This document shows positions 1 to 47,097 of a DNA stretch of 47,097 bases, one piece after another. The translations under genes were made by a program, and so were the position numbers. The notes beneath the pieces were generated by a model. It was given only the letters and a program-made list of their open reading frames with translations. It searched no databases and was not told where the DNA came from. This DNA is from an uncultured Clostridia bacterium. Its GTDB lineage: Bacteria > Bacillota > Clostridia > Christensenellales > UBA3700. Where the stretch lies: positions 1 to 47,097 of the forward strand of contig CAMFVQ010000052.1 in assembly GCA_945992255.1 (NCBI GenBank), read 5' to 3'. Positions within the stretch are counted from its first letter, which is position 1. Every line of letters begins with the position of its first letter.

Positions 1-29
1 CAAGGATATTATTTATCCGCAGAAGAGAG

Positions 30-155
30 CGTCCCTTGTTGCAAGGGAAGCTGTTTTGCGTTAGCGTAGCGGTAGCAAAACTGAAGGGATAAGAAAAGCA
101 AACTTGGCTTGACAATCCCTATCGGCTAGTTTCCGCATAGGTGCTACAACTAGCC
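30..155. repeat. Structured intergenic element with three hairpins (CCCTTG-TTG-CAAGGG; GTTTTGC...GCAAAAC; GGCTAGT...ACTAGCC)
   Basis: Inverted repeats at 33-38/42-47, 53-59/75-81 and 124-130/149-155; no ORF in the track covers this region. Confidence 0.5.
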
Positions 156-253
156 ACTTCGCTTGCTAAGGGGCAGTCTTTTGCAAGTCGTTTTCTTTTG
201 CTGTTTGGGCTTGAAAAGTTTGCTCATTTGATTATTAGTTTTTTTATTTTTTC

Positions 254-282
254 TTGATTTTGTCAGTGTGTGGATATATAAT
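254..282 (+). promoter_or_regulatory. SigA-type promoter for the mannoside operon
   Basis: TTGATT-N17-TATAAT, about 30 bp upstream of ATG 315. Confidence 0.6.
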
Positions 283-314
283 ATAATCAGTTGGACAAAA
301 TCGGGGGGGGAAAT

Positions 315-1265
315 ATGAGCAAACTTATATGTATGGGCGAATGCCTTATTGATTTTTTGCCTCTAGATGGCGAACTATCTTTTGCTGGAAAGGCTGGCGG
401 TGCACCTACTAACGTGTGTGCGGCGGTTGGAAAACTAGGAGGAGAGAGTTACTATCTTGGAATGATGGCAAGAGATAATTTTTCCAATTTTCTACTAGAA
501 AAACTAAAAAAATGCAATGTTAAAACTGACTATATTTCCTTTACGGACAAGGCAGGAACTGGGCTCGCTTTTGTATCCCTAGACAAAAACGGCGATAGAT
601 CTTTTTCTTTTTTTAGGAATCCTTGCGCCGATATGCTATTTGATAAAGACGAAGTTAGGGAAGAATATTTTGATATGGGCGATGTGCTACATTTTTGTTC
701 GGTCGACCTTGTGGATTGTCCTACAAAAGAGGCTACGAAAAAAGCAATAGATATTGCGAGCAAAAAAGGCTGTTACGTTTCTTTTGATGTAAATCTAAGA
801 TTGAATATTTGGAATAATGATACCAAGTGCTTAACTGTAGTAAAAGAATTTTTGCCCCTATGTGATATTGTCAAAGTAACCGATGAAGAATTATCTTTGA
901 TAACAAAAGAAAACGACCTACAAAAAGGCGTTGAGAAAATGTTTGATTTGTCAAAAAATGCAAAACTTTTGTTTGTTACGATGGGTAAAAATGGTGCAGC
1001 AATGTTTTCAAAAACAGAAAAACATTTTGAACAAGCCGCCAAAACGAACGTCGTTGACACTACAGGGGCGGGAGATTGTTTTAGTGGAACAATTATTTTC
1101 AATATTCTTAGCCGCAAAAATAAAGATAAGCAACAACTAAAATTTGGTGAAATGATAAATGCAGTACAAATGGCGTCTAAAGCGTGCGCTATTGTTGTTT
1201 CAAGAAAAGGCGCTATGGAAAGTATGCCTACTATGGAGGAGATAGAAAATTATGACAGATACTAA
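315..1265 (+). CDS. PfkB-family carbohydrate kinase (fructokinase-like)
   Basis: N-terminal MGECLIDFLP, C-terminal DTTGAGDCFSG motif; ATG 315 preceded by a G8 SD-like tract (track start 291 is upstream). Confidence 0.9.
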   Translation: MSKLICMGECLIDFLPLDGELSFAGKAGGAPTNVCAAVGKLGGESYYLGMMARDNFSNFLLEKLKKCNVKTDYISFTDKAGTGLAFVSLDKNGDRSFSFFRNPCADMLFDKDEVREEYFDMGDVLHFCSVDLVDCPTKEATKKAIDIASKKGCYVSFDVNLRLNIWNNDTKCLTVVKEFLPLCDIVKVTDEELSLITKENDLQKGVEKMFDLSKNAKLLFVTMGKNGAAMFSKTEKHFEQAAKTNVVDTTGAGDCFSGTIIFNILSRKNKDKQQLKFGEMINAVQMASKACAIVVSRKGAMESMPTMEEIENYDRY

Positions 1266-2307
1266 ATCAATCGCCCAAAAGCCAATATTTTTTGAAAGAA
1301 ATAGAGTGTTTAGAGTGTATTTGGGAGGCAAACAATACGCAAAACTGATGGGAGATAAACCCGAGGACAATTTTTTCCCAGAAGAATGGATTGCAAGCAA
1401 AGTAAAGGCAATCAATCCAAAATATTTTGGGAAAAGAGATGGCGTTTCTGTTGTTAGAGGCACAGATATTTTCTTTGATGACTTGTTGAAAGAGCAAAAG
1501 GAATTGTTGCTGGGCGATAGAAAATATGATTGTTTGGTCAAATATCTTGACAGTGCGATAAGACTCCCCGTTCAAGTGCACCCTACCAAAGAGTTTTCCA
1601 AAAAGTTTTTTGATAGCGAATATGGGAAAACGGAAAGTTGGTTGGTTGTAGATACAAGACCAGGTGCGTCGATTTATTTTGGATTTAGAGATAAGATTGA
1701 CAAACAAACGCTTAGCAATCTGGAAGAGAGAAGCCTTGACGAAAAGGACATTATGTCCACTATTTTAGGAAGAGTCGATGCCAAAGTCGGAGATACATAT
1801 ATTATCAATGCAGGGCTTATACATGCTATTGGGGCTGGTTGTACCATTGTGGAAGTGCAAGAACCAACTGATTTTACTATACAACCCGAAAACTGGTGTG
1901 GTGATTATAAAATTAGCGAAGAAGAGAAATATATTGGGCTATCTAAAAGTGATGCGCTAGATTGTTTCAACTATGATTTGTATGGTAAAAAAGCAATAGA
2001 GCTTGCAAGTGTTACACCAAAAGTTGTGGCCAATGAAAACGGCTATAAAAAAGAAGCTTTGATAGACTATGATGTTACGCCGTGTTTTGCAGAGAATAGA
2101 CATACCCTAACGGGTGGAAAATTTGTTATGGACTATGGTCCGGCTGTGTTTATCGTGCTTGATGGATTGGTTACAATCGAAGGCAAAGATTATCAAAAAC
2201 AAGTCAAGAAGGGAGAATATTTCTTTTTGCCATATTGTTGTCAACAAAAATTTTCAATAAGCGGAAATGGCACAATTATAGAATGCTTACCGAGCAAACA
2301 AGACTAG
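1252..2307 (+). CDS. manA: Mannose-6-phosphate isomerase, class I type
   Basis: VQVHPTKEFSKK, GLIHAIGAGCTIVEVQEPTDFT; overlaps the upstream CDS end. Confidence 0.88.
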   Translation: MTDTKSIAQKPIFFERNRVFRVYLGGKQYAKLMGDKPEDNFFPEEWIASKVKAINPKYFGKRDGVSVVRGTDIFFDDLLKEQKELLLGDRKYDCLVKYLDSAIRLPVQVHPTKEFSKKFFDSEYGKTESWLVVDTRPGASIYFGFRDKIDKQTLSNLEERSLDEKDIMSTILGRVDAKVGDTYIINAGLIHAIGAGCTIVEVQEPTDFTIQPENWCGDYKISEEEKYIGLSKSDALDCFNYDLYGKKAIELASVTPKVVANENGYKKEALIDYDVTPCFAENRHTLTGGKFVMDYGPAVFIVLDGLVTIEGKDYQKQVKKGEYFFLPYCCQQKFSISGNGTIIECLPSKQD

Positions 2308-2316
2308 GAGAATTTT

Positions 2317-4854
2317 ATGCAAAATCTAAACCTTAATGGCAACTGGCAACTAAAACAAATCAATGGCGATATCGTAGTAAATGCAAACGTACCTACTTGC
2401 AATTATACGGCGCTTATCGACAACAAGATTATCAAAGATCCCTTCTTGTCAACTTATGAAAAAGACGCTTATTTTGTTGGTTTATACGATTGGGAATTTA
2501 GCAGAGAATTTGATATAACTAGCAAAATGCTAGACTATAATTTTGCAAAACTTGAGTGCAAAATGATTGATACTATTGCAACTATTTTTGTAAATGACAC
2601 CGAAGTTGCAAAAACGCAAAATTGCTTTATTGAACATTCTTTTGATATAAAAAAATATTTATCTGTGGGCAAAAACACAATCAAAGTGCTTATAAAGTCA
2701 CCTATAGAATATGTAAAGAGCTTGCAAAAGAAAGAAAGAGTTCCTCGCAACAACAATGGACAAAACGGTATTCCGCATATAAGAAAACCGCAATGCCATT
2801 TTGGTTGGGATTGGGGACCTGTGCTTGTTCCTAGTGGAATAAGTAAGGATATTTTCATATCTTTTTCTGACGTAGAAAAAATTAAAAATGTAGAGATTAC
2901 TCAAAACCATTTTGAAAACAAAGTGGAATTGATTGTCACGGCTGAAAGTGAAACTTGCAAAGAGTATAATTTTAATATAAAAGTTTTTTCACCAGAAAAC
3001 AAATTGATAAAAAGCGTTGATATTTTCGATAAAAAACCTACCATAAAAGTTGATATAGAAAATCCTAAACTTTGGTGGACATATGAATTGAATAAGGTAG
3101 ACACCCAGCCACTATATAGAGTCGAGGTAAATATTCTTTCTGATGGCAATGTTGCTCAACAAGTAACAAAAAAAGTAGGTCTTAGAACACTCACTTTGGA
3201 TAGGTCGAAAGATAGTGCGGGCGAAAATTTTTGTTTTGTATTAAACGGTGTTCATATTTTTGTTAAGGGAGCCAATTGGATACCGGCTGATAGTTTTATT
3301 GATAGAGTTGGGACTGACAAAATAGATTATTACCTAAATAGTGCAAGATTTTCCAACTTCAATATGATAAGAATTTGGGGCGGTGGATATTATGGCGATG
3401 ACTATTTTTATGATAAATGTGATGAAATGGGCATACTTTTGTGGCAAGATTTTATGTTCGCTTGCCAGCCATATCCATTTTTCATTGAAAGTCTGCTCCA
3501 AAATGTATTGGATGAAGTTACATTCAATGTAAACAGGCTAAAACACCACGCCTCTCTTGCCCTATGGTGCGGAAATAACGAAATAGAAGCTATGGATATT
3601 GCTTGGAAAAATAGAATAAAATATATAAAATGGACACAAAAGTTTTTCTATGATATTTTGCCAAAGCATCTAGAAAACTTAGATGCCTCTACACCATATA
3701 TTGCAGGTTCGCCAATTGGCACAAGCTATCAAACAGGTGTTGGCACGGACAATGTCGGCGATACGCACTTGTGGGCTGTTTGGCATGGTCTTCAACCTCT
3801 AAACTATTATCGAAAAAGACTAACTAGATTTTGTAGCGAGTATGGTTTTGAATCGTTGCCAGACCTAAAAACAATAGAAAAATTTGCAACAAAAGAAGAT
3901 TATTCACTAGGCTCAAAAGTCTTTAATAGTCACCAAAAATGTTTGAGTGGCAACAAAAAAATGAAGTATTATATAGCATCAAGATTTTCTTTGCCAAAAA
4001 ACTTTGTGGATTATGTGTACCTCTCTCAAATATGCCAACTGGAATGTATAAAAGATGCAACCGAACATTGGCGTCGCAACAAAGGAAGGTGCAATGGCTC
4101 TATGTATTGGCAATTCAATGATTGTTGGCCTGTTTGCTCGTGGGCTAGTATGGATTATTACGGCAATTATAAGGCTCTTCAATATGGCGCAAGACATTTT
4201 AACAATCCACTTGCGTTGTCAGCCGTTGTGGAAGAGGGAAAGGTGGTTGTTTATGTCACCAACGACACCCTAAACTCTCAAAAGTTGCAATTGAACACAC
4301 AGCTAATAACATTCGAGGGCGAAGTTGAGTATAGCCATAGGGAAGATATAAAAATAGAAAGCAATAGTGTTGAAAGTTTTGAAATACTCAACATAACGGA
4401 CAAAAATAATGTAAAGGACTGCATTTTTTATGCTAGCCTAACAAAAGATGATGAGATTGTTTTTGAAAAAACATTGCTTTTTGATATCGAAAAGAAATTA
4501 AAGTTGCCAAAAGCAGACATTGATGTCAGTGTAAAAATTGAAAATGATACCGCTATTATCACCTTGCACTCCAATAAATATGCTCACTATGTTGCAATAC
4601 ATACCACGACGTGCAGTTTGCCTTTGAGCGACAATTATTTTGATATATTGCCTAATCAAACAAAAATTGTTACCCAAAAGTTGAATGGTAAGAAGATAGA
4701 TATAGAAAATGAGTATAAGATAAAGTCAACAACTGATATCGAGGCAAAAGGAAGTGCCTTATACGACAATTTTGAGAGATTTAAGGTGTTGATTGAACCT
4801 ATCAATTTGGTGCAATATTTGTTCAATAAAGTTGTCCCTAAGGACATAAAATAA
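2317..4854 (+). CDS. Glycoside hydrolase family 2, beta-mannosidase-like
   Basis: RIWGGGYYGDDYFYDKCDEMGILLWQDFMFAC, LALWCGNNEIE, FCSEYGFESLP motifs. Confidence 0.92.
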   Translation: MQNLNLNGNWQLKQINGDIVVNANVPTCNYTALIDNKIIKDPFLSTYEKDAYFVGLYDWEFSREFDITSKMLDYNFAKLECKMIDTIATIFVNDTEVAKTQNCFIEHSFDIKKYLSVGKNTIKVLIKSPIEYVKSLQKKERVPRNNNGQNGIPHIRKPQCHFGWDWGPVLVPSGISKDIFISFSDVEKIKNVEITQNHFENKVELIVTAESETCKEYNFNIKVFSPENKLIKSVDIFDKKPTIKVDIENPKLWWTYELNKVDTQPLYRVEVNILSDGNVAQQVTKKVGLRTLTLDRSKDSAGENFCFVLNGVHIFVKGANWIPADSFIDRVGTDKIDYYLNSARFSNFNMIRIWGGGYYGDDYFYDKCDEMGILLWQDFMFACQPYPFFIESLLQNVLDEVTFNVNRLKHHASLALWCGNNEIEAMDIAWKNRIKYIKWTQKFFYDILPKHLENLDASTPYIAGSPIGTSYQTGVGTDNVGDTHLWAVWHGLQPLNYYRKRLTRFCSEYGFESLPDLKTIEKFATKEDYSLGSKVFNSHQKCLSGNKKMKYYIASRFSLPKNFVDYVYLSQICQLECIKDATEHWRRNKGRCNGSMYWQFNDCWPVCSWASMDYYGNYKALQYGARHFNNPLALSAVVEEGKVVVYVTNDTLNSQKLQLNTQLITFEGEVEYSHREDIKIESNSVESFEILNITDKNNVKDCIFYASLTKDDEIVFEKTLLFDIEKKLKLPKADIDVSVKIENDTAIITLHSNKYAHYVAIHTTTCSLPLSDNYFDILPNQTKIVTQKLNGKKIDIENEYKIKSTTDIEAKGSALYDNFERFKVLIEPINLVQYLFNKVVPKDIK

Positions 4855-4961
4855 ATACTAAAGCAATTTATGATGATCATGTAAAAGTGGTCATTATTTT
4901 ATGTGAAAATCATCAACAACAAAGTTATTATGGAGAGTATTCTTGCAAAAGTCTTTGGCAG

Positions 4962-4990
4962 ATAAAAAATGCCCACCCCGAGGGGTGGAC
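4962..4990 (-). terminator. Rho-independent terminator of trpB
   Basis: CCACCCC/GGGGTGG stem with A6 on + strand (U tract on -) just after the trpB stop. Confidence 0.75.
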
Positions 4991-5011
4991 AAGCTGTTTG
5001 ATTTTGTTTGG

Positions 5012-6232
5012 TTATCTGATGCCGTAATGCTCGATGATATAATCCATATCCTTATCTCCACGGCCGGACAAGTTGATAAGCACTGAGCCTTTGTCCATTG
5101 TTTGGGCAAGTTTCATACCATAAGCGACAGCGTGTGAGCTTTCGATTGCAGGAATGATACCTTCTAGGCGAGATAGCTTGAAGAAAGCATCGATTGTTTC
5201 ATCATCATTGATGACATCGTACTTAACTCTGCCAATTTCTTTCCAAAAAGCATGTTCTGGACCAGAAGATGGATAGTCAAGACCGCTTGCAACTGAATAT
5301 ACAGGAGCAGGCTCGCCGTTTTCATCTTTTAGCATAATGCTGTTGAAGCCGTGCATAATGCCCTCTGTGCCGTATGTGAGGCTTGCTGCGTGGTCACCGA
5401 GCTTTGGTCCACGACCGAGAGGTTCTACGCCATAGATATCCACTGGGTCATTGAGGAAGCCTGAGAAAAATCCTGCTGAATTGGAACCGCCACCTACACA
5501 AGCTACGATAGCATCAGGCAAATGACCTGTCATATCCAAAAATTGTTCTCTTGCCTCGATACCAACAACGCTTTGGAAATCTCTTACCATCATAGGGAAT
5601 GGGTGAGGACCAACGGTTGAGCCGATGCAATAGATAGCATCTTTGTATTCTTTGCTGTAAGCTTCGAAAGCAGCATCAACAGCTTCTTTAAGAGTTTGGA
5701 GTCCGTGAGTAACTTCGACTACATTTGCACCCAAAATCTTCATTCTAGCAACGTTTGGAGCTTGTTTTTTGATGTCTACAGCGCCCATATAAATGTCGCA
5801 TTCTAGACCAAAATAAGCAGCTGCAGTAGCAAGAGCTACACCGTGTTGACCAGCGCCAGTTTCGGCAATGACTTTGTGCTTGCCCATATACTTGGCAAGG
5901 AGAGCTTCGCCCATGCAGTGGTTGAGCTTGTGAGCACCAGAATGGTTGAGGTCTTCACGCTTTGCGTAAAGTTGTACCTTGCCACCTAGAGCATTGGACA
6001 ATCTCTCGAGATGAGATACTGGGGTAGGTCTGCCTTGGAATTCTTTACGAATTCTTCTGAGTTCTGCAATAAATTTTCTTGATTGGCAAATTGAGTGATA
6101 TGCCTCGGTTATTTCGTTCATAGCGGCTTGCAATTCGGTTGGAATAAAGCTGCCGCCGTATTTGCCAAAGTATCCTTTGTTGTCAGGGTAGTTTCTAAAA
6201 TATGTGTCAAAATCTACATTGTTAAGTTTCAT
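5012..6232 (-). CDS. trpB: Tryptophan synthase beta chain (stand-alone)
   Basis: [45 protein letters not shown]. Confidence 0.95.
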
Positions 6233-6263
6233 TTGTTTTCTCCTTTAGACTTTCGTCTTTTTC

Positions 6264-6292
6264 ATTATAACATAATTGTTGTTGATTTACAA
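6264..6292 (-). promoter_or_regulatory. SigA-type promoter of trpB
   Basis: Minus strand TTGTAA-N17-TATAAT, leader with GAAA-tetraloop hairpin and AAAGGAG SD. Confidence 0.65.
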
Positions 6293-6339
6293 TTGTTCAT
6301 ACACCTTTGTATGAAGAGAGTAGCAATTTATTTGCTACT

Positions 6340-6366
6340 AAAAAGAGCCACATTGCTGTGGCTCTT
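6340..6366 (-). terminator. Rho-independent terminator of the large lipoprotein gene
   Basis: AGAGCCACA-TTGC-TGTGGCTCT stem with U-tract on the minus strand; second hairpin TAGCAA-TTTA-TTGCTA follows at about 6320-6338. Confidence 0.75.
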
Positions 6367-6374
6367 AGTATTTG

Positions 6375-9300
6375 TTAGTCGTTGAATTTGTTGTTGTTCG
6401 ACTTGGTAGTTTTGCTTGATTTCTTAGAAGTCAACTTTTTGTTTTTCTTCTTTGGAGCATACTTACGAACAATTACAACGATTACGGCAATTACGATAAA
6501 GCCACCTACAATTCCGGAGCTTATCCATAGCCACAACAAATCATTCTTGTCCTTGTTTTCATCAGTGCTTTCTGTCTTGTCTGCATTCTTGTCTTCTTCA
6601 GCATTTGCAGATTCTTCAGTGAACACAATACGATGATTGTTTGGAACAAGTTCGTCAGCAATCAATGATTGGTCAATATTCTCTTCGGTTTCGCCCTCTA
6701 CAACTTTTCTTGCGATGAATTCTTCTTCTGTGATAGTTGTAACAGAGTAGTTGTCAGCGAATACATAGCCCTTCTTCCAGTTGTCTTTGCCATTGTAGCC
6801 AAGACCTACGCTCAATGTTGCAGAAGCGGTAACCTTTTTGTCTGTCTTGACATAATAGTTGAGTTCTTTCCAAGTGCCGATTGTTTCTTCGCCATTCTCA
6901 GAGTATGTTGAAGTATTGATTGTACGCATTTTGTCATAATCGGTGGATTTGTCGCCGATAAGCTTACCAAATGTGTATGTTTGGTTGTTAAGTTTCAAAG
7001 TTACAGTTGCACTGTCTTTTGCATCTAGTCCGTATGTCAAAACACTGATACTGATTTTGTAGTATGTGTCAGCTTTGAGGTTGGTAGATGAAGAAGTGTA
7101 CTTGTAAGCACCTGCATTCTTGTTGTAGATAGCAAGTACAGAGTCGCCGATGTTCTTAGAATCATCAAAGATTGCGTTGGCAACAGCAGGCTTTTTGTCA
7201 GGGTCAATGTTAAGCTTTGACCAGTCGCCAGCAGTCTTGTCGAATACACCTGCGGTGAGGTTGTCGCTGTCAGATTTTGCTTCTGAGTCAATCAAAGAAC
7301 CAGACCAGTTGCTTGGTGATGCGATAGATTCTTTGTTGGTAGATTCGAAAGAATCAACAAGCCATGATTGGGTCAAAACATTGCTATTTGCAACATCTTG
7401 CTTAACAGCTTGCTTGTAAGTGTTTTCATCAACAGCAAGGTATTTTGCATTGTCGAAGAATGTCCAACCATTGTTGGTGTTGCTGGTAGCTTGAGGGTTA
7501 CCTGCATAGAGGCTGAGCTTCAAAGATACACTAGCAATACCAGTTTCTACATAGATATAGTATCTGTGCCAGTTGTTGTCAACTGGAGTGATGTTGTGAT
7601 ACTTTGTGTTTTTGCCGTTGCCAGACTTAGTAGAAAGCTCAATGGTGATGTTGGAGCCGTTTGATTTTGCCCAAACACTGAACACATAGTAAGAGTTGGC
7701 ACTCAAAGAAATAGAGTCAGAAGAGTAGCCAATCGCCTTAGAATCAACGCTGTTGATACCAAGTACGGTTGGGTTGTTCTCGATAGTTGCACCATCAAAG
7801 CCATCAAAGAAGTTGGCATCAGAAAGACCAAGCTCAGTCATAAGGGAAGTGCTGGTTAGATCAATGATACCGCTACGGCTTTGGCCATCTGTGATAGCAG
7901 ACTTGTTGGTGATTGTCCAATTCTTTGGAACAGCCATATGTTTGTCAAGTTTACCTTCGGTGGTGAAGATATTTTCTTTGTAGAGCTCTTTGGTTGCAGC
8001 AGAGTCGAAGAGTTTGAACTCGCCGTTGTTGGAAACTTCGTTAGAACCAGCAGACTCTTCAAAGCTTGTTGTGGTGGTGAGTGAATCAGAACTTACGGCA
8101 TTGTACTCAGACGCGGTAATCTTTTCTACGCTCATAGATTTGATTGTAGCACTACCAACAACGTGGTTGGAAGCTTGGGTACCTTTGCCTGAACCAAGTG
8201 CGTATTCTAGACCAACAATCTTAGACTCATAGTGTCCACCCTTGATAAAGAACCTAGCTTCGGTGTAACCATCAGCAATAGCATAATCTTTGAGATTTTC
8301 TGAGTTGAGGTTGGTTAGAGAAGAAGAAGATGTCTTCTTGTCAGTATATTTGTCTGTCTTTGCATCTTTGTTGACACTTACAAGGTTGATATTTAGACCC
8401 TTTGCTTTGTCTGCAATATCAGTCTTGAACAAAACAGATACAATATAGTATGTGTTAGGGTAGATTGTGTAACCATTGGTACTGTCGAGTTTTTCATCAG
8501 CATCTTTGGTGAAGTTGGATACGGTTGTAGCAGTAGGCAAGATGTTGTTGATTGTCAACAAACCGCCTTCTGTCTTGATTTCGCTACGATCAGCTGCGAT
8601 TGTTTCGTCATAGGTGGTGTTGACGAACTTGCTTTGATCGATTGGATCTTCTGGGTTGGCAGATTTGAGTGAGAACTTGTTTGAACTTTGGGCATTGTAT
8701 TCATCAGCGGTGATTTCGCCGAAAGAAATGCTGTCAAACAATGCTATACCTTTTACGTGAGTAGAAGTATCGTTCTTACCGCCTTGACCTAGCCACATTT
8801 CGAGATACAAATCGTTGTGACGCTTGGTGTTGCCTTCCACATAGAAAGTAACCTTTTGCCACTGGTCATTGGTGTTGATTTCGTCGATTGTGATATTTCT
8901 CTCATCGGTAGACTTGCCATTGGTAAGCTTGAGAGTAGCGCCCTTGCCTTCAAGGATGTTGGTGCGTACGTAAACAGAGAGAGCATAGTACTTGCCTGCA
9001 CTAAAACGAATAGCACTGCTTGCACGATATCCGTATGCGGTTGCTTTCTTGTTGTTGAGCATCATAACCTTGCTTCCAACTGAGTTTGGAGCTGCATTTA
9101 GGTCGAGATTGCCATCACCAAATACAACAGAAGTGGTAACAGCTGTGTCAACGATGCCCTTATCTACATAACTAGATGAAGATGGAGCAGAGCCATCAGA
9201 ACCATTGCCTTGTTGACCTGTGTACTTAACTGGGGTGAGGACGCTAGATGATGAAGATGTATAATCGAATTCGCTATCGCCTACAATCATACTGTATTTT

Positions 9301-10052
9301 GCTGTTGTAGCATTGATTGCTACTTCATCAAAATTGGCTTGGGTGAAAGCTGTTTCGCCTTCCTTAACCTTGGTGAGGTCGGTGAGTACAACATTGTCGA
9401 AGAATGCGTGACCTGCGGTGTAGATAGAACCATTGCCGAGAGAGAACACAAGTGAAATGTTGTTGTCAGCAATGTTGGAAGTTTGGAAATAAACGGTATA
9501 TTCTTTCCATTCGCCGTTGGTATTGATAGACTCGAAAGCTGCATAAGCATCACCATTGACATAAGCGTATACACCAGAGTTGTTGGTTGTGCTAGTAATC
9601 AATGTTTTTACAGAGAAAGTGAGTTTGTAGTAGCTGTTTTTGTTGAGTTTTACACCAGAAGAAGTGTACTTGTAAGAAGTAGCATTCTTGTTGTAAATCA
9701 TCAAAATCTTGTCATCATCAGCACCTACTTTGCCTGGGTTGTTGATGTTGCCATAAGTTTTCTTGTTGCTCTTGAAGCTCTTTTCGCTGGTGTCAACTAC
9801 ACCTGAAACGATGTTGTCAGAACCGCTTGGTGCACTGGAAGTGCCAACTGCACCTGTCCAAGAACTTGGAGTCAATGGATAATTCTCGCCAGTAGTCAAA
9901 GTAAATTGACCATTGGTGAAAAGCTCGTTGTTGTCAGCAGTGTCTTCATCTTTGTCTTTGTCCTTGTTGTCACAAGCAACAAATGAAGCGACTAGACAGA
10001 TGCACAATACAACTACGATAAGTGCTATGAGAAAATGTCTTTTCTTGTTCAT
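6375..10052 (-). CDS. Large multi-module surface lipoprotein with C-terminal membrane anchor; repeated carbohydrate-binding-like beta-sandwich modules
   Basis: Lipobox-like VASFVAC near N-terminus; about five repeats with YYK/YY..SV..., GEWKEYTVYF, FFDNV motifs; C-terminal hydrophobic segment followed by KKKNKK; SD AAAGGTGG before ATG. Confidence 0.8.
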   Translation of the reverse strand: MNKKRHFLIALIVVVLCICLVASFVACDNKDKDKDEDTADNNELFTNGQFTLTTGENYPLTPSSWTGAVGTSSAPSGSDNIVSGVVDTSEKSFKSNKKTYGNINNPGKVGADDDKILMIYNKNATSYKYTSSGVKLNKNSYYKLTFSVKTLITSTTNNSGVYAYVNGDAYAAFESINTNGEWKEYTVYFQTSNIADNNISLVFSLGNGSIYTAGHAFFDNVVLTDLTKVKEGETAFTQANFDEVAINATTAKYSMIVGDSEFDYTSSSSSVLTPVKYTGQQGNGSDGSAPSSSSYVDKGIVDTAVTTSVVFGDGNLDLNAAPNSVGSKVMMLNNKKATAYGYRASSAIRFSAGKYYALSVYVRTNILEGKGATLKLTNGKSTDERNITIDEINTNDQWQKVTFYVEGNTKRHNDLYLEMWLGQGGKNDTSTHVKGIALFDSISFGEITADEYNAQSSNKFSLKSANPEDPIDQSKFVNTTYDETIAADRSEIKTEGGLLTINNILPTATTVSNFTKDADEKLDSTNGYTIYPNTYYIVSVLFKTDIADKAKGLNINLVSVNKDAKTDKYTDKKTSSSSLTNLNSENLKDYAIADGYTEARFFIKGGHYESKIVGLEYALGSGKGTQASNHVVGSATIKSMSVEKITASEYNAVSSDSLTTTTSFEESAGSNEVSNNGEFKLFDSAATKELYKENIFTTEGKLDKHMAVPKNWTITNKSAITDGQSRSGIIDLTSTSLMTELGLSDANFFDGFDGATIENNPTVLGINSVDSKAIGYSSDSISLSANSYYVFSVWAKSNGSNITIELSTKSGNGKNTKYHNITPVDNNWHRYYIYVETGIASVSLKLSLYAGNPQATSNTNNGWTFFDNAKYLAVDENTYKQAVKQDVANSNVLTQSWLVDSFESTNKESIASPSNWSGSLIDSEAKSDSDNLTAGVFDKTAGDWSKLNIDPDKKPAVANAIFDDSKNIGDSVLAIYNKNAGAYKYTSSSTNLKADTYYKISISVLTYGLDAKDSATVTLKLNNQTYTFGKLIGDKSTDYDKMRTINTSTYSENGEETIGTWKELNYYVKTDKKVTASATLSVGLGYNGKDNWKKGYVFADNYSVTTITEEEFIARKVVEGETEENIDQSLIADELVPNNHRIVFTEESANAEEDKNADKTESTDENKDKNDLLWLWISSGIVGGFIVIAVIVVIVRKYAPKKKNKKLTSKKSSKTTKSNNNKFND

Positions 10053-10096
10053 TTTACCACCTTTGAATTTGGAGTACTAATATTATAGTCTTAATT

Positions 10097-10125
10097 ATTA
10101 TAAAGGATATAAACCGAATTTGCAA
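10097..10125 (-). promoter_or_regulatory. SigA-type promoter for the large lipoprotein
   Basis: Minus strand TTGCAA-N17-TATAAT. Confidence 0.6.
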
Positions 10126-10273
10126 TACTTTTTTAGTAAATATTATATTAAAAATATATTAAAAACAAAATATAATCAATATATTCCTAAATCATATCAT
10201 TTATGGTGAAAATGTGGCACAAAATGCCGATTGATAGAGAGTAAATTGGACGGGAGTTGGCAACAATATTTGT

Positions 10274-10681
10274 ATGAAAGAAAAATTTGAAGAAAAAATT
10301 TGGGGCGAAAACAACGCATTTTCGATGACAAAAAAGATTTGGCTCGTCATTGGAAGCTTGGTGGCAGGGATTTGCACAGGGCTTTTTGGTGGTGGGGGAG
10401 GTATGCTCATTGTGCCGTTGCTTACAACGTTGTATGGATTGGAACAGGACAAGGCTCACGCAACAGCATTGGCTACTATTTTTCCGCTGTGTTGTATCAG
10501 CAGTATTTTTTATCTAGTAGGAGCAGGCTGGGAATATCAAAACGGATTGGTTGTCAGCTTGGGTGTGGTAGTTGGTGGAATTGTCGGCTCGTTTGCTTTG
10601 CGGAAAATACCTAAAAGAATGCTTGGTGTGATATTCTATATCCTTATGATTGGTGGTGGAGTGAAAATGATAATTGGATAG
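10274..10681 (+). CDS. TSUP/TauE-SafE family half-size transporter, first half
   Basis: GICTGLFGGGGGMLIVPLL motif, about 4 TM; start uncertain (10274 or 10325). Confidence 0.8.
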   Translation: MKEKFEEKIWGENNAFSMTKKIWLVIGSLVAGICTGLFGGGGGMLIVPLLTTLYGLEQDKAHATALATIFPLCCISSIFYLVGAGWEYQNGLVVSLGVVVGGIVGSFALRKIPKRMLGVIFYILMIGGGVKMIIG

Positions 10682-10832
10682 TATGAGGCGTGTCAATAAC
10701 TGGTTGGGCAAGTGAAAAATTTGGATATGTAGATGTATCAACTATTCATTGTAACAAGTGGAGAACATGGCGAAAATAATAAGAGAATACAAAATAAACA
10801 AAATGTATAAAATGCAATGAGGTATAATAAAT

Positions 10833-11258
10833 ATGCAATATCTTTGGATGATAGTGGCAGGTGTATGCGGTGGAATAATTGGCGGAATGGGTATGGGTGG
10901 CGGAACTTTGCTCATACCTATCTTGACTATACTTTTGGGGTGGTCACAACTGGCGGCTCAGACAACCAATCTTGTCGCATTTTTGCCAATGGCACTGGTG
11001 AGTATTGTCATACACACCAAGCATAAATTGGTGGACTTCAAAGCTTTGCTGTGGGTGACTTTGCCTGCTTTGGCAACTACTTGTGTTGCCTCGTTTGTTG
11101 CGCCAAAATTGGAAGGGGATTTGTTGCAAAAAATGTTCGGTTGGTTCATTGCAGTTGTGGGCGTAGTGATGCTGGGAAAGACAATTTTCGATTGGATAAA
11201 GTCTAAGTCGAACAAAACAAAAATGCCACCCAAAAGCAAATCAAAGAGCATATTTTGA
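10833..11258 (+). CDS. TSUP/TauE-SafE family half-size transporter, second half
   Basis: GVCGGIIGGMGMGGGTLLIPIL and QTTNLVAFLP; SD TGAGGT upstream. Confidence 0.82.
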   Translation: MQYLWMIVAGVCGGIIGGMGMGGGTLLIPILTILLGWSQLAAQTTNLVAFLPMALVSIVIHTKHKLVDFKALLWVTLPALATTCVASFVAPKLEGDLLQKMFGWFIAVVGVVMLGKTIFDWIKSKSNKTKMPPKSKSKSIF

Positions 11259-11391
11259 TATGTGAATATGTGCATATCAACTTGTATATTATACAGCAAT
11301 GTACATATTAGATAATGAACATATTTGCATATAAAAGCGAGTTTTGCTCCCCTATTTGCATTTTTGAAAGAAAGATTCAATATCCTAGTAT

Positions 11392-11670
11392 ATGGATTGG
11401 AAATTAAGACAAAGAGTGTTGGCTGAGGGAGATTTTGTGGTCAAGAATAATGCTACAATTAGAGAGGCGAGCAAAGTTTTTGGGGTGAGTAAAAGCACGA
11501 TGCATATTGATTTGACAAAAAGGCTGAGCGAAATAGACAAAGAATTGTTCGGAGCGGTCAAGGCAGTGCTCGAGTATAATTGGTCGGTGAGGCATTTGCG
11601 AGGCGGTGAGAGTACTCGCCGAAATTATCAAGAAAAAGCCAAAAGAAAAAGCACAACGAGTGTGCTTTGA
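11392..11670 (+). CDS. spoIIID: Sporulation transcriptional regulator SpoIIID
   Basis: FGVSKSTMHIDLTKRL...LEYNWSVRHLRGGESTRRNY; same spacing to GVSKST as B. subtilis SpoIIID. Confidence 0.93.
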   Translation: MDWKLRQRVLAEGDFVVKNNATIREASKVFGVSKSTMHIDLTKRLSEIDKELFGAVKAVLEYNWSVRHLRGGESTRRNYQEKAKRKSTTSVL

Positions 11671-11671
11671 A

Positions 11672-12409
11672 TTATTTGATTGGTTTTGCTTTGTCCCACA
11701 AGCTGTTGCGGTCAGGATTGAAAATGGCGGATAAGATATGCTTTTTGGAGTCATGGAAGTCCTCATCTAGTTGCTTGATGAGATCTTTCATATCTTCACG
11801 CTTGGTGTGTTTGTCTTGTGGGCAAACATTGTGAATGATAGGCAGTCCTAGTCGCTTGCATGTCCAGTTGATTTGTTTTTCTTCGATATAGATAAGAGGG
11901 CGAATGAGTGTCATACCGCTCCTGTCCATGTGGCTAGTTGGCATAAATGTCGAAAATCTGCCTTCATAAATAAGGCTTAACATAAGCGTTTCGGCAACAT
12001 CATCGGCATGGTGGCCGAGTGCGAGCTTGTTGCAACCATTGGCAATGGCAACGCTGTTGAGAGCGCCACGACGCATCTTAGAGCAAAGAGAACAAGGACT
12101 TTTTTCTTTGCGTTCCTCGAATATTATCTGAGCAATATCCGTTTTTTCGACAATGAAAGGAACATCAAGACTTTTGCAAAATTCTCGACATGTATCGACT
12201 TCTTGTTGGTTGGTGCCCTCAAAACCAAGGTCAATGTTGATGGCAACGAGGTCGAATTTTTGGGGAGAAAACTTGCGGTAGTTGGCAAGGACGGCAAGAA
12301 GAGTTATGGAGTCTTTTCCGCCAGAAAGTCCAACGGCAATTTTGTCGCCGTCTTGTATCATATCATAGTCACTGATTGCTTTTCGAGCTAGGCTTAATAG
12401 TTTTTGCAT
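11672..12409 (-). CDS. PP-loop ATPase of the TtcA/TilS family (tRNA thiolation-like)
   Basis: VGLSGGKDSITLL PP-loop, CSLCSKMRRG; start placed at MQKLLSLARK because the upstream 92 codons of the track ORF lie across the promoter and the divergent gene. Confidence 0.85.
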   Translation of the reverse strand: MQKLLSLARKAISDYDMIQDGDKIAVGLSGGKDSITLLAVLANYRKFSPQKFDLVAINIDLGFEGTNQQEVDTCREFCKSLDVPFIVEKTDIAQIIFEERKEKSPCSLCSKMRRGALNSVAIANGCNKLALGHHADDVAETLMLSLIYEGRFSTFMPTSHMDRSGMTLIRPLIYIEEKQINWTCKRLGLPIIHNVCPQDKHTKREDMKDLIKQLDEDFHDSKKHILSAIFNPDRNSLWDKAKPIK

Positions 12410-12415
12410 AAAATG

Positions 12416-12444
12416 ATTATATAAGTTTTGTTGACTAAATGCAA
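12416..12444 (-). promoter_or_regulatory. SigA-type promoter of the TtcA-like gene
   Basis: Minus strand TTGCAT-N17-TATAAT, 6 nt before ATG. Confidence 0.6.
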
Positions 12445-12459
12445 TTAAAATTATATAAT
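12431..12459 (+). promoter_or_regulatory. SigA-type promoter of the COG2426 gene, overlapping the divergent promoter
   Basis: TTGACT-N17-TATAAT. Confidence 0.65.
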
Positions 12460-12481
12460 TATGGCGACAAGGAGAAAAATT

Positions 12482-13168
12482 TTGGTAGATGCAATTATAA
12501 ATTTTTTCAAAGAAACTTTGAAAAACGAATATCTTATAATAATTATCATTTCTATGATTCCGCTTATCGAGCTGAGAGGTTCGATACCTGTGGGCATTGC
12601 AATGGGCATGAATGTGTTCGAGGCTTTTGCTTGTGCATGGGCTGGTAGCGCACTTGTAGCACCTATTTTGCTCCTTATCTTGCAACCAATACTAAAATGG
12701 ATGAAAAAATATAAGCCGTTCAGAGCGCTTGCCAATGCAGTGGAAAGTATTTTTAAGGGCAAGGCTTCTATCGTGGAGGACAAGGCGAATCAAGAGTTCG
12801 ACCCCAAAATGATAGAGAGGCGAAAGATGATAGGCGTGTTTGCATTCGTTGCAATTCCTATTCCGCTCACCGGTGTGTGGACAGGCAGTGCGGTTGCATC
12901 ATTTATGGGACTAGGCTTTGTCAAATCTATGCTTATGGTATGGGCAGGCAATTTGGTAGCTGCTGTCATCATCAGCTTGTTGTCATTCTTCCTTGCAGAC
13001 TATATCGATTATATTATTTATGCATTGTTGGCTATTGTGGTGATAGCTTTGGTAGCATACATTGTCAAGTTGGTGTTGCATATCCGAAAAGATAAGAAGT
13101 CCAAAAATCAAGAGGTTGTCCAAAAAGATGAAGCCCAAAACAACGATAATGATATAGAAAACAAATAA
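12482..13168 (+). CDS. Small multidrug export protein-like membrane protein (COG2426)
   Basis: MIPLIELRGSIPVGIAMGM, AIPIPLTGVWTGS; TTG 12482 preferred (AGGAG 7 nt upstream) because ATG 12461 lies at the predicted TSS. Confidence 0.82.
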   Translation: MVDAIINFFKETLKNEYLIIIIISMIPLIELRGSIPVGIAMGMNVFEAFACAWAGSALVAPILLLILQPILKWMKKYKPFRALANAVESIFKGKASIVEDKANQEFDPKMIERRKMIGVFAFVAIPIPLTGVWTGSAVASFMGLGFVKSMLMVWAGNLVAAVIISLLSFFLADYIDYIIYALLAIVVIALVAYIVKLVLHIRKDKKSKNQEVVQKDEAQNNDNDIENK

Positions 13169-13180
13169 CTTTATTTTTAT

Positions 13181-13213
13181 AAATTCGCATACGCATTTGA
13201 ATGCGAATTTTTT
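13181..13213 (+). terminator. Rho-independent terminator
   Basis: AAATTCGCAT/ATGCGAATTT stem plus T-tract. Confidence 0.75.
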
Positions 13214-13312
13214 AATTGCAAAAAGTTTAACAAAATGATTGCTTTTTAGGAAAATGTGTAGTATAGTATGAAATAGTTTTACGTATATTTTACGAAAACG
13301 GAGGAGTAAATC

Positions 13313-14311
13313 ATGAAAAAAAGAATTACTGTTATTGCAATTTTGGTGCTTTTGGTAGTCGTAGGTGTATTCGCTACTGGCTGTTTTGCTAAGAAATTCG
13401 AAGCTCCAAATAAAATTATTGGTCTAGAAAAGCCAACTTCTGCTCCAGCTAAAGCTATCGATAAAAAAATGAGCGGAACTGATATGCTTATGGCAGGTAT
13501 CGACAACTTCTATGCAGCTGATTATGTATCAACATTGCTCGCTGGTCAAGTTACTGTGAAAATCGGTACACTCCCTGTTACACAAAGTGTATTTGGTACA
13601 AAGATTAGAGAGGGTAAGGCTACAACTGAGCAAGAAAAGAAAGATGCAATCTATTATGTAGACAACAAGAGCTATAGCTCAGTTGTGCAAGTATATGAAG
13701 AGACTATCGTAAATCAAAAAGCAGCAAATGCTGATGATAGAGTAAAATATGTATCTTACAACAAGAGAAAGTATGATAAAAAATCTGACCCAGATGGATT
13801 CGGTGTAGTTGGTTGGGGAGATCCGGTAAAGGAAAAGAAAAAGCCTGCAGTGAGCGGTAAATCTTTTGATAGTGTAGCTTCACTTGTATCTGATATGAAG
13901 AATGACCCAACTCGTATTTGGATGTATACCACAACACCAGAAACAATTGCCAATGTATCTAAAGTAACAACAAATAGTGCTGGTCAATATGAGTTCACAG
14001 TAGATCTTGACATCAACAAAGCTACAGAAGACTACAGACAAGTTATGCTTCACATGCTCAACGCATCTGTATCTTGTAAAGATGAGGATTTGAAATTCAG
14101 AAGTGTTCAATTCACAGTGAAGATGTGGGAAAATGGCTTCATCAGTGAGCTTGGTATTGTAGAGAGTTATGATGTAAAGATCGCAGGTATTATCAACTCA
14201 ACAATCACCTTGGAATCTGTTCAACAATATAGCTATGATATGAACGAAAAGGGCTTTGATATCGCATCAAGACTCGAAGCATCAAAGAGCTGGCCAAACA
14301 ACATAAAATAA
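13313..14311 (+). CDS. Putative lipoprotein of unknown function
   Basis: MKKR + hydrophobic + VFATGC lipobox; SD GGAGGAG. Confidence 0.8.
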   Translation: MKKRITVIAILVLLVVVGVFATGCFAKKFEAPNKIIGLEKPTSAPAKAIDKKMSGTDMLMAGIDNFYAADYVSTLLAGQVTVKIGTLPVTQSVFGTKIREGKATTEQEKKDAIYYVDNKSYSSVVQVYEETIVNQKAANADDRVKYVSYNKRKYDKKSDPDGFGVVGWGDPVKEKKKPAVSGKSFDSVASLVSDMKNDPTRIWMYTTTPETIANVSKVTTNSAGQYEFTVDLDINKATEDYRQVMLHMLNASVSCKDEDLKFRSVQFTVKMWENGFISELGIVESYDVKIAGIINSTITLESVQQYSYDMNEKGFDIASRLEASKSWPNNIK

Positions 14312-14327
14312 GCAATAAGACAATAAA

Positions 14328-14356
14328 AGCACATCGCTATGCGGTGTGTTTTTTTG
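14328..14356 (+). terminator. Rho-independent terminator
   Basis: CACATCGC-TAT-GCGGTGTG + T7. Confidence 0.85.
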
Positions 14357-14496
14357 TGCAAAAAACAATATGATAAATAAAATGGCGAGAGATAGGCAAG
14401 AATATAATAGCAAAATATGAGTGGAGTCTAGTGATGATTGGTTAGGTATAAAATAGGGAAAACAAGTGCGAGTATGAGCAAAAATAAAAATAATAC

Positions 14497-14525
14497 TTGA
14501 AACATAGCTTTATATGTATTATAAT
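14497..14525 (+). promoter_or_regulatory. SigA-type promoter of the PAP2 operon
   Basis: TTGAAA-N17-TATAAT ending 9 nt before ATG 14535. Confidence 0.65.
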
Positions 14526-14534
14526 ATAAATACT

Positions 14535-15446
14535 ATGAACATAACCAAAGAAAGAAAAATTTCAATAATTGGACACAGCGTGGCTATTGCCGTAGGTATT
14601 TTGCTTATGGTGCTAGCTTCTTTTTTTGACCTAAAACTATCGCAAGCAATAGGTGACCAACACAACTTCTATGGTCAACTCTTTGCTATAATAGCCGAGT
14701 ATCCGTCCTATTGGATGGTGCCAATCGCCGGAGCTATTATATTCTACAATTCTGACTTATTCGACAAAAAGAATGCAAGAATTGGAATAATGGTACTAGG
14801 CACAGTTATTGTTTGGTTTGGGTGGTTCTTGTTCTCAATCAAGTCAACTAAGTTGGTTGAGATAGAACATCTAGCACTTTGGAGTGTATTCAAGGGCTTT
14901 TTCTATGGTGGAATGACACTTATCATATTTCACTTTGTGCCAAAGGATACAATTCACAGATTGTTCAAGTTCGCAGTATTTTCGCTCGTGTTCATCGTGG
15001 TGGCACTTGCCGTTATGCAAGTTATGAAGAATATTTGGTGCCGTATGAGATATAGAGATATGCTCAAAGAAGGCAATTGTGATGGCTTTTCACCTTGGTG
15101 GAAGATTATGTATGGCAGAGAAAAGCTCGACCCATCATATAAATATACATCTTTTCCATCTGGACATTCATCTAGCATAACACATTTGTTCTTGTTGTGT
15201 GTGCTGTGTGATATTTTGCCATCTTGGAAGAGTAAATCGTGGCTAAAACCTACTATGTATGTAGGTGTGATCGTGGTAATTGCTGTGGGTACATTTTCGA
15301 GAATTGTCAACTGCGCACACTTCTTGTCCGATATTGTGGCAGGAACATATATTACTTACGGCATTTTTTACTTGCTCAAATGGTTGTTTTTCCGTGGCGG
15401 AAAATACCAATTCGAGATAAGCAAAAGGAGTGAGGTTGTAGAGTGA
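14535..15446 (+). CDS. PAP2-family phosphatase (intact motif)
   Basis: K-x6-R, SFPSGHSSS, SRIVNCAHFLSD. Confidence 0.85.
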   Translation: MNITKERKISIIGHSVAIAVGILLMVLASFFDLKLSQAIGDQHNFYGQLFAIIAEYPSYWMVPIAGAIIFYNSDLFDKKNARIGIMVLGTVIVWFGWFLFSIKSTKLVEIEHLALWSVFKGFFYGGMTLIIFHFVPKDTIHRLFKFAVFSLVFIVVALAVMQVMKNIWCRMRYRDMLKEGNCDGFSPWWKIMYGREKLDPSYKYTSFPSGHSSSITHLFLLCVLCDILPSWKSKSWLKPTMYVGVIVVIAVGTFSRIVNCAHFLSDIVAGTYITYGIFYLLKWLFFRGGKYQFEISKRSEVVE

Positions 15447-16321
15447 AAGAGAGTGTAAGACAACTTATTATTGGCTTGTCCACATTTGTGGTATTGATTG
15501 CCATGCTTATCGTAGGCTCTTTCTTGGATTTGAAGATTGCACAAGCTGTTTATATTCCAGGCAACTTTTTTAGTGTGATAACCAAGGCCGTGGGCAAAAT
15601 GCCTGCATTCTTGATTATGGCGGCATCGTGCGCTATTTTGGTGCGCTGTGCGCAAAACAAAGAGTGCAACATCGTGCTAAAAAGATTTTTCATAGTGTTG
15701 TATGCTTGTTTGGGACTTGTGTCGGCAATGTTCGGATTTTTGGATTGTGTAGCGCTCATATTTAAGAAAACTGCCCAACAATATCTTGTTGCACTTTTGT
15801 GTGCAGGATTTGTGTACGTGTTGTTTATGACCGACATATCCAAGTTTTGTAAGCAGGAGTTCGAGAGATACAAAAAGTGGGCATTCAGCGTATGTATCAT
15901 TGTAGGAATTGTGGCGGTTGTCACATATTCTATGAAGTTTATTTGCCAAAGAGCTTCACTTGTTGACATTTTGGAAAATGGCGCAGTTTTTTCGCCTTGG
16001 TATCATATCACCAAATTCAAGGGTGGTTGGGCAATGCCTGACAACCGCACGGCACTGGCATTTACTGGTTGGATAATGCTCACTTTGACCAAAATTCATC
16101 CACGTATGGCAGGAAAGGAATTGGCATTTGACCTTGCCAACATTGCATTTATATTGTTGATTATGGCAGGGAATTTTATCAGTGGCATTTACTATTTGAG
16201 CGATATTGCGATTGGTGGACTGATTGGTTTTACCATTACACTCATAGTAAAATTGCTTGCGTTTGGCCCTGACGGCGACAGAATTGCATTGTCAGAAAGG
16301 AATATATTGAACAAACTATGA
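15443..16321 (+). CDS. PAP2-like membrane protein, catalytic motifs degenerate
   Basis: Paralogous to upstream gene (DLKIAQAV/DLKLSQAI; YLSDIAIG/FLSDIVAG) but PSGH replaced by PDNR; GTG start overlapping the upstream stop. Confidence 0.75.
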   Translation: MKESVRQLIIGLSTFVVLIAMLIVGSFLDLKIAQAVYIPGNFFSVITKAVGKMPAFLIMAASCAILVRCAQNKECNIVLKRFFIVLYACLGLVSAMFGFLDCVALIFKKTAQQYLVALLCAGFVYVLFMTDISKFCKQEFERYKKWAFSVCIIVGIVAVVTYSMKFICQRASLVDILENGAVFSPWYHITKFKGGWAMPDNRTALAFTGWIMLTLTKIHPRMAGKELAFDLANIAFILLIMAGNFISGIYYLSDIAIGGLIGFTITLIVKLLAFGPDGDRIALSERNILNKL

Positions 16322-17934
16322 TAGTACAAGATTTTGATATGTCAATGTATGATTTTTTCAAGGCTTGCACCAAGGACAATCCCAAGTCTAACAAGATTTG
16401 GCACTTTTGGGGCAAAAGCATTGTGCGTGAAAATTTCGTGCAGGAAGTGGAGAATTTTGCAGGATACTTGATGAGCATAGGTGTGCAAAAAGGCGACAAT
16501 GTCATATTGTGTCTTAGCAATATTCCCAATGCGATAGTTTGTTTTTATGCTATCAATCGTGCTGGGGCAATCGCCAACATTGTTCATCCGCTTATACCAT
16601 CAGACAAGCTGAGCGAAATGGTAGATGAGATGAAGCCAAAAGCTATCATTTTGTTCGATGAGTTTTATGGAAAATATGCCGATTGGATAGAAAAGTCGGA
16701 CAACAATGTCGTGTTGTGTAGCGCAGGCGACTATTTGCCAAAGATTTTCAAGTTCTTTTATGGCTTGCATGTTGACCACAACTTGACCAAGCCAAACAGC
16801 ACCAATGTGGTCAAATATCGTGATATTGGCAAATATCTTGCTCCTAGTGTAGATGTCAAAGGTGATGATATTGCGGTGTATATGCACAGCGGTGGCACTT
16901 GTGGCAAAGCAAAAACTGTGCTTATGTCCAACTATGCTTTCAATCATTTGACTGACAATATTATGAGTTGGTACAAAGTGGACAACAATGATGCAATGTT
17001 GATGGTTTTGCCAATTTTCCATACCTATGGCTTGGGTGTGTGTATGCATACAACAATGTGCAGTGGTATGAGAGTTGTGCTTATGCCAAAATTTAAGGCA
17101 TCCACGGCGTGTTATTTGTTGGGCAGATACAAGGTTACTTATATGGCAGGCGTGCCTTATATGTATACCAAAATGCTCTCGAGCGGTAAGTTCTGCGGCA
17201 AGAAAATCGCTAGACTAAAAGCTTGCTTTTGTGGGGGCGACAAGGTGTCTGAGAACACCAAAATACAATTCAGAGATGCAATGCAAAAGGCTGGCAACAA
17301 TATTTTGCTGAGCGAGGGATATGGATTGACTGAGGCTTGCGTATGTTCTATCAACACGATGAGCTTGTACAAGCCAAACTCTATCGGCAGACCGCTCCCT
17401 AGTATGCAGTTCGGCATCATTGATGAGCAAAAACAATTCTTGCCACCGCTAGAAAAAGGCGAAATCGTAATAACAGGTACAACACTGATGAAAGGCTACT
17501 ATGACCACAGCGAAGAGAGAGGAACATTCTTCTATGATGAGCAAGGCACTAAGTGGTTGAGAAGCGGTGATGTGGGATATATCGATGAAGATGGCAACGT
17601 TTTCTTTACGGACAGACTAAAAAGATTGGTCAAGATATCCGGAGTGAACGTTTTTCCAAAAGAGGTTGAGAACATAGTAAATGAACTTGACAGCGTGCAA
17701 TCTTGCTGTATGGTAGAAACTACCTTGAAAGGCAAGACAGCAACAAAATTGTATGTAGTAAAAGACAAGTCGTGTTTGTTGTCTAACAAACAAGTCGAAC
17801 AACAAATATTGGACGAAATAGGTTGCAAACTTATGAAGTTTAGCAAACCAAGGGTAATCGAATTCATAGACAAATTGCCCATGACGCCTATCGGCAAGGT
17901 TGACTTTATGGCGTTGCAACATATGACAAAATAA
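16318..17934 (+). CDS. AMP-dependent acyl-CoA synthetase/ligase
   Basis: YMHSGGTCGKAKTV, SEGYGLTEAC, LRSGDVGYIDEDG, GKVDF; ATGA overlap. Confidence 0.88.
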   Translation: MIVQDFDMSMYDFFKACTKDNPKSNKIWHFWGKSIVRENFVQEVENFAGYLMSIGVQKGDNVILCLSNIPNAIVCFYAINRAGAIANIVHPLIPSDKLSEMVDEMKPKAIILFDEFYGKYADWIEKSDNNVVLCSAGDYLPKIFKFFYGLHVDHNLTKPNSTNVVKYRDIGKYLAPSVDVKGDDIAVYMHSGGTCGKAKTVLMSNYAFNHLTDNIMSWYKVDNNDAMLMVLPIFHTYGLGVCMHTTMCSGMRVVLMPKFKASTACYLLGRYKVTYMAGVPYMYTKMLSSGKFCGKKIARLKACFCGGDKVSENTKIQFRDAMQKAGNNILLSEGYGLTEACVCSINTMSLYKPNSIGRPLPSMQFGIIDEQKQFLPPLEKGEIVITGTTLMKGYYDHSEERGTFFYDEQGTKWLRSGDVGYIDEDGNVFFTDRLKRLVKISGVNVFPKEVENIVNELDSVQSCCMVETTLKGKTATKLYVVKDKSCLLSNKQVEQQILDEIGCKLMKFSKPRVIEFIDKLPMTPIGKVDFMALQHMTK

Positions 17935-17943
17935 GGAGAAAAA

Positions 17944-19503
17944 ATGACAACAAATAGACCATTGGCATTGGTATTTGATCTTGGCACTCAGTCCACAAGA
18001 GCTTTGTTTTTTGACAAACAAGGTGAACTTGTGTACAAAGCGCAAGTGGAAGAGAAACTCATAATTGGTAAAAGTAACGGCTATGCAGAAAAAGACACTC
18101 GCTTGTTTTATGAAGGGGTCAAAGCTGTATGCAAAATTGTGAGAGAAAACCAACCAAAACTTTTGGACGATGTGGTATCAATCACGGTTACATCAATCCG
18201 TAACACCGTGGTATTTTTGGACGAAAAAGGAGAGCCAACTCGCAACACTATTATGTGGCTGGACAAACGAGAAGTTGAGTGTCCTGAAAAGTTGCCTCTT
18301 TTGAATAGATTTCTATATTTTTTGGTAGGTATGAGCGAAAGTGTACGTGTGACTCGCAAAACTTGTGCCACCAACTGGGTGAGAGTAAACCAACCTGATA
18401 TTTGGGAAAAGACAGCCAAAGTCGTTATGCCAGCGACCTACGTCAATTTCAAAATAACAGGTAGACTAGCTGACAGCGATGCAGGCATAGCTTGCAAAGT
18501 GCCATTTGACTACAAAAATCGCCGTTGGCAAACAACAAAATCACTCAATTATCCAATTTTTGGTTGTACAATCGACAGAATGTGCGAGCTGGTAGAGCCT
18601 GGCGACATAATCGGATATGTGACCGAACAATGTGCGGCAGAAACTGGACTGAGGGCAGGTATTCCGCTTGTTGCGACAGGTACTGACAAAGGCTGTGAGT
18701 CTTTGGGCGTTGGCGCTGTCAATTCTAAGATTGCGGCAATATCGCTAGGCACTGCATCATCTATCGAGATTTGCACGGACAAGTATGTCGAGCCTGAGAG
18801 CTTTATGCCGGCATATCCAGCAGTCATCAAAGGAAAATTCAATCCCGAAATCCAAATTTTTAGAGGATTTTGGATGGTAAGTTGGTTCAAAGAGCAATTC
18901 GCTTTGTATGAACAAGTCGAAGCCGAGAAAACAGGTGAAAAGGTAGAGGTAGTCCTCGATAGGAAGCTCAGCAGTGTGCCTGCAGGATGTCACGGACTTA
19001 TTTTGCAACCATTCTGGGGACCTGGACTTAAAAATCCTGAGGCAAAAGGCTCAATGATTGGATTTACAGATTTACATACAAGAGAATATATGTACAGAGC
19101 TATTATCGAGGGTATTTGCTATGGATTGCTCGATGGACTCAATACTATGACCACTCGTGCAAAAATTGATGTAGAAAGGCTCGCTCTATCAGGCGGTGGC
19201 TCACAAAGCAATGTGGTATGCCAAATCGTTGCGGATATATTCGGCAAACCTGTGTATAGGGTGCAAACTTACGAAACTAGCGGACTTGGCGGAGCAATGC
19301 TCAGCTTTGTGGGGGTGGGCGAGTTCAAAGATGTTGATGAAGCATTGGCAAAAATGCGACATGTCAAAGATGAATTCGTACCAAACCCCGAGACTCATGC
19401 AACTTATCACGAATTCTATGACAGGGTATACCGCAGAATGTACAGATATATGAGACCATTGTATGATCAGTTGTATGATATATTGGGTGAAAATAAGAAA
19501 TAG
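17944..19503 (+). CDS. FGGY-family carbohydrate kinase
   Basis: VFDLGTQSTRALFFD, GTDKGCESLG, LSGGGSQSNVVCQIVADIFGKPV. Confidence 0.9.
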   Translation: MTTNRPLALVFDLGTQSTRALFFDKQGELVYKAQVEEKLIIGKSNGYAEKDTRLFYEGVKAVCKIVRENQPKLLDDVVSITVTSIRNTVVFLDEKGEPTRNTIMWLDKREVECPEKLPLLNRFLYFLVGMSESVRVTRKTCATNWVRVNQPDIWEKTAKVVMPATYVNFKITGRLADSDAGIACKVPFDYKNRRWQTTKSLNYPIFGCTIDRMCELVEPGDIIGYVTEQCAAETGLRAGIPLVATGTDKGCESLGVGAVNSKIAAISLGTASSIEICTDKYVEPESFMPAYPAVIKGKFNPEIQIFRGFWMVSWFKEQFALYEQVEAEKTGEKVEVVLDRKLSSVPAGCHGLILQPFWGPGLKNPEAKGSMIGFTDLHTREYMYRAIIEGICYGLLDGLNTMTTRAKIDVERLALSGGGSQSNVVCQIVADIFGKPVYRVQTYETSGLGGAMLSFVGVGEFKDVDEALAKMRHVKDEFVPNPETHATYHEFYDRVYRRMYRYMRPLYDQLYDILGENKK

Positions 19504-19577
19504 TATAAAATGTATAATATCAATAGGCAAACGCTCAAATAGAAGTAGGAATATTGTCTAGCAAATCTTTATAATAA

Positions 19578-19612
19578 ACAAAAAAACAACCACTCTTGCA
19601 GTGGTTGTTTCG
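19578..19612. terminator. Bidirectional rho-independent terminator between convergent genes
   Basis: ACAACCACT-CTTGC-AGTGGTTGT flanked by A-rich and T-rich tracts. Confidence 0.75.
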
Positions 19613-19658
19613 TTAATTGGGTTAAGTGTATTTGTAGGAGGTTTAGAACCAAAGTACA

Positions 19659-19931
19659 CTATTTTTTCAAAACCTCAATCTCTTTGTGATATGCTTCCAA
19701 AATTGCGTCGCTGAGTTGAACTCTTGTGTCGCTGTTGATAGGGTGCGCTATATCCTTAAAAGAGCCATCAGGGGTCTTTCTGCTTGGCATAGCAATGAAT
19801 TCTCCTTCTTGACCTTGGATAATCTTGATATCGTGGATAGCAAAACAATCGTCGATAATGATAGATGCAACACCTATAAGTCGCCTGTCGGCATTGTTGA
19901 TAAGTCGTACTTTAATGTCACTAATTTTCAT
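19659..19931 (-). CDS. spoVG: Septation/regulatory protein SpoVG
   Basis: MKISDIKVRLI...GVASIIIDDCFAIHDIKII...FIAMPSRKTPDGSFKDIAHPI. Confidence 0.95.
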   Translation of the reverse strand: MKISDIKVRLINNADRRLIGVASIIIDDCFAIHDIKIIQGQEGEFIAMPSRKTPDGSFKDIAHPINSDTRVQLSDAILEAYHKEIEVLKK

Positions 19932-19965
19932 AAACAAAACCTCAACTTATATATTTGTTATATTT

Positions 19966-19994
19966 ATTATATACCAATTTTTGGTATATGTCTA
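19966..19994 (-). promoter_or_regulatory. spoVG promoter with perfect palindrome in the spacer
   Basis: Minus strand TAGACA-N17-TATAAT; ATATACCAA-TTT-TTGGTATAT at 19969-19989. Confidence 0.65.
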
Positions 19995-20108
19995 TACCCA
20001 TTTTTGCGGAAAATTTTCAAATTTTGTTCAAGTTGGGTAAAAATTGTACGAAAATTAGCTTTTTGACAAAATTTTGGTCAAAGTCGTTTTGGCGGCATAT
20101 ATTATAAT

Positions 20109-21449
20109 ATGTTTGATTTTGGTGAAATAAAGAGAGTGCATTTGATAGGAATTGGGGGAGCGAGTATGCAAAACTTGGCATTTCTCAGTCAAAAATTGGG
20201 AATGAGTGTGAGTGGAAGCGATAGGGAGAATTCGGATACGATAGGCTATTTGCAAAGCAAGAGCATAGAGGCTTATGTCGGAGCTGATTGTAGGGTTGTA
20301 GATAGGGCGGATTTGGTAGTTTTTAGTTCGGCAGTTGGACAAGATGATATAGAGCGTGTTTATGCGCAAAATAGTGGAAAAATTGTCATAGAACGCAAGA
20401 CTTATCTTGGCTTGCTCAGCCAACTTTTTGACAGAGTTGTGTCCGTTGCTGGCAGTCATGGCAAGTCTACAATGTCGGCAATGATAGCTTATGTGATAGG
20501 CAGATTGGGTGGCGATGTTACCACGCATCTAGGGTGCAAGCCTGTGGGTTGGAATGGGTTCTTGTACTCGGACAAACGTGATATTTTGGTGTGTGAAGCG
20601 TGCGAATATCGCCGCAGTTTTTTGGAGTTGGACAGCTATATTGGGGTGATAACTGGGATAGATTATGACCACCCAGATACATATCCAAGCAAGAAAGATT
20701 TGTGTCAAGCATTCGCAACTTTTGGACAAAAAAGCAATATTTTGATAGGGAGTGAACAAGCCAAAAGCATACTCAAAATGCCTTGTATAAGCTATGGATT
20801 TAGCCGTCAAAATGACTATTTTGCAGAGAATATCAAGGAAAATCACGGCAAATATAGTTGTGCTGTGTGCCACCAAGGAGAGCGAGTTGACCTCAACCTT
20901 GGGCTGTATGGCAAACACAATTTGCTCAATGCTTTGGGTGCTGTGGCGGTGTGCAATACGCTTGGATATGATATGACAAGTATTGTGGAAGTTTTGGCGG
21001 ACTTTGGCGGTATAGAGAGGCGATTCGAGTGCAAAGGTAAAATGCCAAGTGGTGCTAGGGTGATAATAGATTATGCTCATCACCCAACGGAAATTGCCGC
21101 TGCTATATCTACCGCCAACAGGTTGGGCAGGGGCAAGGTGTGGACAGTTTTTCAACCGCATACATATTCTCGGACAGCAAGCCTTTTGAATGAGTTTGCA
21201 TGTAGCTTTTATTGGAGTGATGAGATAATTTTACTGCCAACTTTTTCGGCAAGAGAAAGTGAAAATGATGGCAAAAACAGCTTTGATTTGTATCATAAAT
21301 TGTTGGAAAAGGGGCAAGTGTGTGTGTATGCAGAAAATAGGGAAGAAGTCGCAAAATCATTGAAAAAAATGACAAGCAAAGAGGATATTGTGTTGGTGCT
21401 TGGCGCAGGCGATGTCAACAAACTAGCGGATATGTTGGTAGAAAACTGA
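20109..21449 (+). CDS. murC: UDP-N-acetylmuramate-L-alanine ligase
   Basis: VHLIGIGGASMQNLA, AGSHGKSTMSAM, DYAHHPTEI, FQPHTYSRT. Confidence 0.93.
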   Translation: MFDFGEIKRVHLIGIGGASMQNLAFLSQKLGMSVSGSDRENSDTIGYLQSKSIEAYVGADCRVVDRADLVVFSSAVGQDDIERVYAQNSGKIVIERKTYLGLLSQLFDRVVSVAGSHGKSTMSAMIAYVIGRLGGDVTTHLGCKPVGWNGFLYSDKRDILVCEACEYRRSFLELDSYIGVITGIDYDHPDTYPSKKDLCQAFATFGQKSNILIGSEQAKSILKMPCISYGFSRQNDYFAENIKENHGKYSCAVCHQGERVDLNLGLYGKHNLLNALGAVAVCNTLGYDMTSIVEVLADFGGIERRFECKGKMPSGARVIIDYAHHPTEIAAAISTANRLGRGKVWTVFQPHTYSRTASLLNEFACSFYWSDEIILLPTFSARESENDGKNSFDLYHKLLEKGQVCVYAENREEVAKSLKKMTSKEDIVLVLGAGDVNKLADMLVEN

Positions 21450-21483
21450 CGGAAAAAAATATAGTATATACTCCACAACAGTT

Positions 21484-21530
21484 TGTCGAAAAATGTCGAA
21501 AATTTAACAATTTTTAATAACAATGTCGAA
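21484..21530 (+). promoter_or_regulatory. Three Spo0A-box-like sites (TGTCGAA)
   Basis: TGTCGAA at 21484, 21494 and 21524 in the murC-downstream intergenic region. Confidence 0.6.
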
Positions 21531-21607
21531 AAAGTGTATAGAAAAGTGTTATTGATTGTAAAAAATAAGAAATTTTTGTAGAAAATTAAATATTATTCAA
21601 AATTAGC

Positions 21608-21636
21608 TTGCAAAAATAAATTTTTAGGAGTATGAT
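21608..21636 (+). promoter_or_regulatory. SigA-type promoter for the 103-aa unknown gene
   Basis: TTGCAA-N17-TATGAT. Confidence 0.55.
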
Positions 21637-21699
21637 AGAGCTATCACAAAAAAATACAATTGAATATTGATATTGAAAGAACTAGTTTGGAGGAATGAT

Positions 21700-22011
21700 A
21701 TGAACGAGTTAGATTTTTCTATGCACTCTTTGGCAAAAGAAGCCAAAAATCGTCTATGTAGGGAGAGAACAGAATTTGAATTGTACCTTGCAACGTGTAC
21801 AGCACTGCAAGATGAAATTATGTATGAGAAAGTTTGTCAAATGATGACAAGCAAAACGCCAATATGCAATCCTATCGACAGATTGATAGATAAATCCAAA
21901 TTTAGACAAGGCGATGAGGCTATGAAACAAAAAATGGTGCTTGATATGTCCAAAAAGTATATAAAGATGAAAAGAAAATTTTACGACGAGTCCAATCATA
22001 ATAGGGGTTAG
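21700..22011 (+). CDS. Unknown 103-aa protein, candidate Spo0A target
   Basis: ATG 21700 with GGAGG SD 7 nt upstream; track start 21667 is a TTG. Confidence 0.75.
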   Translation: MNELDFSMHSLAKEAKNRLCRERTEFELYLATCTALQDEIMYEKVCQMMTSKTPICNPIDRLIDKSKFRQGDEAMKQKMVLDMSKKYIKMKRKFYDESNHNRG

Positions 22012-22015
22012 GCGG

Positions 22016-22044
22016 TTGAAAAATATCTGGTAATATGGTATAAT
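22016..22044 (+). promoter_or_regulatory. SigA-type promoter of pcrA
   Basis: TTGAAA-N17-TATAAT. Confidence 0.6.
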
Positions 22045-22071
22045 TTTTTCACCAACAATTTTGGAGGAAAA

Positions 22072-24255
22072 ATGGATTTTCAACAACTTCTAAATCCCGA
22101 ACAACTCAGACCCGTTATGGATACTGATGGCGCTGTTTTGGTGCTGGCAGGTGCGGGCAGTGGCAAGACAAGAGTTTTGACATATCGTATTGCATACTTG
22201 ATTGAAGAAAGAGGTGTCAGCCCATACAATATTTTGGCAATCACTTTTACCAACAAGGCTGCAAGCGAGATGAAAGAAAGAGTGCTCAATGTTACAGGCA
22301 AGAGTGGAGTGTTTATATCGACATTCCACGCTTTGTGCGCACGCATTTTGAGGGCGGAGATAGAGCAACTTGGCAACTACACTGCAAGTTTCACCATTTA
22401 TGATGACAACGACACCACTAGGATAATCAAGCGTGTGATTGCCGCCACAGGTATCGAGGTGGACAAGAATTTCCACAGAGATGTAAAGTGGCATATATCC
22501 AATGCAAAGAACCATTTTCTCACTCCTGATGAGTATTATTTCCGTATCAAAGACCAAAAGCTGTCCAAGCTTATTTGTGATGTATATGCCGAATATGAGC
22601 AAACTCTTGTGCAGAGTAATGCTTTGGATTTTGATGACCTGTTGTTGCACGTTGTGAAGTTGTTTACTTCCAACAAGGCGGTGTTGGAAAAGTATCAAGA
22701 CAAATTCCAATATATTCTTGTCGATGAGTTCCAAGATACCAACATTGTCCAATATATGATTGTCAGATTGCTTGCCCAAAAGTACGGCAATATTTTTGTC
22801 GTGGGCGATGATGACCAAAGTATTTATGGTTGGCGATGGGCGGAGAGCGAAAACATCGAAAAATTCCGCAAATTGTACAAAGATTGCAGACTTTACAAGC
22901 TCGAACAAAATTATCGTAGTACGGGCAATATCCTCAATCTTGCCAACAAAATTATTGCTTACAACACCAATCGTGTGGGCAAAACTTTGTGGACTGAGGG
23001 CGAAAAAGGCGTGGGCATTGTTTACCGCACACTTTACAATGAAAAGGCGGAAGCGGACTATGTGATGGAACAAATTACTTCACTTATTCGTTACAATGGT
23101 TACAAGTTTTCGGACTTTGCAATCTTGTATCGTGCCAACTCAATATCTCGCCCATTCGAGGAAAAACTCACACTTTACAACTATCCATACAAAGTGGTCG
23201 GTGGCAACAAATTCTTTGATAGAAAAGAAATCAAGGACTTTATTGCTTACCTAAAATTCTTGGTGAACAACAACGACAACGAGAGCTTGCTCAGAGTTAT
23301 CAATGTGCCAAAGAGGGGCATTGGAGATGGTGCAATCTCTAAGATTGTTGATGTTGCCAACCAAATGAATGCCAGCTTGTATTGGTGCATAAAGAACGTT
23401 CACCAACTTGGTTTGCCTGCTGCGACAGCTCGCAATATTGCCAAGTTTGCAGATGTTATTTGTTTGCTCGAAAATATCAAAGGACTAAAACTTGGTGAGT
23501 TCATAGACAGGGCAAAAGAGATAATCAACTTCGACAGCATGTATGATAAAAAAGTGGAAGAAGATGCCAACAGACTCGACAATATCGAGGACTTTGTGAC
23601 TGCGGTCAAAGAGTTCGAGCATGACAACAAAGAGGCAACTCTCGTGGACTTTTTGCAATCGGTATCATTGCTCAGCGACAATGAGAGCAATCAAGACACG
23701 GAAGATGCTGTCACAGTTGCGACAATCCACGGTGTAAAAGGATTGGAATATCGATGCGTGTTTATTGTAGGACTCGAACAAGGCATTTTCCCAACTTCTC
23801 GCAGTGAAGCCGATGAAGAAACTATGCAAGAAGAACGCCGAATTATGTATGTTGCGGTCACTCGTGCAAAGGAAAGATTATATTTGACCAATGTCACAGA
23901 GAGATTTAGATATGGCAAAAAAGAGTATTGTCAAGCAAGTAGATTTTTGGACGAGGGAGGATTGACAAAAGAAAGAGAAGACAAACTTCCGTATGAGAAA
24001 CAATATACTCCAACTCCAAGCAAGATTGACTTTACAAAAATATCCAAGCCAGCACCTGCATTTTCTACTCCAAAACAAGTGGCTGATACATCAAAAGACC
24101 TATCCCAATTCCAGGTGGGTATGACAGTAGAACATACAAGGTTTGGCAAAGGACAAATCGTGGAAATCATTGGAGAGAATGCCAAAATCCAATTCCCAGA
24201 GCTTGGAATTAAGACGTTCAATATGCGTCTAGCTCCAATCAAAATAGTGCAATAA
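22072..24255 (+). CDS. pcrA: ATP-dependent DNA helicase PcrA/UvrD
   Basis: LVLAGAGSGKTRVLTYRIAYL, VGDDDQSIYGWRWA, ATIHGVKGLEY, C-terminal VEHTRFGKGQIVE. Confidence 0.95.
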   Translation: MDFQQLLNPEQLRPVMDTDGAVLVLAGAGSGKTRVLTYRIAYLIEERGVSPYNILAITFTNKAASEMKERVLNVTGKSGVFISTFHALCARILRAEIEQLGNYTASFTIYDDNDTTRIIKRVIAATGIEVDKNFHRDVKWHISNAKNHFLTPDEYYFRIKDQKLSKLICDVYAEYEQTLVQSNALDFDDLLLHVVKLFTSNKAVLEKYQDKFQYILVDEFQDTNIVQYMIVRLLAQKYGNIFVVGDDDQSIYGWRWAESENIEKFRKLYKDCRLYKLEQNYRSTGNILNLANKIIAYNTNRVGKTLWTEGEKGVGIVYRTLYNEKAEADYVMEQITSLIRYNGYKFSDFAILYRANSISRPFEEKLTLYNYPYKVVGGNKFFDRKEIKDFIAYLKFLVNNNDNESLLRVINVPKRGIGDGAISKIVDVANQMNASLYWCIKNVHQLGLPAATARNIAKFADVICLLENIKGLKLGEFIDRAKEIINFDSMYDKKVEEDANRLDNIEDFVTAVKEFEHDNKEATLVDFLQSVSLLSDNESNQDTEDAVTVATIHGVKGLEYRCVFIVGLEQGIFPTSRSEADEETMQEERRIMYVAVTRAKERLYLTNVTERFRYGKKEYCQASRFLDEGGLTKEREDKLPYEKQYTPTPSKIDFTKISKPAPAFSTPKQVADTSKDLSQFQVGMTVEHTRFGKGQIVEIIGENAKIQFPELGIKTFNMRLAPIKIVQ

Positions 24256-26235
<1,980 letters not shown>

Positions 26236-26247
26236 AAAATCATTTTG

Positions 26248-26275
26248 GCAGGTACTTTTGGAGTACCTGCTTTTT
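26248..26275 (+). terminator. Rho-independent terminator after ligA
   Basis: GCAGGTACT-TTTGG-AGTACCTGC + T5. Confidence 0.88.
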
Positions 26276-26404
26276 GTTTATTTTGGACAAAAAATCGTTT
26301 TGGGGCGAAATATCGCAAAATTGCTCTTTATTTTATTATAATAATGTTGTAAAAGTATTTTGTTTGTGCTATATTATTTATAATAATTAAAATCGGAGTA
26401 GTGT

Positions 26405-27286
26405 ATGCAAGTATACAGCATGACAGGTTATGGCAAGGGCGTTAGCGAAAGCCAAAACCAAAGACTGACCATAGAGCTAAAAGCTGTCAACCATAGATTT
26501 TTGGACCTCAATGTCAAGCTCCCTAAGGGCTTTACATTCGCAGAAGATATCATCAGAAAGATTGTCAAAGACAATGCAGTGAGAGGTCACTTTGATATTT
26601 TTGTCAATTATGAGGACTCTCGCCAAGATAAAGCCGAGCTTGCAGTAGACTATGCACTCGCAACCAAGTATTATGAGATTGCCACCAAGATAAGCGAGCT
26701 TATCGGCAAAGAAAACAATGTGGCTGCCAATGAGCTTATGCGTATGGCTGATGTCATCACTTCCACAACAAGCGAACAAGATGAAGAGTTCCTAGCACAA
26801 CTCGTGCAAGATGCTTGTAAGACAGCTTGTGACAATATCAATGTTATGCGTGCTAAGGAAGGTTCACTCATTATGGCGGACTTGCTAGACAAGGTGACAG
26901 AGCTAGAAAGCTATGTCCAAGAGATAGAAAAACTTACTCCTAGTATGGTGGAAGAACACAAAGTCAAACTGAAAGAGCGTATCCAAGAAGCTCTCCAAGA
27001 TGTTGTGGTCGATGAAACAAGACTTCTCAACGAAGTTGCCTTCTACAGCGACAAGGTGTGTGTAGATGAAGAAATTACTAGACTTTTCTCGCATATTACT
27101 CACTTTAGAGGTATCGTTCAGGCTGGTGGTGCAGTGGGTAAAAAACTCGACTTCATCGTGCAAGAGATGAACAGAGAAACCAACACTATCGGAAGCAAAT
27201 GTTGCAATATCGCAGTGACAGACAAAGTTTTGTCTTGTAAGAACCTCATAGAAAAAATTAGAGAACAAATACAAAACATAGAGTAA
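26405..27286 (+). CDS. yicC: YicC family endoribonuclease-like protein
   Basis: MTGYGKG, ELKAVNHRFLDLNVKLP, FIVQEMNRETNTIGSK. Confidence 0.93.
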   Translation: MQVYSMTGYGKGVSESQNQRLTIELKAVNHRFLDLNVKLPKGFTFAEDIIRKIVKDNAVRGHFDIFVNYEDSRQDKAELAVDYALATKYYEIATKISELIGKENNVAANELMRMADVITSTTSEQDEEFLAQLVQDACKTACDNINVMRAKEGSLIMADLLDKVTELESYVQEIEKLTPSMVEEHKVKLKERIQEALQDVVVDETRLLNEVAFYSDKVCVDEEITRLFSHITHFRGIVQAGGAVGKKLDFIVQEMNRETNTIGSKCCNIAVTDKVLSCKNLIEKIREQIQNIE

Positions 27287-27299
27287 CATAGGAGAAGTT

Positions 27300-27926
27300 A
27301 TGGCTAAGAGAAAAAAAGGCTTGCTTATAGTTGTGTCAGGACCATCAGGAGCAGGTAAAGGTACAGTGCTAGCTCACGCAATCGCAAATTATCCAAATCT
27401 TCAATATTCGGTATCGGTGACCACTCGTGCACCAAGACCAGGTGAAAAGGACGGAATAAATTATTATTTTGTCAACCAAGAAGAATTCAAAACAATGTTG
27501 CACAACAACGAATTGCTCGAATTCCAACCAGTATATGGCAACTTCTATGGCACTCCAAAGAAAAAAGTACTCGAAAAACTCGAACAAGGCTTTGATGTCG
27601 TGTTGGAGATAGATGTAAAAGGCGCTTTGGAAATCAAGAACAAATTCCCACAAGCGGTGATGATTTTCCTCACCCCTGCCAACAAAAGCACTATCGAAGA
27701 ACGCCTCAGAGGCAGAAGCACAGAGAGCGAAGAACAACTCAAAGTGCGTATATCATCAGCTATTGATGAACTCAAACAAGCAGTATTCTATGACTACATA
27801 GTTGTCAATGAAGATGCGGAAATGGGCGCTCAAGATATTATATCTATCATCAGAGCCCAAAAATGCAGTGTAGATAACAATAAAAAATTTATAGATAATT
27901 TAATATATGGAGGTAACAATCTATGA
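27300..27926 (+). CDS. gmk: Guanylate kinase
   Basis: VVSGPSGAGKGTVL, TTRAPRPGEKDGINYYFV. Confidence 0.95.
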   Translation: MAKRKKGLLIVVSGPSGAGKGTVLAHAIANYPNLQYSVSVTTRAPRPGEKDGINYYFVNQEEFKTMLHNNELLEFQPVYGNFYGTPKKKVLEKLEQGFDVVLEIDVKGALEIKNKFPQAVMIFLTPANKSTIEERLRGRSTESEEQLKVRISSAIDELKQAVFYDYIVVNEDAEMGAQDIISIIRAQKCSVDNNKKFIDNLIYGGNNL

Positions 27927-28123
27927 TGATCGATCCACCTATCGACAAACTTATTAAAAAGGCAGAATGCAGATATGCACTTGTTTGTGCAGTTGCTAAA
28001 AGAGCAAGACAACTCGATGCTCAAAATCCAGAACTCTATCAAGAGACTGGCGAAAAGTCTATCTCTATTGCAGCAAGAGAAATCTATGACGGCAAAATCG
28101 TTGTAAAGAGAGAAAATATCTAA
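27923..28123 (+). CDS. rpoZ: RNA polymerase omega subunit
   Basis: RYALVCAVAKRARQL...KSISIAAREIYDGKI; position after gmk. Confidence 0.9.
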   Translation: MMIDPPIDKLIKKAECRYALVCAVAKRARQLDAQNPELYQETGEKSISIAAREIYDGKIVVKRENI

Positions 28124-28124
28124 T

Positions 28125-29309
28125 ATGCTTACAGGACTCAATGTACTTGTCGGCGTGACTGGTGGCATTGCTTGCTACAAGTCATGCGAAATAGTATCAA
28201 GACTTAGGAAGCTTGGTGCAAATGTCGATGTCATTATGACCAAAAATGCCACCGAATTTGTTGCTCCGCTCACTTTCGAGACTTTGTCTGCTCGTCCAGT
28301 CGTGACCAGCACTTTTGACAGAGATCGCAAGTGGGAAGTAGAGCATATAGCACTGGCTAAAAAGGCTGATATTTGTGTGATAGCTCCTGCTACCGCCAAT
28401 GTGATTGCCAAACTAAGTCAAGGTATTGCCGATGATATGTTGACCACGACAGCACTAGCTCTAAAATGTCCTATCATCATAGCTCCAGCTATGAACACCA
28501 ATATGTTGGACAATCCCCAAACGCAAGCAAATATCGCCGACCTTAGGTCAAAAGGCTTTATTTTTGTAGACAGCGTGTCGGGTAGACTTGCTTGCGGTGA
28601 CAGCGGTAAGGGCAAAATGGCAGAGCCTGCTGACATAGTAGATATGATAGTAAAGACACTCATTCCAAAACAAGATTTCGAGGGCAAAAGAGTGTTAGTA
28701 AGTGCAGGTGCTACCCAAGAAAGTTTGGACGGAGTAAGATTTATTACCAACCGCAGCAGTGGTAAAATGGGTATAGAGATTGCAAAGGCAATATCCAAGC
28801 GAGGCGGCTTAGTTACACTGGTGGCAGGTATTGTGAGTGTGGACATTCCAAGCTATTTGCACAAGGTAATCAAAGTCAAATCTACTCAGCAAATGTACGA
28901 CGCTGTCATAGGCGAAGTAGAGAACAACGATATTATTATCAAAGCCGCCGCACCAAGTGACTACAAACTAAAAGAGCAGTTCGCCAACAAAATCAAGGGT
29001 GACAGCTTGACGCTAGAGTTGGTCAAAAACCCTGACATTGCCAAAGTGGTAGGAGAGATAAAACAGGACAAGAAGTTGATTATTTTTTGTGCCGAAACAA
29101 CCAACTTAGAGGAGTCCGCTTTGCAAAAACTTCAAAGTAAAAATGCAGATATGGTCATTGCCAATGATGTTACCCAACAAGGTGCAGGCTTTGATGTAGA
29201 TACCAATGTTATATCAATTTTTACCAAAGAAGGCTTGATTTACCAAAGTGGTATCGTGCCAAAGAAAGACTTAGCACATATTATTGCGGACAAAATAACT
29301 TTGTTATGA
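28125..29309 (+). CDS. coaBC: Bifunctional phosphopantothenoylcysteine decarboxylase/phosphopantothenate synthase
   Basis: VGVTGGIACYKS, PAMNTNM, LVSAGATQE, FITNRSSGKMG. Confidence 0.95.
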   Translation: MLTGLNVLVGVTGGIACYKSCEIVSRLRKLGANVDVIMTKNATEFVAPLTFETLSARPVVTSTFDRDRKWEVEHIALAKKADICVIAPATANVIAKLSQGIADDMLTTTALALKCPIIIAPAMNTNMLDNPQTQANIADLRSKGFIFVDSVSGRLACGDSGKGKMAEPADIVDMIVKTLIPKQDFEGKRVLVSAGATQESLDGVRFITNRSSGKMGIEIAKAISKRGGLVTLVAGIVSVDIPSYLHKVIKVKSTQQMYDAVIGEVENNDIIIKAAAPSDYKLKEQFANKIKGDSLTLELVKNPDIAKVVGEIKQDKKLIIFCAETTNLEESALQKLQSKNADMVIANDVTQQGAGFDVDTNVISIFTKEGLIYQSGIVPKKDLAHIIADKITLL

Positions 29310-31495
29310 TAGCAAGAGTTATTGTTGATATATCTTCGGCACAAGTAGATAAAATTTTTGATTATTCCATACCCTCAGATCTTGACTTGGTGAAGGGCGA
29401 CAGAGTGTTAGTCCCCTTTGGTCCAAAAAGGCTTGAGGGCTTTTGTATTGATATAGTAGAAAGTAGCGATGTCCAAAATCTCAAGCCAGTGATAAGCAAG
29501 CTAGATAGCTTTGTTTGTATCAAGCCTGAGATGATAGAGCTGATGCAATATATGAAAAACGAGATGTTTATCAGGTATTGTGACAGCTTGCGCCTGTTCA
29601 TTCCGCCAAAGTTAAGAGGTGGCAAAATCAAAGAGCTAACTCGTATCTTTGTAGAGCTGAATGGAGAGTATGAAGAGGTACTTGCCAAGGTAGGTACAAG
29701 GGCGGCAGTCCAACGCCAAATAGTCGAATATCTCAAAACAGGTGGCGAATTTTTGAATGAGCTGGGAGAAAAATTCGGCATTGCTGCAATCAATGCTTTG
29801 GCAGGCAAAGGACTAGTAACAAAGGCAGAAAAGCAAGTTGAGAGAACTCCGTTCGATGAGCTGTGCGGAAAGAAGTTGGATATAGAGCTCAGCCAAGAAC
29901 AGCAACTTGCTTTGGATAAGATTTATGCCACAGACAAGACAACAATCTTGCTCCACGGTGTGACCGGCAGTGGTAAAACAATGGTATATATCAATGCTAT
30001 CCAAAGAGCATTGTCACAAGGAAAAAGTTGTATTATGCTCGTGCCTGAGATTTCGCTCACTCCCCAAATGCTCAAGAATTTTCGAGCTTATTTTGGTGAT
30101 AGCGTGGCTATGCTTCACAGCGGATTGTCCGATGGTGAGAGGTATGATGAGTGGCGAAAACTCCACAGCGGACAAGCTAAGATTGTCATTGGTGCTAGGT
30201 CAGCTATATTCGCACCAGTCGAAAATGTGGGGCTTATCATCGTAGATGAAGAGCATGATGGCTCGTATGTAAGCGACTCCAATCCAAGATTTAAGACAGT
30301 AGACATAGCAGAGTTTAGGGCAAAATACAATGGCGCTAAGGTCGTGTTGGGCAGTGCAACTCCATCACTTGAAAGCTATAAGCTTGCCAAAGAAGGCGAA
30401 TACGAGTTGGTCAAGATGACAAAGCGTATCAGTGTGCATGGTATGCCAGAGATGACTATTGTGGATATGAGTCGAGAGATTTTGTGCGGCAATGCAGGTA
30501 TGTTTTCGGTATCATTCAAGCAAGCTTTGCAAGAGACGATTGCAAGGGGCGAGCAAGCAATGATATTCCTCAATCGCCGTGGCCATTCTTCTTTCGTTAT
30601 GTGCAAAAAGTGTGGCTATGTTGCCAAGTGCGAAGATTGTGATGTGGCACTGACTTATCACTCAATAGACAACCAACTAAAATGTCACTATTGTGGCAAA
30701 AGATATCAGATGCTTACCCATTGTCCAAGTTGTGGAAGTGACAGCATCAGATACGGCAAGGTTGGCACTCAGAGGGTGGTGGAAGAAGTCCAAAGGCTTA
30801 TTCCAAATGTCAAAGTGTTGCGTATGGACAACGAAACAACGACCACTAAGACAGCATATTTGGATATTTTGTCAGCATTTGCCGAGCAGAAAGCGCAAGT
30901 GTTGGTAGGCACGCAGATGATTGCTAAGGGACACGACTTTCCCAATGTGACACTGGTAGGCATACAAGATGCGGATATTAGCTTGTACAATTCGGATTAT
31001 CGCTCAAGTGAGCGTACATATCAGCTTGTTACTCAGATAGCAGGCAGAGCAGGCAGAAGTGACAAAGCAGGCAGAGTGTATTTGCAGACTTATGCACCCA
31101 ACCACTATGTGTACAGGTTTGCCAAAGAAAACAACTATGTAGGCTTTATCGAAAAGGAAATGAATGTGAGAGCAACCACCAAGTTTCCGCCTTATTCGAC
31201 TATTGTCCGCATTTTGATGACAAGCGAAATCGAGCAGAAAGTCATCGATTATGCCAAAGTCGTGTACAACGATATGTTGCTTCTCAGAGATAAATATCGA
31301 GATGAATTCTTGTATTTGCAAGCAATGAAATCGCCAGTTACACGCATACAAAACAAATATAGATATCAGATTATTGCTCGATTTAGGAATGAAAAGAGCA
31401 ACCAAATAATAGGAAAAATATACAACATTATCAATATGCACAAATCCAACGGAGTATATACGTTCATCGAGAATGACCCCAAGAATTTGAGCTAG
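29306..31495 (+). CDS. priA: Primosomal protein N' (replication restart helicase)
   Basis: LLHGVTGSGKT, VDEEHDGSY, zinc-binding CKKCGYVAKCEDC/CHYCGKRYQMLTHCPSCGS. Confidence 0.96.
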   Translation: MIARVIVDISSAQVDKIFDYSIPSDLDLVKGDRVLVPFGPKRLEGFCIDIVESSDVQNLKPVISKLDSFVCIKPEMIELMQYMKNEMFIRYCDSLRLFIPPKLRGGKIKELTRIFVELNGEYEEVLAKVGTRAAVQRQIVEYLKTGGEFLNELGEKFGIAAINALAGKGLVTKAEKQVERTPFDELCGKKLDIELSQEQQLALDKIYATDKTTILLHGVTGSGKTMVYINAIQRALSQGKSCIMLVPEISLTPQMLKNFRAYFGDSVAMLHSGLSDGERYDEWRKLHSGQAKIVIGARSAIFAPVENVGLIIVDEEHDGSYVSDSNPRFKTVDIAEFRAKYNGAKVVLGSATPSLESYKLAKEGEYELVKMTKRISVHGMPEMTIVDMSREILCGNAGMFSVSFKQALQETIARGEQAMIFLNRRGHSSFVMCKKCGYVAKCEDCDVALTYHSIDNQLKCHYCGKRYQMLTHCPSCGSDSIRYGKVGTQRVVEEVQRLIPNVKVLRMDNETTTTKTAYLDILSAFAEQKAQVLVGTQMIAKGHDFPNVTLVGIQDADISLYNSDYRSSERTYQLVTQIAGRAGRSDKAGRVYLQTYAPNHYVYRFAKENNYVGFIEKEMNVRATTKFPPYSTIVRILMTSEIEQKVIDYAKVVYNDMLLLRDKYRDEFLYLQAMKSPVTRIQNKYRYQIIARFRNEKSNQIIGKIYNIINMHKSNGVYTFIENDPKNLS

Positions 31496-31503
31496 GAGGA
31501 AAT

Positions 31504-31947
31504 ATGGCACTTAGAGATATAGTACAAGACACCCAACCAAGTTTGAGAAAAATTAGTAGATCTGTCACAACTTTTGATGAAAAGTTGGGCAAGTTGTTAG
31601 ATGATATGAAAGAAACAATGGAAGTGGCGGACGGAGTAGGTCTTGCCGGTCCTCAAGTGGGCATCAATCGCCGTTTGGCAGTGGTGGAAGTCGAAGAATT
31701 TTACCTCGAACTCATCAACCCTGTTATCGTGGAAGCAAGCGGTGAACAAATTGGTGCAGAGGGCTGTTTAAGCGTAAAAAATCGTTATTGCAATGTCAAA
31801 AGACCAAGCAAAATCACTGTCCAATTCCAAGACAGATTCGGCAATCACAAAAGCATTACTGTCCAAGATTTTATTGCTCGTGCTTGTTGTCACGAGATTG
31901 ACCATTTGGACGGCATTTTGTTCTATGACAAGGAGTACAAAGACTGA
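31504..31947 (+). CDS. def: Peptide deformylase
   Basis: GVGLAGPQVGINRR, EGCLSV, CCHEIDHLDG. Confidence 0.95.
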   Translation: MALRDIVQDTQPSLRKISRSVTTFDEKLGKLLDDMKETMEVADGVGLAGPQVGINRRLAVVEVEEFYLELINPVIVEASGEQIGAEGCLSVKNRYCNVKRPSKITVQFQDRFGNHKSITVQDFIARACCHEIDHLDGILFYDKEYKD

Positions 31948-32876
31948 TGAGAGTAGTGTTTTTGGGTACACCTGACTTTGCGGTCGGCTCACTTCAAGCA
32001 GTATATGATGCAGGGCATGAGATAGTGGCAGTGGTCACCCAACCTGACAAAGAACGCAATCGTGGCGTGGTGAGCTTTTGTCCTGTAAAACAAAGAGCGG
32101 TAGAATTGGGACTTAATGTACTCCAATTCGACAAAATCCGCACTGAGGGCGAAGAAATTTTGAGAGGGCTTGCACCTGATATTATGATAACTTGTGCCTA
32201 TGGACAAATTATATCCCAAGCGATTATCGACATTCCAAAGCACGGAATCATCAATGTGCATGCCTCACTTTTACCAAAATTCAGGGGATCTAGCCCTATT
32301 CAATGGGCAATTTTGACAGGACAAACTCAGACTGGTGTGTCCATTATGCGTACAGCTTTGGGCATAGACAGCGGCGGGGTTTTGCTCCAAAAAGTTGTGG
32401 ATATTTTGCCTGATGAAACAGCAGGTGAGCTTTTTGATAGATTGAGCGAGCTTGGTGCTGAGGCTTTGATAGAGGGATTGGAGATTATCCAAAGCGGAAA
32501 GGCTGTCTACACTCCACAAAACGAGAGTGAGGCCACGCATTATCCAATGCTCAGTCGAGAAGATGGCAAAATAGATTGGAGCCGTTCTGCCCAAGAGATT
32601 GGTTGGCATGTCCGTGGTATGAATCCTTGGCCATCGGCTTTTTCGCATATCGGAACAAAAATGTTCAAGATATGGAAAGCTCAACCTATTGAAGATATGA
32701 CAGAGCTGAATGGTTTGGGTGTCGGTCAAATATGGACAGATAACAAACGAATGATTGTCAAGTGTGGAAAGGGCTGTTTGGAGTTGGTAGAAGTTCAACT
32801 TGAAGGAAAAAAACGCATGGATACAAAGAGTTTTTTGCTGGGCAACAAACTCAATATTGGAGATAAATTAGACTGA
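31947..32876 (+). CDS. fmt: Methionyl-tRNA formyltransferase
   Basis: VFLGTPDFAV, NVHASLLPKFRGSSPIQWAIL. Confidence 0.96.
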   Translation: MRVVFLGTPDFAVGSLQAVYDAGHEIVAVVTQPDKERNRGVVSFCPVKQRAVELGLNVLQFDKIRTEGEEILRGLAPDIMITCAYGQIISQAIIDIPKHGIINVHASLLPKFRGSSPIQWAILTGQTQTGVSIMRTALGIDSGGVLLQKVVDILPDETAGELFDRLSELGAEALIEGLEIIQSGKAVYTPQNESEATHYPMLSREDGKIDWSRSAQEIGWHVRGMNPWPSAFSHIGTKMFKIWKAQPIEDMTELNGLGVGQIWTDNKRMIVKCGKGCLELVEVQLEGKKRMDTKSFLLGNKLNIGDKLD

Positions 32877-34129
32877 TGAGTGATATTAAGATTAGCTACG
32901 AAATATTGTCCAACATATACAAAAACAAGGCTTACAGCTCGATAGAACTTGGCAAAAAATTGGAATATGCCAATTCTAGCAAGTTGGTGACCAAGCTTGT
33001 GTATGGTGTGTTGGAGAGAGATGTAGAGCTGGAATATTATATTACACATATGACCAAAAAACGCCCCCAAGCAAGTGTGGTCATTATACTCAAAATGGGT
33101 ATGTATTGTATCAAATATATGGATTCTATGCCGATATATGCAGTAGTCAACAATATGGTGGACTTGACCGAATTCATTGGTAAAAGACAAGTCAAAGGCT
33201 TTGTCAACAGCTTTTTGAAGACATTCTGCACCCAAAAAGCCGAGTTGCCAACACTCAGAGCCCCAAGGCTGTCTGTCGAGTCATCTACACCGCTTTGGTT
33301 GGTTATCAAATATATCAAACAATATGGATATGATACCGCAGAACAATTTTTGATGGCACAAAGCAAGAAAAAAGAACATATAAGGGTCAATACAAGACTG
33401 AGTAGCCTAGATGAAATCACTCAAAAACTTGATGATATGAAAATCGAGTATGAGGTGTCGCCAGTGGGCGGATTGTGGGTAGACAATACCAAAGAAATTC
33501 ACAAGCTGTTCGAGCAAGGGCTTATCACAATTCAGTCAATGACGTCAATGTTGTGCGTTCAAGCTATGCAAATCGAGAATGGCGACAAAGTGCTTGATAT
33601 GTGTTCTGCACCCGGCGGCAAGGGAATATATGCCCAAGAAGTTGCTAGCAATGTCGAGGTGGTGGCTTGCGATATTCATCCTCATAGAGTTGAGCTTATC
33701 CAGTCTTATGCTCGCCGTATGAAAGCCGACCAAATTGCAATAATGGAACACGATGCAATGACTTTTGACCCAAAATTCGAGGGCGTGTTCGACAAAGTAT
33801 TGTGCGATGTGCCTTGTAGCGGTTTTGGTGTGGCAAAGAAAAAGCCTGATATTTATCTCAACACAACTTTGAGCGATGTCGAAAGTCTAGCCAATGTTCA
33901 GTATGAGATTTTGTCCAATGCGGTGAGATATGTCGCCGAGGGGGGCTGTCTTGTTTATTCGACTTGCACATTGCTCAGAGAAGAAAATTATAACATTGTG
34001 GGCAAGTTTGTCAAAGAACACTCAGAGTGGAAGATAGAATATCATCAACAATATTTGCCAAATGAAGAGGGCTATGACGGCTTTTTCGTGGCAAGATTGA
34101 GAAGGAAAAAAGATGAAAATATTGCTTGA
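32876..34129 (+). CDS. rsmB: 16S rRNA m5C methyltransferase RsmB
   Basis: MCSAPGGKGIYAQE, CDVPCSGFG, STCTLLREEN. Confidence 0.93.
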   Translation: MSDIKISYEILSNIYKNKAYSSIELGKKLEYANSSKLVTKLVYGVLERDVELEYYITHMTKKRPQASVVIILKMGMYCIKYMDSMPIYAVVNNMVDLTEFIGKRQVKGFVNSFLKTFCTQKAELPTLRAPRLSVESSTPLWLVIKYIKQYGYDTAEQFLMAQSKKKEHIRVNTRLSSLDEITQKLDDMKIEYEVSPVGGLWVDNTKEIHKLFEQGLITIQSMTSMLCVQAMQIENGDKVLDMCSAPGGKGIYAQEVASNVEVVACDIHPHRVELIQSYARRMKADQIAIMEHDAMTFDPKFEGVFDKVLCDVPCSGFGVAKKKPDIYLNTTLSDVESLANVQYEILSNAVRYVAEGGCLVYSTCTLLREENYNIVGKFVKEHSEWKIEYHQQYLPNEEGYDGFFVARLRRKKDENIA

Positions 34130-35168
34130 TTATACCTATGACCAAATAGTCGAGATTGTCCAATCTTTGGGCGAGCCAAAATTCCGTGCAAAACAGCTGT
34201 GGGATTGGCTTGTCAAGGGGTATGAATTGGATGAGATGTCCAATCTTCCCAAGACTTTTGTCCAAAAACTCCAAGATGAGGGCTACAAAGCTATGGGAGT
34301 GGAGATTGCTCAATGTTTGGTAAGCAAGCTAGACGGAACAAAAAAGTACATATTCCGCTTGTATGATGGCAATGTCATCGAGGGCGTGTTGATGAAGTAT
34401 AAGTACGGCAACACTATTTGCGTTTCGACACAAGTGGGCTGTCGTATGAATTGTGCTTTTTGTGCTTCCGGACTTGGCGGACTTGTCCGCAACTTGTCGG
34501 CAGGCGAGATTTTGGGACAAGTGATTGCTGTCAATCGTGACAATATGGACGGCAAGGATAGGGCAATCACCAACATTGTGTTGATGGGAAGTGGCGAACC
34601 TCTCGACAACTATGACAATGTGACTAGCTTTTTGCGACTGGTGTCGAGTGATGACGGCTTGAATATTTCTCGCCGCAACATATCACTTTCGACTTGTGGA
34701 CTGGTGGACAATATCAAAAGATTGGCGGATGAAAATCTTGGTGTGACAATGACTATATCGTTGCATGCTCCCAATGATGAACTCCGCAAAACTATTATGC
34801 CGATTGCCAAACGCTATTCTATCCAAGAGATTATGCAAGCGGTCAGATATTATTTCGACAAGACAGGCAGGCGTATAATATTCGAGTATTCGATGATTGA
34901 TGGCAAAAATGACAGCGTGCAATGTGCCGATGAGCTTGCAAAACTTGTCAAAGGACTTAGCTGTCATATCAATCTTATCAAGCTCAACTACGTCAAAGAA
35001 CGTGGACTTAGCGGAACGAAAATTGACAGAGTAAAAGCCTTCATAAAAAGGCTAGAAGAACACAATGTAAGCTGTTCGCTCCGCCGTACTATGGGCAGCG
35101 ATATAGACGGCGCTTGCGGTCAACTTAGAAGAAAATTTATTGCAGGAGAGGTGGGTTATCAAGACTAA
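34113..35168 (+). CDS. rlmN: 23S rRNA/tRNA adenine C2 methyltransferase RlmN
   Basis: GCRMNCAFCASGLGGLVRNLS, SLHAPNDELR, GACGQLRRKF. Confidence 0.96.
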   Translation: MKILLDYTYDQIVEIVQSLGEPKFRAKQLWDWLVKGYELDEMSNLPKTFVQKLQDEGYKAMGVEIAQCLVSKLDGTKKYIFRLYDGNVIEGVLMKYKYGNTICVSTQVGCRMNCAFCASGLGGLVRNLSAGEILGQVIAVNRDNMDGKDRAITNIVLMGSGEPLDNYDNVTSFLRLVSSDDGLNISRRNISLSTCGLVDNIKRLADENLGVTMTISLHAPNDELRKTIMPIAKRYSIQEIMQAVRYYFDKTGRRIIFEYSMIDGKNDSVQCADELAKLVKGLSCHINLIKLNYVKERGLSGTKIDRVKAFIKRLEEHNVSCSLRRTMGSDIDGACGQLRRKFIAGEVGYQD

Positions 35169-36039
35169 AAAGATAGGACAAGTCATCAAAGGAATGGGCG
35201 GAATTTATACCGTAAAGGCTGATAGTGGAGAGCTTATCAAGTGTTTTGCACGTGGCAAACTCAAACGACAAGGCGAGATTTTTATTGGTGATATGGTCGA
35301 AGTTTTGGTGGACAAAGAGGGTGTTATCGAGCAAGTTTTGCCTCGCAAAAGTATGCTTGTGCGACCTTATGTCAGCAATATAGAGAAGATTGTCATTGTC
35401 CTAGCGCCAATCCCTAAGCCTGATATGTTGCTCGTGGACAAGCTCATCATCGGTGCTATCGAGCAAGATGTCGAGCCTATTATCTGTGTCAACAAAGCCG
35501 ACCTCGAGGGCGTGGAAGATGTGGTAAAGAATGTCATCAATGATTATGAAGGAATGGCTACGATTTTGCCTATCAGCACTCAGACAGGACAGGGCATTGA
35601 CCAACTTATCGAGATGGTCAGGGGCAGTTATGTGTGTCTGGCAGGACAGTCCGCAGTGGGTAAGTCATCACTTATCAATTACATTTTTGGCGAGGACAAG
35701 ATGAAGGTTGGAGATTTGTCGCAAAAAGGCGACAGAGGCAAAAATACCACCAGACATATCGAGATTATGGAGCTTGAAGACGGTACAAAAATTGCTGATA
35801 CTTGCGGATTTAGTATGTTGGAAATGCCGCTAGTAGAGCCTAGCAAATTGGCGAGCTACTATACCGATTTTGATGAGTTCGTGGGTGGTTGCAAATTCCG
35901 CAGTTGTACTCACAGTGATGAAGAAGTTTGCGGAGTAAAACAAGCAGTATTGGATGGCAAATTGTCCAAGTCAAGATACGAAAGATATTTGACACTTTAT
36001 AAAGATACAAAAAAACGATGGGAGAGGAGATATGACTAA
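35140..36039 (+). CDS. rsgA: Ribosome small subunit GTPase RsgA; start codon uncertain
   Basis: CLAGQSAVGKSSLIN, GRGKNTTRHIE-like GDRGKNTTRHIE, DTCGFSMLEM; only standard start in range is TTG 35140. Confidence 0.92.
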   Translation: MQERWVIKTKKIGQVIKGMGGIYTVKADSGELIKCFARGKLKRQGEIFIGDMVEVLVDKEGVIEQVLPRKSMLVRPYVSNIEKIVIVLAPIPKPDMLLVDKLIIGAIEQDVEPIICVNKADLEGVEDVVKNVINDYEGMATILPISTQTGQGIDQLIEMVRGSYVCLAGQSAVGKSSLINYIFGEDKMKVGDLSQKGDRGKNTTRHIEIMELEDGTKIADTCGFSMLEMPLVEPSKLASYYTDFDEFVGGCKFRSCTHSDEEVCGVKQAVLDGKLSKSRYERYLTLYKDTKKRWERRYD

Positions 36040-36685
36040 AATTATGGTAGCGCCATCTATTTTGTCAGCAGATTTTGCTTACATGGGTGATGCGGTAAAA
36101 AACTTGAAAAAATGGAATGCAGACTGGGTACATTGTGACGTTATGGACGGCAAATTCGTGCCAAACTTGACTTTTGGTATGCCAATGGTCAAAGCTTTGC
36201 GTAAGTATACCGATATGGTACTTGATGTGCATTTGATGATTGACAGCCCCGAAACTTATATCGAAAGATTCATAGATGCCGGTGCTGATGTGGTGACTTT
36301 CCATGCCGAAACTTGTGCTTGCGTGGAAGAAATGCTTGACCTAATTCATGCCAAGGGCAAGAAGGGCGGACTCGTTCTCAACCCTGACAAAGAAGTAAAA
36401 GGGATAGCAAAATATTTGGACAAGGTAGATGTCGTGATGCTTATGGGTGTATTCCCGGGGTTTGGTGGTCAAAAATTTATCACCAGCGTGCTTGACAAAA
36501 TCAACGAGTTGAAAGAGTTGTCTCAGGGTAGATTTTTGATAGAGCTTGATGGCGGTGTGACAGTGGACAATGTGAGAGAAATGGCTGAGCGTGGCGTAGA
36601 TGTCGCAGTTGCAGGAAGTAGCGTTTTTGGAGCGGCAGACCCTGCTAAGGCGGTTGAGCTTATCCAAACTTGCTTAGAGAGATAA
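36032..36685 (+). CDS. rpe: Ribulose-phosphate 3-epimerase
   Basis: VAPSILSADFAYM, HCDVMDGKFVPNLTFG, GVFPGFGGQKF. Confidence 0.95.
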   Translation: MTKIMVAPSILSADFAYMGDAVKNLKKWNADWVHCDVMDGKFVPNLTFGMPMVKALRKYTDMVLDVHLMIDSPETYIERFIDAGADVVTFHAETCACVEEMLDLIHAKGKKGGLVLNPDKEVKGIAKYLDKVDVVMLMGVFPGFGGQKFITSVLDKINELKELSQGRFLIELDGGVTVDNVREMAERGVDVAVAGSSVFGAADPAKAVELIQTCLER

Positions 36686-36735
36686 CAAAGAGTCCGAGCA
36701 AATCAATACAAAGATTGACAAATAGTAGAATAGCA

Positions 36736-36767
36736 ATGAGTTCAGTGTTGTGCTGGGCTCATTTTTG
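36736..36767 (+). terminator. Rho-independent terminator after rpe
   Basis: ATGAGTTCAG-TGTTGTG-CTGGGCTCAT (10 bp with two G-U) + T5. Confidence 0.78.
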
Positions 36768-36803
36768 TTGGAAAGACTATGTAGTATGAGGGAAAATTTA
36801 CTC

Positions 36804-36831
36804 ACAACCAAAGCAAGCCTTGCATAATATA
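36804..36831 (+). promoter_or_regulatory. Mother-cell sigma (sigma-K/E)-like promoter upstream of putative spoVM
   Basis: AC-N17-CATAATATA, matching CATANNNTA. Confidence 0.35.
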
Positions 36832-36848
36832 AGGCAGTGGAGGTAGCT

Positions 36849-36929
36849 ATGAAAATATTTTGTATCAATCCGCCAAAGTTCATCAAAATGATACTTAGAC
36901 GAGTAGTTCCTAGTTATTGCAAAAGATAA
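36849..36929 (+). CDS. spoVM: Putative SpoVM, 26-aa amphipathic sporulation peptide (absent from ORF track)
   Basis: MKIFCINPPKFIKMILRRVVPSYCKR; SD GGAGGT 4 nt upstream; exact 26-aa length; syntenic with rsgA-rpe; followed by a terminator. Confidence 0.8.
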   Translation: MKIFCINPPKFIKMILRRVVPSYCKR

Positions 36930-36936
36930 TCACATT

Positions 36937-36961
36937 ATGCACCCTGTGGGGTGTATTTTTC
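36937..36961 (+). terminator. Rho-independent terminator of spoVM
   Basis: ATGCACCC-TGTG-GGGTGTAT + T5. Confidence 0.75.
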
Positions 36962-37050
36962 TTCAAAAAGTCGATACATATCATTATTTTTGCAAAAACT
37001 TGAACGATAGTTGGCAAAAGGAATAAGCAGAAGAATTGCAATCACCCAAC

Positions 37051-37076
37051 AAAAAAGTCACCGCTTAGGGTGACTT
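37051..37076 (-). terminator. Rho-independent terminator of the MDR-like gene
   Basis: AAGTCACC/GGTGACTT stem, U-tract on the minus strand. Confidence 0.8.
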
Positions 37077-37080
37077 AGAT

Positions 37081-38049
37081 TTAGCATTTTACGATTGTTT
37101 TGAGATACATTGGTGATTGGGATAATGCTTCAAACACGCTAGGTACTTCGCTGATGTCCACAACTTTGTCAATCAAGCTGTCTACTTTGACAATCTCAGT
37201 AGCTAGCATATTGATAGCTGTTTCGATTTCGCCTTGACCATTGTTGAGTCCATAGATTGTCAAGTTGTGAGTGATGACTGGGCTTAGATCGCCTTGAAGT
37301 CCATTGAGGGTAGTAGCAAAACCATACATGCCGACACGGCCGTCCTTGCCAAGGTTGTAGAGTATATTGTCTACTTTGGTGGATATATCTGTGTCGAGAA
37401 TGAGATAATCTGCCATTGAGCCTGAAGTAATCTCTTTGAGTTTGGTGGTGATATCTTCTTCGTTGGTATCAATTTGGTAATATATGCCTAGCTCGCTGGC
37501 AAGTTCGAGTCTTGCAGGGTCGTTGTCTACCACGATAGGAATTGCTTGGTAATATATGCAAAGTTGGGCAAAAATCAAGTTCTTTACGCTGCAACCATTG
37601 ATAAGTACATATTGAGTTTTTTCAATGTTGAGCTTTTCGTGCATCTTGATAGTGAGTGCGATGTCATCAATAAATGTAATTGACTCATCAGATATACCAT
37701 CAGGCAGGGTGTAAATATCATTGAGATCGACATTGGCAAAGTCGCTTAGATAGCCGTCAAGCTCTACTCCGTGAGTTTTGAAAGATTCACTTGAAGTGCG
37801 AGCATAAGGCGAGAGCATAACTCTTTGACCTTTTTTGAGAGTAATATCCGAGCTTTCGCTGATAAGTCCAACAGCAATACGGCAAGGAGAGAGTGGATAA
37901 ATGCTTGTTTGTCCTAGATATGTTGCGATATCGCTAGCATCGATGCCAGCACGTGCAATTTTGACTTTTGCACATTCCTTAGGAACGGTAATATCATCAT
38001 TGACACATTCGCTCATACTTTGTTTAGAATTGATTTTCCACGATTTCAT
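37081..38049 (-). CDS. Diverged medium-chain dehydrogenase/reductase (alcohol dehydrogenase-like)
   Basis: MDR-like layout with RAGIDASDIATYLG and NDPARLELASELG, but lacking the usual GHE and GxGxxG; start placed at MKSWKI. Confidence 0.7.
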   Translation of the reverse strand: MKSWKINSKQSMSECVNDDITVPKECAKVKIARAGIDASDIATYLGQTSIYPLSPCRIAVGLISESSDITLKKGQRVMLSPYARTSSESFKTHGVELDGYLSDFANVDLNDIYTLPDGISDESITFIDDIALTIKMHEKLNIEKTQYVLINGCSVKNLIFAQLCIYYQAIPIVVDNDPARLELASELGIYYQIDTNEEDITTKLKEITSGSMADYLILDTDISTKVDNILYNLGKDGRVGMYGFATTLNGLQGDLSPVITHNLTIYGLNNGQGEIETAINMLATEIVKVDSLIDKVVDISEVPSVFEALSQSPMYLKTIVKC

Positions 38050-38159
38050 AATAGCTCCTATTGTAGACGAATTAAAGAAAGTATAGCATACAGCCAAAAA
38101 AAATGCAAACAAGCGAGTGGGGGTTTTGGCAGAAAAGACAAAATATTTTGGCAGATACG

Positions 38160-38180
38160 TGCCTACAAATAGGCATTTTT
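38160..38180 (+). terminator. Orphan rho-independent terminator (plus strand)
   Basis: TGCCTA-CAAA-TAGGCA + T5 with no annotated plus-strand gene upstream. Confidence 0.55.
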
Positions 38181-38251
38181 GGCAAGAAAATATACAAATT
38201 GTAAAATTTTTAGAATTGTAAAAACAATTTTATTTAATACGGTTAGATTGC

Positions 38252-38280
38252 TTGACTTAAATATCCTTATTGTGTATAAT
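38252..38280 (+). promoter_or_regulatory. SigA-type promoter of rpmE
   Basis: TTGACT-N17-TATAAT. Confidence 0.75.
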
Positions 38281-38313
38281 TCATCTAGAAATATTGGAAT
38301 GTGAGGTGAGAAT

Positions 38314-38517
38314 ATGAACGAGAACATTCAACCTAATTATCATGATGTAACTATCGAATGCCAATGTGGAGCAAAGTTTGTTTGTGGCACAACTAAGGAC
38401 GGAGATGTTATCAAGGTAGAAGTTTGTAGCAAGTGCCATCCATATTATACAGGAAAACAAAAGCTTGTAGATACAGGTGGTAGAGTAGATAAGTTTAAGA
38501 AGCGTTATAATCTATAA
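38314..38517 (+). CDS. rpmE: 50S ribosomal protein L31 (zinc-type)
   Basis: ECQCGAKF...[30 protein letters not shown]. Confidence 0.95.
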
Positions 38518-38525
38518 ACAACTTG

Positions 38526-38557
38526 TAGTGCAAGAGAAATCTTGCACTATTTTTTTA
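38526..38557 (+). terminator. Rho-independent terminator of rpmE
   Basis: TAGTGCAAGA-GAAA-TCTTGCACTA + T7. Confidence 0.88.
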
Positions 38558-38580
38558 TTATAAATAACTGATAGGAAATT

Positions 38581-40371
38581 ATGAGCAGAAAAAAGAGTAC
38601 TTCAATAGGCGGACAAGCAGTCATCGAAGGTGTTATGATGCGTGGCGTACGCAGTATGGCAACGGCTGTTAGAGATGAAAAAGGTAATATTGTAGTAGAA
38701 AGTAAATATCTTAAACCTACCCAAGAAAAGAATTTTCTTTTCCGCACACCTTTTTTGCGTGGAATTTTCAATTTTGTTGGCACAATGGTGCAAGGTATGG
38801 GTACTTTGATGAGGTCGGGCGAAGTCTTTGAAGGCGAGGCAGAACCTGGCAAAATCGAAAAATGGTTTGCTTCTAAAAAAATCAATTTTTACAATATAGT
38901 TATGGCAATATCCGTGATTTTGGGTATTGCTTTGTCAATCGGGTTATTCTTCTTTTTGCCCCAATTTTTGACAAGTATTATTATCAAATATGGCAAAATT
39001 GATATGAGCAACGTTGGCACTCAGGTGGGAATGAACTTCCTTGAAGGAGTGTTGCGTATACTCATTTTTGTGGGATATATTTCGCTTACCACATTGATGA
39101 AAGATGTAAGGCGTACTTATATGTATCACGGTGCAGAGCATAAGACAATCAGCTGTTATGAAAATGACCTCGAGCTTACTGTCGAGAATGCTCGCAAAAT
39201 GACCACCGTGCATGACAGATGCGGTACAACATTTATGTTCATCGTAATGGTTGTGAGCGTGCTTGTATTTTCGCTTACTGGTTGGACAGGCAGCAATATG
39301 TGGGCAAGATTTGGTATCCGTTTGGCACTTCTTCCAGTGGTGGCAGGCGTGAGCTATGAGCTGTTGAAATTGTTTGCCAAATACGACAATTGGTTCGTAA
39401 AAATGTGCAAAGCTCCTGGTTTGTTGCTCCAAAAGCTTACTACCAAAGAGCCGACCGATGATATGCTTGAAGTGGCTATCGTGGCATTCAAGACAGTCCA
39501 AGCTATGGATGAAGACCCAACTATCCCAGTCCAAACTTTCGACACCAACAAGCCTTATCGAACATCAAGAGAAAAGATTGACAAGATTTTGGAAGCAATC
39601 AAAGCAGACGCATCCGATGGCGATTGGATTATGTGCGAAGCAATGGGCATAGGCAGGGAAGAGCTTGCCTCCAAGTCCCAAATCCGTTCTTCACAGCTTG
39701 ACAAAGCTATCGAATATGCGACCAAGAGAGCGACAGGTATGCCGCTATGGCAAGTTTTTGGCAAAGCAAACTTCTATGGCTATGACATAATCATCAACGA
39801 AAACGTGCTTTGTCCACGCCCAGAGACAGAATATCTTGCAGAACAAGTCATCAAAACTTGCAAAGAAGATAGCAGGGTACTTGATATGTGCTGTGGTAGT
39901 GGCTGTATATCAGTGGCTGTGGCACTCAATACCAATGCAAGCATTGTAGCAAGTGATATATCGGACAAGGCTTTGGATATTGCAAAACAAAACATTGAAA
40001 AGTACAATTTGCAGGAGAGAGTGGAACTTGTCCAAAGCGATTTTTGGCAAAATATCCAAGGTAAATTCGACATTGTGGTGTCCAATCCGCCTTATATCCC
40101 AACCAAAGATATAGATACACTTGACACGGAAGTCAAGGACCACGAGCCACACCTAGCTCTCGATGGTGGAGAAGATGGACTTGATGCTTATCGTACAATT
40201 TTGGCAGAGCTTGACAATCATATAGACAAAGACGGCTATATCATGTTCGAGGTAGGTATCGACCAAGCTCAGCTTGTCAAAGAAATGCTAGAAAATATGA
40301 ATTATAAATGTCGTATCGTGCAAGACCTTGAAGGTGTTGACCGCATAGTAATCGGAAAGAAAGGAAATTGA
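38581..40371 (+). CDS. prmC: DUF1385 membrane domain fused to release factor glutamine methyltransferase PrmC
   Basis: N-half [24 protein letters not shown] and [15 protein letters not shown]-half [16 protein letters not shown] and VSNPPYIP; no internal stop. Confidence 0.9.
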
Positions 40372-40372
40372 T

Positions 40373-41452
40373 ATGTTTGAAAGACTAAAAAAGATGTTGG
40401 AGAGATTTGAAGAGCTTACCAACCTAATATCCGACCCAGCAGTCATTGCTGATCAAGCAAGATGGCAAAAGCTTTGTAAGGAACATTCGGACCTAGAGCG
40501 ACCAATCGAGCTATATAAACAATATCTTGCAATCGAAGAAGCAATCAACGAATGTAAAGAAATCATTGAAGATGGCTCAGATAAAGAAATGGTTATGCTT
40601 GCTAAGGAAGAGTTGTCATCTTCCAACAAACAACTCGAAGAATTGGTCGGCGAGCTAAAAATTGCATTGCTACCAGTTGACCCTAACGATGACAAAAACG
40701 TTATTGTAGAAATCAGAGCGGGTGCAGGTGGCGAAGAAGCTGGACTTTTCGGCGCCCAACTTGTGCGTATGTATATGCGTTATGCTGAGCGTATGCGTTG
40801 GAAAATCCAAGAAATTGATATGAACTATACCGAGCTTGGTGGCGCTAAGGAAGTTACTTTTATGATAAGTGGCAATGGCGCATTCAGCAAGTTGAAATTC
40901 GAGAGTGGTGTACACAGAGTGCAAAGAGTGCCAGAGACAGAGTCCCAAGGCAGAGTACACACTTCTACCGTAACAGTTGCGGTACTTCCAGAAGTGGAGA
41001 ATATCGACATCGAGATTTTGGATAAGGACTTGAAGATAGACACATACCGCAGTGGTGGCGCAGGCGGACAGCACGTCAACAAAACAGACAGTGCAGTGCG
41101 TATGACACACTTGCCAACAGGCATTGTGGTAACTAGCCAAGACGAGCGAAGCCAAATCAAGAATAGAGAGCGTGCTATGAGCGTACTCAAATCAAGATTG
41201 TACGACTATTATCAAAGCAAAGCCGACAGCGAATATGCTGCCAACAGAAAATCGCAAATTGGTACTGGCGACCGCTCGGAGAAAATCCGTACCTACAACT
41301 TCCCACAAAATCGTGTGACTGATCACCGCATAGGCTTTACTATGTACAACTTGCTCGACTTTATGGACGGTGACTTGTTCGAGATGATAGAGGCACTCCA
41401 AATTGCCAACCAAACAAAACTTCTATCCCAAGTAGAAGGTGAAAATAATTGA
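40373..41452 (+). CDS. prfA: Peptide chain release factor 1
   Basis: [41 protein letters not shown]. Confidence 0.96.
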
Positions 41453-41506
41453 CAAAACCAACAACGATAATTTATTATTTAGTTAGATACAATATAGGAG
41501 TATATT

Positions 41507-42994
41507 ATGAACTATATAAGCACAAGAAACAAAGAAATCAAATGCACTTCTGCCCAAGCTATTGTCAATGGACTTGCAAGCGATGGTGGATTGTTTGTAC
41601 CAGAGTCTTTCCCTGTATTGAGCAAGGAAGATTTTGATACTCTTATCCAAATGAGCTATCCAGAGCGTGTAGCCTTTGTACTTGCAAAATATCTCGAAGA
41701 TTACACTTATGAGGAATTGTTAGAGTTCAGCCAACAAGCTTATGGTCGTTTTTATGGCGATGACCCATGTCCGCTTGTCAACATTGATGACAATGTATAT
41801 GTGCTAGAACTTTGGCATGGACCAACTTGTGCGTTCAAAGATATGGCTCTTACAATGTTGCCACATTTGTTGTCAGCAGCTCGCAAAAAAGTGGGCGAGA
41901 GTGACCGCACTTTGATTTTGGTTGCAACATCTGGTGACACAGGCAAAGCAGCACTTGAAGGCTTCAAAGATGTGGAAGGCACAGATATTATTGTATTCTA
42001 TCCAAGTGATGGCGTATCCGATATGCAAAAACTTCAAATGATGACTCAAGAAGGAAGTAATGTATTTGTATGTGCTATCAAGGGCAACTTTGATGATGCT
42101 CAATCAGCTGTCAAGAGAATTTTTGCCGACAAAGATATGGCAGACAAGCTCAAAGCTGCTGGCTACAAGTTGTCATCTGCCAATTCTATCAACTGGGGCC
42201 GTCTTGCTCCTCAAATTGCTTACTATGTATCAAGCTATTGTGACCTTTTGTCATATGGCAAAATCCAACTTGGCGACAAGGTAAACTTCTGTGTTCCAAG
42301 TGGCAATTTTGGCAATATTTTGGCAGGATATTATGCTTCCAAAATGGGAGTTGGAGTCAACAAACTTATTTGCGCAAGCAATATGAACAACATTTTGACA
42401 GACTTCTTCACATCTGGAGAATACAATACCAACAGAGAATTCTACAAGACAATGAGTCCATCAATGGATATACTGATTTCTTCCAACCTCGAGAGACTTT
42501 TGTTCGAGTTCTGTGGCAGAGATGACAAGTTGATGGCTGAGAGAATGGCTTCACTCAAACAAAATGGCAAATATAGCATTTCTAAAGAAGAGCTACTTGC
42601 TTTGAAACAAGTGTTTGAAGTAGGCTATGCAACCGAAGAAGAAACTCAAGCAACTATTGACAACACTCTTGATATGTATGACTACCTTATGGACACCCAC
42701 ACTGGCGTTGCTATGAGCGTGTTCAATGACTATGTTGCCCAAACTCAAGATGAGGACACTCCAAGTGTAGTTGTATCGACAGCCAATGCATACAAGTTCC
42801 CATGCGATGTATACAGCTCTTTGACAGGTAGCTATGTAGAAGATGCTTTCAAAGCAGCAAAGAAACTCGAGAGTTACAGCGGAGAAGAAGTGCCAGTTCC
42901 ACTTCGTGACCTTGACAAAAAGCAAGTAAGATTCGACAAAGTCATCGACAAGAGTCAAATCGAAAACGAAGTTTTGGAGTATGTGAAAAAATAA
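41507..42994 (+). CDS. thrC: Threonine synthase
   Basis: YISTRNKEIKCTSAQAIVNGLASDGGLFVP, HGPTCAFKDMAL, ATSGDTGKAAL. Confidence 0.95.
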   Translation: MNYISTRNKEIKCTSAQAIVNGLASDGGLFVPESFPVLSKEDFDTLIQMSYPERVAFVLAKYLEDYTYEELLEFSQQAYGRFYGDDPCPLVNIDDNVYVLELWHGPTCAFKDMALTMLPHLLSAARKKVGESDRTLILVATSGDTGKAALEGFKDVEGTDIIVFYPSDGVSDMQKLQMMTQEGSNVFVCAIKGNFDDAQSAVKRIFADKDMADKLKAAGYKLSSANSINWGRLAPQIAYYVSSYCDLLSYGKIQLGDKVNFCVPSGNFGNILAGYYASKMGVGVNKLICASNMNNILTDFFTSGEYNTNREFYKTMSPSMDILISSNLERLLFEFCGRDDKLMAERMASLKQNGKYSISKEELLALKQVFEVGYATEEETQATIDNTLDMYDYLMDTHTGVAMSVFNDYVAQTQDEDTPSVVVSTANAYKFPCDVYSSLTGSYVEDAFKAAKKLESYSGEEVPVPLRDLDKKQVRFDKVIDKSQIENEVLEYVKK

Positions 42995-43036
42995 CATTTC
43001 CCAAAAACTATAATATTTGACACAAATATTGCATTC

Positions 43037-43072
43037 AAAGAACATATCCAATCGATATGTTCTTTACTTTTT
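43037..43072 (+). terminator. Rho-independent terminator after thrC
   Basis: AAAGAACATATC-CAATC-GATATGTTCTTT + T-rich. Confidence 0.78.
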
Positions 43073-43132
43073 TATATTTATATGATATAATTTTTGTGAA
43101 AATTTTAATAAATATATAGTAGGAGAACAAAA

Positions 43133-44134
43133 ATGGCAAAAAAAATTATTTATAGTGCGATTCAACCATCAGGCATAATGACGTTAGGAAATTTTATTGG
43201 TGCTGTAAATAATTGGCGTAGCATTCAAGAAAATCCAGACAACCAATGTTTGTTTGCTTTGGCTGACTTACACACAATTACCGTAAGACAAGACCCAGAA
43301 CAATTTAGAAAAAATGCTATGTCTTTCTTTGCTTTGCTTATGGCAATGGGCATTGACAAAGACAAGTCAATTTTGTATTTTCAATCTCACGTGCATGAGC
43401 ATAGCGAGCTTGCTTGGCTGCTCAACTGCTACACTTATGTGGGCGAGATGAGCCGTATGACTCAGTTCAAGGACAAGTCTGCTAAACACAGCGACAACAT
43501 CAATATGGGACTTATGGACTATCCAGTGCTTATGGCGGCTGACATTTTGCTCTATGGTACCAATGTTGTGCCAGTGGGAGTAGACCAACTCCAACACCTA
43601 GAGATTGCTCGTGATATTGCAGTGAGAGTCAACAATATTTATGGTGATATTTTCAATGTTCCTGAGGGTATGGTCAACAAAGTTGGTGCCAAGATTATGA
43701 GTTTGCAAGACCCAACTGCTAAGATGAGTAAGTCGGACCCAACACCAAATGCAGTGGTAAGCGTGCTTGATGACCCAGCTGTGATACTCAAAAAGTTCAA
43801 AAAAGCAGTGACAGACAGCGATACCAATATCATCTATGACCCAGAGAATAAGCCGGGCATTTCCAACTTGCTTACTATATTGGCAGTATGTACAGGCAAG
43901 AGCATAGAAGATGTTGTAGCTGAGTGTGATGGACTTAGATATGGCGATCTAAAAATCCGTGTTGCAGATGCTGTCATCGAGATGATAAGACCATTTAGAG
44001 CAAAATATGATGCTTTGATGGCTGATGAGGCATACTTGCTCGAAGTTGCAAGAGAGGGAAGAGATAAGGCAGCTGAGCTTGCTAGACCATATCTCGAAAA
44101 ATTCAAGCGTGCTATAGGATATGTGCTAATTTAA
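43133..44134 (+). CDS. trpS: Tryptophanyl-tRNA synthetase
   Basis: SAIQPSGIMTLGNFIGA, DPTAKMSKSD. Confidence 0.96.
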   Translation: MAKKIIYSAIQPSGIMTLGNFIGAVNNWRSIQENPDNQCLFALADLHTITVRQDPEQFRKNAMSFFALLMAMGIDKDKSILYFQSHVHEHSELAWLLNCYTYVGEMSRMTQFKDKSAKHSDNINMGLMDYPVLMAADILLYGTNVVPVGVDQLQHLEIARDIAVRVNNIYGDIFNVPEGMVNKVGAKIMSLQDPTAKMSKSDPTPNAVVSVLDDPAVILKKFKKAVTDSDTNIIYDPENKPGISNLLTILAVCTGKSIEDVVAECDGLRYGDLKIRVADAVIEMIRPFRAKYDALMADEAYLLEVAREGRDKAAELARPYLEKFKRAIGYVLI

Positions 44135-45006
44135 TGTTCGGATACGTTATACCTGACAAACCAAATATGTTCATCAAGGACTTTACAGTCTACAAGGCTT
44201 TCTATTGTGGATTGTGCAAGTCTATTGGCAAAAAATGCGGTCAAATGATGAGATTTACCACCAATTATGACATAACATTCTTGTCAGTGCTGGCACATGA
44301 TATTTTGGATAAAGAAGTAGTTTTCAACAATGAGTCTTGCATTTTGTCACCACTCAAAAAAAAGAGCATTGTCAAAGATAACGACTTGCTAAGACAAATT
44401 GTCAATATAAACACGATTTTGGCACATTATAAATTGCAAGACAATATCATTGATGACAATTCTCTCAAAGCTAAAATGCTAAATGCTGTCGTAGTCAAAA
44501 AACATTACAAAAGAGCCAAAGTTGAGAGCGAAAACTATGACAAAATTGTGGGAGAGGGCTACAAAGAGCTTAGACAGCTCGAACAAAACAATACCGCAGG
44601 TGCAGAGATAGTTGCCCACCCATTCGGCAATATTATGCTTGAGATTGCCAAAGAGCTTTTTGGTGAAAAATACACCGACAGCTTGGGCGAGATTATGTAC
44701 AACGTGGGCAAATGGATATATTGTGTAGATGCCATTGATGACATTGATGATGATTTCAAAGAGCAAAAATACAACGTTTTCCTAGTAGATTATGACTACA
44801 AAGACAAAGCAACATTCTTAGCCGACAAGCAAGAGGAATTGGAACTGTTGCTGATGAGCTGTTACAACAAAATATCTTCAGCTTATGACAATATACAACT
44901 CACTCGTTATGACGGAGTGATTACCAACATTTTGTGGTACGGAATACTACAAAGAACCAAAGAAATTTTAAGGAGCGTGACCAAGTGCGAAAAGATCCGT
45001 ATTTGA
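44134..45006 (+). CDS. DUF5685-family protein
   Basis: MFGYVIPDKPNMFIKDFTVYKAFYCGLCKSIGKKCGQMMRFTTNYD. Confidence 0.75.
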   Translation: MFGYVIPDKPNMFIKDFTVYKAFYCGLCKSIGKKCGQMMRFTTNYDITFLSVLAHDILDKEVVFNNESCILSPLKKKSIVKDNDLLRQIVNINTILAHYKLQDNIIDDNSLKAKMLNAVVVKKHYKRAKVESENYDKIVGEGYKELRQLEQNNTAGAEIVAHPFGNIMLEIAKELFGEKYTDSLGEIMYNVGKWIYCVDAIDDIDDDFKEQKYNVFLVDYDYKDKATFLADKQEELELLLMSCYNKISSAYDNIQLTRYDGVITNILWYGILQRTKEILRSVTKCEKIRI

Positions 45007-45623
45007 TTCTTGGGGTTAGCCATGATGCAACCCAAACACAAATTACCGCAGCATATGAAAGTTTGCGTGCAATTTACCAAAACCAACTCTTTGAAGAAGG
45101 CGAAGTTGGCAATGAGGCAGGTCGCAAACTAGCTGAGCTTGATGCGGCTTATCAAGAGTGCTTAGAAGAAAAACAAAACGATTTTACTGTGACAACAAGT
45201 GGAAGTTTTGGCGATATTGAAAATCTAATTCGTGCAGGCAACATCGAAGATGCTCAGACAATGCTCGACAATATCGAAACTCGTGATGCCAAGTGGCACT
45301 ATCTTCAAGCCGTGATTTATCACAAAAGAGGCTGGAATGTAGAGAGCAAAAAACAGCTTGATATTGCAATCACTTTGGACGACACCAACGAAGATTACAA
45401 ACAAGCTAGAGAAAGATTGAACAAAGTTTTGGCTGGCGCAAATGCCGAGGAGAGTAGCTCCCAAAATGGCAGTGCTAGACAACAACGTGCAGGGTATTCT
45501 CGCCCTGACAAAAATCCACAATCGGCTTCAACCGCTGATGCTTGCTGCAACACTTGTAGCACGCTTATATGCTTGGATTGTTGCTGTGAAAGTTGTGGTG
45601 GGGACTTGATTCCTTGTTGCTGA
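44985..45623 (+). CDS. J-like domain protein with TPR-like middle and Cys-rich C-terminus
   Basis: DPYLILGVSHDATQTQITAAYESLRAIY..., tail CCNTCSTLICLDCCCESCGGDLIPCC; GTG 44985 with AAGGAG SD. Confidence 0.75.
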   Translation: MRKDPYLILGVSHDATQTQITAAYESLRAIYQNQLFEEGEVGNEAGRKLAELDAAYQECLEEKQNDFTVTTSGSFGDIENLIRAGNIEDAQTMLDNIETRDAKWHYLQAVIYHKRGWNVESKKQLDIAITLDDTNEDYKQARERLNKVLAGANAEESSSQNGSARQQRAGYSRPDKNPQSASTADACCNTCSTLICLDCCCESCGGDLIPCC

Positions 45624-45624
45624 T

Positions 45625-46212
45625 ATGAGAAACCAAAGAAGTTACAATGTAGCAATCGCAGGTATTTCGGCAGCATTGACGATTATTTCGTTGATGCTTG
45701 CCATTTTTTTACCCACAATGAAGCTTGCTTTCTTTGTGATTTCTTCACTTTGCAGCGCTATGCCACTCACCAAAGATAGGTGGTGGGCATCGGTTGCAAC
45801 CTTTGTTGTGGCTGGACTTATAGGCTTTTTTGTAGGCAATATCAAAGCTATTCCTTACCTTTTGTTTTTTGGACCATATTCTTTGATAGCGTGGCTGTGC
45901 GACTTCAAATTGTATGATACAAGACTAAACAAAGCTCTCAAAATAATTGTTATTGTGGTGCTAAAACTTACTTATTTTGCACTTGCTTTTTGGGGTTGCT
46001 ACAAGCTGATGGGATTGGTGATAAGTGATATTGTCATCGGCAAATTCACAATGAACACACCTGTATTTTGGCTGGTGGGCTTGGTAATATTTAGCTTGTA
46101 TGACCCACTATATCGCTGGGTATACAAGGTTATGTGCTACAAAATAAACAAACTTGTGGGCAATGGGGGAAACAATTCTGCACCACCAAAGAATGAGGAC
46201 TTGTTCGACTAG
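45625..46212 (+). CDS. Multi-pass membrane protein of unknown function
   Basis: Several hydrophobic segments; starts 2 nt after the J-like gene. Confidence 0.7.
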   Translation: MRNQRSYNVAIAGISAALTIISLMLAIFLPTMKLAFFVISSLCSAMPLTKDRWWASVATFVVAGLIGFFVGNIKAIPYLLFFGPYSLIAWLCDFKLYDTRLNKALKIIVIVVLKLTYFALAFWGCYKLMGLVISDIVIGKFTMNTPVFWLVGLVIFSLYDPLYRWVYKVMCYKINKLVGNGGNNSAPPKNEDLFD

Positions 46213-46382
46213 ATATGCTTGTAGATTTGGGGATATTCAGTTTATTGGGGAGCATGTCAAGGCAATCAATAAATGAGATTGTATATGAGCAATGTCGAGA
46301 TATTTTCGCAAAATAATCATCATATAGCATAATATTATTTTGAAAGAATATAGCAAAAACTCAATACATATACGCAAAAATG

Positions 46383-46415
46383 AAAAAAGTAGACTTGGTT
46401 GAGCCTACTTTTTTT
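46383..46415. terminator. Bidirectional rho-independent terminator
   Basis: AAAAAAGTAGACT-TGGTTG-AGCCTACTTTTTTT. Confidence 0.75.
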
Positions 46416-46463
46416 GATAATTTGGATATTATCAAGCAATGGGTTGTCTAGTATGTATATGTA

Positions 46464-46778
46464 TTATGGAGTTGGGGTCTCAGGTGGTCGCTCAGGAGTA
46501 GTAGTTCCTCCGCCTGTGCCTGTTCCACCAGTGCCAGTACCTCCCGTTCCACTGCCGCCAGTTGTGCCTCCACCGCCAACTATCACTGGCCTTTGACAGC
46601 AACATTGCATTGCCATCATAATTAGCAACAAGCAAGTGCAGTCACAGCAAGAGCCACTTCTACTTTGTCTGTTGTCATTGTATCCACAACCTAAGCAATC
46701 TCCAAATTCATCTGCTCGGTCACATTTGTTGTTGCAACAGCACATCAGCAGCAACAACCACAAACAACAATTGTTCAT
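46464..46778 (-). CDS. Cys-rich small protein with Gly/Thr/Pro tail, coat-like candidate
   Basis: SD AAGGAGG 6 nt before ATG; 15 Cys in 104 aa; GGTGTGG repeats. Confidence 0.7.
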   Translation of the reverse strand: MNNCCLWLLLLMCCCNNKCDRADEFGDCLGCGYNDNRQSRSGSCCDCTCLLLIMMAMQCCCQRPVIVGGGGTTGGSGTGGTGTGGTGTGGGTTTPERPPETPTP

Positions 46779-46813
46779 ATTTGCCTCCTTTTTTACATTG
46801 TTATTGCTTAATC

Positions 46814-46841
46814 TACAATATGAGACAAAATATTTTTTGGT
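46814..46841 (-). promoter_or_regulatory. Sigma-K-like promoter for the Cys-rich gene
   Basis: Minus strand AC-N17-CATATTGTA. Confidence 0.35.
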
Positions 46842-47097
46842 GAATGAGTTAATATGTATGTAGGCTCATACGAACATAGAACCCAATAGGGCATCGCATT
46901 TTGCACGAGAGTAGAAAGCCAAAAGCAGAAAAGTCTAGCAATTTTTGGGATTGTCAAAAGATAAAAGCTAAGAAAAATAATATCAACAAATGTTCAAGAG
47001 CGGCTTTAGGTGGCTTTTATTGGTAGAAACATAGAAAAACACTATAAATTTTGGGCGAGCGGTGACAAAACATAAAGAAAGCTGGGGGGGGGGGGGG

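Follow-up and report, generated by a model that had tools for sequence, protein, structure and literature searches.

The window, a stretch of 47,097 nucleotides, is contig 52 in the genome of an uncultured Christensenellales bacterium (G000; 1.48 Mb, 98% complete). A small open reading frame downstream of rpe encodes a SpoVM-like peptide of 26 amino acids, and the features of the locus are as follows:

35140 to 36039, + strand: rsgA, ribosome GTPase, a syntenic anchor (PF03193, 142.9 bits)
36032 to 36685, + strand: rpe, ribulose-phosphate 3-epimerase, a syntenic anchor (PF00834, 237.7 bits)
36735 to 36763, + strand: intrinsic-terminator-like hairpin after rpe, between rpe and the spoVM-like gene
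36802 to 36830, + strand: putative mother-cell-type promoter, TCACAAC-N-CATAATAT, recognized as a shared upstream element
36839 to 36844, + strand: Shine-Dalgarno sequence GGAGGT, 4 nt upstream of the ATG
36849 to 36929, + strand: spoVM-like gene, 26 amino acids, MKIFCINPPKFIKMILRRVVPSYCKR, identified by its reading frame and Shine-Dalgarno sequence, its conservation in the family and order, and its top match to an out-group SpoVM HMM
36937 to 36956, + strand: intrinsic-terminator-like hairpin at the 3' end of the spoVM-like unit, starting 7 nt past the stop codon

A preliminary description of this DNA had proposed a 26-codon gene at 36849-36929, a GGAGGT Shine-Dalgarno sequence 4 nt upstream of it and a transcription unit bounded by terminators. 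The ATG, the stop codon and the length were confirmed in the sequence, the Shine-Dalgarno sequence was present, and terminator-like hairpins were found on both sides of the gene, such stems occurring at 3 sites in the 1.2 kb region vs. 0.8 expected. An equivalent Shine-Dalgarno sequence was seen in nearly all relatives. An in-frame GTG at 36837, 12 nt upstream of the ATG, would yield a peptide of 30 amino acids; the 26-residue form is preferred because an ATG start was found at the equivalent position in 30 of 30 members of the window's family. A tRNA scan of the window gave no match.

The position just downstream of rsgA-rpe, which had been likened to the B. subtilis order rsgA-rpe-thiN-spoVM, was also confirmed, both genes being directly upstream; neither thiN nor rpmB adjoins the spoVM-like gene in this window. 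In many relatives, rpmB lies on the - strand 0.3-0.75 kb downstream of the peptide gene and is followed by yloU. An alcohol-dehydrogenase-like gene occupies the place of rpmB in the window, and rpmB is still downstream in the genus-mate G001. The locus is recognizable by rsgA-rpe here and by rpmB and/or yloU in many relatives. A conserved closeness of spoVM and rpmB is reported for the carriers of SpoVM (PMC5607322), and the neighborhood rsgA-rpe-(gene)-rpmB-yloU, with its downstream part taken from the relatives, matches the known, ancestral location of spoVM.

Farther along the window, a 596-amino-acid open reading frame on the + strand (38581-40371) fuses DUF1385 (PF07136) to a PrmC-like methyltransferase (PF05175 region), and an open reading frame that reads as release factor 1 follows directly, at 40373. 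The homolog has a different setting in ultra-small (0.8-0.9 Mb) Christensenellales genomes of another family, where it lies 3' of spoIVA on the same contig, at a distance of about 0.1 kb in G102 (MKKDEEKQFKIICIKAPKWMRPLLKPFVKKELEK) and 0.85 kb in G158 and G229. The SpoVM-like peptides of these three genomes (loci L268-L270) are extended at the N-terminus (MKKDEEKQFKIICIKAPKW...). In family f42 (locus L273, genome G210), the SpoVM-like gene is divergent to spoIVA and about 0.4 kb from it.

A short reading frame that is followed so closely by a hairpin, and whose product contains a Pro-Pro pair, could be read as a regulatory leader peptide, with the terminator serving as an attenuator. However, there is no directly downstream gene to attenuate, because the next gene (37081-38112) is encoded on the - strand in the window, and the downstream gene is also on the opposite strand in most of the relatives checked (rpmB, - strand). 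An Rfam scan of the window was without a match, and the peptide is homologous to SpoVM, as detailed below. An attenuator is hardly credible on this evidence, and that reading was rejected.

Conservation and relationship to SpoVM

Most of the relatives that form spores encode, downstream of rpe, a peptide of 22-34 amino acids with the same pattern. This was M[KR]I-x-C-I-x-x-P in most members of the order and CINPP..IK..LR in the window's family, and small reading frames at this place in relatives matched M[KR]I-x-CI[ND]PP-x-x-IK-x-x-LR; MKIICINPPKFIKAILRVFAKSRH is one close relative of the window peptide. A profile of 21 family peptides had this reading frame as its sole match in G000 (8.4e-12) and found matches beside rpe across the order. 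Met1, Cys5, Pro9 and Leu16 were invariant in 30 of 30 family members. Synonymous codons varied at invariant sites (four codons for Pro9 and six for Leu16), and the start codon was constant. The median dN/dS was 0.18 over the first 17 codons of 138 usable pairs, most other pairs being saturated at synonymous sites; the C-terminal third varied between genus-mates. The preliminary description had held that a lack of synonymous-biased change in sister genomes would count against the gene, and had pointed to the region downstream of rpe in relatives as a place to look for it. Both the synonymous-biased conservation and a conserved small open reading frame with a strong Shine-Dalgarno sequence were found there. 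The spoVM-like reading frame is a conserved protein-coding gene under purifying selection.

The window peptide did not match the Pfam SpoV or NCBIfam SpoVM models, even at E <= 10; the cut-off of a curated model is a detection threshold and not a biological definition. The relative G044, with a peptide at the same locus (MRFYCIKLPRFVGAVIRFVLGK...), scored 33.7 bits with Pfam SpoV (cut-off 20.6) and 31.0 bits with NCBIfam SpoVM_broad (cut-off 31), and SpoVM_broad was the only or best family for seven other same-locus relatives tested (E 4.9e-6 to 0.036). Applied to whole genomes, the NCBIfam model pointed to rpe-linked spots in G044, G052, G058, G045, G041, G035, and G051, and none of the 59 genomes of the order set exceeded the NCBIfam SpoVM cut-off in this genome search. 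A gradual series of sequences leads from B. subtilis SpoVM (MKFYTIKLPKFLGGIVR) through G044 (MRFYCIKLPRFVGAVIR), G058 (MKIYCFKAPRFIKAILR) and G051 (MKIICIKPPKIIRGILR) to the window peptide (MKIFCINPPKFIKMILR).

An HMM constructed from 28 SpoVMs from outside the order (the out-group) ranked the window reading frame first of 2261 stop-to-stop segments of the window, at 8.7 bits (9.6 bits for the peptide alone), and gave up to 32 bits in order members. The SpoVM profile search suggested at the outset was positive with the out-group HMM, but not with the curated Pfam and NCBIfam models. Comparison of the family with out-group SpoVM by hhalign gave a probability of 96 and a score of 33.7 in an alignment that was gapless over 24 columns; the best of 200 column shuffles used as a control scored 22.4. 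The combined alignment has 48 rows, and Pro9 is present in each of them. The bridging relatives, the profile-profile comparison and synteny show that the reading frame is homologous to SpoVM by common descent, and they uphold the initial identification of a divergent SpoVM.

The peptide is small, cationic and amphipathic, and its likeness to SpoVM as a single sequence is weak, properties that an unrelated, lineage-specific, membrane-active microprotein (e.g., a type I toxin) could acquire by convergence. Such an origin is at odds with the graded intermediates at the same locus, which extend up to peptides that pass the SpoV cut-off, and with the rpmB-yloU synteny, the single copy in G000 and the co-occurrence with sporulation genes; convergence is very improbable and was rejected. 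We place the probability that the reading frame is this bacterium's divergent ortholog of spoVM at about 0.93.

Residues shared with known SpoVMs and lineage-specific changes

The window peptide was aligned without gaps to B. subtilis SpoVM, in a sequence that matches NCBIfam SpoVM at 7e-22. A hand count gave 10 identities in 26 positions (M1, K2, I6, P9, K10, F11, I15, R17, S22, and K25), in line with the roughly 10 of 26 claimed earlier, K2, P9, K10, F11 and R17 among them. The likeness exceeds chance: when the peptide was shuffled 20000 times, 26 of the shuffled versions scored as well against a SpoVM profile. Four residues are needed in B. subtilis SpoVM, namely K2, I6, P9 and I15 (PMC5607322), and all four are identical in the window peptide. 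Pro9 is the sole fully conserved residue of SpoVM (PMC5607322) and is required for curvature recognition; the I6A substitution abolishes SpoIVA binding, and the K2A and I15A substitutions block cortex formation (SpoVM literature; PMC5607322). In relatives, K2 is often Arg and sometimes Val, I6 is Ile, Val or Phe, and I15 is Ile, Val, Leu or Phe.

Like B. subtilis SpoVM (PF08183; NF011327/NF033436), the window peptide has 26 amino acids, aligns without gaps and keeps Pro9, Ile6, Lys2, Ile15 and Arg17, and its gene lies downstream of rsgA-rpe in its own transcription unit in a genome with SpoIVA and sigma-E. Unlike B. subtilis SpoVM, it has Cys5 for Thr5, Asn7-Pro8 for Lys7-Leu8, Lys13-Met14 for Gly13-Gly14 and a different C-terminal third; thiN does not intervene, and no curated model scores the peptide above its threshold. 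It shares with other Clostridia SpoVMs (MKIYVIKPPKFLSSIIKKLFRFKQE and MKIVVVKMPKFFGNILKKVFKIG; loci L156 and L167) the start M-[KR]-I-x-x-[IV]-x-x-P-[KR]-[FL] and an alternation of hydrophobic and basic residues past Pro9, and the Pro-Pro pair at positions 8-9 occurs there too. Those SpoVMs differ in having Val or Ala rather than Cys at position 5, Lys rather than Asn at position 7 and mostly Gly or Ser rather than Lys at position 13.

Both cysteines of the peptide had been noted before. Cys5 is near-invariant in the order and does not occur in the out-group SpoVMs, whereas Cys24 is shared with the genus-mate only. The change of Gly13-Gly14 to Lys-Met is also present as described, but it is not peculiar to this peptide: clostridial SpoVMs vary at these positions, and the change is a family trait, since Lys13 occurs in 29 of 30 family members, Gly or Ser being usual elsewhere. 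Lys7, which is near-invariant in other SpoVMs, is Asn in the window peptide and Asn or Asp in most of the family. The basic residue at position 13 probably arose first, because the intermediates G051, G041 and G058 carry it together with Lys7. Cys5, the loss of Lys7 and the gain of Lys13 are lineage-specific features.

Occurrence with sporulation genes

The absence of sporulation genes such as spoIVA and sigE from the genome had been named beforehand as evidence against a SpoVM. G000 contains spoIVA (625 bits; cut-off 460), a sigE match of 347.6 bits, 1 bit below the cut-off, and a sigK-like gene. In the order set, spoIVA was detected in 49 of 59 genomes and sigE-type matches in 49 of 59, G000 being among both. 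The peptide was detected in 48 of 51 genomes bearing sporulation genes vs. none of the 8 asporogenous genomes, which are those with neither spoIVA nor sigE (Fisher p 7e-8, a value that ignores shared ancestry); among the 48 positives, a few weak cases were assigned by eye and the copy of G028 is truncated at the end of its contig. The three order genomes with sporulation genes and no detectable copy were G039 (51% complete), G048, and G056. Every genome of the order set that retains the gene also has sporulation genes.

Losses are spread over genus g6 and four separate families. Genus g6, a genus of the window's family, includes a genome with sporulation genes (G006) and four without spoIVA, sigE and SpoVM (G011, G016, G020, and G023), and sporulation was probably lost recently in this genus.

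Across 246 Clostridia genomes, a combined profile detected the gene in 97 of 175 genomes with spoIVA vs. 7 of 71 without it, leaving 78 of the 175 spoIVA-bearing Clostridia genomes with no copy detectable by this profile. NCBIfam SpoVM_broad was above its cut-off in 6 of the 246 genomes, whereas the combined profile found 104. The gene is overlooked by annotation models; the gap is order-wide and largely class-wide, and annotation of SpoVM in the class is badly incomplete.

Predicted function, regulation and significance

In Bacillus, SpoVM is a tiny peptide of the membrane to which the spore coat owes its anchorage. The mother cell would produce the spoVM-like peptide from a promoter of the sigma-E/sigma-K type. 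Past Pro9, the chain would fold into a short, cationic, amphipathic helix positioned in the outer membrane of the forespore, the Pro8-Pro9 pair would hold the N-terminus out of this helix, and the N-terminal part with Ile6 would dock the C-terminus of SpoIVA. With SpoIVA docked in this way, it would polymerize on the forespore, and the coat would be anchored there. The hydrophobic moment of residues 10-20 was high (0.78) in the window peptide but exceeded shuffles of the same residues only marginally (p 0.067), whereas it did so clearly in the four order relatives tested (p values of 0.013 or lower), and the C-terminus of the G000 SpoIVA is intact (VNDGKGGVVCILL). A mother-cell tether that holds SpoIVA at the forespore membrane is the best reading because of the four key residues, the moment of residues 10-20 and the intact SpoIVA C-terminus, and from these features we infer that the window peptide binds the forespore membrane and recruits SpoIVA.

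The putative promoter contains an element, [GT][TC]A?AC-N13-19-CATA...T, that was present in 25 of 46 homologous upstream regions vs. 1.4% of random 110-nt stretches, the pattern having been defined after viewing the data. Its CATA part lies about 20-36 nt upstream of the ATG, and a CATA-type -10 resembles the consensus of sigma-E and sigma-K sites. The -35 part (GTAAC/TCAC) is not the usual sigma-E -35, and a scan for canonical sigma-E promoters upstream of the homologs was not significant (mean z 0.69). The putative promoter is probably under mother-cell control. The SpoVM upstream element was found in 0 of 20 spoIVA upstream regions. Upstream of spoIVA at loci L192, L193 and L187 (genomes G009, G004, and G014), we observed GTAATAT-N-CATATATTTTA, which is near the SpoVM element but different.

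Like C. difficile SpoVM, with which it was compared by published description, the window gene has the key residues, a location near rpmB in its relatives and a SpoIVA partner (PMC5607322). The C. difficile protein is largely dispensable (PMC5607322), which calls for caution against assuming an essential role here; even a genuine ortholog may be of little importance. Instead of serving as the main SpoIVA anchor, the ortholog may have come to play a lesser or altered part, such as fine-tuning coat attachment or acting with a different partner. C. difficile SpoVM binds SpoIVA and its loss costs about 3-fold in resistant spores (PMC5607322), and the window's family has lost Lys7, gained Lys13 and varies in the C-terminal third between genus-mates, all of which would fit such a role. 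Against it, the first 17 residues are under strong purifying selection, K2, I6, P9 and I15 are retained, the SpoIVA C-terminus is conserved, and gene loss in the order set coincides with loss of the other sporulation genes. We consider a reduced or shifted role possible but unlikely; it is a sub-case of the ortholog reading, with which its probability overlaps.

In SpoIVA, a Cys lies four residues from the C-terminal end in all 23 out-group sequences and in all but one of the aligned Christensenellales sequences. In the peptide, the near-invariant Cys5 immediately precedes Ile6, the SpoIVA-docking residue. A more specific proposal is that Christensenellales SpoVM is chemically distinct, with Cys5 and the C-terminal Cys of SpoIVA forming a covalent anchor and the shift of the basic residue from position 7 to position 13 changing its membrane depth or curvature preference; we regard this proposal as improbable. 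Covariation between Cys5 and a SpoIVA Cys was considered and rejected: no order-specific SpoIVA Cys tracks Cys5, and the C-terminal Cys is class-wide.

The spoVM ortholog described here adds a new and highly divergent member to the known SpoVM family. SpoVM and SpoIVA are the sole coat-morphogenetic proteins of B. subtilis with homologs in Clostridia (PMC5607322), and Galperin et al. (2012) did not decide whether clostridia that are negative in standard searches might have distant forms of SpoVM (PMC3533761). The occurrence of a divergent SpoVM throughout an order, together with sequences that bridge the gap, bears on that question (PMC3533761) and provides a profile for re-annotation of SpoVM. 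The natural variants Cys5, Asn7 and Lys13 provide material for studying how a peptide of 26 residues reads membrane curvature. In one data set with 19 Christensenellales MAGs, a predictor based on gene content classified 18 as non-sporulating (PMC12536801). The present results are evidence that a coat-building program has been retained in many small-genome, uncultured members of the Christensenellales, a gut lineage.
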